Source of the DNA: Devosia sp. MC521
GTDB lineage: Bacteria > Pseudomonadota > Alphaproteobacteria > Rhizobiales > Devosiaceae
Direction: 5' to 3'
Length of the DNA stretch: 64,000 nucleotides
Assembly (NCBI RefSeq): GCF_014127105.1
Contig: NZ_CP059902.1
Location: forward strand, 1-64,000
Positions 1-64,000 of the stretch are shown here, piece by piece (the stretch's first letter is position 1; every line of letters begins with the position of its first letter). Under the pieces are notes generated by a model that ran no database searches, was not told the origin of the DNA, and worked only from the letters and a program-made list of their open reading frames with translations. The position numbers and the translations under genes are program-made.

Positions 1-447
1 CGGAGCCTGAGTACAGGAGCCGACCCAAAGATAAGCCCAGTTTGGGTGAGGGTTTGGGGTGGTACTTTTGACGGCCTCGTCAGAAGGAATGCCAGAGTTA
101 GATTGTTTTGGCGGCAGCGTAGCGTAACGCCGTCGGGTCATTCGAGGTTGGCAGAGCGTAGACCTTCGGCCGGGTAGGCCGGATCAATAAAAGGTCAATA
201 GGATAACGGCGACTTCTGTCGGCCGGGGATTTTATTTGTGCCCGAATTCGGGCGCAACGGCGAAGCGTTGCTTCTGGCGGAAAGCTGGCGCGATGCGAAT
301 TTGAACACTACTGCCGGGCTTTGCGGATCCGGCAGAACAACCATGGGGTCACGACCAATGATGCGACAGGCGACCGCGGGCAGGGATGACTTGGCTTTAG
401 CTAGCGACCCCTCCTCTACTATTTTGAACAAAGGCGGCGATTCTGTT
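1..447 (+). other. Non-coding leader upstream of dnaA
   Basis: No gene is supported in this stretch. I looked for the DnaA box TTATCCACA and near matches on both strands and found none, so it does not look like a classical box-rich oriC. The part from 238 to 447 is open in the dnaA frame, but it reads as low-complexity, non-homologous sequence and is best taken as untranslated leader. GC-rich inverted segments occur around 165-182 (GGCCGG repeats). The region probably carries the dnaA promoter, but I cannot place -35/-10 boxes with confidence. Confidence 0.5.
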
Positions 448-1920
448 ATGTCGGGCACCCAAGACTCTTCCGAAAATCAGCGCGAACTTTGGGTTCGTGT
501 GCGTGCCCGTCTGAAGGCATCTGTCGGTGAAGACGTCTTTACCTCCTGGTTTGCGCGTCTCGAACTTGAAGAAATCGTCGAAGATCTGGTCCACTTGAGC
601 GCGCCAACGCGTTTCTTGTGCTCGTGGGTTCAGTCCAATTATTCCGATCGTATCGTTGAGGCTTTCCGCAATGATCTGCCTGATGTTGCCCGCATCCAGG
701 TGACCATGCGCGTCAACGGTCAGGTCAAGCGCATCATGCCGGTCGTTGAAGCGCCTGCTCCAGAAGCGCCAGTGCTGGAAATCGCCCACAGCTCAAGCGC
801 TGCCGCATCGCCTTCGGCATCCGCTGCTGCCCAGCCGCGTCTTGTGCCGCAGAGCACAGCAAAGAATGGTGACGCCCTTTCGGGGAGCGCGATCGATCCG
901 CGCATGACCTTCGAGACGTTTGTCTCAGGCGAAGCCAATGACATGGCCTTCGGTGTGGCCAAGCAGATTGCCAACGCTGCGATCAACAATACCGTAACCT
1001 TCAATCCGGTCTTTATTCATTCCTCGGTCGGTCTGGGTAAATCGCACCTTCTCAATGCAATTGCGCATGCTGTTTCAGAAGCCGATCCGTCCAAGAACAT
1101 CGTCTATCTGACCGCAGACCACTTCATGTACCACTTCATTACTGCCGTTCAGCGCCAGTCCGCGCTCGGCTTTAAGGAATGGTTGCGCCGTGTTGATCTG
1201 TTGCTGATCGATGACATGCAGTTCCTGCAGGGCAAGTCGGCGACCGAGTTCGGTCACACGTTGGGCACTCTGCTCACCGGCGCCAAGCAGGTTGTTGTGG
1301 CGGCCGACAGCCCGCCGCGCGATCTCGAAATGCTTGATGATCGCGTTAAGTCGCGTCTGTCGGGCGGCTTGGTCGTTCCAATCCAGAATTTTGATGTCGA
1401 GCTGCGCCGCGCCATCGTTCAGCGTCGTGCTGATCAGGTCAATTCGCGCTTTGGCATGCAGTTCCCAACGGCGGTCATCGACTACATCGCACGCGCTGTG
1501 AATAGCCATGGTCGTGACCTCGATGGCGCCGTGAACCGTCTCGTGGCTGCAAATCAGCTGACCGGTGAGTTGATCACCGTACCGCTGGCCGAAAAGACCC
1601 TCGCCGATCTCATTCGTGCTCGCGATGCCAAGCGCGTCCGTATCGAAGACATTCTCAAGATCGTCTCGCGCCACTACAAGGTGCCACGTAACGAGCTTTT
1701 GTCAGCCCGTCGTTCGCGTGACGTTGTGCGTCCGCGCCAGATCGCCATGTTCTTGGCCAAGGCGCTCACCCAGCGTTCGCTGCCAGAAATTGGCCGTCGC
1801 TTTGGCGGTCGTGATCACACCACCGTTCTTCACTCGGTTCGTAAGGTCGAGCAGATGATCAAGGACGATGTGGAATTGGGTCAGGAAATCGAGCTCTTGA
1901 AGCGCATGCTTGAGGAATAA
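448..1920 (+). CDS. dnaA: Chromosomal replication initiator protein DnaA
   Basis: DnaA binds DnaA boxes at oriC and opens the duplex to start replication. From the ATG at 448 the product is 490 residues, the usual alphaproteobacterial length. Domain I begins at once (ELWVRVRARLKASVG, then VFTSWFARLE). A variable Ala/Pro/Ser-rich linker follows. The AAA+ domain has the variant Walker A HSSVGLGKSHLLNAI and Walker B LLLIDDMQFL. The C-terminal DNA-binding domain has RQIAMFLAKALTQRSLPEIG and the signature GGRDHTTVLHSVRKVE. The reading frame is open back to 238, but homology begins at 448, with AAAGGCGG upstream as ribosome binding site. It is followed by a strong hairpin terminator and then dnaN on the same strand. 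Confidence 0.97.
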   Translation: MSGTQDSSENQRELWVRVRARLKASVGEDVFTSWFARLELEEIVEDLVHLSAPTRFLCSWVQSNYSDRIVEAFRNDLPDVARIQVTMRVNGQVKRIMPVVEAPAPEAPVLEIAHSSSAAASPSASAAAQPRLVPQSTAKNGDALSGSAIDPRMTFETFVSGEANDMAFGVAKQIANAAINNTVTFNPVFIHSSVGLGKSHLLNAIAHAVSEADPSKNIVYLTADHFMYHFITAVQRQSALGFKEWLRRVDLLLIDDMQFLQGKSATEFGHTLGTLLTGAKQVVVAADSPPRDLEMLDDRVKSRLSGGLVVPIQNFDVELRRAIVQRRADQVNSRFGMQFPTAVIDYIARAVNSHGRDLDGAVNRLVAANQLTGELITVPLAEKTLADLIRARDAKRVRIEDILKIVSRHYKVPRNELLSARRSRDVVRPRQIAMFLAKALTQRSLPEIGRRFGGRDHTTVLHSVRKVEQMIKDDVELGQEIELLKRMLEE

Positions 1921-1943
1921 GCCTCCTCGTCTGACACGCAATC

Positions 1944-1971
1944 AAAAGGCGGCCTTAGGGTCGCCTTTTTT
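1944..1971 (+). terminator. Rho-independent terminator of dnaA
   Basis: AAAAGGCG pairs with CGCCTTTT across a short loop, followed by a T run. It lies 24 bases after the dnaA stop, so dnaN probably has its own promoter. Confidence 0.75.
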
Positions 1972-1984
1972 CGTAAGTGCGGGT

Positions 1985-2018
1985 TGTGGATGGCGAGAAA
2001 ATGAAGCCCTGATCCACA
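1985..2018. promoter_or_regulatory. Possible weak DnaA-box-like sites between dnaA and dnaN
   Basis: TGATCCACA at 2010-2018 differs from TTATCCACA at one base. TGTGGATGG at 1985-1993 differs from the reverse-complement box at two bases. The two sites are 25 bases apart in the dnaA-dnaN gap, where origin or DnaA-control elements lie in some bacteria. Two degenerate sites are not enough to call an origin. They may be chance or an autoregulatory element for dnaN. Confidence 0.25.
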
Positions 2019-2122
2019 GCTTGCAGAGGAGTGGTCTTGCCAATTTGCGGCGAAACTGTAAACGTCCCAGACCCGGCCATCGGCCGGTGTTTGCAGCAGC
2101 GTACCGCCAGGATTAGCCGGAT

Positions 2123-3244
2123 ATGAAAGTTACCCTCGAACGCAATCACCTGCTCAAGTCGCTGAGCCATGTGCATCGGGTGGTCGAGCGCCGTAATACC
2201 TACCCAATTCTGGCCAACGTGCTGTTCAAGGCCAGTGAAGATCACATCGAGTTGCGGGCGACCGACCTTGATATCGAGGTCACCGAAAGCGTGCCTGCCA
2301 TGGTCTCGACCCCAGGGTCGACCACCGTTCCGGCTCACACCCTATATGAAATCGTGCGCAAGCTCGCCGATGGTTCAGAAGTGAAGCTCGAAACCGACGG
2401 TGGGGACAATATGGTCCTGACCTCTGGTCGTTCGCGCTTTAACTTGGCGTGCCTTTCGCCTGACAGCTTCCCCGATCTCAAGTCGGGCACATTCGCGCAT
2501 GAATTCGACATCGCAGCGTCCTCGCTGCGTGAATTGATCGAACGCACACAGTTTGCGATCTCAAACGAAGAAACCCGTTATTATCTCAACGGCATCTACT
2601 TCCATGCCATTGAAAACTCGGCGACCGGCAGCCTCTTCCGCGCTGTTGCTACGGACGGTCACCGCATGGCCCGTGCTGAAATCCCAGCGCCAAATGGCGC
2701 CGAAGGCATGAGCGGCATTATCGTCCCGAAGAAGACCGTTGGCGAAGTTCAAAAACTTCTCGATGGTGTTGATGGTGACATCCACGTTGAAGTGTCGGAC
2801 ACCAAGATCCGCTTCACGGTCGGTCCTGTGCTGCTGCTCTCCAAGCTCATCGAAGGCACCTTCCCGGACTACGATCGCGTCACGCCAAAAAACAACGACA
2901 AGCTGATGATCGTTGATAAGGCGGGCTTTGCGACTGCAGTTGACCGTGTGTCGACCATCGCTTCGGATCGCGGCGGTAAGGCTGTAAAGCTTCAGGCCTC
3001 TAATGGCCTTCTCGAACTCACTGTGACCAATCCGGATCACGGGACGGCAAGCGAAGAAGTGGCGGTTGAGTTCGACGTCGAAGGTTTTGAGATCGGCTTC
3101 AATGCCCGTTACCTTCTCGACATCATCACCCAGATCCGCTCTGAAAGCGCCGAGTTCCTGTTTAACGATGCGAACTCGCCAACGCTGGTGAAGGAAGAGG
3201 GCGAAGCCAATGCGCTTTATGTCCTCATGCCGATGCGCGTCTAA
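2123..3244 (+). CDS. dnaN: DNA polymerase III subunit beta (sliding clamp)
   Basis: The beta clamp forms a dimeric ring that tethers polymerase III and other replication and repair proteins to DNA. The 373-residue length is normal. The start MKVTLERNHLLKSLSHVHRVVERR fits the alphaproteobacterial family in two short parts (MKVTLERNHLLKSL, then VVERRNTYPILANV). It ends with the conserved ALYVLMPMRV, which includes the C-terminal MPMR element. All three clamp repeats are covered. It follows dnaA by about 200 bases, and recF lies about 100 bases downstream beyond a small hairpin. Confidence 0.97.
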   Translation: MKVTLERNHLLKSLSHVHRVVERRNTYPILANVLFKASEDHIELRATDLDIEVTESVPAMVSTPGSTTVPAHTLYEIVRKLADGSEVKLETDGGDNMVLTSGRSRFNLACLSPDSFPDLKSGTFAHEFDIAASSLRELIERTQFAISNEETRYYLNGIYFHAIENSATGSLFRAVATDGHRMARAEIPAPNGAEGMSGIIVPKKTVGEVQKLLDGVDGDIHVEVSDTKIRFTVGPVLLLSKLIEGTFPDYDRVTPKNNDKLMIVDKAGFATAVDRVSTIASDRGGKAVKLQASNGLLELTVTNPDHGTASEEVAVEFDVEGFEIGFNARYLLDIITQIRSESAEFLFNDANSPTLVKEEGEANALYVLMPMRV

Positions 3245-3280
3245 GAGGCTTCTGCGTTAGAGCCATCTCTTGACTAACAG

Positions 3281-3303
3281 GACCTCTCCCGTCGGGGGAG
3301 GTC
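3281..3303 (+). terminator. Hairpin between dnaN and recF
   Basis: GACCTCTCCC pairs with GGGGGAGGTC (one G-U pair) over a three-base GTC loop. Only a weak TT follows, so this may be an attenuator or RNA-stability element rather than a full terminator. recF starts 38 bases later and has no other obvious promoter. Confidence 0.5.
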
Positions 3304-3340
3304 TTCCGATTCAAAGGCCTAGTGGGAAAGGGGCTAGAAT

Positions 3341-4459
3341 TTGATCCGCCATCTTTCTCGTATTCGCCTTACCGCCTTCCGGAATTATGCGAGCGCCGCG
3401 CTCGACATTGATGAGCGCCATGTTGTGCTCACAGGCGCAAACGGTTCGGGTAAAACCAATCTGTTGGAAGCGGTGTCTGTTTTATCGCCCGGTCGCGGAT
3501 TGCGCGGGGCCAGCTTTGACACGCTCCAGGGTTACGGCTCAGATCTACCGTGGGCCGTCGCCGCGACGATTGAGACCGAGCTGGGTCCCACAGATATTGG
3601 CACCGGCGCCTTGGCCGACGGCGGTCGTCGCGTGCGGATCAATGGGGCCAATGCGCGCTCCATTGAGGCCATGAGTGACTATATGCGCGTGCTCTGGCTC
3701 ACCCCGGCCATGGATGGGCTTTTCTCGGGGCCCGCAGGCGAACGGCGGCGGTTTCTCGATCGCCTGGTCACGACACTCATCCCTTCACACTCCTCCGCAG
3801 TAACTGACTTTGAAAAAGCCATGCGGCAGCGCAATAAGCTGCTTGAAGAGGGCGGGGACGCGCGTTGGCTTTCGGCGGTCGAGGCGCAGATGGCTCAGTT
3901 CGGCGCATCGGTCTATCTCAACCGAACTGACAGCCTACAGCATCTTCAGGCGCTGATCGTCGAAAGTGTTGAAGAGGGTAGTTTCCCCGCAGCCCAGTTG
4001 TCGCTGACGCCCTTGTTTGACGATGTGGCTGTGCCTGAGACGTCTGCTGACCTTGAAAGTCTTCTGGCGCAACGCTGGCATGATTTGCGGGGTCTAGATC
4101 GTGCTGCAGGACGCACCACATCAGGACCGCATAGGGTGGATCTCGAAGTCGTCCACAGCCAAAAGGCGATGCCTGCCGCCTTAGGGTCTACTGGAGAGCA
4201 AAAGGCGCTCCTGATCGGGCTTATTTTGGCTCACGCCCGTTTGGTGCGACTGCGCACCGGGATTGTCCCTTTCCTGCTTCTTGACGAAATTGCCGCTCAT
4301 CTCGACCCAGATCGCCGCCGGGCCCTTTTTGCAGCCCTTGATGGGCTCGAAACGCAGTGTTTTTTGACGGGTACAGACCCTATTCTCTTCGAGGCGCTCG
4401 AAGATCGGGCACAAAGAATTACCGTGCGTGATGGGCGCTTGAGCCTTCATTCGCACTAA
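3341..4459 (+). CDS. recF: DNA replication/repair protein RecF
   Basis: RecF is an SMC-like ATPase that helps load RecA on gapped DNA. The 372-residue product begins with MIRHLSRIRLTAFRNY and has Walker A TGANGSGKTNLLEA near residues 31-44. The ABC-type signature region reads TSGPHRVDLEV and STGEQKALLIGLILAHA, and Walker B is FLLLDEIAAHLD. The start codon is TTG at 3341, preceded by GGAAAGGGG; no ATG fits better because the conserved N-terminus begins here. The gene lies between dnaN and gyrB, its classic position. Confidence 0.94.
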   Translation: MIRHLSRIRLTAFRNYASAALDIDERHVVLTGANGSGKTNLLEAVSVLSPGRGLRGASFDTLQGYGSDLPWAVAATIETELGPTDIGTGALADGGRRVRINGANARSIEAMSDYMRVLWLTPAMDGLFSGPAGERRRFLDRLVTTLIPSHSSAVTDFEKAMRQRNKLLEEGGDARWLSAVEAQMAQFGASVYLNRTDSLQHLQALIVESVEEGSFPAAQLSLTPLFDDVAVPETSADLESLLAQRWHDLRGLDRAAGRTTSGPHRVDLEVVHSQKAMPAALGSTGEQKALLIGLILAHARLVRLRTGIVPFLLLDEIAAHLDPDRRRALFAALDGLETQCFLTGTDPILFEALEDRAQRITVRDGRLSLHSH

Positions 4460-4557
4460 GCTGCGAGAGGGTGCGGCAATAACGGGCTCAATCCCCGGTC
4501 AAACACCGTCAAAGTGCCAATTTCCTTGGGGTTTGCGCCCCTTTGGGCTAGTACTAA

Positions 4558-7017
<2,460 letters not shown>

Positions 7018-7039
7018 GGCCGGGGATAAGTTTGACGAT

Positions 7040-7074
7040 AAAAGCGGCTCCTTCGGGGGCCGCTTTTTTGTTTT
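7040..7074 (+). terminator. Rho-independent terminator of gyrB
   Basis: AAAGCGGC and GCCGCTTTTTT form a strong stem over CTTCGGGG, followed by TTTTTTGTTTT. It closes the dnaA-gyrB cluster. Confidence 0.85.
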
Positions 7075-7194
7075 GGGCGAGCCGAAATTGTTCAGGAAAT
7101 CGAACATCACTGTTCCCTGCGCGGGGGTTATCTCGGGGGCCGACAGCGCCTAGATTGGCTGTCAATGTTGCGTCATAGCGCTGAAAGGTTTGCC

Positions 7195-8217
7195 ATGAAA
7201 AAGATTGGCTTTTTGTCCTTTGGACATTGGAGTGCTGCACCCAATTCCCAAGCGCGGAGCGCTTCGGATGTTTTGCTGCAGTCGATTGATTTAGCTGTTG
7301 CCGCAGAAGAACTTGGCGCTGATGGCGCGTATTTCCGCGTGCACCATTTTGCCCGCCAACTGGCTTCGCCTTTCCCTCTTTTGGCGGCTATTGGCGCGAA
7401 AACCAAAAAGATCGAAATCGGCACGGCCGTTATCGATATGCGCTATGAGAACCCGCTCTATATGGCGGAGGACGCTGGCGCGGCAGATCTCATTTCGGGC
7501 GGCCGTTTGCAGCTTGGTATTAGCCGCGGCTCGCCGGAGCAGGTGATCGATGGCTATCGCTACTTCGGCTACAACCCGGAAGAGGGCAAAACAGATCAGG
7601 ACATGGCGCGCCAAAACGCAGAGGTATTCTGGGAGGTGTTGAAGGGGCGCGGGTTCGCGCAGCCTAACCCACGGCCGATGTTCCCAAATCCGCCGGGCCT
7701 CCTGCGTCTCGAGCCACATTCTGAAGGTCTTCGTGACCGGATTTGGTGGGGTGCAGCGAGCGATGCGACGGCGATTTGGGCTGCGCAGCTCGGGATGAAT
7801 TTGCAGTCTTCGACGCTCAAATTTGATGAGAGCGGCAAGCCCTTCCATGTCCAGCAAGCCGAACAAATTCGGGCTTATCGGGCTGCTTGGAAAGAAGCGG
7901 GACATGAGCGGGAGCCGCGTGTTTCGGTGAGCCGTTCGATCTTTGCGATCACCTCTGACGAGGACCGGGCCTACTTTGGCGCAGGTCAGCGTGAGGAAGA
8001 TCAGTTCGGCTATATTGAGCCAGAAAAACGCGCTGTGTTTGGGCGCGGTTATACCGGCGCGCCGGAGCGCATTATTGAAGAGCTGCGGCAGGATGAGGCG
8101 ATTGCCGAAGCCGACACCCTGCTCATCACGGTGCCGAACCAACTGGGCGTCGACTATAATGCTCACGTGATCGAGAACATTCTCAAGCACGTGGCTCCGG
8201 CGCTGGGCTGGCGCTAA
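7195..8217 (+). CDS. LLM-class flavin-dependent monooxygenase (Atu2307/SP_0267-type)
   Basis: This is a luciferase-like flavin-dependent oxidoreductase with the F420/FMN TIM-barrel fold; substrate unknown. The 340-residue product starts MKKIGFLSFGHWS. It contains AVAAEELGADGAYFRVHHFA, with the conserved acidic and His residues of the barrel, and GRLQLGISRGSPEQVI, which resembles the flavin phosphate-binding part of this family. An in-frame ATG exists 30 bases earlier, but 7195 has a GAAAGG ribosome binding site and matches the family start. It stands alone between two terminators, so it is monocistronic. The subfamily name is recalled, not searched. Confidence 0.88.
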   Translation: MKKIGFLSFGHWSAAPNSQARSASDVLLQSIDLAVAAEELGADGAYFRVHHFARQLASPFPLLAAIGAKTKKIEIGTAVIDMRYENPLYMAEDAGAADLISGGRLQLGISRGSPEQVIDGYRYFGYNPEEGKTDQDMARQNAEVFWEVLKGRGFAQPNPRPMFPNPPGLLRLEPHSEGLRDRIWWGAASDATAIWAAQLGMNLQSSTLKFDESGKPFHVQQAEQIRAYRAAWKEAGHEREPRVSVSRSIFAITSDEDRAYFGAGQREEDQFGYIEPEKRAVFGRGYTGAPERIIEELRQDEAIAEADTLLITVPNQLGVDYNAHVIENILKHVAPALGWR

Positions 8218-8231
8218 GACGTGACGAGATG

Positions 8232-8264
8232 AAGGGGCTCCGAATATTTGTGGGGCCCTTTTTG
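8232..8264. terminator. Terminator between convergent genes
   Basis: AAGGGGCTCC pairs with GGGGCCCTTT through about ten pairs including G-U, followed by TTTT. It sits between the ends of the flavin monooxygenase (+) and the zincin-like gene (-) and may serve mainly the plus strand. Confidence 0.65.
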
Positions 8265-8277
8265 CAGCATTGGCCCG

Positions 8278-8799
8278 CTATGGCATTTTATGGGCGGAGT
8301 GCTGGCATTTATTGGCCTCCCAATAGGCATCTACGCGCGAAAAAGAGCCTGAGGCCAAAAATTCTACCTGCGCAGCGAAGGCCATAGCGCGGCATTCGTC
8401 TGGTCCGGCGACGACGTGAACGAGTTCATGTAAAATGGTGAGGGTGCGTAGCCCATCTGAGCCTTGCCGCGAAAACTGCGGGCAGAGGGTTAGCGTGATT
8501 GTATCATCGCGGGGCGGGGTGGTGACAAATGCCGCAAACTTACCGCAGAGGCCGCTGGTGTCGGGCTGATCGAAAATGATGAGCTCGACGGTTTTGCCCC
8601 AATAGGGTGAGGCAAAGCGGCGGTGCTCGAGGGCGTCGCTATAGGCGCGCAGATCGATGTCGAAGGCAGCGCCGTTCAGTGCGGGCGCAGCAGAGCGAAA
8701 ATAGGCTTTCGCATCATCGAGCGCGCGGCCAATAGGGTCTGCTTGCGTTGGGACAACGCAGGAGAACACGGCGAAAAGAACCAAAAGCCAAAGACGCAT
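8278..8799 (-). CDS. Secreted zincin-like hypothetical protein (HExxH)
   Basis: A 173-residue protein with a clear signal peptide (MRLWLLVLFAVFSCVVPTQA, cleavage probably after TQA). It is predicted to be periplasmic. A zinc-protease-like motif HELVHVV is followed by GPDECRAMAFAAQ. Four later cysteines (LCGKF, LCPQF, DEC, KCQH) could form two disulfides. The layout recalls M35/aspzincin-like peptidases, but I cannot confirm the third metal ligand. No specific function is assigned. The alpha/beta hydrolase gene lies upstream on the same strand, 37 bases away. Confidence 0.75.
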   Translation of the reverse strand: MRLWLLVLFAVFSCVVPTQADPIGRALDDAKAYFRSAAPALNGAAFDIDLRAYSDALEHRRFASPYWGKTVELIIFDQPDTSGLCGKFAAFVTTPPRDDTITLTLCPQFSRQGSDGLRTLTILHELVHVVAGPDECRAMAFAAQVEFLASGSFSRVDAYWEANKCQHSAHKMP

Positions 8800-8836
8800 T
8801 TGGTTGTTCTCGCCGCAAATTGTGGCAGTGACAAGC

Positions 8837-9655
8837 CTAGGTTTTGAGGAAGCGGATCAGGTCTGCGACCAACTCGGTTTTGTGGGTCGCAAAGAGCCCG
8901 TGCGGGCCATCATATTCAATCAGCGTCGCGTTCTTGATCCCGTCGACAGCGGCATGCGCGGAGGCTTCAATCGGCACCGTCTTGTCCTTAGTGCCGTGAA
9001 TAATGAGGGTTGGAACGTTAAAGGCTGCAAGATCGGGCCGGAAATCGGTCGTGGCGAACGCCGCCGCGCAGGCTAGAGTTGGTTTTAGCCCTGCCTGCAT
9101 GGCAACGGCCCAAGCGTGGTGAACTTCTTCGTCAGAGGTGGCGTTGCCGAAGAGGCCAATCCCGAAAAAGTCCTGAAAGAAGCTGGCAAAGAACTTGGCG
9201 CGGTCCTCTTTCATGCCTGCTGTCATGTCGTCGAAAACCGATTGCTGCGTGCCGTTGGGATTGTCCTCAGTCTTGAGCATATAGGGCACGACGGAGGCGA
9301 CTAGCGCTGCGTGGCTGATTTTAGCGCCACCGTGGCGGGACATATAGCGGGCGACTTCGCCCCCGCCCATGGAAAAACCAACCAGGGCCGCATCATCTGC
9401 CCCGGTATGGGCAATGACATCGGCGAGATCATCAGCCAGCGTGTCATAATCATAGCCTTCCCAAGGCTGTTCGGATCGGCCAAATCCCCGGCGGTCATAG
9501 CTGATGGCGCGGAAGCCCGCCTCAGCGAGCGCCAAAGCGCCATCGTCCCAGCTGTCGGCTGAGAGGGGCCAGCCATGAAGCAGGATCACAGGGCGTCCTG
9601 TGCCCCAATCCTTGTAATAGAGCGCGGTGCCGTCACGGGTGTTGAGATAGGGCAT
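8837..9655 (-). CDS. Alpha/beta hydrolase, non-haem chloroperoxidase type
   Basis: A cytoplasmic alpha/beta-hydrolase of 272 residues resembling the bacterial arylesterase/chloroperoxidase group. The oxyanion-hole motif is HGWPLSADSW, and the nucleophile elbow is GFSMGGGE with Ser as nucleophile. The acid lies in IHGTKDKTVP and the catalytic His in DGPHGLF. The start is taken at 9655 (MPYLNTRDG), behind GGAGG; a longer frame to 9697 lacks homology. The physiological substrate is unknown. Haloperoxidase activity of such enzymes is usually a side reaction. Confidence 0.9.
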   Translation of the reverse strand: MPYLNTRDGTALYYKDWGTGRPVILLHGWPLSADSWDDGALALAEAGFRAISYDRRGFGRSEQPWEGYDYDTLADDLADVIAHTGADDAALVGFSMGGGEVARYMSRHGGAKISHAALVASVVPYMLKTEDNPNGTQQSVFDDMTAGMKEDRAKFFASFFQDFFGIGLFGNATSDEEVHHAWAVAMQAGLKPTLACAAAFATTDFRPDLAAFNVPTLIIHGTKDKTVPIEASAHAAVDGIKNATLIEYDGPHGLFATHKTELVADLIRFLKT

Positions 9656-9935
9656 ATCAGCCTCCAGGGGTTTTCCTGAGAAGGGTGGTGGCCCCAAATT
9701 GTTCCCAAGTGTCGGCTCCTGCGCGCATGGGTTAAGCCTACTCCCTTGTTTCTACACGGATCGGTGAGCCGCTAAACGCTCTACAAAGTGCCACATTTTG
9801 GGGCGATAAGGCGCAATCGCGCTGCGAAGCAATGGGGAAGGGTGCGTTCATCTTCTCCATTCGCTCGGCCGTGGTTTCCCTCAGCTTGGGAAAGAGGTAG
9901 AAGCTGCGTAATCCACTTCTGGACAGGACTGCTTG

Positions 9936-12680
9936 ATGGACTTCCGCATTTCGGCCGATGACCGCGTTGGTGCCCCAGCCAAATCGCAGGGTAAAGCTCA
10001 AAGCCGCACCGCGCCTAAGGGGCAGCGTCAAGAGCCGTCCCTGTCTGGTGCCAGCATGGGCGAGAGCATGAGCTTCTCGGTTGATGCCGAACCGCCGCGC
10101 GTCGGCGGTGGCTCAGGGCGCGGGGGCAATGGCGGTCGTGGCGGTTCGGGTGGCGGCAAGCCTCCGAGAGGCGAAAAGCCCGCGCGTCGCGGCAAAGCAC
10201 AGCCAGCGCGTCAGAAAAAGCGTAAGAAGCGTTCAGGCGGTTTCCTGCTCGGCCTTGTGTGGTGGGGCTTTGTGGCCTGCCTATGGGGCGGCTTGGCTGT
10301 TATTGGCGTCATCGTTTATTACGGCGCGCAGCTGCCGTCGTCCGACACTTGGGCGATCCCAGAGCGTCCGCCCAATATTCGTATTCTTGCGGCAGATGGC
10401 AGCCTGATTTCAAACCGCGGTCAGACCGGTGGTGAAGCGATCACCTTCCGCGAATTGCCAAGCTATGTCCCGGCAGCGTTTATCGCTTCGGAAGACCGTC
10501 GCTTTATGAGCCATTTTGGTGTCGATCCGATCGGTCTGATGGCTGTGGCGGTGGAATCCATCCAAGCGCGCGGTGTGACCCGTGGTGCATCGACCCTGAC
10601 CCAGCAGGTGGCAAAAAACCTATTCCTGACCCCAGACCAAACGCTTGGTCGTAAGGTGCAAGAAGCCATTTTGGCGGTCTGGCTTGAACAGAGCTTTACC
10701 AAGGAAGAAATTCTCGAACTCTATATGAACCGCGTCTATTTCGGCGCTGGTGCCTATGGGATCGAAGCGGCGGCACAGACCTATTTTGGTGTGTCAGCGC
10801 GCAATCTCTCGCTCGGACAGGCTGCGATGCTGGTGGGTATTCTACCTGCGCCGTCGGCCTATAATCCCAAGACAAACCCTGAAACGGCCAAGAACCGTCA
10901 ACGCCTTGTGCTCAATGCCATGGCGCAAGAGGGCTATATCTCGACCGCTGAGGCCTCGGCGGCTCAGATCAACCCTGACCAGCAGGTTCGCACCGTCGTG
11001 GCTGGCGCAGAAAGCTATGTTGCGGACTGGGTTGAAAGCCTGATGACCGCCTATATTGGCGATATTTCTGGCGACGTGGTTGTGCAGACCACCATCGACT
11101 ACAAGCTGCAGCGTGACGCCGAGTTTATCGTCAAGGAAGCTGTTGCCAGTGAAGGGCCAAAGCGTGGCTTTACGCAGGGCGCCTTGGTGGCCATGGATAT
11201 TGATGGTTCGGTTCGCGCCATGGTGGGCGGTGTTGATTATCAGCAGAGCCAGTACAACCGTGCTGTGACGGCCAAGCGCCAACCTGGTTCGGCCTTTAAG
11301 CCATTCGTGTTCCTCGCGGCTATGGAAAAGGGCTACACGCCTGAGACTTTGGCTGAGGATGCCCAGTTTGACTACAATGGCTGGAGCCCACGCAATGCGA
11401 CTGGCAAATATTCTGGCACGGTGACGCTGCGTCAGGGGCTGGCTTACTCGCTCAACACGATTGCAGCGCGTCTGGCGATTGACGTGACCCCAGAAAAGGT
11501 CGTGGAAGTGGCGATGCGTTTGGGCATCTCGTCCAATCTCACGGCCGTGCCGTCGATCGCGCTTGGCACGCAGGAAGTGAACCTGCTTGAGTTGACCAAT
11601 GCCTATGTGCCGTTTGCTAACGGCGGCAATGGCGTTATTCCAAACGTGATCACCAAGATTTCCGATATGGAAGGCAAGGTGCTCTATGAAGCCTCCACTG
11701 CTGGTCCGGGCCGTGTGATCGACCCAACAACGCTCGCCTATATGAACGACATGATGGAAACCGCTGTTGAAGTGGGCACCGGTCGTGGAGCGAACCTTGG
11801 TGGCTGGCAGGTTGGCGGCAAGACCGGCACATCGCAGGAAAGCCGAGACGCGCTCTTTGTGGGCTACACCTCGGCCATGATCACCGGCGTGTGGTTGGGC
11901 AATGACGACAATAAGGGCACCAAGCTTTCGGGCGGCAATGTTCCGGCGACCATCTGGCGTGATTTCATGACCAAAGCGCTGGAAGGCAAATCGCCAAATC
12001 CAATTCCCGGTGGCAGCTACGCCGGCCAATTGGTGGCCCAGCAGATGATCGATCCAAACACCGGACAGGTCGCGATTGACCCCAATACCGGCATGCCGAT
12101 GGTTCAATATGTCGATGGTGGTACAGGCCAGCCGGTTCAGACCGTGCAGGACCCGAACACCGGGCAGATTTTTGGCGTTGATCCGAACACCGGACTGCCG
12201 ATTGAAGGTCTGCAGCCCTTGGCGAACCCGCAAGCGGGCGGCGGCATGATGCAGCCGGGCGTGGGTACGGATCCGGCATCAGGCATGCAGATTGATCCCA
12301 ACACCGGCCTACCTTTGTCGAACCAGATTGACCCCAACACCGGCATGCCTATGGGCCAGCAGGGTGTTGATCAGGGGTTCGGCCAAGCGCCGATTGATCA
12401 GGGGTTTGGGCAGGCGCCGATCGATCCGGAAACCGGGATGCCGATGACGCTGATCGTTGACCCTCAGACGGGGCAGCAGGTTTGGGTGCCAAGTGCACCA
12501 GTGTCACAGAACCAGCCGATCCAACAACAGCAGCCCACAACCATTTGGGGTGATCAGGTGATCCAGCAAGTGCCCAATGGTGGTCAGCAATTTGCGCCAC
12601 CGGCCGATCTGGGACAGCAGCCTGTCTATCAGAACGAGAACAGCCAGCGTACGCTGATGGACATGATCTTCGGCAACTGA
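9936..12680 (+). CDS. Class A penicillin-binding protein (PBP1A family) with DPNTG-repeat C-terminus
   Basis: A bifunctional peptidoglycan synthase: glycosyltransferase (GT51) plus transpeptidase. Start ATG 9936 follows GGACAGG; a TTG just before is less likely. A basic Gly/Lys-rich cytoplasmic tail of about 100 residues precedes one membrane segment (LLGLVWWGFVACLWGG). GT51 motifs are ASEDRRFMSHFGVDP and GASTLTQQVAKN. Transpeptidase motifs are PGSAFKPF (SxxK), SLN (SxN) and GGKTGTSQES (KTG). The last roughly 210 residues are a Gly/Gln/Pro-rich tail with nine DPxTG-like units, described separately. The total of 914 residues is long for PBP1A. A terminator follows directly. Confidence 0.95.
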   Translation: MDFRISADDRVGAPAKSQGKAQSRTAPKGQRQEPSLSGASMGESMSFSVDAEPPRVGGGSGRGGNGGRGGSGGGKPPRGEKPARRGKAQPARQKKRKKRSGGFLLGLVWWGFVACLWGGLAVIGVIVYYGAQLPSSDTWAIPERPPNIRILAADGSLISNRGQTGGEAITFRELPSYVPAAFIASEDRRFMSHFGVDPIGLMAVAVESIQARGVTRGASTLTQQVAKNLFLTPDQTLGRKVQEAILAVWLEQSFTKEEILELYMNRVYFGAGAYGIEAAAQTYFGVSARNLSLGQAAMLVGILPAPSAYNPKTNPETAKNRQRLVLNAMAQEGYISTAEASAAQINPDQQVRTVVAGAESYVADWVESLMTAYIGDISGDVVVQTTIDYKLQRDAEFIVKEAVASEGPKRGFTQGALVAMDIDGSVRAMVGGVDYQQSQYNRAVTAKRQPGSAFKPFVFLAAMEKGYTPETLAEDAQFDYNGWSPRNATGKYSGTVTLRQGLAYSLNTIAARLAIDVTPEKVVEVAMRLGISSNLTAVPSIALGTQEVNLLELTNAYVPFANGGNGVIPNVITKISDMEGKVLYEASTAGPGRVIDPTTLAYMNDMMETAVEVGTGRGANLGGWQVGGKTGTSQESRDALFVGYTSAMITGVWLGNDDNKGTKLSGGNVPATIWRDFMTKALEGKSPNPIPGGSYAGQLVAQQMIDPNTGQVAIDPNTGMPMVQYVDGGTGQPVQTVQDPNTGQIFGVDPNTGLPIEGLQPLANPQAGGGMMQPGVGTDPASGMQIDPNTGLPLSNQIDPNTGMPMGQQGVDQGFGQAPIDQGFGQAPIDPETGMPMTLIVDPQTGQQVWVPSAPVSQNQPIQQQQPTTIWGDQVIQQVPNGGQQFAPPADLGQQPVYQNENSQRTLMDMIFGN
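12048..12473 (+). repeat. DPNTG-type tandem repeats encoding the PBP1A tail
   Basis: The coding sequence holds six DPNTG units plus DPASG, DPETG and DPQTG variants, most followed by Q-x or M/L-P. A short direct repeat, DQGFGQAPI, occurs twice in succession near the end. At the DNA level the core is GAYCCNAAYACCGG. The units are unevenly spaced, from about 11 to 30 residues, so they look like degenerate expansion in an extracytoplasmic low-complexity tail. Confidence 0.85.
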
Positions 12681-12701
12681 GGATCACACACATCGTCATG
12701 C

Positions 12702-12733
12702 AAAAGGCCCCGGACACGTGTCCGGGGCCTTTT
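12702..12733. terminator. Bidirectional terminator
   Basis: AAAAGGCCCCGGACAC pairs with GTGTCCGGGGCCTTTT, a near-perfect palindrome with A and T tails on both sides. It lies between the convergent PBP1A and L,D-transpeptidase genes and should work for both. Confidence 0.85.
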
Positions 12734-12752
12734 GTTTGGTGGCATGGGCCGA

Positions 12753-13433
12753 TTAGATCACGACGATCTTCGAGCCCGGAATGACGCGATCATGCAGATC
12801 GATGACATCGTGGAAGAGCAAGCGCACGCAACCGCTCGATACGGCCTTGCCAATGGTGGGAACGTCCATTGTGCCGTGGATACGGTAGAGCGTGTCCTTC
12901 TGACCCTGATGGATATAGAGCGCGCGTGCACCCAGAGCGTTGTCGAGGCCAGGCGGCTGACCGTGACGGTACTTTTCGATCTCGGGCTGGCGCAGGATCA
13001 TTTCGGCAGGTGGTGTCCACACCGGCCATTTGCGCTTGTAAGCAATGTGACCTTCGCCGGACCACTCGAAGCCAGCGCGGCCGAGGCCGACGCCATAGCG
13101 CATGGCGCGGCCGTTAGGCATGGTCCAGTAGAGAACGAAATTGGCCGTATCGACGACAACAGTATGCTGTGGCTGACCGGTGATGTTTTCGACTTCCTGA
13201 CGCCAGAAGCGCGGGGCCATGAGGGACACATCGGCCGCCGGAATGGGGAAGTCTTCGAGCGGCAATGGGCCGTACATCATCGCCACGTCTGGCGGCACGA
13301 TGGGGCGCAGTGGCTCAACGGGAGCGCTTGGGCGCGCGGTGGTGGCGCAGCCGGCCAAAAGCAAAGCGCTGGTGCTGGCGAGGCCTGCCAGCAAGGTGCG
13401 GCGCGACAGCGTCGCGTCGAGAGCGATAGTCAT
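12753..13433 (-). CDS. L,D-transpeptidase (YkuD) lipoprotein
   Basis: YkuD-family enzymes make 3-3 peptidoglycan cross-links or attach proteins to peptidoglycan. The 226-residue product has a twin-arginine-like start (SRRTLLAGL) and a lipobox LLAGC with lipid-bearing Cys29, so it should be an envelope lipoprotein. The catalytic domain ends with HGT at His186 and SSGCVRL with nucleophile Cys202. The gene is convergent with PBP1A. L,D-cross-linking is prominent in polar-growing Hyphomicrobiales, so this is probably a growth-related enzyme; substrate choice cannot be told. Confidence 0.93.
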   Translation of the reverse strand: MTIALDATLSRRTLLAGLASTSALLLAGCATTARPSAPVEPLRPIVPPDVAMMYGPLPLEDFPIPAADVSLMAPRFWRQEVENITGQPQHTVVVDTANFVLYWTMPNGRAMRYGVGLGRAGFEWSGEGHIAYKRKWPVWTPPAEMILRQPEIEKYRHGQPPGLDNALGARALYIHQGQKDTLYRIHGTMDVPTIGKAVSSGCVRLLFHDVIDLHDRVIPGSKIVVI

Positions 13434-13492
13434 ATGAAATCCTTGGGCCCAAGGGGCCGAGAGTATGTGCGGGAAGAAAGCGTGACGGCGAA

Positions 13493-13843
13493 CTAGCCGT
13501 GCCGCGGTGGCCGCAAAATACTCAAACGCGTGCCTGCAGGGGCGGTCTCATCAACCATCAGAACATGATGGTCTTCGCCTTCGGTCTTAGGCAATTGCGG
13601 GACATCGGGCGCGATCGCGAGGTGCGAACCACAGGAGAGAACCAAGCCATTGCCAAGGTCGATATGCCCACAGGGCTGGATTTTGACCACGACGGGGACC
13701 GGGCGATTGTCCTCATCGACGTGGTTGAGAACCACGAGCGGCTGCACGACATCGACCACGTAGCGGTGCGAATGCGCCAAGACACTCCCCGCCATATTGG
13801 CGAAGGTGAACAGCATGGCGATGAGCACGAGCAGGCGTTTCAT
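13493..13843 (-). CDS. Small secreted hypothetical protein
   Basis: A 116-residue protein with a signal peptide (MKRLLVLIAMLFTFANMAGSVLA). The mature part is rich in His and Val (AHSHRYVVDVV, EDHHVLMVDE) and has two cysteines (QPCGH, LSCGSH), each next to a Gly and near a His. I do not recognise a family. The Cys/His content could suggest metal binding, but this is inference only. It lies between the L,D-transpeptidase and the YgjP-type metallopeptidase on the same strand, about 60 bases from each. Confidence 0.65.
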   Translation of the reverse strand: MKRLLVLIAMLFTFANMAGSVLAHSHRYVVDVVQPLVVLNHVDEDNRPVPVVVKIQPCGHIDLGNGLVLSCGSHLAIAPDVPQLPKTEGEDHHVLMVDETAPAGTRLSILRPPRHG

Positions 13844-13904
13844 AGCTCGCTCCTAACCGAGACAATGAGGCGCAAACAAGACCGAACGCGGAAAGACCTG
13901 GTTT

Positions 13905-14642
13905 TTAAGGAGCTTGCCATGACATGAGTTGGCGGCCGTGTGTTTTTAGCCACGCCCGTCCGCGCTCCATATCGGGCAGGGTGCGCTCCACTGTCGCCCA
14001 AAAGGCTGGCGAGTGGTTCATCTCAACGAGATGGGCAACCTCATGGGCGGCCACATAATCGAGCACGTGGGGCGGCGCTAGGATCAGCCGCCAATTGTAA
14101 TTGATCGAGCCGGTTGAGGAGCACGAGCCCCAGCGGCTGGCTTGGCTGCGCAGTCGGACGCTTTCCACTTTGACCCCGAGCCGCTGGGCGTGAAAGGCAC
14201 TTTGGGCCGTGAGGTCGTGGAGGGCTTCGGCTTTGAGCCAATCATAGAGACGGCGCGGCAGGTGTTCGGGCGCACCGGGCACGCTGATCCGCCGGTCTGG
14301 GAGGACTTCTACCCGCCCGCGCACTTGGCCCGAGGCGATGATCTGATAGGCGAGCCCACGCACCGGCAGCTCAACCCCGGGCGCCAAGATTTGTGGCCCA
14401 GCGCCAATGGGCAGGCGTTCGGCCAGCCAATTGGTGTGGCGATGGAGAAAGGCTTCAGCGTCCGCCCAGCGCGATTTAACCGGAATGGTCAGCAGCGGCC
14501 CGGCGGGCGGCAGCGAGAGGCGAAAGCTTTTGGCGCGCGCGCTGGTTTTTACGCTCACAGTGACAACCCGCCCTGCAAACTCGACCTTGGTTTCGCTGGG
14601 AGGCTTGTTGGCACGAGCACGCAGGAACGACAGCATGGGCAC
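13905..14642 (-). CDS. YgjP-type (DUF45) zinc metallopeptidase
   Basis: A 245-residue member of the SprT/YgjP (DUF45, M48-like) group of soluble zinc metallopeptidases. The motif AAHEVAHLVEMNHSPAFW gives the HExxH zinc site and the downstream His. The family signature SRWGSCSSTGSINYNWRL lies just before it. The N-terminal part is a beta-rich region (SFRLSLPPAGPLLTIP). The protein is cytoplasmic with no signal peptide, and the physiological substrate is unknown. An in-frame upstream start is possible, but MPMLSFLRAR behind an AGG-containing leader is reasonable. Confidence 0.88.
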   Translation of the reverse strand: MPMLSFLRARANKPPSETKVEFAGRVVTVSVKTSARAKSFRLSLPPAGPLLTIPVKSRWADAEAFLHRHTNWLAERLPIGAGPQILAPGVELPVRGLAYQIIASGQVRGRVEVLPDRRISVPGAPEHLPRRLYDWLKAEALHDLTAQSAFHAQRLGVKVESVRLRSQASRWGSCSSTGSINYNWRLILAPPHVLDYVAAHEVAHLVEMNHSPAFWATVERTLPDMERGRAWLKTHGRQLMSWQAP

Positions 14643-14702
14643 TTTCAGGAGGGGTGAGTCGGTGCCGCCAGTTTAGCCAAACAGAGTGGGCAAAAGGCAA
14701 AG

Positions 14703-14724
14703 AAAAAGCGCCCCCAAGGGCGCT
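14703..14724 (-). terminator. Terminator of the DUF2852 gene
   Basis: On the minus strand AGCGCCC pairs with GGGCGCT over a four-base loop and is followed by TTTTTC. It lies 25 bases past the stop of the DUF2852 gene. Confidence 0.75.
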
Positions 14725-14748
14725 AGTGGGGAGGGATGATGATGGGGC

Positions 14749-15174
14749 TTAGGTGTTGTCGCTATAACCTTGGCGGGAGCCGCGGTGCTCAGACATGAAG
14801 CGATCGAACTCTTCACGGTCGCGCGCCTTATGCAGGTTCGCCATATATTCCTGGAACGCTCCAACTTCGGCGTCGAGACGGGCGCGCTCTTCGTCGAGGC
14901 GACGGAGCTGTTCTGCGCGGTAGTCGTCAAATGCGGCGTTGCCCGAGCCGCCAGCGGTGAATACTGGGCCCGAGGATTTCTTGGTCATATTGCGCACGAA
15001 GTCTGTTCCCTTGTTCACATAGCGCTGTGCCTTTTCGGCAGAGCCGCCAAAGTTTTCGCCCCACAAAATATAGGCCAGCATGGCCAAGCCGGCGGGGAAG
15101 AAGAAGATAAAGCCCAGCACCATCAACGTGATGGTGAGGGGCGACCATTGCGGTTTGATAATTGCTGTGCTCAT
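14749..15174 (-). CDS. DUF2852 membrane protein
   Basis: A 141-residue protein with one or two N-terminal membrane segments (LTITLMVLGFIFFFPAGLAM). A charged, probably coiled-coil C-terminal half follows (EQLRRLDEERARLDAEVGAF, then FQEYMANLHKARDREEFDRF). This matches the alphaproteobacterial DUF2852 family of unknown function. It sits divergent to regB, with 135 bases between them, an arrangement I cannot interpret. A terminator follows the gene, so it is monocistronic. Confidence 0.85.
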   Translation of the reverse strand: MSTAIIKPQWSPLTITLMVLGFIFFFPAGLAMLAYILWGENFGGSAEKAQRYVNKGTDFVRNMTKKSSGPVFTAGGSGNAAFDDYRAEQLRRLDEERARLDAEVGAFQEYMANLHKARDREEFDRFMSEHRGSRQGYSDNT

Positions 15175-15309
15175 GTTGTTGCACTCTCCTGTGTCACTGC
15201 ACAGGAGGTGGTTCTGTTTTGGGACAGGATCAAGCGTGTGCCTACCGGTATTTTACTCTTGAAATCGCCACGGCACGTCCCTAAGCGCGGAAGCGAACGA
15301 GGACATTAG

Positions 15310-16623
15310 ATGAGCGAATTCACGAGTGTTTCCCCATTAGCGCCAGAGCCTTGGCGCCCATTGCGGATGCAGACCCTAGTGCTGTTGCGCTGGCTCGCTG
15401 TGGCGGGTCAGACCGGGGCAGTGCTGTTTGTGCATTGGGGGCTGGGCTTCCCATTGCCCTTGTGGAGCTGCCTAGGGCTAATCGCTTTTTCGGCGCTCCT
15501 CAACATCTTGATGGTGCTGCGCTTCGGCTCCATGGGCCGGTTGACGGCCCGCGCCGCTGGTTGGCTGCTGGCTTTTGACGTCTGCCAATTGGCGGGATTG
15601 CTGGCGCTCACCGGGGGGCTAACCAATCCCTTCTGTATTCTTCTTCTCGCGCCGGTTTCGGTTGCAGCGACGACGCTCCCGGCCAAGCAGGCCTTTCTCA
15701 TCGCCTTTATGGTTTCGGCCTGTGCTTCGGTGATTTCGATCGTTCACCTGCCCCTGCCGTGGATGCCGGGGGAGAATTTGGTCTTTGATCGCATATTTGT
15801 GATCGGGATTTGGGTGTCGATCGTCTGCGGGGCGGTTTTCATCACCGCCTATACCAATCGGGTTGCTTATGACGCGCGCCAAATTGGCGATGCGCTGGCG
15901 GCGACGGAACTGGCTTTGTCCCGTCGCGAGCAGCTTTCCGCGCTCGATGGTTTGGCGGCGGCTGCGGCCCATGAGCTTGGGACACCGCTTTCAACAATTG
16001 TTTTGGCTGCCAAAGAGATGCGTGCCGACGTCGAGCCCAAGACGCAACTGGCCGAAGATATCGAACTGATCATTGAACAGGCCGCGCGCTGTCGGGCAAT
16101 CTTGGCCAAGTTGCGCAATCTTGGGTCCGAACCTGCTGAGATGTTCGCAGAGGCGCCACTGCTCGAAATCCTAGATGAAGTGGCCCGTCCGCATGAAAGC
16201 CGGGGCAAGGTCATCCTCTTTTACTCAGAGGATGTTACCGGCGACATTCCAGTGTTCCCGCGCAGTGTCGGATTGCTCTACGGCCTTGGTAACCTTATTG
16301 AAAACGCTACGGACTTCGCCAAGCAAACGGTTCGGATCGAGACCAAGTGGGATGACGAAAGAATTAGCGTCAGCATTATTGACGATGGTCCCGGTTTTGC
16401 TCCAGAACTTGCCGCACGGCTCGGAGAGCCTTATCTAACCACCAGACCGCGCGACCCCGCCGGTAGCGATGCGCATAAACCCGGCGGACTTGGGCTGGGT
16501 ATTTTCATCGCGAAGACGCTTCTGGAACGAACGGGGGCTCGCCTCACGTTCGATAATGCTGAACTACATGGTCATGCGCGCGTACATATCGTGTGGCAGC
16601 GGAATGGCCAGTCGTCGCGTTAG
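15310..16623 (+). CDS. regB: Redox sensor histidine kinase RegB/PrrB/ActS
   Basis: A membrane sensor kinase that reports the redox state of the quinone pool and a redox-active cysteine. The 437-residue product has six predicted membrane helices in the first roughly 190 residues. The RegB hallmark GGLTNPF, the quinone-binding heptad, is at residues 102-108. The H-box is AAAHELGTPLSTI with His221. Cys261 (AARCRAIL) aligns with the redox-switch Cys265 of Rhodobacter RegB. The ATPase part has NLIENATDF, DDGPGF and GGLGLGIFIAKTL. The partner regA follows 48 bases later. The equivalence to R. capsulatus numbering is from memory. Confidence 0.95.
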   Translation: MSEFTSVSPLAPEPWRPLRMQTLVLLRWLAVAGQTGAVLFVHWGLGFPLPLWSCLGLIAFSALLNILMVLRFGSMGRLTARAAGWLLAFDVCQLAGLLALTGGLTNPFCILLLAPVSVAATTLPAKQAFLIAFMVSACASVISIVHLPLPWMPGENLVFDRIFVIGIWVSIVCGAVFITAYTNRVAYDARQIGDALAATELALSRREQLSALDGLAAAAAHELGTPLSTIVLAAKEMRADVEPKTQLAEDIELIIEQAARCRAILAKLRNLGSEPAEMFAEAPLLEILDEVARPHESRGKVILFYSEDVTGDIPVFPRSVGLLYGLGNLIENATDFAKQTVRIETKWDDERISVSIIDDGPGFAPELAARLGEPYLTTRPRDPAGSDAHKPGGLGLGIFIAKTLLERTGARLTFDNAELHGHARVHIVWQRNGQSSR

Positions 16624-16671
16624 TAGCTCCGGCTTTTTGACGGAAAGGCTGCGAGCGCCTAAGGAAGAACA

Positions 16672-17223
16672 ATGGATACGATAGAAGATCTTTTGGCAGG
16701 AGACCCGAGCTTATTGCTTGTGGATGACGATGCCGCCTTTCTGACCCGCCTCGAACGTGCCATGGCGCGCCGTGGTTTTGAAGTACGTGTTGCCAATTCG
16801 GTTGCTGAGGGCCTTGCGGCCGTCAACGAGCGCGCGCCGGCCTATGCGGTCGTGGATATGCGCCTTGAAGACGGCAATGGCCTGGAAGTGGTTTCGGCTC
16901 TGCATCAGAAGCGCGCCGATGCGCGGGCTGTTGTGCTGACCGGCTACGGCAATATCGCCACGGCTGTGACCGCTGTTAAGCTCGGCGCGACGGACTATTT
17001 GTCTAAGCCCGCCGACGCAGACGACGTGATCAACGCACTGCTGGCGACCGGCGAAGAAAAGCCAGAGCCACCGGAAAACCCAATGTCGGCCGATCGCGTC
17101 CGTTGGGAACATATCCAGCGCGTTTATGAGCTGTGTGATCGCAATGTGTCGGAAACCGCACGTCGCCTCAACATGCACCGCCGGACACTCCAGCGCATTC
17201 TGGCCAAGCGCGCTCCGCGCTAA
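16672..17223 (+). CDS. regA: Response regulator RegA/PrrA/ActR
   Basis: A 183-residue DNA-binding response regulator and partner of RegB, controlling respiration, carbon and nitrogen fixation and related redox genes. The receiver domain has the acidic pocket DDDAAF, the phospho-acceptor Asp62 in VVDMRLEDGNG, the Thr of VVLTGYGN and the Lys of LSKPAD. A proline-rich linker (PEPPENP) follows. The Fis-type helix-turn-helix at the end reads NVSETARRLNMHRRTLQRIL, nearly invariant in this family. It is co-transcribed with regB and followed by a strong terminator. Confidence 0.96.
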   Translation: MDTIEDLLAGDPSLLLVDDDAAFLTRLERAMARRGFEVRVANSVAEGLAAVNERAPAYAVVDMRLEDGNGLEVVSALHQKRADARAVVLTGYGNIATAVTAVKLGATDYLSKPADADDVINALLATGEEKPEPPENPMSADRVRWEHIQRVYELCDRNVSETARRLNMHRRTLQRILAKRAPR

Positions 17224-17244
17224 GCGACGCGCAAACTGAACAAG

Positions 17245-17278
17245 AAAATGGCGGGCCTTGGCCCGCCATTTTTATTTT
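17245..17278 (+). terminator. Terminator of regBA
   Basis: AAAATGGCGGGCC pairs with GGCCCGCCATTTTT over a two-base loop with a T-rich tail. The tail overlaps the stop codon of the convergent sitD gene. Confidence 0.88.
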
Positions 17279-18107
17279 AGACAGCTGCAACGCTGGCCCG
17301 GCGTGATCCGATCATGGCGACGATAAACACGACGCTCATCAGCAAGACGATTGTCGGGGCTGGAGCGCTGTCGAGAAAGAAGCTGATATAGACGCCAAGT
17401 AGGCTGCACACCGTGCCCACCACCACGGAGATGATCAGCATTGTCCCGAAGCGCTTGGTGATGATAAACGCGATAGCGCCCGGGGCAATCAGCAGGGCAA
17501 TGACGAGCACAATGCCAACGGCCTGCAACGCACCCACCACCGTCAGCGAAATCAGCGCCAGAAGGCCATAGTGCAGCACTCTCGTCCGCAGACCGATGGC
17601 ACCGGCCTGCTGAGGGTCGAAGATGAAGAGCATCAAGTCGCGCCATTTCGCGCCGATGATCAGGGCGACGACCAAAGCAATGACCCCTGACTGGACGAGA
17701 TCAAAGGTGCTGGTCCCCAAAATATTGCCGAAGAGAATATGGGTCAGGTGAACATCGGTCTCGATGGCGGTGAAAAGAACGATGCCGAGGCCAAAGAGGC
17801 CAGCAAAGACCACGCCCATGACCGTGTCTTCCTTTATCCGGCTGTTTTCCTTGAGAAAACCAACCGAAAGCGCGCAAACCATGCCCGCGATAAAGGCGCC
17901 GACACCCAGGGGTAGGCCCACGACATAGGCCAAAACCACGCCCGGAAGCACAGCGTGAGAGATCGCGTCACCCATGAGCGACCAGCCCTTGAGCACCAGA
18001 AAGCACGAGAGCAGTGCCGCTGGAATGGCCACCAGAACCGCGATGACCATCGCTTGAACCATGAAGGGCAGTTGGAACGGCCACAGGGCTAATTCATACC
18101 AAGCCAT
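17277..18107 (-). CDS. sitD: Mn/Fe ABC transporter permease SitD-like
   Basis: An inner-membrane permease of the ABC-3 family for Mn2+/Fe2+ uptake, 276 residues with about eight membrane segments. The family motif LKGWSLMGDAISHAVLPGVVLAY is seen in two parts (LKGWSLMGDAISHAV, PGVVLAYVVGLPL). It begins one base into the end of the sitC gene, a translationally coupled arrangement in the order sitABCD. Mn versus Zn specificity cannot be read from the permease; it comes from SitA and the operator. Confidence 0.93.
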   Translation of the reverse strand: MAWYELALWPFQLPFMVQAMVIAVLVAIPAALLSCFLVLKGWSLMGDAISHAVLPGVVLAYVVGLPLGVGAFIAGMVCALSVGFLKENSRIKEDTVMGVVFAGLFGLGIVLFTAIETDVHLTHILFGNILGTSTFDLVQSGVIALVVALIIGAKWRDLMLFIFDPQQAGAIGLRTRVLHYGLLALISLTVVGALQAVGIVLVIALLIAPGAIAFIITKRFGTMLIISVVVGTVCSLLGVYISFFLDSAPAPTIVLLMSVVFIVAMIGSRRASVAAV

Positions 18108-18958
18108 CAGGCGTTCTCCTCGGCTATGCGGCGGCGCGCGGCGAGATAGCCATGCTTTGGTGCGAAGACAAAGGCTGTGAGGAAGACCAGCGTTTGCAGC
18201 ACAACAATGATGCCGCCCGTGGCGCCATCGAGGAAATAACTCAAATACGCGCCCAAAAAGCTCGTGAGCACGCCGAGTGTAATGGCGATGAGGATCAACC
18301 GAGGGAAGCGATCTGCAAGCAGATAGGCCGTTGCGCCGGGCGTGACGACCATGGCGATGACGAGAAACGCACCAACCGTTTGCATGGCAGCAACGGTTGC
18401 AGCGCTCAGCAGCGCAAAGAACACCAGCTTCAAAAGCGTGGTGCGAATGCCGATGGATCGCGCATGGTTTTCATCAAAGAAGGTGACCATGAGGTCTTTC
18501 CAGATGACGGCCATGACCAGAAGTGTAATGGCGCAAATGACGACCAGCTGCAGCGTGTCGCTCGGGGTGATGGCCAAGATATTGCCCAGCACAATCGACT
18601 GTACGTCAACCGCGGTGGGTGAGACCGAAACCATGAACAGCCCCAAGCCGAAAAAGCTCGAAAAAATGAGCCCGATCACCGCGTCTTCGCGCAGCTTGGT
18701 GCGCTGCGTGAGAAACAGCATGGCGCCAGCGGCCAGACCTCCGGAGAGAAAAGCCCCGAGCGAGAACGGCAGGCCCAGCATATAAGCGCCAGCAACGCCG
18801 GGCACGATGGAGTGCGAAAGGGCGTCGCCAATCAGCGACCAGCCCTTGAGCATGAGATAGGCCGAGAGAAAGGCGCAGACCCCGCCGACGAGGGCGGAAA
18901 CCCACATGGCATTGACCATGTAATTGTAGCCAAACGGCTCAAGCAGCACTTCGATCAT
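18107..18958 (-). CDS. sitC: Mn/Fe ABC transporter permease SitC-like
   Basis: The first of two ABC-3 family permeases, 283 residues and paralogous to the next gene. It shows [21 protein letters not shown] and the membrane-spanning repeats of the family. The start codon overlaps the end of the ATPase gene (ATGA overlap) and its stop overlaps the start of sitD. It probably pairs with SitD as a heterodimeric channel. Confidence 0.93.
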
Positions 18959-19824
18959 TGCTTGTCGCTCGATTGCTGGTGCGTTTCATTGCCCTTCTCG
19001 CCGTAGAGAACGAGCGGGCGCTCGTCGTCCGTCAGCACCGAGAGGTGGCGCGGATCATCATCGTCATGAAGGCCTGCGCCAGACAGAACGAAATGGCGCA
19101 AGACGCCGCCAAAAGCGACTTCGAGCTTTTCGCGGGTGAAAATTTCTGGCGTGGGGCCATAGGCGAGGACAGTGCCTTTGACCAATACTGTGCGGTCGCA
19201 GAACTCGGGCACAGAGCCCAGATTATGGGTGGAGACAAGGATCACCTTGCCCTCGTCACGAAGGTCGCGCAGCAGGGCAATAATGGCATCCTCGGTTTTG
19301 ACATCGACGCCGGTGAAGGGTTCGTCGAGGAGGATGACTTCGCCTTCCTGTGCGAGGGCGCGGGCCAGAAACACACGCTTCTTTTGGCCGCCGGAAAGTT
19401 CACCGATCTGCCGCTTGGCATAGGCGGTCATATCCACGCGCGCCAAAGCGGACGCGACTTTTTCCCGGTCCACAGGGCGCGGTATGCGCAGCATGTTCAT
19501 GTGACCAAAGCGGCCCATCATCACCACGTCTTCAACGAGCACTGGGAAATTCCAGTCAACGTCTTCGGACTGAGGCACATAGGCGACCTTGTTTTGGCGC
19601 TGGGCGTTTTTGCCATCAATGCCCAAAATCGAAATGCGGCCGGAGACCACGGGCACGAAGCCCATGATCGCCTTAAAAATGGTCGACTTGCCCGCGCCAT
19701 TGACGCCAACCAAAGCGGTGATGGAGCCGCGCGGGCTAGAGAAACTGGCCTGTTTGAGCGCCGTTGTGCCGTTGCGATAGGCTACGGTGATATTGTCGAC
19801 CAGAATCCCATCAGCGTCGGTCAT
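18955..19824 (-). CDS. sitB: Mn/Fe ABC transporter ATP-binding protein SitB-like
   Basis: The ATPase of the importer, 289 residues. Walker [15 protein letters not shown]-loop region [14 protein letters not shown], signature [17 protein letters not shown], Walker [13 protein letters not shown] and H-loop STHNLG are all intact. The YVPQ..DVDW element is typical of Mn/Zn transporter ATPases. A C-terminal extension of about 40 residues ([20 protein letters not shown]) is acidic. It overlaps sitA at its start and sitC at its end. Confidence 0.94.
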
Positions 19825-20711
19825 TTCGTCAAGCCTTGTGCGATCGTTGTCGTCGTCACGCGCAGAAGGTCCAAATAGGTCGGCACTGGACCATCAGGTT
19901 CTGAGAGTGAATCGACATAGAGAACGCCGCCATAGGCTATTCCGGTCTCGCGCGCCACTTGTTCCGCAGGGCTCGAGGAAATGGTCGATTCGGAGAAGAT
20001 CACCGGAATAGAATTTTCGCGGACGGCATCGATCACATCGCGCACCTGACGCGGCGAGCCTTGCTGATCGGAATTCATAGGCCAGAGATAAAGCTCTTTG
20101 AGACCAAAGTCGCGCGTCAGATAAGAAAACGCACCTTCCGAGCTGACGAGCCAGCGCTTGTCTCCTGGCACGCCAGCGAGGGCTTGGCGGATGGGTTCGG
20201 CAGTGGCTGTGATCTGCGCGCTATAGGCTTGTGCGTTGGCGGCGTAGATTTCCGCATTGGCAGGGTCCACCTCAGCGAAGGCCTTGCGAATGTTTTCGAC
20301 ATAAATGAGCGCGTCGGTCGGCGACATCCACGCATGGGGGTTGGGCTTGCCTTCGTAGGGGCCTTTGCCAATGCCGATAGGCGCGATGCCATCGGTCAGC
20401 ACATAGCTTGGGACATCAGGAAGATTGCCCAGGAATTGCTCGAACCATTGTTCGAGATTGAGGCCGTTCCACAAGACGACATCGGCGTCCTGCGCTGCCA
20501 AGAGGTCGCCGGGGGTTGGCTGGTAGTTGTGGATTTCCGCGCCGGGCTTGGTGATCGAGACGACGTCGGCGGCGTCACCCGCAACATTGCGCGCCATATC
20601 CGCGAGAATGGTGAAGCTCGTGACGGCCTTTATACGCTCCTGGGCAATGGCAGGCATGGTGAAGGCAGCAGTGGCGAGCAGGGTGGCGACAAGAAAACTT
20701 CGACGAAGCAT
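19821..20711 (-). CDS. sitA: Mn/Fe-binding periplasmic protein SitA-like
   Basis: The periplasmic metal-binding protein, cluster A-I family, 296 residues from ATG 20711. The signal peptide is [20 protein letters not shown]. Metal ligands are predicted in [11 protein letters not shown] (His), NPHAWMSP (His), SSEGAFSYL (Glu) and IFSESTISS (Glu), a His2-Glu/Asp set. There is no His-rich loop as in ZnuA, which argues for Mn/Fe. [18 protein letters not shown] is typical of the SitA/MntC group. A longer frame to 20846 exists but lacks a signal peptide. It is the first gene of sitABCD and lies directly downstream of the operator at 20745. Confidence 0.93.
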
Positions 20712-20744
20712 GAATGTTCCTAGGATGAGACGAATAGGTTGCAG

Positions 20745-20780
20745 TTGCAAATCATTTGCAAGAAGCGACTTGTATGTCAA
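20745..20780 (-). promoter_or_regulatory. Mur/Fur-type operator and promoter of sitABCD
   Basis: TTGCAAATCATTTGCAA at 20745-20761 is a perfect 8-1-8 palindrome. On the minus strand a -35 box TTGACA (20775-20780) lies 13 bases upstream of it, so the palindrome covers the predicted -10 region. It is about 35 bases upstream of sitA. From memory this shape matches the Mur box of Rhizobiales sit operons; the match has not been checked against a motif database. Confidence 0.75.
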
Positions 20781-20866
20781 CACACGTGTGGAAAGTTTTT
20801 TGAGAATGAAAAAAGGCACTTGCTCAAAGCGGAAGGGATGGGGCATATGCGGGTCAACGAACTGAT

Positions 20867-20941
20867 GCGCCCTTCGTCTATCGGTTAGGACGGCACCCTT
20901 TCACGGTGCAGAGAGGGGTTCGATTCCCCTAGGGCGTACCA
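20867..20941 (+). tRNA. tRNA-Glu (UUC), copy 1
   Basis: 75 bases beginning GCGCCCUUCGUCUA. Acceptor stem GCGCCCT pairs with AGGGCGT (last pair G-U). The D arm has GGTTAGGACGGC. The anticodon stem GCACC/GGTGC encloses CTTTCAC with anticodon TTC (Glu). The T arm is GAGGGGTTCGATTCCCCT. CCA is encoded. Confidence 0.97.
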
Positions 20942-20946
20942 ATCGT

Positions 20947-20967
20947 GCTTCACGAAACACGTGAAGC
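20947..20967 (+). other. Hairpin in the spacer between the two tRNA-Glu genes
   Basis: GCTTCACG pairs perfectly with CGTGAAGC over a five-base loop AAACA. It has no T tract, so it is more likely a processing or stability element of a joint tRNA transcript than a terminator. Confidence 0.5.
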
Positions 20968-20999
20968 GAAGGCTTATGATGATCTTCGGATCACGGTAT

Positions 21000-21074
21000 G
21001 CGCCCTTCGTCTATCGGTTAGGACGGCACCCTTTCACGGTGCAGAGAGGGGTTCGATTCCCCTAGGGCGTACCA
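21000..21074 (+). tRNA. tRNA-Glu (UUC), copy 2
   Basis: Identical over all 75 bases to the copy at 20867, with the same anticodon TTC and encoded CCA. The direct repeat also extends one to two bases upstream (ATG). The 58-base spacer is not repeated. Confidence 0.97.
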
Positions 21075-21218
21075 TTTTCTAAGCCTGAGATCAGCAAATC
21101 CAACTACATTGCTGAACGCTTCATTCAAGAAATGTAGCGTGTGCGTAAGAAATTGGACGCCGCCAGTTTACCGGTTTTCACGCAGTCCCGTCTCATCTAG
21201 TTTGCGCGCGTCCGGGCA

Positions 21219-22478
21219 TTGTTGGAGCAGGGTTTGTCTTTTCATAGTCTCACGGCACGCGTTGCCACTGTCATGGCAGTCCTTGCTTGCCTCAGCATTT
21301 TTGTAGCTTGGGCGATTGTTGGAAACTACGCTGCCTACATAGGTGCGATCTTCGTTGTCCTTGCGTTCATTCCCACCGCGTTCGGGGCGCAGTGGAAGCA
21401 AGTTATGCTTGCGCCTTGGGTTTTGGCATTCGTGAGTGCGTTTTTCCTCGTAACGCTGGCTTTCAGTCTGCAGTCCGCCCACGGGAGTACGAACTTTATT
21501 GGTGACTTTGCACTTTTCGCACTCGCACCTGTCTTTGCAGTGGCCGCGCTGCCACTGGCGAAAAAGCGTTTTACGGTGATCCATCTCGGATGGATATTTT
21601 GGTCAGGCTCGGTAGTTGCGGCTGGCTGGGCCTTGTTCCGTCAATCCCAGGGAGTTTATCGCGGCACGGCCATAGAGTTGAGCCCGATTCATTTTGCGGA
21701 CCTTGCAATGATTTGTGGCTTCTTGGGGTTGGTGGTGCTGTTTGACACAGCCTCGCGTTGGCGCTGGCTTGCTCTGAGCGGCCCGGTCTTCGCAATTATT
21801 GCGGTGCTGATCGCCGAGACACGGTCTGCCGTATTGGTGGGCATTTGCCTCTCTGGGGTATGCGGCGTGTTCTTGTGGCGCGCGTGGTCGATCGAAACCT
21901 GGAAAAAACTGGTCGTATTGGCTTGCGTGCCCTTGTGCATGGTTGCGGCCTTCTATTTGGCAAGCCTGCTGGGTTTCGACAGGGCATTTCAGGTGTTCGA
22001 CGCCGTGGGGAAGACGCTGACTGGAGACGAAGGCCTAGATTCTTCCTCTTATGCCCGGGTTGAAATGTACCGCGCGGCGCTGATTGCTATCGCTGATTCA
22101 CCCTGGATTGGGCACGGTTGGCATGAACAGATTTCCGTAACGCTCGAGTACATGTCCGAGTATGCTCAACAGCGGTATGAATTGGAGAAATGGGGTTACA
22201 TCCATAACGACTTCCTGAGCTTAACAGTATCTGCGGGCCTTGCGGGTGCACTTGCATATTTCCTTGCCCTTGCGGCTCCGTTGTTGGCCGTGCGCTGGCG
22301 CTCTGGTCGTGATGAACGCCTTGTATTCGTTGCTGTGACGGCTTCTAGCGGCATTTTTCTATGTGGTATGACCGACGTGCTTTTCATGGTTGAGATCCCC
22401 AAGATCTTTTTGGTCATGACTGCGGCAGTGCTGTTTGTGTTGAGCGCCTCGAACCGGACATCAATCGCCCATGACTGA
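21219..22478 (+). CDS. O-antigen ligase family (Wzy/WaaL-like) membrane protein
   Basis: A 419-residue polytopic inner-membrane protein with about eleven hydrophobic segments. It has the long periplasmic loop that marks the Wzy_C/WaaL family, from about residue 260 to 330 (SSSYARVEMYRAALIAI, GHGWHEQISVT, KWGYIHNDFLSL). In this family such motifs (GHG, HND/HNxxL) lie near the ligase or polymerase site for polysaccharides on lipid carriers. The TTG start at 21219 is uncertain; ATG at 21273 is an alternative. Its stop overlaps the start of the first GT8 gene by eight bases, so they form an operon. Confidence 0.82.
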   Translation: MLEQGLSFHSLTARVATVMAVLACLSIFVAWAIVGNYAAYIGAIFVVLAFIPTAFGAQWKQVMLAPWVLAFVSAFFLVTLAFSLQSAHGSTNFIGDFALFALAPVFAVAALPLAKKRFTVIHLGWIFWSGSVVAAGWALFRQSQGVYRGTAIELSPIHFADLAMICGFLGLVVLFDTASRWRWLALSGPVFAIIAVLIAETRSAVLVGICLSGVCGVFLWRAWSIETWKKLVVLACVPLCMVAAFYLASLLGFDRAFQVFDAVGKTLTGDEGLDSSSYARVEMYRAALIAIADSPWIGHGWHEQISVTLEYMSEYAQQRYELEKWGYIHNDFLSLTVSAGLAGALAYFLALAAPLLAVRWRSGRDERLVFVAVTASSGIFLCGMTDVLFMVEIPKIFLVMTAAVLFVLSASNRTSIAHD

Positions 22479-23349
22479 CGTGATTCATATTGGCCTTTCA
22501 TTCGACGATAATTTTTGGGCGCCGGCCTATGCGACGATGCGGTCAATCTGTATCTCGACGCAGCGACGGAAAGATTTGGTTTTTCATCTGCTCCATTTCC
22601 CACTCAGCGATGAGCACCGTGCGGACTTGGAAAAGATCACCTCTGAATATGGCGCCAAGCTCAACTTCTATCCACTGGAGAGCCAACCAGATTTTCTGGC
22701 TCTGGTTCAGAACTTGCCCACCAGTGCGCGATGGCCTGCCATCGTTTATGCGCGTCTCGCGCTGACAAAGCTGCTGCCAGCGGATATCAGCCGGGTCATA
22801 TATCTTGATACTGACGTTCTCGTCCGCTGGCCGATCGAGAAGTTGTATGAGACGGATCTGGCCGGCGCTGACTTAGGCGCCGTGAAGGAGGCTTTGTCTC
22901 CTTTCATTCCTTTGCGTGCTGACATGCGCCAAAACGCTGATATCTTTGACGGGGCTGAGCCTTACTTTAATTCTGGGGTTCTGCTGATTGACCTGGATGC
23001 TTGGCGCAGAATTGACTTTCCTGCGGAGATCGCCGCGCTAGCCTCGAGCGGCGTACTGTCTCGCCTCTATTTTGATCAGGATATGCTCAACCTGATCTTC
23101 CGTGGTCGCTGGGCACAGCTTGAATGGCGCTGGAACACGATCGACGCTCACCCGGCACACGAGGCCCTCGATCCGGCAATTTTGCATTTCACTTACGCGA
23201 CGAAGCCTTGGGCACTGCGAGCGGGCATTATGCGCTCGACGGCTTATGCGCGTTGGTATCGCCACGTCATGACCAATGAGCTTTTCTATCGTTTCGCGCG
23301 CCATCGCTGGAAGCGTTGGTGGCTAAAGCGATTGGGTATTGGGCGTTAA
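22471..23349 (+). CDS. Glycosyltransferase family 8, copy 1
   Basis: A retaining GT8 enzyme (LgtC/WaaJ-like) that adds a hexose from a UDP-sugar to a glycan, 292 residues. The metal-binding DxD is in VIYLDTDVLVR. The acceptor-side part is EPYFNSGVLLIDLDAWR and FDQDMLNLIF. The C-terminal end is strongly basic and aromatic (RHRWKRWWLKRLGIGR), which can anchor the enzyme peripherally to the membrane. It is translationally coupled to the ligase-like gene. Substrate and acceptor are unknown. Confidence 0.9.
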   Translation: MTDVIHIGLSFDDNFWAPAYATMRSICISTQRRKDLVFHLLHFPLSDEHRADLEKITSEYGAKLNFYPLESQPDFLALVQNLPTSARWPAIVYARLALTKLLPADISRVIYLDTDVLVRWPIEKLYETDLAGADLGAVKEALSPFIPLRADMRQNADIFDGAEPYFNSGVLLIDLDAWRRIDFPAEIAALASSGVLSRLYFDQDMLNLIFRGRWAQLEWRWNTIDAHPAHEALDPAILHFTYATKPWALRAGIMRSTAYARWYRHVMTNELFYRFARHRWKRWWLKRLGIGR

Positions 23350-23419
23350 GGCGCAGTTGACAGCGGAATACCTATTGGTGAACAGCCATAGGCAAGCGCA
23401 AAAGCGGATGGAATGAACG

Positions 23420-24289
23420 ATGGCTATGCACATTGCCCTGACATTTGACGAGAATTTCTGGGCCCCAGCCTTCGCAACCATGCGGTCGGTTTGTTTATTT
23501 ACACAGACACCTGAAGAGCTGGTTTTTCACCTCTGCCACCGTACGCTGAGCCCGAGCCATAAGGCCGACCTTGAGGCAATACGAAAAGAGTTTGCCGTCG
23601 AGTTGCGCTGGTATGATCTCGATCAATCCGACCTTTTCCGAGACATTGCGACCCGCATGCCGGAGAACAAGCGTCTCTCCAACATCGTCTATGCTCGATT
23701 GATGATCGATAAGCTCGTTGGCCCGGACGTCGAGCGCATTCTGTATCTCGATTGCGATATGATGGTACGCGATGACGTACGCTACCTTTTTGATCTCGAT
23801 CTAGAGGGTAATTCCATCGCTGCAGTACGCGATACCGCGGGTGCACTGATCACCGGCGGTCGCGATCTCTTGGGCAATCGCGACATTTTTAATCCGGCGG
23901 ATTACTACTTCAACGCGGGCATGGTCCTGATCGACATTACCAAATGGCGTGAGGCGGACATTCTTGCTCGGATGGAAGAGGCTTACGCCACAGGGGTTAT
24001 GCAGCGCATTTACTACGACCAGGATCTGCTCAACCTCATTTTTAAGGGCAAGTGGCAGCGCCTCAATTGGCGCTGGAACCTTATTGACGCGCGCGTGGTC
24101 CACGAAAGCTTTGATCCTGCCATTGTTCACTACACGGGCGATATGAAGCCGTGGGGCACGCTTGCGGGTCTAGTCCGCACTGTCGCCTTTGCCCGCCTCT
24201 ATCGCCATGTCATGACCAATGAGCTGTTTTATCGCTTTGCCAAGCACCGTTGGAAGCGGTGGTGGAAGAAGACGCTGCGGATTGGCTGA
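23420..24289 (+). CDS. Glycosyltransferase family 8, copy 2
   Basis: A 289-residue paralogue of the preceding gene with DxD in ILYLDCDMMVRDD, ADYYFNAGMVLIDITKW and YDQDLLNLIF. The C-terminal tail YRHVMTNELFYRFA, followed by a basic aromatic end, is almost identical to that of copy 1, while the rest is clearly diverged. It starts 70 bases downstream of copy 1. The two probably add successive sugars to the same lipid-linked acceptor. Confidence 0.9.
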   Translation: MAMHIALTFDENFWAPAFATMRSVCLFTQTPEELVFHLCHRTLSPSHKADLEAIRKEFAVELRWYDLDQSDLFRDIATRMPENKRLSNIVYARLMIDKLVGPDVERILYLDCDMMVRDDVRYLFDLDLEGNSIAAVRDTAGALITGGRDLLGNRDIFNPADYYFNAGMVLIDITKWREADILARMEEAYATGVMQRIYYDQDLLNLIFKGKWQRLNWRWNLIDARVVHESFDPAIVHYTGDMKPWGTLAGLVRTVAFARLYRHVMTNELFYRFAKHRWKRWWKKTLRIG

Positions 24290-24292
24290 GGC

Positions 24293-25099
24293 CTAGACGC
24301 TGCTGGGGTCGAAGTTCTCGGCCGCGCAAAGCTGCGCAAGGGCGCTTCCTGCTTCAGGAAGAGGCATGTCGCCGCGACCGCGATTGGTCAGCTGACTGCG
24401 CCAGATATGAATGCCCAAGGTTTCGGGGGTTACTGACGATGCGAGGCTCGACCCCGCCTTGATCAGCTCGGGAATGCCTTCATAGGGCACGGGATAGAAA
24501 GTTGCGGCAGAGCGTACCTGATCCTTAAAGCCATGCTTTTGGACGTAATAGGTCAGGGCCATCGGGCCGGTCGCGCCATATTGCATGTGCTCAGGGGTGA
24601 CCCGATCGCCTAAAAGGCGGCGAATGGCCACTTCGTAGCGGCGCAGGGGCGGCAGGTGAGGCTCCAAGAGTGGACGCTTTTCCTGCGTAAAGATGGTCAT
24701 CAGATCGGCCAGCAGCGGCGCGTCGGCTGGGATGTGCAACACCGCGCCATTGATCGAGCCCGGGCGCTCCCAGGCGAAGAGATAGTCTGGCGGCCCCTCG
24801 ATGGCGCGGACGCAATAGATGTCGAGATCTGAATAGATGCCGAGGCCCGCTTTGAGAGCGGCGTAGCGGAAATGATCGGAGAAGACGCCCGGCGTGCCGC
24901 GGCCTTTGTAGAACACCAGCTTTTCTTGCGGCAGGACTTCATTGGCATCGTGCCACACCGCGCCTTCGGGCAGGTTCTCGACCCGTTCATAGGAATAGAC
25001 CGAAACCGGATGGCCGCGGCGGCGGAAGGAGATGATGGAGAGGTGCTCCAGCCAGCTGAGCGGGCCATGCCAAAAACTGACGATCGTGGGCAGGGTCAT
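24293..25099 (-). CDS. DXD-motif glycosyltransferase (Gly_transf_sug type)
   Basis: A 268-residue glycosyltransferase related to the Och1/capsular GT32 type, seen in FSDHFRYAALKAGLGIYSDLDIYC with the DxD in SDLDIY (written in parts: FSDHFRYAALKAGLG, IYSDLDIYC). An HIWRSQL segment near the end is typical of the fold. It is convergent with the GT8 operon, ending four bases after it. There is no signal peptide or membrane anchor, so it is probably a cytoplasmic surface-glycan enzyme. Confidence 0.85.
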   Translation of the reverse strand: MTLPTIVSFWHGPLSWLEHLSIISFRRRGHPVSVYSYERVENLPEGAVWHDANEVLPQEKLVFYKGRGTPGVFSDHFRYAALKAGLGIYSDLDIYCVRAIEGPPDYLFAWERPGSINGAVLHIPADAPLLADLMTIFTQEKRPLLEPHLPPLRRYEVAIRRLLGDRVTPEHMQYGATGPMALTYYVQKHGFKDQVRSAATFYPVPYEGIPELIKAGSSLASSVTPETLGIHIWRSQLTNRGRGDMPLPEAGSALAQLCAAENFDPSSV

Positions 25100-25153
25100 A
25101 GCGCCTCAGCAAGTTTGTTTGCCGCGCTCTAGCATGTTTGATGGAGCGGTTGA

Positions 25154-25178
25154 ACCGGGCAGATGGTCTCCGCCCGGT
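25154..25178 (-). terminator. Possible terminator of the ABC-2 exporter genes
   Basis: ACCGGGC pairs with GCCCGGT over an 11-base loop just beyond the permease stop. No T tract follows on the minus strand, so this is weak. Confidence 0.35.
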
Positions 25179-25187
25179 GATGCTGGT

Positions 25188-26078
25188 TTAGTTCGCTGCA
25201 GAGCGTCGGCGATATTCGGACGCCGCCACCATGAGAACGATGGCAACAACGACACCAATGCCCGCTTGCAGCCAATCATAGGTGGAGAGGAAGTGGGTGG
25301 TGAATTCACCCGTGTTCCAATTGGATGCGCCATCTAGCACCGAGCCGACATAGTCGGTGTCGATAGGCAATTGCGAGCGCGCGTTGAGGAACTCCCAAGT
25401 GCGGGTCGCAAAGGGATGGGGCCCGCCCAAGGCGACCCACTCAACCGATGAGATGAGGGCCGGCACAAAGAACGACAGAGGGATCGCCCAGCGTCCCACA
25501 GCGGTGGCCATAGACCCAACGAGAGCCATATAGGGCAGATACCAAAGGAGGCCCGCTGCGACGACGGCAAGGAAGAGGAGGCTCATCTGGCCAAAACTGC
25601 CGACAATCGCGCTCAGCAATTCCCCAGAGCCCAAGCCTGCGGCCATGCTGGCGACATAGGCGACGCCGTAGAGCAGCGCGAGGCTGATGAGCGCGACCGC
25701 AAAAACCGTACCGGGCAAGAGCGTGATGGCTGCGGTCAGCTTGGACATCAAAACCTTGAAGTCCGATACCGGCATGGACTTCCAAAACAACATGGCATTG
25801 TTGCGCTTGTCGGCCGCAAAGCCATCAGCGCAATAGAAGAACAGCACGAAGGCGAGGTACAGCAGCCAAGCGCCAGCCAGGCCCGCATAGCTGGCTTCAA
25901 ACACCCAAGTGGGCACGACCGTGGCCAATTGGCCAGTTGTGGTAAAGTCGACGCGATTAACGCCAAAGGCAAAAAGCGCGAGTGCCAAAACAACGGCAAC
26001 GAGCCCGAGCGGGGCGTAGAAGAACGCGCCCTTGTGTTCGAGAAACTCGCGGCGGATGAGGGCTACAAAACTCTTCAT
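25188..26078 (-). CDS. ABC-2 type transporter permease
   Basis: A 296-residue membrane protein with about six membrane segments (LGLVAVVLALALFAFGV, AITLLPGTVFAVALISLALL, GIGVVVAIVLMVAA). An extracytoplasmic stretch follows the first helix. Its start overlaps the end of the ATPase gene by four bases, so they form a two-gene exporter, family ABC-2. The substrate is unknown; candidates are a lipid, an antibiotic or a small peptide. The N-terminal segment KSFVALIRREFLEHKGAF is typical of this group. Confidence 0.85.
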   Translation of the reverse strand: MKSFVALIRREFLEHKGAFFYAPLGLVAVVLALALFAFGVNRVDFTTTGQLATVVPTWVFEASYAGLAGAWLLYLAFVLFFYCADGFAADKRNNAMLFWKSMPVSDFKVLMSKLTAAITLLPGTVFAVALISLALLYGVAYVASMAAGLGSGELLSAIVGSFGQMSLLFLAVVAAGLLWYLPYMALVGSMATAVGRWAIPLSFFVPALISSVEWVALGGPHPFATRTWEFLNARSQLPIDTDYVGSVLDGASNWNTGEFTTHFLSTYDWLQAGIGVVVAIVLMVAASEYRRRSAAN

Positions 26079-26974
26079 TTTGCGCCTCCCACACTGGTGG
26101 TGGGTCGTTCCATCATGGCAACGAAGAGATCGGAAATGGTTGGGGCGGACAGTCGGCCATAGGGTTCAAGACGATCGGCACCGATGCCATCAAAAATCAT
26201 GACAGTCTGGCCAAAGCGGGTTTCCTCATACACAGGATTGAGCGCGCGGGCGGCGTCTTGATGGGCAGGATCGCTGAGCACCAGTTGGGCGAAACGGGTT
26301 GAGACCGCATCCATGGGCGCATCCAAAATAATGGAGCCGTCTCGGATAAAAATGAGGTCGGTGAGCATGAATTCGATCTCATCCACCTGATGGGTGGTGA
26401 TGATCAACGTGCGTTCGCCGGTCATATAGTCTTCCAGCAGGCGCTTGTAGAACCGCTTGCGGTAGGTGATGTCGAGGCCAAGGGTTGGTTCATCGAGCAC
26501 CAAGAGCTTGGCATCAATCGCCATAACGACAGCTAGGTGGAGCTGCGCCAGCATGCCCTTTGAGAGGGCTTTGATTTTTGCGTCCGGTTTGACGTCCGTG
26601 CCCTCAAGAAAGCTCTTGGCCTTCTCAACGCTGAATTTGGGGTGGATGTCGCTGAGCATGGTGAAGAGCTCGCGCACGCGCAAGAAGCGCGGCAGGCTCG
26701 CCACATCGGAAATAAAGGCAACGTCCTGCATCAGACGCGCGCGGTGAGCGAAGGGGGCCTGACCCAAGACGGTCATCTTGCCCTGATAGCTGGTCAGGCC
26801 CAGCATGGCGTTGAGCGTCGTGGTCTTGCCCGCGCCATTGTGCCCGATCAAGCCATAGATGCGGCCCGGCGGGATGTCGAAATCTAGACCGTGCAGAATT
26901 TCTCGCCCACCGAAGGATTTCTTCAGGCCGCGTGCCGACACGATTGGCACAGGGGCGACGCTCGTCGTTGTCAT
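26075..26974 (-). CDS. ABC transporter ATP-binding protein
   Basis: A 299-residue ATPase partner of the ABC-2 permease. It has Walker A LIGHNGAGKTTTLNAML, Walker B LLVLDEPTLGLD and an H-loop TTHQVDEI. The signature motif reads LSKGMLAQLHL instead of the usual LSGGQ; the variant LSKG is known in ABC-2 exporters. ATG 26974 is preferred over the TTG one codon earlier. The C-terminal extension (residues about 215-300) is longer than in minimal ATPases and may be a regulatory domain. Confidence 0.9.
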   Translation of the reverse strand: MTTTSVAPVPIVSARGLKKSFGGREILHGLDFDIPPGRIYGLIGHNGAGKTTTLNAMLGLTSYQGKMTVLGQAPFAHRARLMQDVAFISDVASLPRFLRVRELFTMLSDIHPKFSVEKAKSFLEGTDVKPDAKIKALSKGMLAQLHLAVVMAIDAKLLVLDEPTLGLDITYRKRFYKRLLEDYMTGERTLIITTHQVDEIEFMLTDLIFIRDGSIILDAPMDAVSTRFAQLVLSDPAHQDAARALNPVYEETRFGQTVMIFDGIGADRLEPYGRLSAPTISDLFVAMMERPTTSVGGAK

Positions 26975-27093
26975 CAAGAATTGTCTTTCGGCTCAGAGCT
27001 GCGCCATGCAGCGGTCCAGTTATGTATCGAACGCGACACCATCGTCATGTGATGAGGGGGCGATTGCTTAGAGGATGAGGAAAGCCTAGGCGT

Positions 27094-28746
27094 TTAGAGG
27101 ATCAGGGTTGGGGCGGCACACCGCACGCCGAGCACTTTGACATCTGCCTCGCCCAGTTTGACACCGAGCAAAGATAAAAGCCCATCTATGGTCATGTCCA
27201 GTGTTGGGGCTAAGGGCATGATAAGCGTTCTCACAAGGCCTGTTACTACGTCTACAACCCCCAAGAGCGGGAGTTGATCCACACGTAATTCTAAGCCCGT
27301 CAGAATGGCTGTGCCCAGTGAGCCGACGATGGTGCTGGTCTTGGCGGATTTAATCGTGCCGTTGGCAATCTCGGAGGACGAAAAACTCAGCGGTATGGAC
27401 TTGGTTTGGCCCACGGCGAGATCGATCCTTCCACTGACACTCAGCAGCAAAACGTCGATCATCTTCGTCCACTTCGCCACGGGCTTTTTGGTGAGGTCCA
27501 ATATCTGGCTTTGCGGCAGGTCAGACATGCCAACATGGGCGATGCCGGGTGTCACATGAAGCACAGCGGCACCCTTGGGGGCGGCGGAGCTGGGGCAGGA
27601 GAGCGAGCTCAATTGGGCTTCGGCGTAAGCGACGTCGATCCAAAGCGGTAGACTAACGGTGGCCCCTAAAAGGCCCAAGCCCCCCAAAAGCTCGGCTTTG
27701 AGGTAGAGTCGGATTTGCGCTGTGCGCGCAATAGTCGAGGCGGGGCCGAACTGGAACCACGGCACTGTGTTGGGTGGGTCTCCAACCGCCAAGGCGAGAT
27801 GCAATGAGGCAAGACCGGGAACGCCGGCATTGAGCCCAAGGTCGATCATGCGCGCGCCATTGCTCACCGAGGCAGCGGCCCCCAGCAGCTCCATCGCGGA
27901 CAGCTGTAGTCCCGCCACGCCGCGCGCATCGCCCAACGCCATATTGGCCATGCGCCCGACAGAGATGAGTTTGTTTAAAGGCACAGTGCTGCCGTCCTCG
28001 CCAGAAGCGCGAGGCTGTTTGTTCAGAACATCTAACGCCGATTTGGTGAGGCCATTGGCGGTCTGCGTCAGCGCTCGGGACAATTGCCCGGCGGTCGCGT
28101 TCATTTTTAGGAGGTCGGAATAGGTGCCGACATCGGCGTCCATCTCTTGGGCGAGCTGATCAAGGAAGTTCAGGAGTTCTATGCGCGCGCCGATCAGCGA
28201 ATTGTAGTCGGCAACTTTGAGCGATACATTGGTGCCGAGCAGTGCGCCGAGCAGCGCGTTGGCAAGGCCATCATTAAGGCTCGCCAGTCGGGAGCCGACA
28301 TAGAACGAGGCTTCAGGAATGCGCGTCGCGGCTCCGGAAACTTTTAGCTCCGGGGGCGCAATCAGGCTCTGACCGAAGAAGAGCGTCCCCTTTTTCGCAA
28401 AGGAGACATCGACAGCATTATAGGGCTGAGTGTCAGCAACGAAGCGTTTGGCGGGGTCGGTGATGGTGGTGTCATAGCGCCCGAGAGTGACGGTCAGCCC
28501 CGCCGTGGAGCCGGGTGCCAGCTGGCCGGAGTCGACGAGGGTCTGGTGCGCGAGAAACTGCGCTTTGGAGACGTCGGAGGCCGCAGCGATTGCGGCCAGA
28601 TCGACCGCCGATTGCATCTGGCGACGCTCATAATAAAGCGACCCGGCATCGACCACTAAGGTGGAGGCCAAGAGCCCTAGGGTAATGGCGACAGCAAACA
28701 TAATGCCCATGTTTGCCGAAGTGTCGCGCCAAAACCGGGACAGCAT
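27094..28746 (-). CDS. TadG-like pilus-assembly protein (orphan)
   Basis: A 550-residue protein with an N-terminal membrane segment followed by DAGSLYYERRQMQSAVDLAAIAAA (parts: VVDAGSLYYERRQMQS, AVDLAAIAAAS), the hallmark of TadG/TadE-like minor pilins (Flp pilus, DUF2134). The remaining roughly 480 residues are Leu/Ala-rich and extracytoplasmic. I see no von Willebrand A motif (DxSxS), unlike canonical TadG. It follows TadE directly (TAA then ATG, no gap). No other tad genes (tadA, cpaB, rcpA) are in the window. Confidence 0.82.
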   Translation of the reverse strand: MLSRFWRDTSANMGIMFAVAITLGLLASTLVVDAGSLYYERRQMQSAVDLAAIAAASDVSKAQFLAHQTLVDSGQLAPGSTAGLTVTLGRYDTTITDPAKRFVADTQPYNAVDVSFAKKGTLFFGQSLIAPPELKVSGAATRIPEASFYVGSRLASLNDGLANALLGALLGTNVSLKVADYNSLIGARIELLNFLDQLAQEMDADVGTYSDLLKMNATAGQLSRALTQTANGLTKSALDVLNKQPRASGEDGSTVPLNKLISVGRMANMALGDARGVAGLQLSAMELLGAAASVSNGARMIDLGLNAGVPGLASLHLALAVGDPPNTVPWFQFGPASTIARTAQIRLYLKAELLGGLGLLGATVSLPLWIDVAYAEAQLSSLSCPSSAAPKGAAVLHVTPGIAHVGMSDLPQSQILDLTKKPVAKWTKMIDVLLLSVSGRIDLAVGQTKSIPLSFSSSEIANGTIKSAKTSTIVGSLGTAILTGLELRVDQLPLLGVVDVVTGLVRTLIMPLAPTLDMTIDGLLSLLGVKLGEADVKVLGVRCAAPTLIL

Positions 28747-29175
28747 TTAGATGCCGCCGTTACGAATGGTCGCCTGATGCTCGATTATTTTGCTCGGCAA
28801 GGGGAGCGGAACGTAGAGGTTCCAGATCGGTAGATCGGAAGCGTCATAGGTCAGGGTGACGGCAAACTGGTTGGCGTCCTTGCGGGTGATCTCAAAATCA
28901 TGCGCGATTGTGGAGGTGTTCAGAAGGATATAGGCCCCAGCATTTTTGATCAAAAAGCGCTCAACCAGATTGCGCCGCTCGGTATCGTTGATCCCTGCAA
29001 TTGAGGTGCGTGCCGCGTCGGCTGCCAATTGTTGCAGGCTCAGCGATGCGCCGAAGTAAATTCCGTAGGCGAGCATGCCAGTGAGCAGTAGTAAAAACAC
29101 CGGCGTGAGGATGGCGAACTCAACCGCCGCCGCGCCATCAGAGTTTCTACGTAGTTTTGCATAGGCTCTAAACAC
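28747..29175 (-). CDS. TadE-like pseudopilin family protein
   Basis: A 142-residue protein with the TadE signature GAAAVEFAILTPVFLLLLTGML, seen as DGAAAVEFAIL and TPVFLLLL. The Glu after the cleavable positively charged leader marks the prepilin-like family. GTG 29175 is chosen because GGAGG lies five bases upstream; a GTG at 29196 lacks a good ribosome binding site. It is coupled to the TadG-like gene. Confidence 0.85.
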   Translation of the reverse strand: MFRAYAKLRRNSDGAAAVEFAILTPVFLLLLTGMLAYGIYFGASLSLQQLAADAARTSIAGINDTERRNLVERFLIKNAGAYILLNTSTIAHDFEITRKDANQFAVTLTYDASDLPIWNLYVPLPLPSKIIEHQATIRNGGI

Positions 29176-29348
29176 GCATGCCTCCGCAGCTAACACCCTA
29201 AAAACATTAGGTTGATCCGCTCACGCTACTGAACCGTTAAAGCAAACGTCCAAATACTATTGGGATTTCTACGTATTAAAATTCGCGCACAACGTGCCTT
29301 TCCAAGGCCACCATCAAAGGCTAGGTAGAGCCAACAGGAGAGTCTGAC

Positions 29349-30143
29349 TTGACGCGCAACTTTCTTTTTGCCCCCTCCGCCGATGATATTGCGCTGACGC
29401 GCTTTATCTCGACCGCTGATACCGTCTCGGGATTTTTAAAAGGCGCACCGGGTGGCCCTTTACCGAATTGGTATCAGATGGGCGGCAATAACGTAGATTT
29501 CCTCCAGCATATGAACGCGCAATTGGCGCTTTCGTTCCCGAACGCCGGACAGCCCTTCTACGCGGTGCGGCTTTGGACCAATGTCATGTGGCAACCCGCC
29601 TATCTCGCTGTGCTGGGCGCTCATGTGGTGGGCTCGGTGCCCAATATGGCTCTGCTGTCGCAGGCGCGCCAAAACAACGACATCAATGGCTATCGCTTGG
29701 TGCCAGCGCCACAATTCTCGGGTGGTCTTGAAGAAATGATCGAGCACGCCGGGCGACAGCTGCGCGGCTTAGCCGATGTCGCCTTGGCTGAGATCAATAC
29801 GGTGACCAAGCTTAAGCGCGTGCCCGCGCTGCGCCTCTTGGCCGATCGCATGCTCTCCCTGATGATCCGGCTCGGCGACTATCGGCCCGAAACCAACATT
29901 GCCGAGCAGTATCGCTATTGCGCGTTATGGTTTGAGGCCATGGGGCTCAAGGGCCAGGGCGGGCTGGAAACGCTCGATCTGGCTGACGGGCGGCAGGTGG
30001 TGATTACCGCCCGCAAGGGCTGCTGCCTTGATTATCTCGCCTTCCCAGACGCCTATTGTGCCTCTTGCCCCAAACAGGACGACGCCTTGCGCCTAAAGCG
30101 GCAGCGCGACGATGCGGTGGCAGAGCTTGATGCGCGGGATTAG
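29349..30143 (+). CDS. fhuF: FhuF-like siderophore-iron reductase
   Basis: A 264-residue member of the FhuF group, cytoplasmic [2Fe-2S] reductases that release iron from ferric siderophores. The hallmark is a C-terminal cysteine set C-C-x10-C-x2-C: residues 225, 226, 237 and 240 (KGCCLDYLAFPDAYCASCPK). The start codon is TTG 29349, with AGGAGAG upstream. No siderophore receptor or permease genes are adjacent. It ends by a 4-base stop-codon overlap with the convergent SH3 gene. I see no clear Fur, RirA or Irr box in the 150 bases upstream. Confidence 0.87.
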   Translation: MTRNFLFAPSADDIALTRFISTADTVSGFLKGAPGGPLPNWYQMGGNNVDFLQHMNAQLALSFPNAGQPFYAVRLWTNVMWQPAYLAVLGAHVVGSVPNMALLSQARQNNDINGYRLVPAPQFSGGLEEMIEHAGRQLRGLADVALAEINTVTKLKRVPALRLLADRMLSLMIRLGDYRPETNIAEQYRYCALWFEAMGLKGQGGLETLDLADGRQVVITARKGCCLDYLAFPDAYCASCPKQDDALRLKRQRDDAVAELDARD

Positions 30144-30697
30144 TCGAAGACTTCGTTGGGATAAACGCCCCAAAGTTCTTCCTGCTTGACCCAACCATTA
30201 TAGCTGGCGCGTTCGCCGGGATGGCCGGCCGACACCTGACACCATTGCCCATCACACTCACTGACCGAGACGCGCACGCCCGCCTTGAGGTGAGCGCGCG
30301 GAGCCGATTCGGCTGAGCGATTGGCGCGCATCAGCACGTCGCCATTGGCAAGCAGAGGCTGCGCGTAGCCCGCACGATTGCCGGACAAAAGGTTCTGGTG
30401 AATCCAGCCCTCTTCGCCATCGGCATCGCGGATTTTACGCCAAGTGTCGAACTCTTGGATGATCTCGACCGGAACGCCCGATACCAGATAGTTCCACGCG
30501 ACTTCGTATTTGGTGCCGGGGCCAACGCGCACGTTGATCGGGTTGGAGCGCGTGGTGACGAAACGGGGCAGTGGTAGACCGCTCGGATTGTCCTGCGCCA
30601 AGCTTGGGACAGGGGACAATACGGGGACTGCACACAGCGATAGGACGGTAAAAAGAATAGGGCGCAGGCGACCCGCGAGGGCTGACACTAACAACAT
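30140..30697 (-). CDS. Secreted protein with two bacterial SH3 domains
   Basis: A 185-residue protein with a signal peptide (MLLVSALAGRLRPILFTVLS). Two SH3-like domains follow. The first is NPINVRVGPGTKYEVAWN followed by GVPVEIIQEF, WRKIRDADGEEGWIHQ. The second is DVLMRANRSAESAPRAHLKAG with GQWCQVSAGHPG and NGWVKQEELW. Such domains often bind cell-wall peptides in the periplasm. The frame runs open to 31183, but the signal peptide shows that 30697 is the real start. It is convergent with fhuF and divergent to the dehydrogenase gene. Confidence 0.85.
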   Translation of the reverse strand: MLLVSALAGRLRPILFTVLSLCAVPVLSPVPSLAQDNPSGLPLPRFVTTRSNPINVRVGPGTKYEVAWNYLVSGVPVEIIQEFDTWRKIRDADGEEGWIHQNLLSGNRAGYAQPLLANGDVLMRANRSAESAPRAHLKAGVRVSVSECDGQWCQVSAGHPGERASYNGWVKQEELWGVYPNEVFD

Positions 30698-30803
30698 CAC
30701 TTTGCAGACAGTTCGGAATTGCCCTATCACTAGCCCATGATCCTTAATGGTCACTGAACCTTGGCTCAATCCAAGCAGACGTGATCGGGCCCGACTGGTA
30801 CGA

Positions 30804-31826
30804 ATGACATCAACAAAACCCAAGATTTTGGTCACTCGGCGGCTGCCTGCGACGATTGAAGCGCGCATGGCCACCTTGTTTGAGACCGATGTCAACGAAG
30901 CGGATGACGCCTTGAGCGGGGCGGACATCGTGTTCGGCCTCGCGGGTAAGGATGTGTTGGTGTCCACCATCACCGACCGGATTGACGCGTCGCTCATTGC
31001 CCAACTCCCAACCAGCGTTCGGTTGATCGCCCAGTTTGGCAATGGAGTTGACAATATTGACCTTGAGGCCGCTTGGGCCGCTGGTATTACGGTGACCAAT
31101 ACGCCCAGCGTGCTCACTGAAGATACGGCTGATATGGCGATGGCGTTGATGCTGGCCCTGCCGCGGCGCTTGGTCGAGGGCACTCAAATCCTTCTGCGCG
31201 ACCGCGCCTGGGCGGGCTGGTCCCCAACATCCATGCTTGGCCATCGCTTGCGCGGCAAAGCCTTGGGTATTGTCGGCATGGGGCGCATTGGCACGGCGGT
31301 GGCGCAGCGGGCCAAGGCCTTTGGGCTTTCGATCCATTACTATTCCCGCAATCGGCGTCCTCCAGCGGTGGAAGCGCCGCTCGATGCGACCTATTGGGAT
31401 GATCTCGATGCCATGTTGGCCGAGGTGGACATTGTCTCCCTGCACACGCCATTAACCCGGGACACCAATGGGATTTTGTCCGAGCAACGTCTCGCGGCGA
31501 TGAAGCCGGGGGCCTATGTGGTCAATGTCAGCCGCCCCGAATTGATTGAAGAAACCGCGCTGATCGAGCGGCTGGAGGCCGGGCATTTGGCAGGCGCGGC
31601 GCTCGATGTTTTCGACAACCGTTTTGGCATCAACCCGCGACTGCTGGAGTTGGCGCAGGACAATCGCGTTGTGCTCACCGGGCACATGGCGTCAGCAACG
31701 CTCGAAGCCCGTGTCGAAATGGGCGAGGCCGTGATCGTCAATATCCGCACCTTTATGGATGGTCATCAGCCTCCCCATCGCCTTTTGCCCGAAAGCTTAG
31801 GCCCGCGATTGTCGCGGGGCGCTTGA
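30804..31826 (+). CDS. D-isomer 2-hydroxyacid dehydrogenase (glyoxylate-reductase-like)
   Basis: A 340-residue NAD(P)-dependent dehydrogenase of the D-2-hydroxyacid group, which reduces 2-keto acids such as glyoxylate. The Rossmann motif is GIVGMGRIGTAVAQRAKAF. The substrate-binding region has AQFGNGVDNIDLEAA. The catalytic Arg lies in NVSRPELIEE and the catalytic His in VVLTGHMASAT. ATG 30804 is preferred because homology begins with KILVTRRLP; the open frame from 30747 has no homology. Exact substrate unknown. Confidence 0.9.
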   Translation: MTSTKPKILVTRRLPATIEARMATLFETDVNEADDALSGADIVFGLAGKDVLVSTITDRIDASLIAQLPTSVRLIAQFGNGVDNIDLEAAWAAGITVTNTPSVLTEDTADMAMALMLALPRRLVEGTQILLRDRAWAGWSPTSMLGHRLRGKALGIVGMGRIGTAVAQRAKAFGLSIHYYSRNRRPPAVEAPLDATYWDDLDAMLAEVDIVSLHTPLTRDTNGILSEQRLAAMKPGAYVVNVSRPELIEETALIERLEAGHLAGAALDVFDNRFGINPRLLELAQDNRVVLTGHMASATLEARVEMGEAVIVNIRTFMDGHQPPHRLLPESLGPRLSRGA

Positions 31827-31985
31827 AAACTGTTGCGCATCGGACGCAGCACTAACGTTGCGTCAATCAGAATTTGTTCTGCTGCTTGCATGCAAGTTCG
31901 CGGGGCCATAACTCTGCAACGACTACGCTAGTGGCTCGTTGACTACTCAAGAGCCGCGCTTGGAACTGCTGCGTAGGCGAGGAGT

Positions 31986-32642
31986 ATGCCGTTGAGACGC
32001 CCCTTAATTGCCGTGTGTTTGCTGTTTGTTGCGCCCGTTTATGCGCAGGGTCTGGGTGATGCCCCTCTCAGCGAAGTCGACGGCCAGCTGGCGCTGGATG
32101 CCTTGGGGCAACGCTTGGTCATGCCTATGCCGGATTGGGCGGCGGATACCAAAAGCCTCGTCGAATTGAGCGATAAGGCCCTCGCACGCTATTCCGAGGA
32201 CGACAGCCAAGCGCATTTGGAACTCTATCGCGCGGGCGAGAATGAAAAATTCTGGACCACCATGTATGGGGCGCGTCTGAGCACGCGCGCCAGCATGAGC
32301 CTGCAAGATTTTCGCACCTCGGTGATCAATGTGTATGCGCAGGGGTGCGATCCGGACACGATCGCGCTGTTCCAGCTGGAGCCGGACGAAGGCGATGTTC
32401 TGCCGCCCCTGGGCTATGTCTGCGGCGCCTATGCCGATCACATCATCGACTTTGTCGGCGAAGGCGAAGTGATGATCATGGGCTTTTATCGCTCTGAAGT
32501 GGGCATCGGCATGGTCTATCAAGAGTGGCGCACGCCGCGCTTTGATGCGAGCAAGAGCGACACTTGGCCGATCTCGCCCGACGAGATCGAAGCGCGAATT
32601 GCCCAGCTCAAGGAACAGGTATCGCTGCTGCGAGCGGATTGA
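31986..32642 (+). CDS. Secreted hypothetical protein
   Basis: A 218-residue protein with a signal peptide ([22 protein letters not shown]) behind a good GAGGAG ribosome binding site. It has three cysteines outside the signal (QGCDPDT, YVCGAY and one in the leader). The rest is an alpha/beta-looking acidic domain without motifs I recognise. It ends 32 bases upstream of rbfA on the same strand, so it may be co-transcribed. Confidence 0.75.
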
Positions 32643-32674
32643 CGAGAAGCCCGCAAGGGCCTATCGCAACGCTT

Positions 32675-33085
32675 ATGAAGAAAGACAACAAGCCCTCAGG
32701 CCCGAGCCAGCGCCAGCTGCGCGTTGGGGAACTGGTGCGCCACGCAATGGCGGACGTGCTCGCGCGCGGCGAGATTGAAGACGAAGCTCTGGTTGGCACA
32801 GTCGTGACCGTGCCAGAAGTGCGTATGTCGAACGATCTCAAGCTCGCGAACGCCTATGTCATGCCGCTCGGTGGCTTGCACGCGCAAGAAATCGTTGACG
32901 CACTGAACCGCCACAAGAAATTTGTCCGCGGACGCATCGCGCCGCAGCTGAACCTCAAGTTCGCTCCGGACATTCGTTTCCACGTGGACGAGACCTTCGA
33001 AGAAGCCGGGCGCATCGATGCGCTGCTGCGCTCTGACCGCGTAAAGCGCGATCTCGAAGACAATTCTGACGACAGCGAAGACTAA
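32675..33085 (+). CDS. rbfA: Ribosome-binding factor A
   Basis: RbfA binds the 30S subunit during late 16S rRNA processing and cold adaptation. The 136-residue protein has the KH-like core: [19 protein letters not shown] at the start, [19 protein letters not shown], then [18 protein letters not shown] and [11 protein letters not shown]. The first ATG with a plausible leader is 32675. truB follows four bases after the stop, so the two form an operon. Unusually, infB, nusA and rimP are not upstream (see findings). Confidence 0.95.
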
Positions 33086-33088
33086 GCC

Positions 33089-33997
33089 TTGACGCAAGCC
33101 AAGTCGAAGAAGCGTGCCATCTCCGGGTGGATCGTGCTCAACAAGCCATATGACTTCACCTCCACCCAGGCCGTTGGCAAGGTGCGTTGGTTATTGTCTG
33201 CAGCCAAGGGCGGCCACGCCGGTACCCTTGATCCGCTCGCGACCGGCATTCTGCCGATTGCCTTGGGTGAAGCCACCAAGGCTGTGCCGCAGGTGCAGGA
33301 CGGGACCAAGGTCTATCGGTTCACCATCGGTTGGGGCAAAGCCACAACCACGGATGACACTGAAGGCGAAGTGATCGCCACCTCGGACGTGCGCGCTGAT
33401 CAGGCTGCGCTTGAAGCGGTGCTGCCACAGTTCACCGGCCTCATCATGCAGCGCCCGCCGATATTTTCGGCGATTAAGGTCGATGGCGAGCGTGCCTATG
33501 ATCTTGCGCGCGCAGGTGAAGAGGTCGAACTGGCGGCTCGCCCAATTGAAGTGGACGCGATCAACATCGTGTCGCATGGCGATAGCGAAACGGTTCTGGA
33601 AGTCACCTGCGGCAAGGGTACTTATGTGCGCTCTTTGGCGCGTGACATTGCCGAAGCACTCGGCACCGTCGGCCATGTGACAACGCTTCATCGTGCGCAG
33701 GTTGGTCCTTTCACCGACGCTGACGCAGTGACGCTCGAAGAGCTGGAAGCAGCGGAAGCGGGCGAGGTGCGCGATGCGCTGCTCAAGCCCGTACATGCGG
33801 CGCTGGTTGATGTTCCCGAGATCCGTCTCGACGCTTTGCAAGCAACAGCTGTGCAGCATGGCAATGCGGTTCTGCTGACGGGCGCTAATGCGCCGGTAAA
33901 CATGGACGAATGCTGGGTCAGCTTTAAGGGCAAGGTTATCGCTACGGGCGGAGTGGCCTTTGGTCAGTTCCAGCCCCGGCGCGTCTTTAACCTCTAG
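33089..33997 (+). CDS. truB: tRNA pseudouridine(55) synthase TruB
   Basis: TruB makes pseudouridine 55 in tRNA T loops. The 302-residue length is standard. The catalytic motif GHAGTLDPLATGILPIALG holds the nucleophilic Asp. Further conserved parts are KVYRFTIGWG, IDVGC-equivalent TCGKGTYVRSLARDIA, and the C-terminal PUA-like part ending FQPRRVFN. The start codon appears to be TTG at 33089, four bases after rbfA. The gene ends with CTAG shared with the stop of convergent mmcB. Confidence 0.95.
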   Translation: MTQAKSKKRAISGWIVLNKPYDFTSTQAVGKVRWLLSAAKGGHAGTLDPLATGILPIALGEATKAVPQVQDGTKVYRFTIGWGKATTTDDTEGEVIATSDVRADQAALEAVLPQFTGLIMQRPPIFSAIKVDGERAYDLARAGEEVELAARPIEVDAINIVSHGDSETVLEVTCGKGTYVRSLARDIAEALGTVGHVTTLHRAQVGPFTDADAVTLEELEAAEAGEVRDALLKPVHAALVDVPEIRLDALQATAVQHGNAVLLTGANAPVNMDECWVSFKGKVIATGGVAFGQFQPRRVFNL

Positions 33998-34470
33998 ACC
34001 CCATCCAATCGCGGACCCGGGTCCATCAAGGCATGGATCCGGTTCGCGCCCAAGCGCGCCAGTTTGAGCATCATTGCCTTACGGCGTGCGGGCGGAAGCG
34101 GGGTATCCGGGCTGTCCCGCAGAATTGCGCCATCATGGCCATCGGCCACGATGAGACCTTCGCTCTCCGGAAAAATCTCGCTGTCGAGTTCCGGTGGCTT
34201 GGCGAAGAAGAATTTATCAGAAAATTCGCGGTACTCGGGCCATTTCCGGTCGACCTGAAAATCGATCAGGCTCGATTTGATCTCGATGATCCAAATCTCG
34301 CCTTTGGGACCGACGGCGAGCACATCGGCACGCCGCCCATTGTTGAGAGCGACCTCAGCATAACACGCCATATCATGTCGCTCCCGCAGCATCCGCATAA
34401 CCCCGCGCTGAACGCGCAGGGCTGTTGCGGATTGCCGGAGGTCAACAATGGCGGGCAGCTCGTCACTCAT
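33994..34470 (-). CDS. mmcB: MmcB family DNA repair protein
   Basis: A 158-residue protein matching the alphaproteobacterial MmcB/DUF1832-like group, an endonuclease-like fold used in mitomycin-C and SOS repair in Caulobacter. The active-site-like motif is RRADVLAVGPKGEIWIIEIKSS, seen as RRADVLA and IIEIKSSLIDF (Asp, Glu-x-Lys typical of PD-(D/E)xK nucleases). DRKWPEYREFSDKFFFAKP follows. It is convergent with truB and overlaps it by four bases. Confidence 0.88.
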   Translation of the reverse strand: MSDELPAIVDLRQSATALRVQRGVMRMLRERHDMACYAEVALNNGRRADVLAVGPKGEIWIIEIKSSLIDFQVDRKWPEYREFSDKFFFAKPPELDSEIFPESEGLIVADGHDGAILRDSPDTPLPPARRKAMMLKLARLGANRIHALMDPGPRLDGV

Positions 34471-34479
34471 GCCCTGCGC

Positions 34480-35640
34480 TTACCCTGCCGGTTTGGCAGA
34501 ACTGTGTTTGCCGCCGAGCGCAAAGCTCGACGCCCAAAGACCTGCAATGAGGAGCGGTAGGCAGACCATGTAGGAGGCGCGAATGCCGAAGAATTCCGCA
34601 ACAAAGCCGAGCAGCGGCGGCGCGAGGAAGAACACCACAAAGCTCACCTGACCAAGCGCCGCCACGTTGACGGCCGCCGGACGATCGGTGCGCTGCGCGG
34701 CAGCGGACACAGCGAGTGGATAAACAGACGAGCAGCCTGCACCCATGAGCGCAAAGCCAAGAAGGGCGAGCTCGGAGTTTGGTGCGAGCCAAACCAAAGT
34801 TGCGCCAAGGCTTGCGACTGCCAGCATGACCATGGCGACATTGCGTGGACCATAACGCGCGACGACGGGGTCAGCGGTAAGGCGGACGAGGGCCATAAAG
34901 AATGCGAAGATGGTGAGGCTCATGCCGCCGACGAATGGCTCAACAGCAAAGACGTCGCGCATATAGATCGCCGACCAATCGATGCCCGCGCCTTCAACCA
35001 AGAAGGCGGCAAAGCCGATGAGGCAAAGGGGCAGCAGGCCAAGGGTTGGGAAGGCGAACTTGTGGGTGTCGCCATCGGTAGCGCGGACCGGCTTTGGGGC
35101 GTTTGTTGCGCCGTAGATCAACCAGCCAGCAATGGCGACAACGATGATGGCAATCGCCAGCAGGTGCCAATTGGTGGTGAGACCCGATTGACGGATCATC
35201 GCACCAAACAGTGCGGTGACGAAAAACCCGACGCTCCAAAAGCCGTGGGCCCGGTTCATAAATCGCCCGCCGGTTTGCGTTTCGAGGCGGTCGATTTCGA
35301 CGTTGAGGTTTATCTCCAACGCGCCTGAACAAATGCCGGCCAAGAACAGAACCGCAAACATGAAGGGTGCGGAGGGCAACCAAGGAATGGTTGCGAACAG
35401 CAATGATGGTCCCAAAACCGTGATGAAGGCCGTGGTGCGGAAGCCCATTTTCTCGATGATCGGCGCGCCAAAGGTCAAGGACAGGAGCGAGCCGATTGCC
35501 ATGCCGATCATGGTCAAGCCGAGCTGGCCCTCGGAAAGGCCAAACTGGGTTTGAAGGTCTGGCAGGCGCGCCATCAGCGCGCCCGTTGTCAGCGCAAAGA
35601 AGAAGAAGCTGGCGTAGATGCGGTGTTGTGGAGCGATCAT
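34480..35640 (-). CDS. MFS transporter, copy B (YbjJ-like)
   Basis: A 386-residue twelve-helix major-facilitator protein (parts FALTTGALMARLPDL and GLTMIGMAIGSLLSLTFG, with NRAHGFWSVGFFV after helix 4). It resembles the YbjJ-type efflux group, whose substrates are unknown. It is a paralogue of the next gene upstream and overlaps it at the start by four bases, so both are translated from one message. Its stop is ten bases from mmcB. Confidence 0.87.
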   Translation of the reverse strand: MIAPQHRIYASFFFFALTTGALMARLPDLQTQFGLSEGQLGLTMIGMAIGSLLSLTFGAPIIEKMGFRTTAFITVLGPSLLFATIPWLPSAPFMFAVLFLAGICSGALEINLNVEIDRLETQTGGRFMNRAHGFWSVGFFVTALFGAMIRQSGLTTNWHLLAIAIIVVAIAGWLIYGATNAPKPVRATDGDTHKFAFPTLGLLPLCLIGFAAFLVEGAGIDWSAIYMRDVFAVEPFVGGMSLTIFAFFMALVRLTADPVVARYGPRNVAMVMLAVASLGATLVWLAPNSELALLGFALMGAGCSSVYPLAVSAAAQRTDRPAAVNVAALGQVSFVVFFLAPPLLGFVAEFFGIRASYMVCLPLLIAGLWASSFALGGKHSSAKPAG

Positions 35641-36812
35641 CGGGGAACAGTCGTAGAAACGGGCTTAGGCGCCAGAACGTGAGAGGTGAGGAGGCTGATC
35701 AGGATTAGGGGCAGGCCCACACCGAACGTCCACTGAATGCCCCAATGCTCGGCGATGAAGCCAAGAAGCGGTGGGCCAAGCAAGAAGGCTGTAAAGGAGA
35801 ACTGGGCGAGAGCTGCAACATTGATCGCCGCGGGGCGGTCGGTTTGCTGCGCGGCGGCCGACATGGCCAGTGGGAACAGTGCTGAGGAGCCGACACCAAT
35901 CAGAGCAAAGCCGAGATAGGAGGCGATTGCCGATGGAGCCCAGAAGACGATGAGGGTGCCGATGAGCAATATGGTCAGCAGAACGCGGGCGACCCGAACC
36001 GGGCTATAGCGTTCAACAAAGCTATCGGCGACGAAACGGGTCGCAGCCTGGCTGCCCGCCACAAAGGCAACGGCTATGCCGGCCCAGAACGGCTCAACAC
36101 CAAACAGGTCCTTCATATAGATCGCAGACCAATCAATGCCCGCGCCTTCCATCAGCATGGCCGAAAGGCAGACGCCGACCAGAGCCATAATGGTCATCGT
36201 CGGGCGTGCAAACTTTGGTCCGCTCTCCGCGCTGGTCTGGCGATGGGGAGCAGCCTTGAATTGACCCAAGAGCAGCAAGGTCGCGACCAGCACCACGGGA
36301 ACCATCAGCATCAGATGTAGCTGAGGCGATAGGCCGGTTTGCGCAACGGTGGCTCCGACAATGCCAGCGGCAAAGAACCCAAGGCTCCAGAAGCCGTGGG
36401 CGCGGTTCATAATCCGACGGCCGATCAGATGCTCGACGCGATCGGCCTCGATATTGATGATAATCTCAATGGCGCCAATGGTGAGGCCCACCGGCACGAG
36501 CAACAAGAAGAACGCCAGTGGTGTCTGGGCCCACATGGAGGCGGCGTAGAGCACCGAAAGTAGGGGAATGGCGATCAAGAGCACGCGCTTATGGCCATAT
36601 TTTTCGATGACCGGGCCTGCGAAGGTCAGTGAGATCAGCGTGCCAACAGCGGAGCCGATAAGGGCCAAGCCGAGCATGCCCTCAGCGACATTCATGGCAG
36701 AGCGAATATCGGGCAGTCGGGGAAACATGCTGCCCATGCAAAAGGAATATACAAAAAATGCCCCGAAGACGGAAATCTGGGGCGGCAGGCTTAGGCCGAA
36801 TCGCATGGTCAA
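35637..36812 (-). CDS. MFS transporter, copy A (YbjJ-like)
   Basis: A 391-residue paralogue of the preceding transporter (MGSMFPRLPDIRSAMNVAEG, SLTFAGPVIEKYG, NRAHGFWSLGFFAAG, EGAGIDWSAIYMKDLFGVEP). The element EGAGIDWSAIYM is shared exactly with copy B. The start is TTG 36812 or the ATG six bases inside. The overlapping tandem suggests a recent duplication and perhaps heteromeric or differently specific pumps. Confidence 0.87.
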   Translation of the reverse strand: MTMRFGLSLPPQISVFGAFFVYSFCMGSMFPRLPDIRSAMNVAEGMLGLALIGSAVGTLISLTFAGPVIEKYGHKRVLLIAIPLLSVLYAASMWAQTPLAFFLLLVPVGLTIGAIEIIINIEADRVEHLIGRRIMNRAHGFWSLGFFAAGIVGATVAQTGLSPQLHLMLMVPVVLVATLLLLGQFKAAPHRQTSAESGPKFARPTMTIMALVGVCLSAMLMEGAGIDWSAIYMKDLFGVEPFWAGIAVAFVAGSQAATRFVADSFVERYSPVRVARVLLTILLIGTLIVFWAPSAIASYLGFALIGVGSSALFPLAMSAAAQQTDRPAAINVAALAQFSFTAFLLGPPLLGFIAEHWGIQWTFGVGLPLILISLLTSHVLAPKPVSTTVPR

Positions 36813-36905
36813 AGTGCTCGAACTCGAAGTTGAGCTAAGCTAGGCCAAGCAGATCACTGAGAGAATAGTTGGCGGCCGAAATTATATCGATTTCGAGGCG
36901 CGCAA

Positions 36906-36930
36906 GAAAAAGGCCGCCCGGAGGCGGCCT
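36906..36930 (-). terminator. Terminator of the RlpA-like gene
   Basis: On the minus strand AGGCCGCC pairs with GGCGGCCT over TCCG, followed by TTTTTC. It lies 25 bases past the stop. Confidence 0.88.
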
Positions 36931-36954
36931 GAACGTCTCAGCCCTCAGAGACGG

Positions 36955-37308
36955 TCATTTTTGCGCGATGCAAACCGAAGTAACACCAGCGTTCTTAAAG
37001 CCAAGAGCGCTTGCTGCAGCCTTGGACAGATCGATGATGCGCTTGCCATGGAACGGACCACGGTCGTTGATGGTGACTTCGATTGATTTGCCGGTGCGTT
37101 GATCTTCAACTTCCACGACGGTTCCAAATGGAAGCGTGCGGTGCGCAGCGGTCATTGCATTTTCGTTGAACACTTGGCCAGAAGCAGCAGTTTTGCCGTG
37201 GAAGCCAGGTCCGTACCAAGAGGCGCCGCCGCATTGGGCGTAGGCTGCTGGGACGAAGGCGAAGAGTGCCGCAGCCGAGGCAGCAACAATGAGGACTTTC
37301 TTAGTCAA
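36955..37308 (-). CDS. RlpA-like double-psi beta-barrel protein
   Basis: A 117-residue secreted protein with a signal peptide (MTKKVLIVAASAAALFAFVP) and one DPBB/RlpA-like domain. GGASWYGPGFHGKTAASG and NDRGPFHGKRIIDLSKAAA are the family elements. In full RlpA these belong to a septal lytic transglycosylase that cuts denuded glycan; the DPBB is followed by a SPOR domain there. This protein lacks SPOR, so septal targeting is uncertain. It is monocistronic with its own terminator. Confidence 0.87.
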   Translation of the reverse strand: MTKKVLIVAASAAALFAFVPAAYAQCGGASWYGPGFHGKTAASGQVFNENAMTAAHRTLPFGTVVEVEDQRTGKSIEVTINDRGPFHGKRIIDLSKAAASALGFKNAGVTSVCIAQK

Positions 37309-37767
37309 TGATCTAGAGCTCGCAGTAGTTGTCGTTGCCGACTAACTACCCCGTGGCGCGGACAAGATTGTGGGCAAGTTGCCACACTTGGGTAATTGGG
37401 GGTCCTGAATGGGCGAATTTGGCGCATTCACGCGGGTTTCACGCAAAGTTGCGAGTCTAGCGATCGGCTGATTTAGAGATTCAGAATCTCAGCTTTTTTC
37501 TCGATTGCTGATCTGGAGCAAGTTGAAGAACTGAATCCGGATTCATTTTCTCCCTGTGGGAAATGTGCAACGGTTCCCGATAAGGTGGCATTTTTCTCCG
37601 GATATAGCCCGTGGAGAATGTGGAAAAAGCCCTTGCAGGCGCCAAAGCCCCTGCATTTGTGGCGTGATTTGGGCGGGAGAGGCCGAATTTCGCGGCCTTA
37701 CGCGCAAGAAAAAGGGCGATGACAAGGTCACCACCCGAAGGTCAGTCAGGGAGAAAACAGGGTGCCG
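37309..37767. other. 459-base intergenic region without a supported gene
   Basis: No homologous coding sequence is seen. The only structured element is GAGATTCAGAATCTC at 37476-37490, followed by AGCTTTTTTC, which looks like a small plus-strand terminator and could end a small RNA. TTTCTCC-like AT-rich runs occur around 37540-37610. The promoters of the RlpA-like gene should lie at the left end. The peroxiredoxin gene ends at the right, so no promoter is needed there. Confidence 0.4.
37476..37499 (+). terminator. Isolated terminator-like hairpin
   Basis: GAGATTC-A-GAATCTC followed by AGC and six T. No annotated plus-strand gene precedes it, so an unannotated small RNA is possible. Confidence 0.35.
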
Positions 37768-38403
37768 TTAGTTCTTCGGCTGAGGAACAATGCGCAGATA
37801 TGGCTTTAGTTCCGTCCAGCCCTCAGGATATTTGGTTTTGGCTTGTTCGTTGGAGACAGCAGGTACGATGATCACGTCATCGCCGCTCTTCCAATTGACC
37901 GGCGTCGCCACCTGATGCTTGGCGGTGAGCTGGAGACTGTCGATGACGCGGATGACTTCATCAAAGTTCCGGCCGGTTGACGCTGGGTATTCAATTTTCA
38001 GCTTCACCTTCTTGTCCGGGCCGATGACGAAGACCGAACGCACGGTGAGGGTGTTGTCCGCATTGGGGTGGATCATATCGTACTTGCGTGCGACTTCACC
38101 CTTGGTGTCAGCCAGAAGCGGGAAGTTAAGAGCCGCGCCCTGAGTTTCCTCAATGTCGCTGGCCCAGCCTGCGTGATCTTCGAGCTTATCGACCGAGAGG
38201 CCCAAAACTTTGACGCCGCGCTTTTCAAACTCAGGCTTGAGCTTGGCGGTGTAGCCCAGTTCGGTGGTGCAGACCGGTGTGAAATTCTTCGGGTGGCTGA
38301 AGAGAACGGCCCACGATCCTTCGATGAAGTCGTGGAAGTGGATGGTGCCCTCAGTGCTTTCGAGGGTGAAATCTGGTGCGGTATCGCCGATCAGGATCGC
38401 CAT
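37768..38403 (-). CDS. 1-Cys peroxiredoxin (Prx6 type)
   Basis: A 211-residue thiol peroxidase that reduces H2O2 and organic peroxides. The Prx6 group motif is PVCTTELG with the peroxidatic Cys45. LGLSVDKLEDHAGWASDIEET and the long C-terminal extension (VATPVNWKSGDDVIIVPAVS) typify this 1-Cys group. There is no resolving Cys. The start follows AAGGAA. The promoter lies to the right and the gene is single. Confidence 0.95.
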   Translation of the reverse strand: MAILIGDTAPDFTLESTEGTIHFHDFIEGSWAVLFSHPKNFTPVCTTELGYTAKLKPEFEKRGVKVLGLSVDKLEDHAGWASDIEETQGAALNFPLLADTKGEVARKYDMIHPNADNTLTVRSVFVIGPDKKVKLKIEYPASTGRNFDEVIRVIDSLQLTAKHQVATPVNWKSGDDVIIVPAVSNEQAKTKYPEGWTELKPYLRIVPQPKN

Positions 38404-38562
38404 TGTCTATTCCTTCGCCCAAGCAATGGGCTCTGTGCTTGTTTGTAGAATATCGTGCCCGTGATTGCCGATTGAAGTGGGGGCGCGGGGAACGCTTTTG
38501 CCAATGCGGGGCGGTTTGGATGCGTTCCTTGCGCAAACCAAACTGAAAAGGAAATGAGCGTT

Positions 38563-39105
38563 CTAGTCGCCCGAAATCATGACGGAGCCCTGCATCGGCG
38601 TGGTGGCTGGAGCGCCATTTTCCCAAGTGACATCAAGCCCGTTAAGGGGAACCACCGAGAGGCTCATTTTGCCAGAGCCCTGGTTCACTTCGCGCGCGTG
38701 GGCGAGATAAATGAGGGCGTTATTGGCGCTGTCGTAAATGCGGGTGACGCGGAGCGACTTCCAAATCAGAGAGCGGTTCTGTTTGAAAATCTCTTCTCCA
38801 CCCGAGCTGGTGCGGATGTTGCCGATGTTGATTGGGCCCACAGCGTTGCAGTCGAGGGCGGAATGGGAGGGGTCTTCAAACCAATTGCCCTGACTCACGC
38901 GGTCAATGAACGAGCGGTTGAAATAGGAGAGGTGGCAGACAATGCCTTGCACATTGGGATCGGCGACAGCCTCAATCGAGATGTCATTGCCTGTCCAGTC
39001 GACGCCAACACTGCCCACTTCGGATTGACGCCCACAGGCGACCAGGGCAAGCGCAGCAGTGGCGAGAACGGCAACTCGGGCAATAGCGTTCATCAACTTC
39101 TCCAT
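38563..39105 (-). CDS. creA: CreA family protein
   Basis: A 180-residue periplasmic or lipoprotein with a signal/lipobox (ALALVACGRQ, lipid Cys near residue 24). It is homologous to CreA: VGSVGVDWTGNDISIEAVADP, CHLSYFNRSFIDRVSQGNWF-like parts, DPSHSALDCNAVGPI. CreA's function is unknown. The start could be ATG 39105 or ATG 39093. It stands between peroxiredoxin and an amino-acid permease on the same strand, with about 55 bases to the latter. Confidence 0.88.
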   Translation of the reverse strand: MEKLMNAIARVAVLATAALALVACGRQSEVGSVGVDWTGNDISIEAVADPNVQGIVCHLSYFNRSFIDRVSQGNWFEDPSHSALDCNAVGPINIGNIRTSSGGEEIFKQNRSLIWKSLRVTRIYDSANNALIYLAHAREVNQGSGKMSLSVVPLNGLDVTWENGAPATTPMQGSVMISGD

Positions 39106-39160
39106 TCGTGTCTCTATGAGATTGGGAACGATCTGCCGCGCTACAAGGTTTCGCGGAGCC

Positions 39161-39979
39161 TTAGCGCAAGTTTTGTCGGTCCATGACTTTTTCGAGCCAT
39201 CGCACCAGCAGCGAAAGCGACAGCGTCATGGTCAGATAGAGAAAGGCCACAACGTTATAGGTCTCGAAGAATAGGAAGCTGTTCGAGGCGGACAGCTTGC
39301 CCAGCTGGGTAATGTCCTGAACGCCGAGGGCCGAGACCAGCGCGGAATCTTTGACCATAGAGACAAAGTCATTGCCGAGCGGTGGCAGGACTGTGCGGAA
39401 CGCCTGCGGGAAGATGATGTGTCGGAAGCAATTCCAACGCGACAGACCAAGCGCGCGCGCGGCTTCGATCTGGCCCTTGTCGACGGACTCGATACCGGCG
39501 CGGAAAATCTCGGCGATGAAGGCCGAGTAGCAGACCGTGAGCGCGAAGATGGCGCGCCAGACGAAATCAAAGCCGCGCACAGTGGCCGGAGCGAGCCAGC
39601 CCTGCTCGATCACAGGCGAGAAGAGCCAATTAAAGCCGGACACCATAGCTGGGGCGGCAACGAAGGCGATGTAAAAGAGGAAGACGAGGATGGGAATGCC
39701 GCGGATCAACTCGACGTAAAATGTTGCGATCTCGCTCAAGACCCGAATGCCCGAGGTGCGCGCTAAGGCCACCAAAAGGCCGAGCACGATTGCTGCGGCA
39801 AAGGCGAGCAGCGTTACCCAGAGCGTCGTGACCACGCCACCCGACACCGTGTCGAAGATTTTCGAATAGGTTTGATCGGCCGATATCGCCCAGAAGCCAA
39901 GAACGAAGATCAGGGCAAGGGTTACCAGCCACCAAGGCGTGCGGCTCATAAGAGAGGGGCGGCGGGGTTCATAAGTCAT
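39161..39979 (-). CDS. Polar amino-acid ABC transporter permease
   Basis: A 272-residue permease of the HisM/GlnP type with the family EAA loop IEAARALGLSRWNCFRHIIFPQAFR (parts: QIEAARALGLSRW, HIIFPQAFRTVLPPLGND) and about five to six membrane segments. The N-terminal segment is long, with a membrane helix typical of this type. It lies downstream of the binding-protein gene, separated by a hairpin. The cognate ATPase is missing from the window. Confidence 0.9.
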   Translation of the reverse strand: MTYEPRRPSLMSRTPWWLVTLALIFVLGFWAISADQTYSKIFDTVSGGVVTTLWVTLLAFAAAIVLGLLVALARTSGIRVLSEIATFYVELIRGIPILVFLFYIAFVAAPAMVSGFNWLFSPVIEQGWLAPATVRGFDFVWRAIFALTVCYSAFIAEIFRAGIESVDKGQIEAARALGLSRWNCFRHIIFPQAFRTVLPPLGNDFVSMVKDSALVSALGVQDITQLGKLSASNSFLFFETYNVVAFLYLTMTLSLSLLVRWLEKVMDRQNLR

Positions 39980-40017
39980 CAGACGCCAGTATTTTCTTTC
40001 GCCCTATAGGGCATAGC

Positions 40018-40052
40018 AAAGGCCCACTCGGCAAGCCGGAGTGGGCCTTTTT
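40018..40052 (-). terminator. Hairpin between the binding-protein and permease genes
   Basis: AAAGGCCCACTC pairs with GAGTGGGCCTTT over about nine bases. On the minus strand it is followed by TTTGC, so termination is likely partial. It would give more binding protein than permease, a common arrangement in importers. Confidence 0.7.
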
Positions 40053-40081
40053 CAGTCAAAGCTCGCTCGGGAGCGTGCAGA

Positions 40082-40876
40082 CTATTCGGCGGCGTATTCG
40101 AAGAACCAATAGTTGATGCGCTCATCGAGCCAGCCATCCTCGCGCATGCTGTCGAGGGCGGCATTGAACGGCTCAACCAGATCGGAGCGTGGGGTCAAAA
40201 TGAAGCCCAGAGGGTCGGATTTGAGCGTTTCATCAATCTGCTTAAAGGCGCCGGGATCAGCGCCCATATAGCCGGTCGCCGCCGCCTGATCGGCGATAAT
40301 GGCGTCGACGTCGCCAGCCTTTACGGCTTGAACGGCAGCGCCAAAGCTATCGAAGGTTTTGACGCGCGGATTGGCTTCGTCGCCGTCAAGCACGTCATAG
40401 ATCGCGGTATAGAAGGAAGAAGTGCCTGCCTGCGCGCCAAAGAGGAGATCGGCGTTTTCGGCAAAGCTCTCAGCGCCCGTGATGCGCTCTTCATCAGCGC
40501 GGACGAGCAGATATTGCTCAACGGTGATGAATGGATCGGTGAAGTCGATCACCTCATCACGCTCTTCGGTGATGGTGATGCCATCGGCACCGATGTCAAA
40601 CTGGCCGGAGCGGACCGCTTCGATCATCACGTCCCAAGCCGACAGATCCCACTCGATCTTGGCATTGAGGCGCTTGGCCACTTCGTTGATGACATCATAT
40701 TCAAGGCCAATGCCGTCGCCGGTCTTCGGATCAGCAAAGTTCAGCGGGTAATAGGCGTTCTCGGTCACCGCATGGATGGTGCGGCCATCAAGGTTCGGCA
40801 GCTCGGCCGCAAAGCTCTGCGCGCTCAGCGCCAAAGCCAGTGCAGATACCGCTGCGCCGGTCAAAATCGTCTTCAT
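40082..40876 (-). CDS. Amino-acid ABC transporter substrate-binding protein
   Basis: A 264-residue periplasmic binding protein (SBP_bac_3 family) with a signal peptide (MKTILTGAAVSALALALSA). Ligand-site elements YYPLNFADPKTGDGIGLEYDV, DGITITEERDEVIDFTDPF and AGTSSFYTAIYDVLD follow the family pattern. It is the first gene of a small operon with the permease downstream past a hairpin. The ligand cannot be told. Confidence 0.92.
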   Translation of the reverse strand: MKTILTGAAVSALALALSAQSFAAELPNLDGRTIHAVTENAYYPLNFADPKTGDGIGLEYDVINEVAKRLNAKIEWDLSAWDVMIEAVRSGQFDIGADGITITEERDEVIDFTDPFITVEQYLLVRADEERITGAESFAENADLLFGAQAGTSSFYTAIYDVLDGDEANPRVKTFDSFGAAVQAVKAGDVDAIIADQAAATGYMGADPGAFKQIDETLKSDPLGFILTPRSDLVEPFNAALDSMREDGWLDERINYWFFEYAAE

Positions 40877-41021
40877 GGAATTGTGTCTCCCAAGTCTCTG
40901 GGAGAGAGACTAGCTGAGTGCGCGAAATCTGCAAATATGTGGCGAGGAAACGCTTGGCTCAGGAGCCGCTTGAATTCAGAAAATTCGCTCGCCCTCAGTG
41001 GGTTTGAGCAGAGGCGTGGCG

Positions 41022-41903
41022 CTAGCGCACCGGTCCCATCTCATGCAGGAGCCATTGGCGGAAGGCGCGAATTTTGCGTGTTTCGCGACGCCCTTTGGCG
41101 GTGACCAGATAATAGGCATTATTGCCGGTGGCCGCACGGTGGAAGGGGCGAACCAAGCGCCCCATTTCCACCAACTCATCCGTCATCATGTCGACGGCGA
41201 GCAATAATCCTTGACCCGATAGGGCGGCATCGAAGGCTAGCGAGGCGTCGGAAATGACCGGGCCGTGCCCATGCGCGAGCGGAGATTTGCCCGCAGCTTT
41301 GGACCAGCTGGGCCAATCGAGCATGCTGGTCGTATCGATAATGACCGGTAGTTCGGCGTAGGGCCGATCTTTATGTGTTGCCCAGAAGTCCGTGGAACAG
41401 ACCGGCTGGAAACTCTGGCCGCCGATTTTGGTGGCGTTGACACCAGGCCATTGTCCCGATCCAAACCGCACCCCGCAATCAATGTCGCGTCGGTTGAGAT
41501 CGGTCATCGCGGCAGTGACGCACAAGCGCAGCTCGATGTCAGAATGCGCTTGCGCAAAATTGCCCATGTGCCAGATGAGCCAGCGAGACGCAAAAACGCT
41601 GCCGACTGTGAGATTGAGCACGCTATCGTCGTCGCCCGTGACTTGCGCCAAAGCATCGCCGAGCGCAGCAAAGCCCGAGCTTAGTTGCGGCATGATCTCC
41701 ATCAAGACTGGCAATGGGCGCAGGCCGTCACTGGTGCGTGCAAAGAGCGTCACGCCCAATCGCTCTTCTGCGCGGCGAATATGCTGGCTCACCGCCCCGA
41801 CGGTGACGCCCAACTCATTTGCTGCGGGCGCGAGCGCACCGAGACGGGCCACGATCTCAATGGCCCGTAGCGCGTTCAGCGGAATAGGAAATTGCGCAAT
41901 CAT
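41022..41903 (-). CDS. LysR-type transcriptional regulator
   Basis: A 293-residue LTTR with the N-terminal winged helix-turn-helix (AIEIVARLGALAPAANELGV, AVSQHIRRAEERLGVTLF) and a substrate-binding-like effector domain. LNLTVGSVFASRWLIWHMGNF resembles the GcvA/AmpR group. It is divergent to a small gene at 41999, a usual LTTR target arrangement, and upstream of the amino-acid binding-protein gene on the same strand. Ligand and targets are unknown. Confidence 0.92.
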   Translation of the reverse strand: MIAQFPIPLNALRAIEIVARLGALAPAANELGVTVGAVSQHIRRAEERLGVTLFARTSDGLRPLPVLMEIMPQLSSGFAALGDALAQVTGDDDSVLNLTVGSVFASRWLIWHMGNFAQAHSDIELRLCVTAAMTDLNRRDIDCGVRFGSGQWPGVNATKIGGQSFQPVCSTDFWATHKDRPYAELPVIIDTTSMLDWPSWSKAAGKSPLAHGHGPVISDASLAFDAALSGQGLLLAVDMMTDELVEMGRLVRPFHRAATGNNAYYLVTAKGRRETRKIRAFRQWLLHEMGPVR

Positions 41904-41998
41904 ATAGTTTTTCTATACTCGGCGGCAGGTCTTGTCGATTGGATAGGTGCAGTCGTTGGCGCAAAATGAAGGTCATTCATTTTGTGAAAGGATACAAA

Positions 41999-42130
41999 AT
42001 GTCTATTCTTGTTCCCGCGCTGCGCCGTCTCAAACTGCTTTTCAAAAAGCTTGTGACGCCGCTTAATTGCGATGAGCCTGAACCACGCGACTGGGCCGAT
42101 CTGCCGCCGCACCACCCCAAGTGCGAGTGA
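41999..42130 (+). CDS. Small 43-residue hypothetical protein
   Basis: A short frame behind a strong AAAGGA ribosome binding site at 41987-41992. The product starts MSILVPALRRLKLLFKKLV, a basic amphipathic helix likely to touch the membrane. It ends in an acidic tail with EPRDWADLPPHHPKCE. I do not know the family with certainty. It is divergent to the LysR gene and might be its target. Its stop lies one base from the extensin-like gene's end. Confidence 0.55.
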   Translation: MSILVPALRRLKLLFKKLVTPLNCDEPEPRDWADLPPHHPKCE

Positions 42131-42131
42131 T

Positions 42132-42926
42132 TTACTGACAATATCTCCCCGCGCAATCGTCGCCACGGCATTTCGCGTCGACGTGGAAGTGATTGGCGTG
42201 GGCGGCATTGGCATCGGGGCCAAGAACGGTGTTGAAGCGTTCGCAGGCTGCTTGCTGCGCAAACCTCAGGAACTGGCCCTCAAGCGCATCGCTCGGGCGC
42301 CAATCTTTTAAAACGTCTATCACCCGGCCATCGCCGAGGATAAAGCCGTGGATGTCGAGCGCATTGGCAAAGCTGTGCTCCGATACGCCGCCAGAGCGTG
42401 TGCCAATGCGGGCTCGGCACACCATGGACCCGCCTGAGGTGACGCTGGCGAGCGGGCTGTCCGTGAGTTCTTGGGCTTGTGCGTCCAGCACTGCGACCCA
42501 ATCGGCGACGGCGGTGGCGACGCCGCAGGTCACGGTTGCTGGCATGGCCAGCGGAATATCGCGCCGTCCCACTTTCACCCCTGTCATCAGAATGGGCGAG
42601 GCGGTGCCGCAGCGGCCTTCGGAGATCGGGGCGATCATCTCGCCGATCACCGTGCCATTTTTCAAAGCGGGGCAGGAGGCCCGTTCGGCCACGGGGGCGG
42701 GCTCTGTTTCTTCGGGCTTTTCAGTGGGCTGGTCGCTGGTCGGCGCGACGGGCCGAACCTCTGGCCTTGGCGTCGGCATTGCGAGTGCCGTCGGTTCGCT
42801 CTTGCCGTTGTTGAGAATAGTGATTTGGGACGCGAAGGGGGCCGGCGCAGTTTGCGCATTGTCTTGAGCCGGACTGGCGGCGGAGAGAAGAATGAGCGTT
42901 ACAAGGGCGAGACTGGGGCTTTGCAT
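42132..42926 (-). CDS. Extensin-like family secreted protein
   Basis: A 264-residue protein with a signal peptide (MQSPSLALVTLILLSAASPA), a Pro/Glu-rich linker and the extensin-like C-terminal domain (about residues 90-264). RIGTRSGGVSEHSFANALDI, the NALDIHGF HxD-like site and HANHFHVDAKC resemble the D-Ala-D-Ala carboxypeptidase-like metal fold of the family (two His plus Asp). It is probably periplasmic and may act on peptidoglycan. Its start is 102 bases before lepA on the opposite strand. Confidence 0.88.
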   Translation of the reverse strand: MQSPSLALVTLILLSAASPAQDNAQTAPAPFASQITILNNGKSEPTALAMPTPRPEVRPVAPTSDQPTEKPEETEPAPVAERASCPALKNGTVIGEMIAPISEGRCGTASPILMTGVKVGRRDIPLAMPATVTCGVATAVADWVAVLDAQAQELTDSPLASVTSGGSMVCRARIGTRSGGVSEHSFANALDIHGFILGDGRVIDVLKDWRPSDALEGQFLRFAQQAACERFNTVLGPDANAAHANHFHVDAKCRGDDCAGRYCQ

Positions 42927-43028
42927 CGCTCGCTAACGTCGACTTAACGAAAGAGTTGCCGCAAAACCCACCTTTACTGCGCTGAAACCATCTTCTCGCC
43001 CTTGTTTGCATCTGCTATCAGCGCGCTC

Positions 43029-44834
43029 ATGACAACGCCGCTCAAAAACATCCGCAATTTCTCCATCGTCGCGCACATCGACCATGGGAAGTCGACTCTT
43101 GCTGATCGCCTGATCCAGTTCACCGGGGGCCTAGAAGCCCGCGAGATGAAGGAGCAGGTGCTTGACAATATGGAGATTGAGCGCGAGCGCGGGATCACCA
43201 TCAAGGCACAGACCGTGCGCCTCAACTATAAGGCGCAGGATGGTGAGGACTATGTTCTCAACCTTATCGACACGCCCGGACACGTTGACTTTGCTTATGA
43301 AGTCTCGCGCTCCATGTCGGCGGTTGAAGGTTCGCTGCTCGTCGTTGACGCCTCCCAAGGTGTGGAAGCGCAGACGCTCGCCAACGTCTATCATGCGTTA
43401 GAAGCCAACCACGAAATCGTCCCTGTCCTGAACAAGGTCGATCTGCCCGCAGCGGATATTCCGCGCGTAAAGACGCAGATTGAAGACGTTATCGGCATTG
43501 ATGCTTCGGACGCGATTGAAATTTCGGCAAAGACCGGCCTCAACATTGAGGGCGTTCTGGAAGCCATCGTTACCCGTCTGCCAGCGCCGAAGGGCGATAT
43601 CGACGCGCCGCTGAAGGCACTGTTGGTTGATAGTTGGTACGACACCTATCTCGGCGTTGTCGTTCTGGTTCGCATCATTGATGGTGTGATGAAGAAGGGC
43701 CAGCGCATCCGCATGATGGCCTCTGGCGCCGTCTATGATCTCGACCGCGTTGGCGTGAACACGCCTAAGCTGGTTGAAGTTAAAGAACTGACCCCAGGCG
43801 AGCTTGGCGTTTTCACCGCTTCCATCAAGGAAGTTGCGGACACCAACGTTGGCGATACCATCACCGACGACCGTAAGCCGACCGCTGAGCCGCTGCCAGA
43901 CTTCCGTCCGGCGCAGCCCGTGGTGTTCTGCGGTCTCTTCCCGGTTGATGCCTCGGACTTTGACGAGCTGCGCTCTGCCATGGGCAAGCTGCGCCTCAAC
44001 GATGCGTCCTTCTCGTTTGAAATGGAAACCTCGGCCGCGCTCGGTTTCGGCTTCCGCTGTGGTTTCCTTGGGCTTTTGCACCTCGAAATCATTCAGGAAC
44101 GCCTGAGCCGCGAGTTCGATCTCGATCTGATCGCGACGGCGCCATCCGTGGTTTACGAGATGGAGCTGACCGACGGCACCTCCATGCTGCTGCACAACCC
44201 GGCAGACATGCCGGACGTGATGAAGATCACCGAAATCCGCGAGCCATGGATCAAGGCGACCATTCTCACGCCTGACGAATACCTCGGCTCGATCCTCAAG
44301 CTTTGCCAGGATCGACGCGGCATTCAGACCAATCTGTCCTACGTTGGTTCGCGCGCCATGGTCGAATATGACCTGCCGCTCAACGAAGTGGTGTTCGACT
44401 TCTACGATCGCCTCAAGTCGATCTCGAAGGGCTATGCGAGCTTCGATTACCACCTCGACAACCATCGCGAAGGTGATCTGGTAAAGCTTTCGATCCTCGT
44501 CAATTCTGAACCGGTAGATGCACTGTCCATGCTCGTTCACCGCACGGTGGCTGAATCGCGCGGTCGTCAGATGTGCGAAAAGCTCAAGGAACTGATCCCG
44601 CAGCACCTGTTCGTTATCCCGATCCAGGCGGCCATCGGCGGCAAGGTTATTGCCCGCGAAACCGTTCGCGCCATGCGTAAGGACGTGACGGCGAAGTGCT
44701 ATGGCGGTGACGCGACTCGTAAGCGCAAACTGCTGGATAAGCAGAAAAAGGGTAAGGCCAAGATGCGCCAATACGGCAACGTCAACATCCCGCAGGAAGC
44801 CTTCATCAAGGCCCTCAAGATGGGCGACGAATAG
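43029..44834 (+). CDS. lepA: Elongation factor 4 (LepA)
   Basis: A 601-residue translation GTPase that promotes back-translocation and ribosome biogenesis. G1 [16 protein letters not shown]2 RGITI, G3 [13 protein letters not shown]4 NKVD ([10 protein letters not shown]) and the LepA-specific C-terminal domain ([20 protein letters not shown]) are complete. ATG 43029 fits the family start [19 protein letters not shown] frame extension to a TTG at 43002 is less likely. A strong terminator follows. Confidence 0.95.
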
Positions 44835-44864
44835 TTATTTGGGGCCTTTGGCTCCGTGAAGACA

Positions 44865-44898
44865 AAGACCCCGGTGCGGACGCGCCGGGGTCTTTTTG
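44865..44898. terminator. Terminator after lepA
   Basis: AAAGACCCCGG pairs with CCGGGGTCTTT over a ten-base loop with A and T runs on both sides, so it can serve lepA and the convergent SH3 gene. Confidence 0.85.
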
Positions 44899-44906
44899 TT
44901 CGGGGA

Positions 44907-45473
44907 TTAGCTGCCAGGCCGTTTTACGAGGGGCGCTGTGAGGATGTCTGGATTGACGAGCGGCCGAGCGATGACGCGATCTCGGGTAAATCCCACCATG
45001 GCCACCCAACCTTGCAAGCCATCGGCCGTGGTTGAGAAGCAATAGTCGTCCATGCAATCGCCCAGCTCAAACCGTGTTCCTTTCGGCATGAGGTAGACTT
45101 TAGGGGCCAGGCTCGTTGGCAGCATGCGGACGTTGAGGTCCGTATGTGCGGTCGCGACGCCTGCCGTTGGCTGGTTGGGCACACTGTGCCTTACGGGCCA
45201 GACGCGCAGGTCATTGAGGACATAGCCAGTCAGGCGCGTGCGCAAATGCACGACGCGACAGAAATTGCCAGCGCAGCCCATGTTGTAAACCGCGTCACCA
45301 GCAAGGATCGTGACGAACTCAGCGCTTGTACCGTTTGGTTCCAGGCTGAGCCTTTCGTGATGGTCGGTAAATTGGAAAACGACCGGCAGTTCTTCCGCGC
45401 TATTGGGAGATACTGCTAGTAATGCAAATAAAGGAGCCACTAGCGCGGCTTTGATATTTTGAAACGCCATCAT
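44907..45473 (-). CDS. Secreted SH3-domain-like protein
   Basis: A 188-residue protein with a signal peptide (FQNIKAALVAPLFALLAV). Two SH3-like segments are seen: GDAVYNMGCAGNFCRVVHLR with TGYVLNDLRVW, and TDLNVRMLPTSLAPKVYLMP with GDCMDDYCFSTTADGLQGWV. Its cysteine pairs (CAGNFC, CMDDYC) are regularly placed in the two repeats. It is probably periplasmic. Function unknown, and it is not close in sequence to the SH3 gene at 30140. Confidence 0.82.
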   Translation of the reverse strand: MMAFQNIKAALVAPLFALLAVSPNSAEELPVVFQFTDHHERLSLEPNGTSAEFVTILAGDAVYNMGCAGNFCRVVHLRTRLTGYVLNDLRVWPVRHSVPNQPTAGVATAHTDLNVRMLPTSLAPKVYLMPKGTRFELGDCMDDYCFSTTADGLQGWVAMVGFTRDRVIARPLVNPDILTAPLVKRPGS

Positions 45474-45619
45474 ACCCTCCTCGATATGACGTTGCGCTAA
45501 GACGATCTTCCTGAATGAGGAATGATTAGTGCTGTGGAACTAGCAAATGTGATGCGGTGTGTGGAATAAGTGCTTTGACCAACTGAGGACTAGTCTCTGC
45601 GCGGTAAAAGCCTGCGGAG

Positions 45620-45642
45620 AACCCCGGCAGGGTTGCCGGGGT
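45620..45642 (-). terminator. Probable terminator of the BTLCP gene
   Basis: ACCCCGGCA pairs with TGCCGGGGT over a short loop, about 20 bases past the stop on the minus strand. The T tract is weak (TTCTCC). Confidence 0.55.
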
Positions 45643-45662
45643 ACAATGTTGAGCGCGGTCAG

Positions 45663-46217
45663 CTAGGCCGCGACGCGCCAGCTGCTGGTGTTATTCATGT
45701 CGAGATAGAACATGGTGCGGTAGCCGTTGGAGAAGCCATTGAGGCTGTCGAGCGTGATGATGCCATTGTCGGTCTTAACGCCGAGCACCGCATGCCATTC
45801 GCCCGAGCGCAGCTGGCCAATCTTGATGCGCATTGCCGAAACCGGATATCCCGCTTCGCTCAGTGCCATGATCTTGGCGAGCACATAGTCTTCGCAATCG
45901 GCGACGCCTCGCATCGGTACAGTCCAGTGGTCGCTCACCCCATAGGCGCGGCTATCGGACGAAAAGCGGTAGCGGGAATTGATCTGCTGGCTGATGCTCT
46001 GCAGCGTCGCTTCGAGCTCGCGCGAATAGGCGATAGACGAAGGGCCCGCAAAAGAGCTGCAAAAGTTCATGGGCTGGTCGCCGCGCATGCACATGTCCTC
46101 CCAACCGGCCTGCCGAACGGAGGAATAATCTACGGCATAAGCGGACAGTGGCTGAGCGAAGGTTAGAGCAGCCAATGCGATGCCAGCGACGCGGCGAAGC
46201 GAAGTAAAAATCTGCAT
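45663..46217 (-). CDS. Bacterial transglutaminase-like cysteine peptidase (BTLCP)
   Basis: A 184-residue secreted protein with a signal peptide (LRRVAGIALAALTFAQPLSA). The papain/transglutaminase-like triad is seen as ADCEDYVLAKI (Cys), EWHAVLGV (His) and TLDSLNG (Asp). The family is common in alphaproteobacteria, often called DUF920/BTLCP. Related LapG is a calcium-dependent periplasmic protease that cuts adhesins; whether this one does so is unknown. No LapD-like partner is in the window. Confidence 0.88.
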   Translation of the reverse strand: MQIFTSLRRVAGIALAALTFAQPLSAYAVDYSSVRQAGWEDMCMRGDQPMNFCSSFAGPSSIAYSRELEATLQSISQQINSRYRFSSDSRAYGVSDHWTVPMRGVADCEDYVLAKIMALSEAGYPVSAMRIKIGQLRSGEWHAVLGVKTDNGIITLDSLNGFSNGYRTMFYLDMNNTSSWRVAA

Positions 46218-46807
46218 GGTTCATCACCGAAAACGAGCGGACGCGTGGCCTCGCCAAGCAGCCGATTCCGCGGGTCACAACATGGATCTAGGGTTGCGTT
46301 GACCGCTCACATAGAGGGTGATGTTGGCTGGGTTAATACCGCTCACGAGAACGTAAATAACCAAGTTGTTATAAGTGGTTAGCTGCGATTGTGCTCGTGG
46401 CGGCGCAAATCTCGGCGCAATTAAACTTGCCGTTATCCCGATCAAACTTTTGAATATAGCGCTAAGCTAGTGGTTTAGAATTGCCTGTAATTGGCAATTT
46501 GAACGCATTGGGGCGCAATAATCGATTGGCCAGATTGAAGTCTAAAGCGATCATTGAGTGACATGTCGCTGTCGGCTTTGTGATCGCTGACTGCGTCCGG
46601 TGCGCTGTGAACGAGCGGTAGATTTTGCATTTCAACGGCGCAGGCTTGGGTTGAGGTAGAAGAACTGTGTTCTAGTAAAGCCAGTTGCTGATAGAACTGC
46701 GTCTTCCTCTGCGGGTGAGAGGCATGGGTTTGCGCCATAGCACCGGAGGATGGCCTTGCTGATGGTTCAGGCAAGGCGATCCTCCGGTGGCTTATCGCCG
46801 GCTTTTC
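46218..46807. other. 590-base region between convergent/same-strand genes without supported gene
   Basis: I see no homologous coding sequence here. A 99-residue minus-strand frame (46475-46774) lacks homology and a ribosome binding site and is rejected. The left part holds the promoter of the BTLCP gene. Two inverted repeats occur: AATTGCC-N7-GGCAATT at 46479-46499, and a long hairpin at 46741-46789. The middle part is AT-richer (46320-46500), unlike the neighbouring genes. Confidence 0.45.
46741..46789. repeat. Long inverted repeat downstream of the aldo/keto reductase gene
   Basis: CACCGGAGGAT-G-GCCTTGC pairs with GCAAGGC-G-ATCCTCCGGTG, 18 of 19 positions, over an 11-base loop TGATGGTTCAG. 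There is no T tract on either side, so it is not an ordinary terminator. It may be a transcript-end stabiliser, a regulator site or a remnant of a palindromic repeat family. Confidence 0.8.
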
Positions 46808-47830
46808 TTATGGACGCGGATGGTGCTGCAACTGCCCACCCTTGGTGGCATCATCAATGGCCGCGATCTCTTCGGCGCTCAGGTCGATATTATTGAGCAC
46901 ACCAAGATTGTCCTTGAGCTGCTCAAGCGAACGCACGCCGATGAGGGCCGAGGTCATCTCCTTGCGGCGCAATACCCAGCTGAGCGCAAGCTGCACCATG
47001 GTCTGACCGCGGGACTTGGCAATTTCACCCAGTTTCTCGACGGCATCCAAAACGCGCGGTTCAATCTGATTGGCGCGCAACGACCCATTGGGGTTTTCTG
47101 CGCGCGTGCCCGCCACACCGCCCGAATTATATTTGCCGGAGAGCACGCCCTGCGCAAGCGGCGAGAAGGCGATAACGCCAATGCCCAACTCGCCGCAAGC
47201 GTCGATGGTTTTGTCGTTTTCAATCCAGCGATTGATCATCGAATAGCTGGGTTGGTGAATAGTGGTGGCGACGCCCATGTCCTTGAGGATGCGATGGGCT
47301 TCTCGGGTTTCTTTCTCCGGATAGGAGGAGATGCCGACGTAAAGCGCCTTGCCGGATTTCACAGCATGCGCCAGCGCGCCCATGGTTTCTTCAAGTGGCG
47401 TTTCGGGATCGAAGCGGTGCGAATAGAAGATGTCGACATAATCGAGCCCCATGCGCTTAAGGCTCTGATCAAGGCTGGCGAGCATATATTTGCGGCTTCC
47501 CAATTCGCCGTAAGGGCCTGGCCACATATTGTAGCCAGCCTTGGTCGAGATGATCATTTCATCGCGATAAGGGCGGAAGTCACGGGTCATGACCTGCCCA
47601 AAGAGCTCTTCTGACGAGCCTGCTGGCGGGCCATAATTATTGGCTAGGTCGAAGTGGGTAATGCCCTGGTCAAAAGCGTAGCCCAAAATCTCCATGGCGC
47701 TCGGATAGTCGCGTGTGCCGCCAAAATTTTGCCAAAGGCCGAGACTGACGACAGGGAGTTTCAGACCCGAATGGCCCGAACGACGATAATGCATCGTGTC
47801 ATATCGAGCAGGGTCGGCGCGGTAGGTCAT
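46808..47830 (-). CDS. yghZ: L-glyceraldehyde-3-phosphate reductase-like aldo/keto reductase (YghZ)
   Basis: A 340-residue NADPH-dependent aldo/keto reductase of the YghZ/Gpr group, which detoxifies L-glyceraldehyde-3-phosphate and methylglyoxal. The catalytic tetrad region has THFDLANNYGPP (Asp, Tyr) and DYVDIFYSHRFD (His). STKAGYNMWPGPYG (Lys) is typical. The C-terminal cofactor part is LIGVRSLEQLKDN. It is divergent to trhO with 54 bases between starts. Confidence 0.93.
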   Translation of the reverse strand: MTYRADPARYDTMHYRRSGHSGLKLPVVSLGLWQNFGGTRDYPSAMEILGYAFDQGITHFDLANNYGPPAGSSEELFGQVMTRDFRPYRDEMIISTKAGYNMWPGPYGELGSRKYMLASLDQSLKRMGLDYVDIFYSHRFDPETPLEETMGALAHAVKSGKALYVGISSYPEKETREAHRILKDMGVATTIHQPSYSMINRWIENDKTIDACGELGIGVIAFSPLAQGVLSGKYNSGGVAGTRAENPNGSLRANQIEPRVLDAVEKLGEIAKSRGQTMVQLALSWVLRRKEMTSALIGVRSLEQLKDNLGVLNNIDLSAEEIAAIDDATKGGQLQHHPRP

Positions 47831-47884
47831 CTCAGTCTCCCAAACAAATCTTGCCTGCCCGTGACGCCGGGCTTTTGTGGTGCT

Positions 47885-48955
47885 ATGAGCGGGTCAACGA
47901 AGACGTCCGCACCCAGCTCAGATAGTACAGTGTCCCAGCAAGATCATCCATACAAGGTATTGGCCATCTACAAGTTTGCCTCTCTGCCCGACGCGGCGGA
48001 GATCAAGGCGCAACTTGCGGAATTTTGTTGCGCGCGCGGTATTAAGGGGACGCTGATCCTCGCGCCTGAGGGCATCAATGGCACTGTCGCCGGTACGCCG
48101 GACGCGATCGACGCGCTATCCGATTATTTGTTTGTTTCCGGGCCTTTCGGCACACGTTTGGCTGGTGCGGAAGCAAAGTATTCTTTTGCCGATAGCGAGC
48201 CGTTCCTGCGCATGAAAGTGCGGCTCAAGCCCGAGATCGTCACCCTTCGCGCGCCGCAGGTCGATCCCAACCGTGAGGTTGGCACCTATGTTGAGCCAGA
48301 AGACTGGAATGCGCTGATCGAGCGTAATGACGTCATCCTGATCGATACGCGCAACGATTACGAAGTCGATATCGGCACCTTCCAGAGGGCCATCGATCCC
48401 AAGACCGAGAGCTTTGTCGAGTTCAAGGACTATGTCGCCAATAACCTCGACCCCAAGCAGCACAAGAAAGTCGCCATGTTCTGCACCGGCGGTATCCGGT
48501 GTGAAAAGGCGTCGAGCTATATGCTCAGCCAGGGTTTTGAAGAGGTGTTCCACCTCAAGGGCGGGATCCTCAAATATCTTGAGAAAGTGCCGGAAGAGAA
48601 CAGCCGCTTTAACGGGGAGTGCTTCGTGTTCGACGAGCGCGTGTCGGTTGGTCATCGACTTGAAATCGGTACGGCAACGCTCTGCCGTTCATGCCGTCAT
48701 CCGCTGACCGAACAGGACCGCGCTCATGAGCACTATGTTGAAGGCGTAAGCTGTTCTCATTGCATCAACGATGAAGGTAAGCGCAAGGCCGCGGCTGAGC
48801 GTCAGCACCAGATCGATCTCGCTGCAAAGCGTGGCTTGGCGCATATGGGTGACGCGGCAGTTGAAGCTGCACGCAAGGCCCGTGAGGCGAAAAAACAACG
48901 GGCTGAGCAATCGCGAGCGCTCAATGCAAAGGCGGCTGCCAAAGCGGGTCACTAA
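47885..48955 (+). CDS. trhO: tRNA uridine(34) hydroxylase TrhO
   Basis: TrhO (YceA) makes 5-hydroxyuridine at tRNA position 34. From ATG 47885 it has 356 residues. The N-terminal domain is YKVLAIYKFASL and APEGINGTVAGT. The rhodanese domain has VILIDTRNDYEVDIGTF and the catalytic Cys in FCTGGIRCEKASSYML. The C-terminal cysteines CRSCRHPL and CSHC likely bind a metal. The true start may be GTG 47930; neither has a strong ribosome binding site. Upstream open frame to 47654 is not coding (it lies over the yghZ gene). Confidence 0.93.
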   Translation: MSGSTKTSAPSSDSTVSQQDHPYKVLAIYKFASLPDAAEIKAQLAEFCCARGIKGTLILAPEGINGTVAGTPDAIDALSDYLFVSGPFGTRLAGAEAKYSFADSEPFLRMKVRLKPEIVTLRAPQVDPNREVGTYVEPEDWNALIERNDVILIDTRNDYEVDIGTFQRAIDPKTESFVEFKDYVANNLDPKQHKKVAMFCTGGIRCEKASSYMLSQGFEEVFHLKGGILKYLEKVPEENSRFNGECFVFDERVSVGHRLEIGTATLCRSCRHPLTEQDRAHEHYVEGVSCSHCINDEGKRKAAAERQHQIDLAAKRGLAHMGDAAVEAARKAREAKKQRAEQSRALNAKAAAKAGH

Positions 48956-48982
48956 GGCCGTCGCACTAATTTGAATTCAGGA

Positions 48983-49004
48983 GGGGGCCACTTGGCCCCC
49001 TTTT
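48983..49004 (+). terminator. Terminator of trhO
   Basis: GGGGGCCA pairs with TGGCCCCC over CT/T, followed by TTTTG. It also lies close to the end of the convergent LytTR gene. Confidence 0.85.
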
Positions 49005-49009
49005 GCGAT

Positions 49010-49774
49010 TTAGAGCGTGAGGCCTGCCGCTTTGACAGCGTCAGTATAGCTCCGGCTAACCGGCACGCGCTTCCCTGTCTCAAGTTCGAGCAGCAGCTTA
49101 CCATTTTCCCGGACACACCCGCGGACAGCATCCAACGCTACCCAATGGGAGCGGTGTACCTGTAGCCCGGCGATTTGGGCAGTTTCCCGCATGGCATCGG
49201 ACAGGCGCAACAGCAGCAAGGCTGTGCCGCGATCGGTGGAGACCTCAACATAGTGGTCAGCCACAGCCAAGTGAAGCAACCGACCTCTCTGGTGCAGCGG
49301 CATGCGGCTGAGTAGGGCTGGCGTCGCATCGGCCAAGGCAGTGGGCGCTTCGCGCGGTGTGAATACTGCACTCAGCACTGTGACAGCGGCCGAAATTGCT
49401 ATGCAATAGAGCGTTAAACTCGCAGCTTCTCTGGTCGGGAAGGACCAGCCAAAAGCGAGTTGATTGACACCGATGACGCAGGCGACGACCGGCAGCCCGG
49501 CAATGCTTCCAGCGACAAGGGCTCGCGGCACGGGCGGCAAGCGGGTGCCGAGCAATAGCTCAAAAAAACTTGCGGTCGCGGTGCCAATGATTGCGGTGAC
49601 GACGACCACTGCCGCCCAATAGGGCAGGCGAATATGAAGCGGTAAATCGAAGGAGCCGAAAGGCCCAATCATCCCCACCAGTAAGGCGATGATCGTGAGC
49701 GTTATCCAACTGCGCGCATCACCCGCAAGGGTGCGCATTTCACGAAGCGTAGACTGCAGGATGGTGTGGTTCAC
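49010..49774 (-). CDS. Membrane-bound LytTR transcriptional regulator
   Basis: A 254-residue protein. The N-terminal half (about residues 20-140) has four predicted membrane helices, and the C-terminal part (about 150-254) is a LytTR DNA-binding domain: GRLLHLAVADHYVEVSTDRG, RLSDAMRETAQ, GLQVHRSHWVALDAVRG. LytTR proteins without a receiver domain but with membrane helices form a known group. It is divergent to a DUF2306 membrane protein, which I recall as a frequent neighbour, so autoregulation and control of that gene are likely. Confidence 0.92.
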   Translation of the reverse strand: MNHTILQSTLREMRTLAGDARSWITLTIIALLVGMIGPFGSFDLPLHIRLPYWAAVVVVTAIIGTATASFFELLLGTRLPPVPRALVAGSIAGLPVVACVIGVNQLAFGWSFPTREAASLTLYCIAISAAVTVLSAVFTPREAPTALADATPALLSRMPLHQRGRLLHLAVADHYVEVSTDRGTALLLLRLSDAMRETAQIAGLQVHRSHWVALDAVRGCVRENGKLLLELETGKRVPVSRSYTDAVKAAGLTL

Positions 49775-49862
49775 GTAGGGGAGCGGCCATTGGCGAAATG
49801 GAGGTTGTACGGGGCGAGCTTATAGAGCCATGGCGAAGAGGCAAGCAAGATCAAGGTCTCCC

Positions 49863-50366
49863 ATGTCGCTCACTCCTCTGCTCAATGCTGGTCTCGTGAT
49901 CCAAATTCATGTCATTGCAGCCATTGCCGCATTCCTGCTGGGCGCCTTGGTGCTGTGGCGTCGCAAGGGGACGCGCCTGCACAAGGCCTTGGGCAAGGTC
50001 TGGGTTGTGCTGATGCTGGTGGTGGCCACCAGTTCGTTGTTCATCCATGAGGGCCGGTTGTTCGGGCCGTTCAGCCCGATCCACATTCTGACGCTTGTTA
50101 CCTATATCGGGATTGGCCAAGCCCTATGGGCGATCAAGGTGCAGCGCGACGTGGTGGCACACCGTGCTGGCATGCAGGGCACCTATATTGGCGCGCTGTT
50201 GCTTGCGGGCGCATTCACCTTCTTGCCGGGTCGTCGCATGCACGCGGTCTTGTTTGGCGCAGAGGCGGGGTGGACCCCGTCTCTCGTGATTATCGCTCTG
50301 GCGCTGAGTGTGGCCGCGTTGTCGTGGTGGCGACTGCTGCGCGGCGCACATTCTGTCCAGCGCTAG
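49863..50366 (+). CDS. DUF2306 membrane protein
   Basis: A 167-residue protein with four membrane helices (IHVIAAIAAFLLGALVLW, VWVVLMLVVATSSLFIH, SLVIIALALSVAALSWW). The motif KGTRLHKALGKVWVVLM and the His residues of IQIHVIAA and FSPIHILTL match DUF2306, possibly haem-binding like cytochrome b561-type folds. ATG 49863 follows AAGG; ATG 49830 is possible. It ends with CTAG shared with convergent mbfA. Confidence 0.8.
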   Translation: MSLTPLLNAGLVIQIHVIAAIAAFLLGALVLWRRKGTRLHKALGKVWVVLMLVVATSSLFIHEGRLFGPFSPIHILTLVTYIGIGQALWAIKVQRDVVAHRAGMQGTYIGALLLAGAFTFLPGRRMHAVLFGAEAGWTPSLVIIALALSVAALSWWRLLRGAHSVQR

Positions 50367-51343
50367 GCGTTGCCGATGAGAATACCGGCGGCGAAAACCA
50401 AGGCGCCGCCGAGCACCACCTGCAATACCGCGCGCCAGAACGGGGTCTGCATATAGCGCTTTTGAATGTAAGCGATGGCCCAGAGCTCGAGAATAACGAC
50501 GGCTGCTGCCACCCAGGTCGCAACCCAAAAGTCAGCGATGAGATAGGGCAGAGCATGGCCCAGGCCGCCTACAGCAGTCATGATCCCTGCAGCAAAGCCG
50601 CGCTTGATCGGCGAGCCACGCCCGGTCAGCTTACCGTCGTCAGACGCTGCCTCGGTAAAGCCCATGGAAATGCCCGCGCCAACGGCTGCGGCAAGACCAA
50701 CCAAAAATGTCTGATGCGTGTCGCCCGTGGCGAAGGCGGCGGCAAAGACCGGGGCCAGGGTCGAGACCGAACCATCCATCAGGCCAGCAAGGCCGGGCTG
50801 GACATAGGTGAGCAGGAACTGACGATGGGTTTCATTCTTCTCGCTCTCGTGCCCGTCGGCGCCGAGATGGGTCTCGTCAAGGTCAGTGGCGCGTTTGGCG
50901 TGGCCCTTTTCTGCCTGTGCCAGATCGCCCAGCAGCTTGCGGGTCGACACATCGCTCACCTGCGCGGCAGCGGCGAGGTAGAAGCGGAAGGCGGCTTCTT
51001 CCATCTCCCAAACCTGCTGACGCGCCTGCTCAAGGGTCAGAGTTCTCAAAAGCCAGATCGGCTTGCGGGTGAGAAAGCCACGAACGTGTTCGCGGCGAAT
51101 GGGCACCAGATGCTCGCCGAACTTGGTCAGGTACAGATCGAGCAGGCGACGCCTATGTTCGTTCTCCTCAGCGGCCATGCCTTCAAACAGCGCGCCAGAG
51201 CCTGGATAGGTCTCGCCCAGACGGCTGGCAAACTCCAGATAGATACGCCCATCTTCCTCTTCCGCAGCAATCGCTAGTGCGAGAATTTCGCGTTCGGAAA
51301 GGGATGAAAAATCGCGGCGGGCATCAGGCCAGAGCTTCAGCAT
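50363..51343 (-). CDS. mbfA: Membrane-bound ferritin MbfA (rubrerythrin-VIT1 fusion)
   Basis: A 326-residue iron exporter that protects against iron and H2O2 stress. The N-terminal ferritin-like domain has two four-helix halves with metal ligands ALAIAAEEEDGRIYLEF, EENEHRRRLLDL, EMEEAAFRFYL and LAQAEKGHAKRA. The C-terminal half is a VIT1/CCC1-type membrane domain (GLAGLMDGSVSTLAPVFAAA, GISMGFTEAASDDG). Two Irr boxes lie just upstream, so it should be repressed by Irr under low iron and expressed when iron is ample. Confidence 0.96.
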   Translation of the reverse strand: MLKLWPDARRDFSSLSEREILALAIAAEEEDGRIYLEFASRLGETYPGSGALFEGMAAEENEHRRRLLDLYLTKFGEHLVPIRREHVRGFLTRKPIWLLRTLTLEQARQQVWEMEEAAFRFYLAAAAQVSDVSTRKLLGDLAQAEKGHAKRATDLDETHLGADGHESEKNETHRQFLLTYVQPGLAGLMDGSVSTLAPVFAAAFATGDTHQTFLVGLAAAVGAGISMGFTEAASDDGKLTGRGSPIKRGFAAGIMTAVGGLGHALPYLIADFWVATWVAAAVVILELWAIAYIQKRYMQTPFWRAVLQVVLGGALVFAAGILIGNA

Positions 51344-51355
51344 CGTTGTTCACTG

Positions 51356-51394
51356 TTTAGAATGGTTCTAATCATTGTTTAGAATGTTTCTAAA
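51356..51394 (-). promoter_or_regulatory. Two tandem Irr boxes (iron control elements) at the mbfA promoter
   Basis: TTTAGAATGTTTCTAAA (51378-51394) is a perfect 7-3-7 palindrome, and TTTAGAATGGTTCTAAT (51356-51372) matches it at all but two positions. Centres are 22 bases apart, about two helix turns, so two Irr dimers could sit on one face. The -10-like TAAACA overlaps the boxes and the first box ends 13 bases before the mbfA ATG. They also lie in front of the divergent DUF2946 gene. Confidence 0.92.
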
Positions 51395-51447
51395 GTTAGC
51401 GCAAGCGTGATCGCGTGTCGCGCTTGAGCCTAGCGCCAGTTCCGGCT

Positions 51448-51849
51448 ATGGCTGACGCCATGGCAAACCGCAGACATACATTGGCGCGTGAAACTGGCAT
51501 CGCTCTGGCGGTGTTGGCGATGTATGTGCTGACGCTGCTGCTGCCGCTGCACAGCGCCGCTGGTTTGCAGCGCGATCTCAATGCGCTCGGTTTTTCCAAC
51601 CTCGCCAGTTGGTCGGTCTGCTCGTCCATCGCCAATGATCGGGACACTGATCCAACTGACCCGGCAGCGCTGACCTGTCCTGCAGCGGGCGTAGCCAAAT
51701 CGCAGCTGACGGCCGTATTGCCGCCGGCAATCACGATCGTGGTGCGTGAAGCGCACGCGCTTGGCAATTTCGTTCCTTCAATCCTTGTTGCGGCGGGCTC
51801 CCTGCCAGCGCACTTCGGGCAATCGCGCGCGCCTCCAGCTCTGGTCTGA
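51448..51849 (+). CDS. DUF2946-like protein (copper-associated)
   Basis: A protein of about 133 residues with one N-terminal membrane segment (IALAVLAMYVLTLLLPLH). SVCSS and LTCPAAG give two cysteines with His/Met-poor surroundings. The layout and genomic place next to PCuAC and Sco fit the DUF2946 group. The start is uncertain: GTG 51415, ATG 51448 or ATG 51460, none with a strong ribosome binding site. It is the first gene of a likely three-gene copper operon. Confidence 0.65.
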   Translation: MADAMANRRHTLARETGIALAVLAMYVLTLLLPLHSAAGLQRDLNALGFSNLASWSVCSSIANDRDTDPTDPAALTCPAAGVAKSQLTAVLPPAITIVVREAHALGNFVPSILVAAGSLPAHFGQSRAPPALV

Positions 51850-51897
51850 CGTCTTGGGCCAAGTGCCCGACTAGACCCCTTTGATCTGGAGATTTCC

Positions 51898-52440
51898 ATG
51901 TTCCGTTCCGCCCTCCGCGCGACCCTTTTTGCTTTGCCGCTTGTCGTTGCAGGCCCTGCCTTTGCTCATAATGGCGTTGACCACAGCAAGGACGCTGAAA
52001 CGTCCACCCCGGCAGAAGCCCACGCTGAGACCAAAATTGGCGATCTGACTATCACCGGCGCATTTACCCGCGCGACCTTGCCCAAGGCACCAGTTGGTGG
52101 TGGCTACTTCACCGTCCAGAACTCTGGCGACGCCGATGACCGCCTGATTTCGGTCTCTTCGCCCGTTGCCAATGAAGGCCAGATCCACGAAATGGCTATG
52201 GTTGGCGATGTCATGAAAATGCAGCAGCTGTCCGATGGACTGGTTATTCCGGCAGGTGAAACTGTCGAGCTTAAGCCAGGTGGCTATCACCTGATGCTGA
52301 TGGGCCTGAGTGAACAATTGGTGGAGGGCGAAACCATTCCACTGACCCTGACTTTTGAAACTGCTGGCGAGATCACCATTGATCTGCCGATCGCAGCGAC
52401 TGCCGCCTCTGGCGCGCCTTGCCATATGAGCCACGAATAA
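51898..52440 (+). CDS. Periplasmic copper chaperone PCuAC
   Basis: A 180-residue periplasmic protein (DUF461/PCuAC) that passes Cu(I) to the CuA site of cytochrome oxidase. Signal peptide MFRSALRATLFALPLVVAGP. The copper motif H-M-x10-M-x21-H-x-M is seen in IHEMAMVGDVMKM and the later GGYHLMLMG. Further His residues occur near the N-terminus (HNGVDHSKD) and at the end (CHMSHE), which could bind extra copper. The stop overlaps the ATG of the Sco gene (TAATG). Confidence 0.94.
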   Translation: MFRSALRATLFALPLVVAGPAFAHNGVDHSKDAETSTPAEAHAETKIGDLTITGAFTRATLPKAPVGGGYFTVQNSGDADDRLISVSSPVANEGQIHEMAMVGDVMKMQQLSDGLVIPAGETVELKPGGYHLMLMGLSEQLVEGETIPLTLTFETAGEITIDLPIAATAASGAPCHMSHE

Positions 52441-53033
52441 TGTCCCGCATGAAAAACATCCGCGTCCTCCTTTGGGCCTTGGTTGGCACCGCCGCTCTGA
52501 CTGCGACCGGACTTTATGTTTACAACGCCAATCGGCCTGCCGTTACCGCGAGCTTTGGTGCCGGGGACTATACGCTCGAAGCCGGGAATGGAGATAAGTT
52601 CACTTATGCCTCCCTCAGCGGCAATCCATCCATGCTGTTCTTTGGCTTCACCCATTGTCCCGATGTTTGCCCGACAACTCTGGCGGAAATGACCAGCTGG
52701 TACGAAGTTCTTGGCCCTGAGGCGAAGGATTTGAAGGCCTATTTCGTGACCGTTGACCCAGAGCGGGATACGCCACAAGTGGTCGCTGACTATGTGTCGT
52801 GGGCAGAGCCTGTTGTCGGCTTGAGCGGTTCGCTCGAAGAGATCGACAAGTTCGCCAAGGCTTGGGGTGCATTCTACGAAAAGTCGCCGCTCGATAACGG
52901 CGACTACACGATGAACCACACCGCATCGGTGTATCTCATCAATGCCAATGGCGAGTTTGAAGGCACGATTGCCTATGAAGAGGGCGGCGCAACCGCTATC
53001 GGCAAGCTGAAAAAGCTGCTCGCAAAGGGCTAG
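52440..53033 (+). CDS. Sco1/SenC-type copper chaperone
   Basis: A 197-residue thioredoxin-fold protein anchored in the membrane by an N-terminal helix (VLLWALVGTAALTATGLYVY). The copper-binding motif is THCPDVCPTTLAEM, and the conserved His is in NHTASVYLI, giving the two Cys plus His ligand set of Sco. VDPERDTP is also typical. It delivers or reduces the CuA site of cytochrome c oxidase. It is coupled to PCuAC. Confidence 0.95.
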   Translation: MSRMKNIRVLLWALVGTAALTATGLYVYNANRPAVTASFGAGDYTLEAGNGDKFTYASLSGNPSMLFFGFTHCPDVCPTTLAEMTSWYEVLGPEAKDLKAYFVTVDPERDTPQVVADYVSWAEPVVGLSGSLEEIDKFAKAWGAFYEKSPLDNGDYTMNHTASVYLINANGEFEGTIAYEEGGATAIGKLKKLLAKG

Positions 53034-53046
53034 AAATTTCGACTGT

Positions 53047-53080
53047 AAAAAGGGCGGCCAGTTGGTCGCCCTTTTGGTTT
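53047..53080 (+). terminator. Terminator of the copper-chaperone operon
   Basis: AAAAAGGGCG pairs with CGCCCTTTT over GCCAGTTGGT (with inner GCCA/TGGT pairing), followed by GGTTTT. It lies just before the end of the convergent dadA-like gene. Confidence 0.85.
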
Positions 53081-53087
53081 TCGATCG

Positions 53088-54338
53088 CTAGTGCAGGAAG
53101 CGCTCCATGCGGAATGGCGCGATGTTGATCGCAGTAGGCTCTCCGGTCATCGCCTGCGCCAGAAGTTCGCCCGTTGCTGGGCCGAGGGTGAACCCGTGGT
53201 GAGCGTGGCCAATGCCGACATAAAGCCCGTTATGACGTGGAGCTTTGCCAATGATCGGCATCATATCGGGCGTGCAGGGGCGCGCGCCCTTCCAGGGTTG
53301 CGGATCAACGCGCTCGCCGAGCGGGAAGATTTCACGCGCTTTGGCGTCGGCTTTGGCCAGCTGAACGGGCGTTGGTGCTGCATCGCGCAGCGCAAACTCC
53401 GCACCCGTCGTGATGCGCACGCCGCGCGCCATGGGCGCCATAGCGTAGCCGACCTCGGGGTCGAGCAGTGTGTGCCCAAGGGTGGCATTGCCCTCAAGCG
53501 TATAATGCATGTGGTAGCCGCGCTTAACAAAAAGCGGCAGGCGATAGCCTAAGGGTTCGAGCACATCGGGTGCCCATGGGCCGAGCGTGACGACAGCCTG
53601 CTTGCCGGTGACGGTCGTGCCGTTGACCTTGGTCGACCACACGCCTGCACTCTCGGAAAGGTCGGAGGCCGCGCCCTTGATGAAGGTGCCACCCATCGCG
53701 CGGAAGAGCTCAAAATAAGCTGTCACGAGGGCACCCGGGTCGCTCACCGTCCACGGGTCTGTCCAATGAATAGCGCCGACGATTTTGCTCGTGACATAAG
53801 GTTCGATGGCGCTGAGTGCGGCGTGATCGACGACTTTGTACCCGACACCAAACAGCTCGTTATCGCGCTTGGCTTTGGCCGCTTCTGCCTGAAGTTTTTC
53901 GGGCGTGCGGAAGGCCAAATACCAACCCTCGCGCTTGATGAGCTTTTCTGCATCGGGCCCGGCGGCGTTGATTAGATCGGAATGGGCGTCAATTGAGCGA
54001 CCGATGAGCGGCGCATAATTTTCCACCACACGGCGATAGTGTTCGGGGGAGGATTCCCACCAATAGCGGAGCAATGGTGGCGCCAGCTTGGGCAAGGCAA
54101 GAGGGGCATAGCGAGCCGCAACGGAGAGATGAAGGCCCACTTGAGCCAATGTGTGCAGATCACGTGGGAAAGGGTGCGGGCGAACGCCCTCACGCTGGAT
54201 GATGCCGGCATTGCCAAATGAGGTCTCGCGGCCCGGGTCATTTTTATCAATGATGGTGACGCTTCGGCCGCGACGCAGCAGATGGATCCCAGTTGAAATA
54301 CCAACAATACCAGCACCAAGGATAATGACGTCGTTCAT
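53088..54338 (-). CDS. dadA: FAD-dependent D-amino-acid dehydrogenase-like oxidoreductase
   Basis: A 416-residue DAO-fold flavoprotein. The FAD motif IILGAGIVGISTGIHLLRRG is near the start. NDPGRETSFGNAGIIQREGV resembles the DadA family. C-terminal GKAPRHNGLYVGIGHAHHGFTLGPATGE completes the fold. D-amino-acid dehydrogenases oxidise D-amino acids to keto acids and pass electrons to quinones. Substrate not determinable; a sarcosine- or glycine-oxidase-like role is possible. No alr/racemase is next to it. Confidence 0.9.
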   Translation of the reverse strand: MNDVIILGAGIVGISTGIHLLRRGRSVTIIDKNDPGRETSFGNAGIIQREGVRPHPFPRDLHTLAQVGLHLSVAARYAPLALPKLAPPLLRYWWESSPEHYRRVVENYAPLIGRSIDAHSDLINAAGPDAEKLIKREGWYLAFRTPEKLQAEAAKAKRDNELFGVGYKVVDHAALSAIEPYVTSKIVGAIHWTDPWTVSDPGALVTAYFELFRAMGGTFIKGAASDLSESAGVWSTKVNGTTVTGKQAVVTLGPWAPDVLEPLGYRLPLFVKRGYHMHYTLEGNATLGHTLLDPEVGYAMAPMARGVRITTGAEFALRDAAPTPVQLAKADAKAREIFPLGERVDPQPWKGARPCTPDMMPIIGKAPRHNGLYVGIGHAHHGFTLGPATGELLAQAMTGEPTAINIAPFRMERFLH

Positions 54339-54480
54339 AATGCCCGCCTTTCAATAGCCCAAAGCTAGAGCAAATTTTTCTCTTCTGCCACTCGGAGGGC
54401 GTAGAAAAAGACTATCGCTCTGTGGCTGATCTTGCCGGGTTTGGAGAAGAATAAGGCGCGGGCTGAAGTTGACCAAAGGA

Positions 54481-54507
54481 AAAGCCCGTGGCGATTACCA
54501 CGGGCTG
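54481..54507 (-). terminator. Terminator of the YegP-like gene
   Basis: On the minus strand AGCCCGTGG pairs with CCACGGGCT over six bases, followed by TTTTCC. It is 30 bases past the stop. Confidence 0.85.
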
Positions 54508-54537
54508 AGAAGTGTTCCGTCCGTGACAGGTGTGAGC

Positions 54538-54903
54538 CTATGCTTCAGCCACGTCTGCGTCTGGGCCGCGTTCTTGCAGCGATTTGATCGCGTTTTTAGC
54601 AGAAGCTTTCGAGGTATAGGTCTCGGTGCGGACCATGGTCTCGCCATTGGAGGCGACGAAGCGCACGAAATGCTGGCCGTCCTTGGAGGCCACGATTTCA
54701 AAGCGATAGCCCGAGCCGGTCTCGTCTTTGGACAGATCGACCGTTGGTGCGGCTGGCGCGTTTTTCTTCAGGCTTTCAATGGCGCTCTTGGCCGAGGCCT
54801 TTTGCTTGTAGTTTTCGGACCAGAAGATTTTTTCCGAATTATAGGAGAAATCAAATTTGAACTGGTCGTTGGCTGCGCCGGTAATATTGAAACGATGTGG
54901 CAT
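54538..54903 (-). CDS. YegP family (DUF1508) protein, two repeats
   Basis: A 121-residue cytoplasmic protein with two DUF1508/YegP repeats: FDFSYNSEKIFWSENYKQKASAKSAIESLKK and FEIVASKDGQHFVRFVASNG with TYTSKASAKNAIKSLQE (both given in short parts: KQKASAKSAIESL, TSKASAKNAIKSL). The two-repeat form is about 110 residues in E. coli YegP. Function is unknown; often found in stress conditions. It is a single-gene unit with its own terminator. Confidence 0.92.
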   Translation of the reverse strand: MPHRFNITGAANDQFKFDFSYNSEKIFWSENYKQKASAKSAIESLKKNAPAAPTVDLSKDETGSGYRFEIVASKDGQHFVRFVASNGETMVRTETYTSKASAKNAIKSLQERGPDADVAEA

Positions 54904-54961
54904 GACGAAATGTCCCCTCCGTGAGTCGGCCTCGTAAGACTAGCGCAGGCTAAGTTGTTGG

Positions 54962-55264
54962 TCAGCCCTCGATTGTGGGCGCGCGGACGCTGTCGGTATG
55001 GCCGAGGCTGCGTTCCGGATCAATCCGATCGCGCACCATTTGCTTGAGCACGCGACTATCGGGAAATCCGCCATTGGCCTTGCGCTCCCAGACGAGATCT
55101 TGCCCGAAGTGGATCTCAAATATGCCGCCGGTGCCGGGGATAAGCGTTACCGAGCCCAACGTGTCACTAAAGGTCGAGAGCAGTTCCTGCGCCATCCAGG
55201 CCGACCGCAGCATCCAATTGCATTGGGTGCAGTAGGTGATGGTGATCGCAAGTTTTTCAGACAT
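54962..55264 (-). CDS. SelT/SelW/SelH family protein (Cys form)
   Basis: A 100-residue thioredoxin-like Rdx-family protein with ITYCTQCNWMLRSAWMAQEL, the CxxC redox motif near residue 10-13 in the Cys form (no selenocysteine), and FPDSRVLKQMVRDRIDPERSLGH at the end. It is thought to be a thiol oxidoreductase. ATG 55264 (MSEKLAITITYC) is preferred over an upstream extension to 55294. Confidence 0.9.
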   Translation of the reverse strand: MSEKLAITITYCTQCNWMLRSAWMAQELLSTFSDTLGSVTLIPGTGGIFEIHFGQDLVWERKANGGFPDSRVLKQMVRDRIDPERSLGHTDSVRAPTIEG

Positions 55265-55393
55265 GGTGTGCTCGGTGCTGTTTGGGTGAAACATGCCAAA
55301 TCGGGGTCGGGCTGGGTAGGAGCAAATTCGGGTCGCAAAAATCTTGCTTGGTATGAATACTTAGGGTGTAGTGGACCTCGCGGGGAGGCGTGC

Positions 55394-56305
55394 ATGGCAT
55401 TTGGGGTGTTCATACATAGAGCTGACTCGGTATATGATGACCTGCCAGCGGAGAAGTATCAGTTTCCGGCTATCTATTTAAAGCGCGCGGCCCAATTTGA
55501 AGGCGATTGGATCGTCTATTATGAGCCGACCAAAGTGCGCAATTCGCGCGGCTATTTTGCTATTGCTCGAGTTAGTAAGATTGTCTCCGACCCGAGCGCA
55601 GAGGGAATGTATCTCGCACTGATTGAACCGGGGAGCTATTGGGAATTCCCAAACTCGGTCCCGTTTGCGGACGCTAATGGGGTGGTCGAGAGCGGGGTGC
55701 TCAATGATGCAGGACGTATTTCTGGTCGCGCGCAGTCTGCCGTCCGTCCAATATCAAAATCTGATTTCGACGCGATCCGAGAGCGCGGCCTCTGGGGCGT
55801 AGGCGATGAACTTCCGCGTAATGACGGAGATTACGCCAGTGTGGACGAGAACGAATTTGCAGAAGCGTACCAGGCGCCGTTTGCTGGAGAGTTTGACCGC
55901 GAGCAGGTCATTGTTTCAGGCAAAAAATGGCGCCGCGATAAGATCTTCAGGCAGTTGATCCTGAAAGCCTATGACAAGCGCTGCGCCATTACGGGAATGA
56001 AATTGATCAATGGCGGCGGTCGTGCGGAGGTGCAAGCTGCTCATATCAGGTCGGTCGATCAAAAAGGTCCCGACAGTGTCAATAACGGCATGGCACTATC
56101 TGGAACCGTCCACTGGATGTTCGACCGAGGGCTCATCGCGGTGGAAGATGACTTGTCGATTGTCATCTCCCGTCATGTGAATGACCGCGATAGTGTCGAA
56201 GGCCTTATCAATCGTACAGGTCGTTTGGTTGGCCCTGTGCTTGGCCGCGATAGGCCGCACCCCGCCTATCTCGCGTGGCACAGAGAGCATCGTTATAAGT
56301 GCTAG
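55394..56305 (+). CDS. HNH endonuclease with N-terminal EVE/PUA-like domain
   Basis: A 303-residue two-domain protein behind a strong GGGGAGG ribosome binding site. The N-terminal part (about residues 1-150) has FPAIYLKRAAQFEGDWIVYYEP and RGYFAIARVSKIVSDPS, a beta-rich pattern like EVE/PUA-fold readers of modified bases. The C-terminal HNH_2-type domain (about 190-280) has RCAITGMKLINGGG, His217 (AAHIRS), Asn230/231 (SVNNGMAL) and His240 (VHWMFDRG). This makes it a candidate modification-dependent (type IV-like) restriction nuclease. The reader identity is inferred. It stands alone, with no methylase next to it. Confidence 0.82.
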   Translation: MAFGVFIHRADSVYDDLPAEKYQFPAIYLKRAAQFEGDWIVYYEPTKVRNSRGYFAIARVSKIVSDPSAEGMYLALIEPGSYWEFPNSVPFADANGVVESGVLNDAGRISGRAQSAVRPISKSDFDAIRERGLWGVGDELPRNDGDYASVDENEFAEAYQAPFAGEFDREQVIVSGKKWRRDKIFRQLILKAYDKRCAITGMKLINGGGRAEVQAAHIRSVDQKGPDSVNNGMALSGTVHWMFDRGLIAVEDDLSIVISRHVNDRDSVEGLINRTGRLVGPVLGRDRPHPAYLAWHREHRYKC

Positions 56306-56315
56306 GCCCTTCCCC

Positions 56316-57212
56316 CTAAAACCCCTTGAGCATGGATTGTTGGAGCCCGATGGCGGCCATGGAGCCGGCGTGGGTGGAGATGGTCACTGAATGCATGCCG
56401 GTGGCGAGGTCGCCGGCTGCAAAGATGCCCGGGCGGGAGGTTTGCTGCATGCCTTCTACCGTGATCATTGAGCCGGTAAATGTTTCGCTGGTGACCAGAC
56501 CCAGTTGCTCATGAAGATTGGCTGAAGGGCGGTTGCGCGGATGGGCGAAAAGCGCGTCGAGAGCGAGCGTTTTGCCATTGTCCAGCGTCACGGCTTTGAC
56601 CGTGCCATTGACCTGATCGATAGCGCTCAACTTGCCATCTTCTATCGCAATTCCGGAGGCCAAAATTTTATCGCGTATTTCGGGCTCGATCTGATGCCCA
56701 TCGAGAATGAGGGTCAACTGGTCAGTCCAATCGCGGTACAGCGCCAGAGCATGCAGCGCGGGCGCGCCAGCATAGAGTAGGGCCCAACGCTGCCCGGCCA
56801 CTTCATAGCCGTGGCAGAAGGGGCAGTGGATGACAGTTTTGCCCCAAGCTTCGGCAAAGCCGGGAATGGCTGGGAATTCGTCGGTAATGCCATACGCGAG
56901 CAGCAGGCGACGGCTGGTGATTGTCTCGCCCGCGTCTGTGGTCACGGTGAATGCGTCGGGCGCGCCGGAAGCCGTTTGGGCCTTGGCCGCAATCAGTTTT
57001 ACCGTGGGATAGGTGGCGAGCTGTGCCCGTGCTGTCGCGAGAATCTGCGACGGTGGCACGCCGTCGAAGCCAAAAATATTATGCGCCTCGTGGGCGTATC
57101 GATTGCGATTGAGACCAGTGTCGAGCACGGTGACTTGGCGGCGACCGCGACCCAGCTGCAAGGCGGCAGCAAGCCCCGCAAAGCTGCCCCCGATGATGGT
57201 GACATCTTCCAT
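56316..57212 (-). CDS. Thioredoxin-reductase-like NAD(P)/FAD oxidoreductase
   Basis: A 298-residue flavoprotein of the TrxB-like class: FAD motif TIIGGSFAGLAAALQLGRG, C-terminal FAD motif IFAAGDLATG. The redox-site position has HCPFCHGYEVAGQ, so a CxxC is present. The NADPH-binding GxGxxA-like glycine motif is degenerate (WALLYAGAPALHAL). It follows the Rrf2 gene by 29 bases and is in the same operon. It may reduce a thiol or act on an electrophile; a specific partner is unknown. Confidence 0.9.
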   Translation of the reverse strand: MEDVTIIGGSFAGLAAALQLGRGRRQVTVLDTGLNRNRYAHEAHNIFGFDGVPPSQILATARAQLATYPTVKLIAAKAQTASGAPDAFTVTTDAGETITSRRLLLAYGITDEFPAIPGFAEAWGKTVIHCPFCHGYEVAGQRWALLYAGAPALHALALYRDWTDQLTLILDGHQIEPEIRDKILASGIAIEDGKLSAIDQVNGTVKAVTLDNGKTLALDALFAHPRNRPSANLHEQLGLVTSETFTGSMITVEGMQQTSRPGIFAAGDLATGMHSVTISTHAGSMAAIGLQQSMLKGF

Positions 57213-57241
57213 GATAAACTCCAGAGTTAAATGTGACAGCG

Positions 57242-57676
57242 CTAGAGGGTCTTGAACCCGGCGCTTATCGCTTCTGTCGCCAAATCGCTGAGACGAGTGC
57301 GGGCAAGCCGCGCTGACAGCAGCGTTTCGGCGTCTTCAAGAAATTCGTGCATGACCCGGTCAACGGAGCGCACAATCGCGCAAGAGCAGTCGCCCGGATC
57401 GCTTTCGGTGCGGACGAGAAGACGCTCGCCCAAAGCTTGATAAATGTCGCGCAAGGTGATCTCGCCTGCGGGGCGGGAGAGGCTCCAGCCACCGGTCGGT
57501 CCCTTGCTGGCCTTCACGATATCGGCGTCCCGCAGCTCTCCCAAAATGCGGCGCACTACCACCGGGTTGGTTTGTAGGCATGTCGCCAGATCCGCCGAGG
57601 AGACGGTTTTGTCTGGCTGCGCCTGCAAATGCACCAAGGCATGGAGGGCGGTGGAGAGACGACTGGAACGCTTCAT
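57242..57676 (-). CDS. Rrf2 family transcriptional regulator
   Basis: A 144-residue Rrf2 regulator with the winged helix SSRLSTALHALVHLQAQPD and LATCLQTNPVVVRRILGELR. GGWSLSRPAGEITLRDIYQAL is the family signature, and the cysteines GDCSCAIV (two Cys in C-x-C) could bind an Fe-S cluster or sense thiol stress; there is no third Cys in the region, so full [2Fe-2S] or [4Fe-4S] binding is doubtful. ATG 57676 is preferred. A palindrome overlaps its start, so it is probably autoregulated. It drives the flavoprotein downstream. Confidence 0.92.
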   Translation of the reverse strand: MKRSSRLSTALHALVHLQAQPDKTVSSADLATCLQTNPVVVRRILGELRDADIVKASKGPTGGWSLSRPAGEITLRDIYQALGERLLVRTESDPGDCSCAIVRSVDRVMHEFLEDAETLLSARLARTRLSDLATEAISAGFKTL

Positions 57677-57712
57677 GTAACTTTTATAGTTACATATAAG
57701 GGCTAGCGTCAA
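57676..57712 (-). promoter_or_regulatory. Rrf2 promoter and palindromic operator
   Basis: TGTAACTATAAAAGTTACA (minus strand, 57694 to 57676) is a 7-5-7 perfect palindrome ending at the first base of the ATG. A -35 box TTGACG lies at about 57707-57712, 18 bases before a -10 TATAAA (57688-57683) that sits inside the palindrome. The predicted transcript start is at or near the ATG, so there would be no leader. Confidence 0.7.
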
Positions 57713-57716
57713 GGGT

Positions 57717-57745
57717 CAAAAAAAGACCCCGGGCGAACCCGGGGT
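57717..57745 (-). terminator. Terminator of the Gfo/Idh gene
   Basis: On the minus strand ACCCCGGG pairs with CCCGGGGT over TTCG, followed by CTTTTTTT. It separates the Gfo/Idh gene from the Rrf2 promoter. Confidence 0.9.
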
Positions 57746-57785
57746 TGAGGCTGGGAGAGATGGAGTGAAGTGACGAAAAGTCTGC

Positions 57786-58913
57786 CTACCCTAACCGTCC
57801 ATTCGTCAAGCTGGACGCTAGAGGTTCCGGCCGCTCGACCGGCGTCTTGATGAAGACGGTACGGTTTTCACGAGCCGAAATTTCAAAGGCTTCCATGACT
57901 TCAAGAACATGGAGGGCCAGATCGCCATTGGCACGGTGTGGGCGATTGTCCAAAATGGCTTGCGCCATATCGGCGACGCCGAGCGAGCGATAATTGCCGT
58001 CGGCATAAGGTTGCTCGACAGCAACGTTGGTCCAGGTTTCGTCGCGACCGCGTTTGCGCAGTTCAACCTCGCCGCCGAAGAAATTCGGGTCTGGGACAAT
58101 CAGTGTCTGTTCGGTGCCGTAGATTTCGAGCGGCACATGCTTTTGAGCGGCGACGTCAAAGGACATGGCGACCTGCACGATTGCGCCACTGGCAAAACCC
58201 AAAGAACCGGTGACGTGTGTGTCGACCAGTACGGGCATTTTTTGACCGTTCTTGGGAGCTGAGGTGATTGTGCGTTCGTTGCGGAGGCGCGAGCTCATGC
58301 CCACGACACGCTCGACCGGCCCCAAAAGATTGACGAGATCGGTGATGTAATAGGGGCCCATATCGAGCATGGGGCCGCCGCCGATGTCATAGTAAAAAGC
58401 CGGATCTGGATGCCAGCTTTCGTGGCCTGGGCATTGGAAATAGGCTGTGCCACCAATGATGGTGCCAAGCGCGCCGCTATCGATGACAGCACGCGCCTGC
58501 TGATGCGAACCGCCCAAGAAGGTATCCGGAGCAGAGCCGATACGAAGACCGGCCTTCTTGGCAGCGTTGAGAAGGGTTTGGCCTTCTTCAAAAGTGATGC
58601 CGAAGGGTTTTTCGGAATACACATGCTTGCCAGCGAAGAGGCATTTTAGCCCCAGATCGACATGGGCCCTTGGAATGGTGAGGTTAATGACGAGCTGGAT
58701 CTCGGGATCGGCGAGCAGCGCTTCAATGCTTTTCGCTGCGAGCCCAAACTCGTTGGCGCGCGCTTGAGCCGCTTCCGGACGCACGTCAGCCAAGGCCTTC
58801 ACGTTCAATACCGGAAAGCCGGATAGGCCATCTTTGCCCAAGATTGCCTTCAAATAGGCCGACGAAATATTGCCGGTACCGATAATTCCGATACCCAGGC
58901 TCTTGCCCGACAT
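57786..58913 (-). CDS. Gfo/Idh/MocA family oxidoreductase
   Basis: A 375-residue NAD(P)-dependent sugar or inositol oxidoreductase. The Rossmann motif GIIGTGNISSAYLKAILG starts the protein. The dinucleotide-binding region EKPFGITFEEGQTLL holds the conserved Lys of the EKP motif. The C-terminal domain is an all-beta Gfo/Idh sheet (TGSLGFASGAIVQVAMSF). The start follows GGGAGGAG. No transporter or other sugar gene is next to it, so the substrate is unknown. Confidence 0.92.
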   Translation of the reverse strand: MSGKSLGIGIIGTGNISSAYLKAILGKDGLSGFPVLNVKALADVRPEAAQARANEFGLAAKSIEALLADPEIQLVINLTIPRAHVDLGLKCLFAGKHVYSEKPFGITFEEGQTLLNAAKKAGLRIGSAPDTFLGGSHQQARAVIDSGALGTIIGGTAYFQCPGHESWHPDPAFYYDIGGGPMLDMGPYYITDLVNLLGPVERVVGMSSRLRNERTITSAPKNGQKMPVLVDTHVTGSLGFASGAIVQVAMSFDVAAQKHVPLEIYGTEQTLIVPDPNFFGGEVELRKRGRDETWTNVAVEQPYADGNYRSLGVADMAQAILDNRPHRANGDLALHVLEVMEAFEISARENRTVFIKTPVERPEPLASSLTNGRLG

Positions 58914-59098
58914 AAGCGCACTCCTCCCAGATGTACGTACGTCAACCTAACCAAGCGCAATGTGTTCGGGAAGGGGTATTGTATGATTTTTGTATCGTTT
59001 TCATCACCCGTTCGGGCAGCGAGAAAATGACGCCATGCTTTTGGCAGTTTACTGCCGGTGCGAACTGCGCGACGCTTGGATGAGGTGAGGGAGATGCC

Positions 59099-60163
59099 AT
59101 GCAAGGGATCACATTATCGCGCCGGTTCTATGAGGACTTGGTGGCTCCGTTTCTGGCGGAGCGAGTGCCGAACATGCCCTATGCCGCAGCGTTGTTGGGA
59201 TTTGGCTCCGACGTCTTGGGCTATGACGATGAGATGTCGCGCGACCACAATTGGGGCCCGCGGGTCCATATTATCGTCAGCGAGGCCGATTTTGACGCGC
59301 ATGCGCGCGCGTTGGTCGTCGGTTTCATCGCCCACGCGCCGCAGAGCCTGCATGGCGAGCCTATCGCGTGGCGATCGCGCCCGCATCCGCCCGCCAACCG
59401 TCGTTGGGCTGCTGGTGATATGGGTCACGGGCTGGAGGTCCACACCCTAGCTGGGCGCTTGGAGGATCATTTTGCGCGCGGCGATATCAATTGGACCGCT
59501 AGCGACTGGTTGGGCGTTCCTGAACAAAAGCTCTTGGAGTTTTGTGGCGGCGCAGTGTTTCGGGACGACGCTGGCACGCTCACCGCTGCGCGCGACGCGT
59601 TGGCCTATTTGCCCGATGATGTGTGGCACTATAAAATCGCCGCGCAATGGGCGCGGATCGGGGAAGAACAGGCCTTTGTCGGGCGCACCGGGATGAATGG
59701 GGATGATCTTGGCTCGCGCATTATTGCGGCGCGTTTGGTGCGGGACGTGATGCGCTTGGCCTATCTGCTGGAACGGCAGTATGCGCCCTATGCCAAATGG
59801 TTCGGCACTGGCTTTGCCCAACTGACAGTTTCCGACAAGCTTAGACCTGTGCTGGAGCGCGTGTTGGGCGCAAAATACTGGGGCGAGCGCGAAAGTGCCT
59901 TGGCGGACGCGTATCTGCTGATGGCGCAATTGCAAAAATCCCTCAACATCGCCCCGTTTGACGGAAAGATTGGGCCCTATCACGAGCGTGGATTTCAAAC
60001 GATCAATGTGGAAGCGGCCGTCGAGGCGGCGCTTGCCAAGATTGGCGATAGTACCCTTCTGGCGCGCTTTCCCTTTGGAGGGATCGATCAGCTCTCCGAT
60101 GCCACCCCTGTGCTGGATCGTGCCGCTGTCTCACGGCGGGTGAACTCGGCAATCGAAAACTAA
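59099..60163 (+). CDS. DUF4037 (nucleotidyltransferase-like) protein
   Basis: A 354-residue protein with an N-terminal nucleotidyltransferase-fold part: LLGFGSDVLGYDDEMSRDHN, where GS and acidic residues match the NTase motif, then a DUF4037-specific region (WGPRVHIIV) and a helical C-terminal half (IIAARLVRDVMRLAYLLERQ). ATG 59099 follows GAGGGAG. Activity and role are unknown. No toxin-antitoxin partner is visible next to it. Confidence 0.85.
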   Translation: MQGITLSRRFYEDLVAPFLAERVPNMPYAAALLGFGSDVLGYDDEMSRDHNWGPRVHIIVSEADFDAHARALVVGFIAHAPQSLHGEPIAWRSRPHPPANRRWAAGDMGHGLEVHTLAGRLEDHFARGDINWTASDWLGVPEQKLLEFCGGAVFRDDAGTLTAARDALAYLPDDVWHYKIAAQWARIGEEQAFVGRTGMNGDDLGSRIIAARLVRDVMRLAYLLERQYAPYAKWFGTGFAQLTVSDKLRPVLERVLGAKYWGERESALADAYLLMAQLQKSLNIAPFDGKIGPYHERGFQTINVEAAVEAALAKIGDSTLLARFPFGGIDQLSDATPVLDRAAVSRRVNSAIEN

Positions 60164-60164
60164 A

Positions 60165-60193
60165 ACGGCCCTCTTTGGGGAGGGCCGTTAAAT
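60165..60193. terminator. Bidirectional terminator
   Basis: ACGGCCCTC pairs with GAGGGCCGT over a six-base loop. It can end the DUF4037 gene (+). The minus strand reads into TTTTAGTTTT, so it also ends the micro-operon at 60197-61267. Confidence 0.8.
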
Positions 60194-60196
60194 AGG

Positions 60197-60271
60197 CTAG
60201 GTCACGAGAAAAATAATAATGATCAGCCAAATCGGCACGCCGAGAAGCCAGAGAGCGAGACCTTTGAACAT
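60197..60271 (-). CDS. 24-residue membrane peptide (micro-operon, third gene)
   Basis: A 24-codon frame with a near-perfect AAGGAG ribosome binding site nine bases before the ATG. The product starts MFKGLALWLLGVPIWLI and continues with a run of Ile and Phe, so it is one hydrophobic membrane helix with a short N-terminal charge. It ends before the bidirectional terminator. It lies 25 bases downstream of the four-helix protein gene. I recall similar short peptides in other Gram-negative genomes but know no function. Confidence 0.7.
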   Translation of the reverse strand: MFKGLALWLLGVPIWLIIIIFLVT

Positions 60272-60296
60272 GGTGTTCTCCTTGTTTCTTTAAGCG

Positions 60297-61172
60297 CTAG
60301 AAGCGGCGGAAGACGCCAGCGTGAACGGTGTTTTCGTCGCGATGATTGCCGCCCTTCTGGGCCGCCCAGAACGCGCCAATGGCCGAAACCAAAGACGATG
60401 CTGCGATCAGGAAGGCGGCGAGAATGCCCGTGTTGCGGGCCACACGGGCCGCTTCAAGTGCGGTGGCGCGGGCCTCGGCAATCGTTGCGTTCACTTGATC
60501 AACGCGCGCTTCAGCTTCAGCTGGGGGCAGTGCGGTGGTCGAGGCGACAAGGCCAACAAGATAGCTGCGGTCTTCGGTGCTGATCTCACCATCGGTGAGG
60601 GCTGATTGCGCATAGATCCGTAGAGCTTCGTCACGGGCGACGCCGGGATCGACCGGAATGCTGGCACGGAACAGAGTGTCGACAAAATAATCATTGGGGG
60701 TTGAGTCATCGGCAGCCATTGCTGTGGCCGCAGTTGTTGCTGCACTGCCCACAGCGGAGCCAAGGGCCCCAATGCCGCCGACAGCCAGCGCTGCACCAAA
60801 AATCATCGCGCCGCCCCAGACCAAGAGGCCATGGGCACCATCGCGCAGGTCGGATTCATCGGCGGTGGCGTCGAATTTGCGGCGACGCAATCTGCCAGTG
60901 AGATAGCCTCCGGCCATAAAGCTGGAGATCTGGATCCAGAGAAACCAGAGGGCGGCTCCTATGCCGACGAGCCAGACTGGAGCGCCGTCGCGACCATGAA
61001 AGTCGACAAAGTTAAGTCCAATGGCAGAACCAAAGCTAATCAGGACCAGCGAGATAGCGGTGGCCAGAACGATCCCCGCAATAATCGCGGGCCAATCGAC
61101 ATAGCTGCTTTCTGCTACAGGCGCGGGAGCGGTGTCTATGACGGTAACACCGGGGGGCGTGTTGAGTGCCAT
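60297..61172 (-). CDS. Conserved membrane protein (PhnA-like / hypothetical)
   Basis: A 291-residue protein with about five membrane helices (IIAGIVLATAISLVLISFG, IGAALWFLWIQISSFMAGGYL, HGLLVWGGAMIFGAALAVGG, GILAAFLIAASSLVSAIGAF). A soluble segment in the middle (residues about 150-235) is acidic and may be a coiled coil (PPAEAEARVDQVNATIAEARA). ATG 61172 follows GGGAGGAG. Rhizobiales relatives are annotated PhnA-like or hypothetical, without a phosphonatase active site. It is the middle gene of a three-gene operon. Confidence 0.8.
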   Translation of the reverse strand: MALNTPPGVTVIDTAPAPVAESSYVDWPAIIAGIVLATAISLVLISFGSAIGLNFVDFHGRDGAPVWLVGIGAALWFLWIQISSFMAGGYLTGRLRRRKFDATADESDLRDGAHGLLVWGGAMIFGAALAVGGIGALGSAVGSAATTAATAMAADDSTPNDYFVDTLFRASIPVDPGVARDEALRIYAQSALTDGEISTEDRSYLVGLVASTTALPPAEAEARVDQVNATIAEARATALEAARVARNTGILAAFLIAASSLVSAIGAFWAAQKGGNHRDENTVHAGVFRRF

Positions 61173-61192
61173 GAGATGCTCCTCCCTTTCGC

Positions 61193-61267
61193 TCAAGCCA
61201 AGCCGATAAAGGAAAGAATGGCGAGGACGATTACGACCAGACCAACGAGGTAAATAATGGAGTTCAT
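61193..61267 (-). CDS. 24-residue membrane peptide (micro-operon, first gene)
   Basis: A 24-codon frame with GAGAGG upstream of its ATG and a clear promoter further upstream. The product starts MNSIIYLVGLVVIVLAILS and ends with a hydrophobic Ile/Gly/Leu/Ala tail, so it is a single membrane helix with almost no charge. It ends 20 bases before the four-helix gene's ATG. Equal length and type to the third gene, but no close sequence similarity. Confidence 0.72.
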   Translation of the reverse strand: MNSIIYLVGLVVIVLAILSFIGLA

Positions 61268-61286
61268 CGATAAGCCTCTCTTTGGA

Positions 61287-61315
61287 TTTGTATCCAAGAG
61301 GTAATCCCTTGTCAG
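61287..61315 (-). promoter_or_regulatory. Promoter of the micro-operon
   Basis: CTGACA (-35, 61310-61315) and TACAAA (-10, 61287-61292) with an exact 17-base spacer; the transcript should start about 15 bases before the first peptide's ATG. GGAAC lies about 16-17 bases upstream of GATT in the same area, a weak resemblance to an EcfG-type stress promoter. Confidence 0.65.
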
Positions 61316-61356
61316 GCTGGATGGTTCCGGTGGTCGCCGCAAAGCTGCCGCAAGAT

Positions 61357-61387
61357 AAACAAAAGCGGGAGCCCAAAGGCCCCCGCT
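61357..61387 (-). terminator. Terminator of the NMT1 substrate-binding protein gene
   Basis: On the minus strand AGCGGGGGCC pairs with GGCTCCCGCT (one G-U) over TTTG, followed by TTTTGTTT. It separates the ABC importer from the micro-operon. Confidence 0.82.
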
Positions 61388-61412
61388 CTGCAAAGCTGAT
61401 TGGGTAGAAAAC

Positions 61413-62390
61413 TTACTTCAGCGCGTCGGTGACGACAGTGGTGTAAGCGCCTTCTGGCAGAGCCTTGACGATCTTCTGGTCGAGGAGTGCTTTGACGGTA
61501 CGATCATAGGTCGCCATGTCGAGCGCAGCGTCATCTGGGTCGACGAGCTTGGTCACTTCCTTGACCATGTAGAGCTGGTGCGCCAGTTCGGCGGCGCCGG
61601 TTTCGTCGGCGTCGACAACGATCTGGGCGGCCTCATCTGGGTTCTCGAGCGCATAGCCCCAGCCCTTCATCGAAGCGCGAACAAAGCGGGCATAGGCGTC
61701 AACCTTGGCCGGATCCTTCAGGCTGTCTTCCATGACGTAGAGACCATCTTCGAGAAGGTCATTACCCATTTCGGTGTAGTTGAAGATGGTGAGATTGTCT
61801 GGGCTGTAGCCAGCATCCAGCGCCTGACCGTATTCGTTATAGGTCATCACCGAGATACAATCTGCCTGACCCTGGATCATCGGCTGGACGTCAAAGCTTT
61901 GCTGCAGCACGGTGACGCCGCCTGCCGAACCATCGGTGGCCAGACCGAGCTTATTCATCCAAGCAAAGAACGGATATTCATTGCCGAAGAACCAAACGCC
62001 GAGCGTCTTCCCGGGGAAGTCGGCTTCGGTTTTGACGCCGGTTTCAGTCGGGCAGATCATCATCAGGCCAGCGCGCTTATAGGGCTGGGCGATGTTGACG
62101 AGCGGCACGCCGCTTTCGCGCGCGGCCATGCCTGCTGCCATCCAGGTGACGATAATGTCGGCGCCGCCGCCAGCGATCACCTGTTCTGGGGCGATGTTGG
62201 GGCCGCCGGGAAGAATGGTGATGTCGAGGTCTTCTTCGTCATAAAAGCCCTTGGCTTCTGCAACGAGATAGCCCGCAAACTGGGCTTGCGTGACCCACTT
62301 CAGCTGCAGGGTGAGTGCGTCTGCAGACAGTGCTGAACTTGCCGACATAACCATTGCGGTTGCGACAAGGCCTCCAAGAATTTTTTTCAT
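61413..62390 (-). CDS. NMT1/ThiY-type ABC transporter substrate-binding protein
   Basis: A 325-residue periplasmic binding protein with a signal peptide (MKKILGGLVATAMVMSASSA). The NMT1/THI5-like family is seen in LQLKWVTQAQFAGYLVAEAKG and the ligand part ADIIVTWMAAGMAARESGVP. Relatives take up hydroxymethylpyrimidine, riboflavin or other pyrimidine-like compounds; I cannot decide. No TPP or FMN riboswitch is seen upstream. It lies 22 bases downstream of the first permease gene. Confidence 0.85.
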   Translation of the reverse strand: MKKILGGLVATAMVMSASSALSADALTLQLKWVTQAQFAGYLVAEAKGFYDEEDLDITILPGGPNIAPEQVIAGGGADIIVTWMAAGMAARESGVPLVNIAQPYKRAGLMMICPTETGVKTEADFPGKTLGVWFFGNEYPFFAWMNKLGLATDGSAGGVTVLQQSFDVQPMIQGQADCISVMTYNEYGQALDAGYSPDNLTIFNYTEMGNDLLEDGLYVMEDSLKDPAKVDAYARFVRASMKGWGYALENPDEAAQIVVDADETGAAELAHQLYMVKEVTKLVDPDDAALDMATYDRTVKALLDQKIVKALPEGAYTTVVTDALK

Positions 62391-62411
62391 TTTTGCGTTC
62401 CCGTTTCCCTT

Positions 62412-63524
62412 TTACGCCCGTCCACCACGGACAGACGGATGCCAGAAGGTGACACCTCTCTCGATGAGAGCGATGACACCGTAGAAGGCGGACCCCGCGA
62501 CCGCCGCAACAGCGATCTCCGCCCAGACCAGATCAATGGCCAAACGGCCAACACCGGTCGAAATTCGGAAGCCCATTCCCACGACGGGCGTCCCGAAAAA
62601 CTCCGCTACGATTGCGCCGATCAAGGCCAAGGTCGAATTGATCTTGAGGGCGTTGAATATGAAGGGGCCCGCAGCGGGGAGCCTGAGCTTCATAAGGGTT
62701 TGCCAATAGTTGGCGGCATAGGTGTGCATGAGATCGCGCTCGATGGACGAGGCTGCGTTGAGCCCGGCCACCGTGTTGATCAACATGGGGAAGAAGGTCA
62801 TGGCGACCACGACCGCAGCTTTACTCTGCCAATCGAAACCGAACCACATGACCATAATCGGCGCGATCCCGATGATTGGAAGCGCCGACATGAAATTGCC
62901 AATCGGCATGATGCCCGCCTTCAAGAAGGGCGAGCGATCAACCGCAATGGCAACAAGGAGACCGGCAAGACAGCCAATGGCATAGCCGGGCAGCACGGAT
63001 TTGATGAAAGTCTGAATGAAGTCCTGAGTTAGAATATAGGTCTCGGCCGCCATGCGGGCGGCAATGGCTGAAGGGGAAGGCAGAAGCACGGGCGGCACGC
63101 CTGCGCCGCGCGTGATGACTTCCCAAACGATGAGCAGGGCTAGGCCAAATATGGTTGGAATGACCAGCCCCGTGCCGGTGTGCGGCAGTTTTCCTAAGCG
63201 AATGGCGGTGGAGAGCTCTTCAACGAACAACCAAGAGAATGCCCAAGCCGAGATCAGCGCTAACCAATGATGGCCGGGCATCGTGCCTTCAGCAGGCAAG
63301 GAAGCGATGAGGGCATAGGCGCCAAACACCATCAGTACGCCGTCGACCCAGATCGGCAGTGGCTTTTTAAAGCGGATGAGCGTGAGTGCCCCCGCGATAA
63401 AGAAGATCAGCAGCAGTGGCGCGGCACTCAGACTGGTCAATGACAAGACCAAGCCAAGCGCGGCGCTGCCCCCTGCAACACTTGCGAGAAGCTTTTGCAT
63501 GGGTGTGAAAGCGAGCGAAATCAT
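62412..63524 (-). CDS. ABC transporter permease (SsuC/TauC type), long N-terminus
   Basis: A 370-residue permease of the BPD_transp_1/SsuC type. The EAA-loop part is DLMHTYAANYWQTLMKLRLP. The N-terminal roughly 110 residues add four further membrane helices (LASVAGGSAALGLVLSLTSL, LLLIFFIAGALTLIRF), making about ten in all, more than the usual six. This extension is unusual (see findings). Its start overlaps the second permease gene by four bases. Confidence 0.85.
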   Translation of the reverse strand: MISLAFTPMQKLLASVAGGSAALGLVLSLTSLSAAPLLLIFFIAGALTLIRFKKPLPIWVDGVLMVFGAYALIASLPAEGTMPGHHWLALISAWAFSWLFVEELSTAIRLGKLPHTGTGLVIPTIFGLALLIVWEVITRGAGVPPVLLPSPSAIAARMAAETYILTQDFIQTFIKSVLPGYAIGCLAGLLVAIAVDRSPFLKAGIMPIGNFMSALPIIGIAPIMVMWFGFDWQSKAAVVVAMTFFPMLINTVAGLNAASSIERDLMHTYAANYWQTLMKLRLPAAGPFIFNALKINSTLALIGAIVAEFFGTPVVGMGFRISTGVGRLAIDLVWAEIAVAAVAGSAFYGVIALIERGVTFWHPSVRGGRA

Positions 63525-64000
63525 GCGCGTGCTCCCATGCGAGCGTTGACGTATTTTTCAGCCGAACCGACCAGCGCCACCAAGACGGCGGCAATCCCTG
63601 CGGCCAAGAACAGCGCCGCCCAGATTTGCACGGTTTGACCATTGTAGGAGCCCGTGAGCAAACGCACGCCAAGGCCACCACCGGCGGCATTGGACAGCTC
63701 TGCCACCACGGCGCCGATCAGCGAAATGGCAATGCCAACCTTCATCGAGGCGAAGAGGAAAGGCATGGCCGCTGGCCAGCGCAGCTTCCAGAACACCTGC
63801 CAGGAATTGGCATCATAGGTGCGCATCAGATCGAGCTGAATATTCTCCGGCGAACGCAGCCCCTTCACCATGCCGACAACGACGGGGAAGAAGGAGAGAT
63901 ACATGGATATCAACGCCTTAGGGATCATGCCCGTGAGGCCGACGGCCCCCAACCCCACCACAATCATCGGCGCGACCGCCAAAATTGGAATGGTCTGGCT
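63521..64000 (-). CDS. ABC transporter permease (SsuC/TauC type), 5' part outside window
   Basis: The C-terminal roughly 160 codons of a second permease: IPILAVAPMIVVGLGAVGLTG, EAA-loop DLMRTYDANSWQVFWKLRWP. The frame stays open to base 64000 with sense codons, so the start lies beyond the window. It overlaps the next gene by four bases. Two permeases of one family in tandem indicate a heterodimer; the ATPase is probably beyond the edge. Confidence 0.88.
   Translation of the reverse strand, partial: SQTIPILAVAPMIVVGLGAVGLTGMIPKALISMYLSFFPVVVGMVKGLRSPENIQLDLMRTYDANSWQVFWKLRWPAAMPFLFASMKVGIAISLIGAVVAELSNAAGGGLGVRLLTGSYNGQTVQIWAALFLAAGIAAVLVALVGSAEKYVNARMGARA

Follow-up and report, generated by a model that had tools for sequence, protein, structure and literature searches.

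Several microproteins of under 50 aa, among them CydX, KdpF, and AcrZ, consist of a single helix and bind larger membrane proteins, and CydX and KdpF are encoded beside the large membrane partners of which they are subunits. A microprotein gene beside that of a membrane partner is a known kind of arrangement, and most bacterial membrane microproteins are without a known partner. We know of no operon partner for YohP of E. coli. This 27-aa protein is, like the peptides described here, a tiny, stress-associated, single-helix membrane protein (PMC12719787). SEP6 of S. meliloti, which is under 30 aa long and has one transmembrane helix, is translated, occurs in the membrane fraction, and is conserved in Hyphomicrobiales (PMC10117765). 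Promoters of the sigma factor EcfG have the consensus GGAAC-N16-CGTT, and EcfG is confined to one class of bacteria, with Gammaproteobacteria, Acidobacteriota, and Desulfobacteraceae lying outside it (PMC3892343).

The genome of Devosia sp. MC521 carries a three-gene unit on the minus strand, in which two 24-aa peptide genes, here called P1 and P3, flank the gene of a larger membrane protein, here called the middle gene. The three ORFs, their intergenic gaps of 20 and 25 nt, and a good Shine-Dalgarno sequence for each (AGAGAGG, GGGAGGAG, and AAGGAG) are present just as the first-pass annotation of this DNA described them. The features of the locus, in coordinates of the window (the whole 64-kb stretch that was analyzed), are the following.

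61362..61389, minus strand: terminator of the upstream transporter gene, from a terminator scan
61324..61328, minus strand: GGAAC, -35 element of an EcfG-type promoter, 61 nt 5' of the P1 ATG
61303..61306, minus strand: GATT, degenerate -10 element (nGTT in relatives), spacer of 17 nt
61193..61267, minus strand: P1, 24-aa single-helix peptide MNSIIYLVGLVVIVLAILSFIGLA, identified by codon-level conservation and adjoining middle-gene homologs across phyla
60297..61172, minus strand: middle gene, 291-aa inner-membrane protein with four predicted transmembrane helices and a predicted periplasmic helical domain, from homologs, AlphaFold, and hydropathy
60197..60271, minus strand: P3, 24-aa single-helix peptide MFKGLALWLLGVPIWLIIIIFLVT with the motif LxWLLGxPI, identified by codon-level conservation
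60164..60189, minus strand: terminator hairpin 3' of P3, from a terminator scan (fold -18.9 kcal/mol, z = -5.8)

The terminator at 61362..61389 separates the transporter gene from the P1-middle-P3 operon. The hairpin at the other end is strong; in the scan, however, it counts as a terminator on the minus strand only, which leaves the earlier term "bidirectional" unsupported. A gene for a DUF4037 protein (59099 to 60163) is convergent with the operon and ends at the common hairpin. Elsewhere in the 64-kb window, an Rfam scan found nothing beyond two tandem tRNA genes (20867 to 20938 and 21000 to 21071), which lie 61 nt apart and have identical scores (57.1 bits).

At the intact Devosia loci, the gene order P1-middle-P3 is the same, with P1 present at 67 of 67 and P3 at 66 of 67. 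The 65 distinct nucleotide sequences of P1 depart from the consensus by 391 synonymous and 77 nonsynonymous codon changes, against 233 and 223 under a null in which alignment columns were shuffled among positions sharing the consensus base; for P3 at the Devosia loci, the counts are 277 and 186, against 146 and 357. Because the substitutions in both are strongly biased toward synonymous changes, far beyond chance, P1 and P3 are both real genes, and the codon-level check proposed earlier for the peptides came out clearly in favor of each. Both are short ORFs of the translated type with one hydrophobic helix, and both are single copy in their own genome, vertically conserved, and under strong purifying selection in Devosia. 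Residues L18, S19, and G22 of P1 are identical in all 85 distinct P1 sequences. A test for helical periodicity in the conservation of the peptides, such as a packing face should produce, gave no significant result (p = 0.13 and 0.84); P1 residues Y6, G9, and V12 and the P3 motif W/G/P had in part been fixed by the search pattern. A Devosia neptuniae plasmid record derived from RefSeq, whose gene table is incomplete, gives the middle gene as a "hypothetical protein" and does not list the peptide genes. In one small Devosia genome of 2.0 Mb (G053, locus L035), the operon is decaying, with an indel in P1 and a split middle gene that has two TAG codons in frame.

P1 and P3 resemble CydX, KdpF, and AcrZ in being under 50 aa with one helix and, for CydX and KdpF, also in having a partner-adjacent gene. 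They differ from all three in that neither matches a Pfam profile at an E value of 1 or an NCBIfam profile, in that their partner belongs to an unannotated family with four transmembrane helices, and in that two interchangeable peptide types occur upstream or downstream of it and also alone. A match of one P1-type sequence to the YohP family (PF25659) at an E value of 0.089 and 13.2 bits, against a cutoff of 27, does not make it a member. DUF3309 proteins (PF11752) are like P1 and P3 in that, at a few loci, they take the place of a peptide next to the middle gene and unlike them in having about 52 aa and two helices; P1 and P3 themselves have no match to this profile, and only separate ORFs of 51 to 52 aa do. 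SEP6 fits the P1 or P3 type in size, helix, membrane fraction, and range, a comparison made by description that serves as a lead. A search for the P1 and P3 peptide sequences found none within the literature searched.

The middle protein was first described as a five-helix protein. Hydropathy instead gives four transmembrane segments, and the AlphaFold model, which is confident and was built with 97 homologs (pLDDT 87.3, pTM 0.76), has long helices at residues 27 to 56, 66 to 95, 104 to 153, and 217 to 280, with three short helices between residues 159 and 213, which replaces the earlier count with four transmembrane helices and a helical domain. To judge from the distribution of charges, the loop near residues 96 to 115 and the C terminus would be cytoplasmic and the domain at about residues 154 to 216 periplasmic. 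W27, G33, G52, G88, Y90, G93, R94, and R96 in the N-terminal half and E106, R110, D111, G115, W119, R169, D201, R223, G274, R278, and D279 in the rest of the protein are near invariant, and several of the charged residues among them are predicted to face the cytoplasm. No credible family was found for the middle protein in Pfam, NCBIfam, or PADLOC. Neither sequence nor fold gave a credible relative among the solved structures of the PDB, and Foldseek searches of the PDB with two middle-protein models gave no match with an E value under 0.2. Likenesses of the helical domain to TerB (3 of 97 members, best E value of 0.0024) and to the N terminus of HU (E value of 0.006) were rejected as chance.

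The middle-protein homologs come from Alpha- and Gammaproteobacteria, Acidobacteriota, and Desulfobacteraceae, and for 92 of the 97 in the nonredundant set (about 72% identity), a microprotein gene of the P1, P3, or DUF3309 type lies next to the middle gene, a conserved linkage to one larger membrane protein, though solo peptide copies exist. Partner type and gene order track the middle-protein tree, with 17 architecture changes against 55.6 under shuffling and none of 200 shuffles as low, a comparison that shows only the clustering of the architecture label. In 347 genomes of the order to which Devosia belongs, 59 of 71 core middle genes have P1 or P3 within 300 nt on the same strand, the chance of such proximity being near 1e-4 per hit, and P1 or P3 occurs somewhere in 67 of the 69 genomes that encode a core middle gene (Fisher test, 3e-26, with kinship ignored). 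In a phylum-wide sample, a peptide gene is adjacent at all 30 of the best loci. P3 lies downstream of the middle gene in Pseudomonas, Methylophaga, Agitococcus, Edaphobacter, and a Desulfobacteraceae MAG and upstream of it in Rhizobium and Mesorhizobium; P1 lies upstream in Brucella, Agrobacterium, and Bosea, and a Methylocystis locus has both P1 and P3 with the middle gene. The peptide position is taken by a DUF3309 microprotein at loci L279 and L280 and, judged by eye, at L278 and L281, one of these four loci also having the P3 variant MLPGVIMWLLGVPLVVIVLLYLIF downstream. Peptide adjacency is not generic, as a natural control shows: in a divergent paralogous subfamily, most members are without adjacent peptides (2 of 15 have one); the lower-scoring matches overall have an adjacent peptide in 7 of 52 cases, some of these being fragments of shorter or split core members. 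Linkage, co-occurrence, and a partner type that follows the tree argue that P1 and P3 function together with the middle protein. Gene context thus gives strong backing to the earlier proposal that the peptides are its partners, which may extend to physical binding or regulation.

A relaxed EcfG-type pattern, GGAAC-N15-18-nGTT, is present 5' of 104 of 151 nonredundant P1 genes, against 1.4 in shuffles, and mostly lies 58 to 67 nt before the P1 start. The reverse-strand control gave 12 of 151 and 20 of 137, which is above the shuffles and perhaps reflects divergent promoters and conserved coding sequence. Among Devosia P1 genes, 58 of 64 have an EcfG-type promoter, tightly positioned and at the same position as GGAAC in the window, which bears out in relatives the earlier hint of a connection to ecfG; at operon-internal Devosia P3 genes, the motif occurs in 1 of 65. 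Genes in the solo context have EcfG-type promoters in 10 of 18 cases for P1 and 9 of 9 for P3. The 17-bp-spacer promoter of the first-pass annotation fared in two ways, as the promoter scan found none of the sigma-70 type at the operon, but GGAAC-N17-GATT (61328..61303, minus strand) is present, with one -10 mismatch from the EcfG-type pattern. Relatives of the operon resemble EcfG regulon genes in carrying the motif at a fixed upstream distance, and the window copy departs from them in its degenerate -10. NepR (PF18557) is encoded in the genome (1.3e-14, above the cutoff), and the presence of PhyR-NepR-EcfG was judged from this NepR search. To judge from these sequence patterns, the operon in Devosia sp. 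MC521 may depend on EcfG.

At Pseudomonas-type loci, TGGCAC-N5-nTGC, a site of the sigma-54 type by its consensus, is present in 9 of 9 cases (L298 to L301, L304, L307, L312, L242, and L251) against 0.06 expected, and no AlgU- or RpoS-type promoters were found at these nine loci. Because these sequences first suggested the pattern and then supplied its count, and because the loci are mutually related, it is a lead rather than nine independent cases. With sigma-54-type sites in Pseudomonas and EcfG-type sites in Hyphomicrobiales, the linkage between peptides and middle protein appears to outlast a change of regulon.

The reading that we hold to be probable, though well short of certain, is that of an EcfG stress operon encoding an inner-membrane complex, in which the middle protein would be the core and P1 and P3 accessory subunits, their binding being deduced from gene context. 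The operon, self-contained and with a terminator on each side, would most likely be transcribed by the general-stress sigma factor EcfG. The core would have four transmembrane helices, cytoplasmic N and C termini, a periplasmic helical domain, and a cytoplasmic loop carrying the invariant charges (GGYxxGRxR...E...RD..HG..W). As single-pass microproteins, P1 and P3 may insert beside this core and stabilize, assemble, or tune it; accessory subunits packing on the middle-protein helices, as in CydX and KdpF, with AcrZ also likened, would be the simplest mechanism, and the complex may help to maintain the membrane under stress. Codon conservation, cross-phyla operon linkage, a partner type that follows the tree, and the promoter motif in relatives count for the subunit model, and peptide-only genomes, the lack of a significant helical face, the degenerate -10 in the window, and the lack of a resembling solved structure count against it.

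P1 or P3 occurs with no recognizable middle protein in 65 of the 347 genomes of the order; because of these genomes, the peptides are not obligate subunits of the middle protein and must also act elsewhere. The same genomes favor the view that each peptide is a general-stress membrane microprotein in its own right, acting on the bilayer or on many partners, which has its regulon and transcript in common with the middle gene but does not bind the middle protein. The EcfG-type promoters of solo copies agree with this, as do some neighbors resembling stress genes of the DUF1328, Dps, or YihY type, and the E. coli protein YohP (27 aa) alters membrane fluidity and potential under stress (PMC12719787). 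However, P3 adjoins the middle gene even outside the class of EcfG (PMC3892343), namely, in Gammaproteobacteria, Acidobacteriota, and Desulfobacteraceae, the sigma-54-type promoters of Pseudomonas indicate that the linkage survives a change of regulon, and the identity of L18, S19, and G22 across all P1 sequences exceeds what bulk hydrophobicity would need, so that full independence seems rather unlikely. In stress, P1 and P3 probably serve the membrane more broadly, the middle protein being a partner that they often have.

The position of the peptides has also to be weighed. In many relatives, some 10 nt separate the end of P1 or P3 from the middle-gene start, a spacing that would suit translational coupling and hence a P1 that is a leader, a coupling or attenuation uORF whose translation, and not its product, controls the middle gene. 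Such a role is very unlikely, since the amino acid sequence is conserved beyond the reading frame alone and the same peptides are found downstream of the middle gene or alone elsewhere. Still a little less credible are small hydrophobic toxins of the TisB/Fst kind, to which the neighboring middle protein would be either unrelated or immunity-like: size, hydrophobicity, and stress-type promoters are compatible with toxins, but vertical conservation, single copies, purifying selection in Devosia, and an association with a large membrane protein that holds steady across phyla all speak against them.

For the accessory-subunit reading, the cross-phyla linkage, the partner swaps that follow the tree, and the peptide-poor paralogs point to one specific unannotated membrane protein. 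Neither the middle family nor the P1 and P3 families, nor the exchange of these peptides, is described in the databases and literature searched. We give about even credence to the broader view of an undescribed multiphylum inner-membrane complex, with a core of four transmembrane helices, at least three interchangeable microprotein subunits (P1, P3, and DUF3309), and lineage-specific stress sigma factors. If binding holds true, DUF3309 and a portion of the general stress regulon would be joined with two orphan microprotein families in one testable complex, and the hosts of the middle-protein family include tractable ones, namely, Pseudomonas and rhizobia. Four solo P3 loci (L259, L260, L263, and L265) lie near DUF1328-, Dps-, and zinc-ribbon-like genes, the neighbors having been named by eye, suggesting that these loci are small stress islands.
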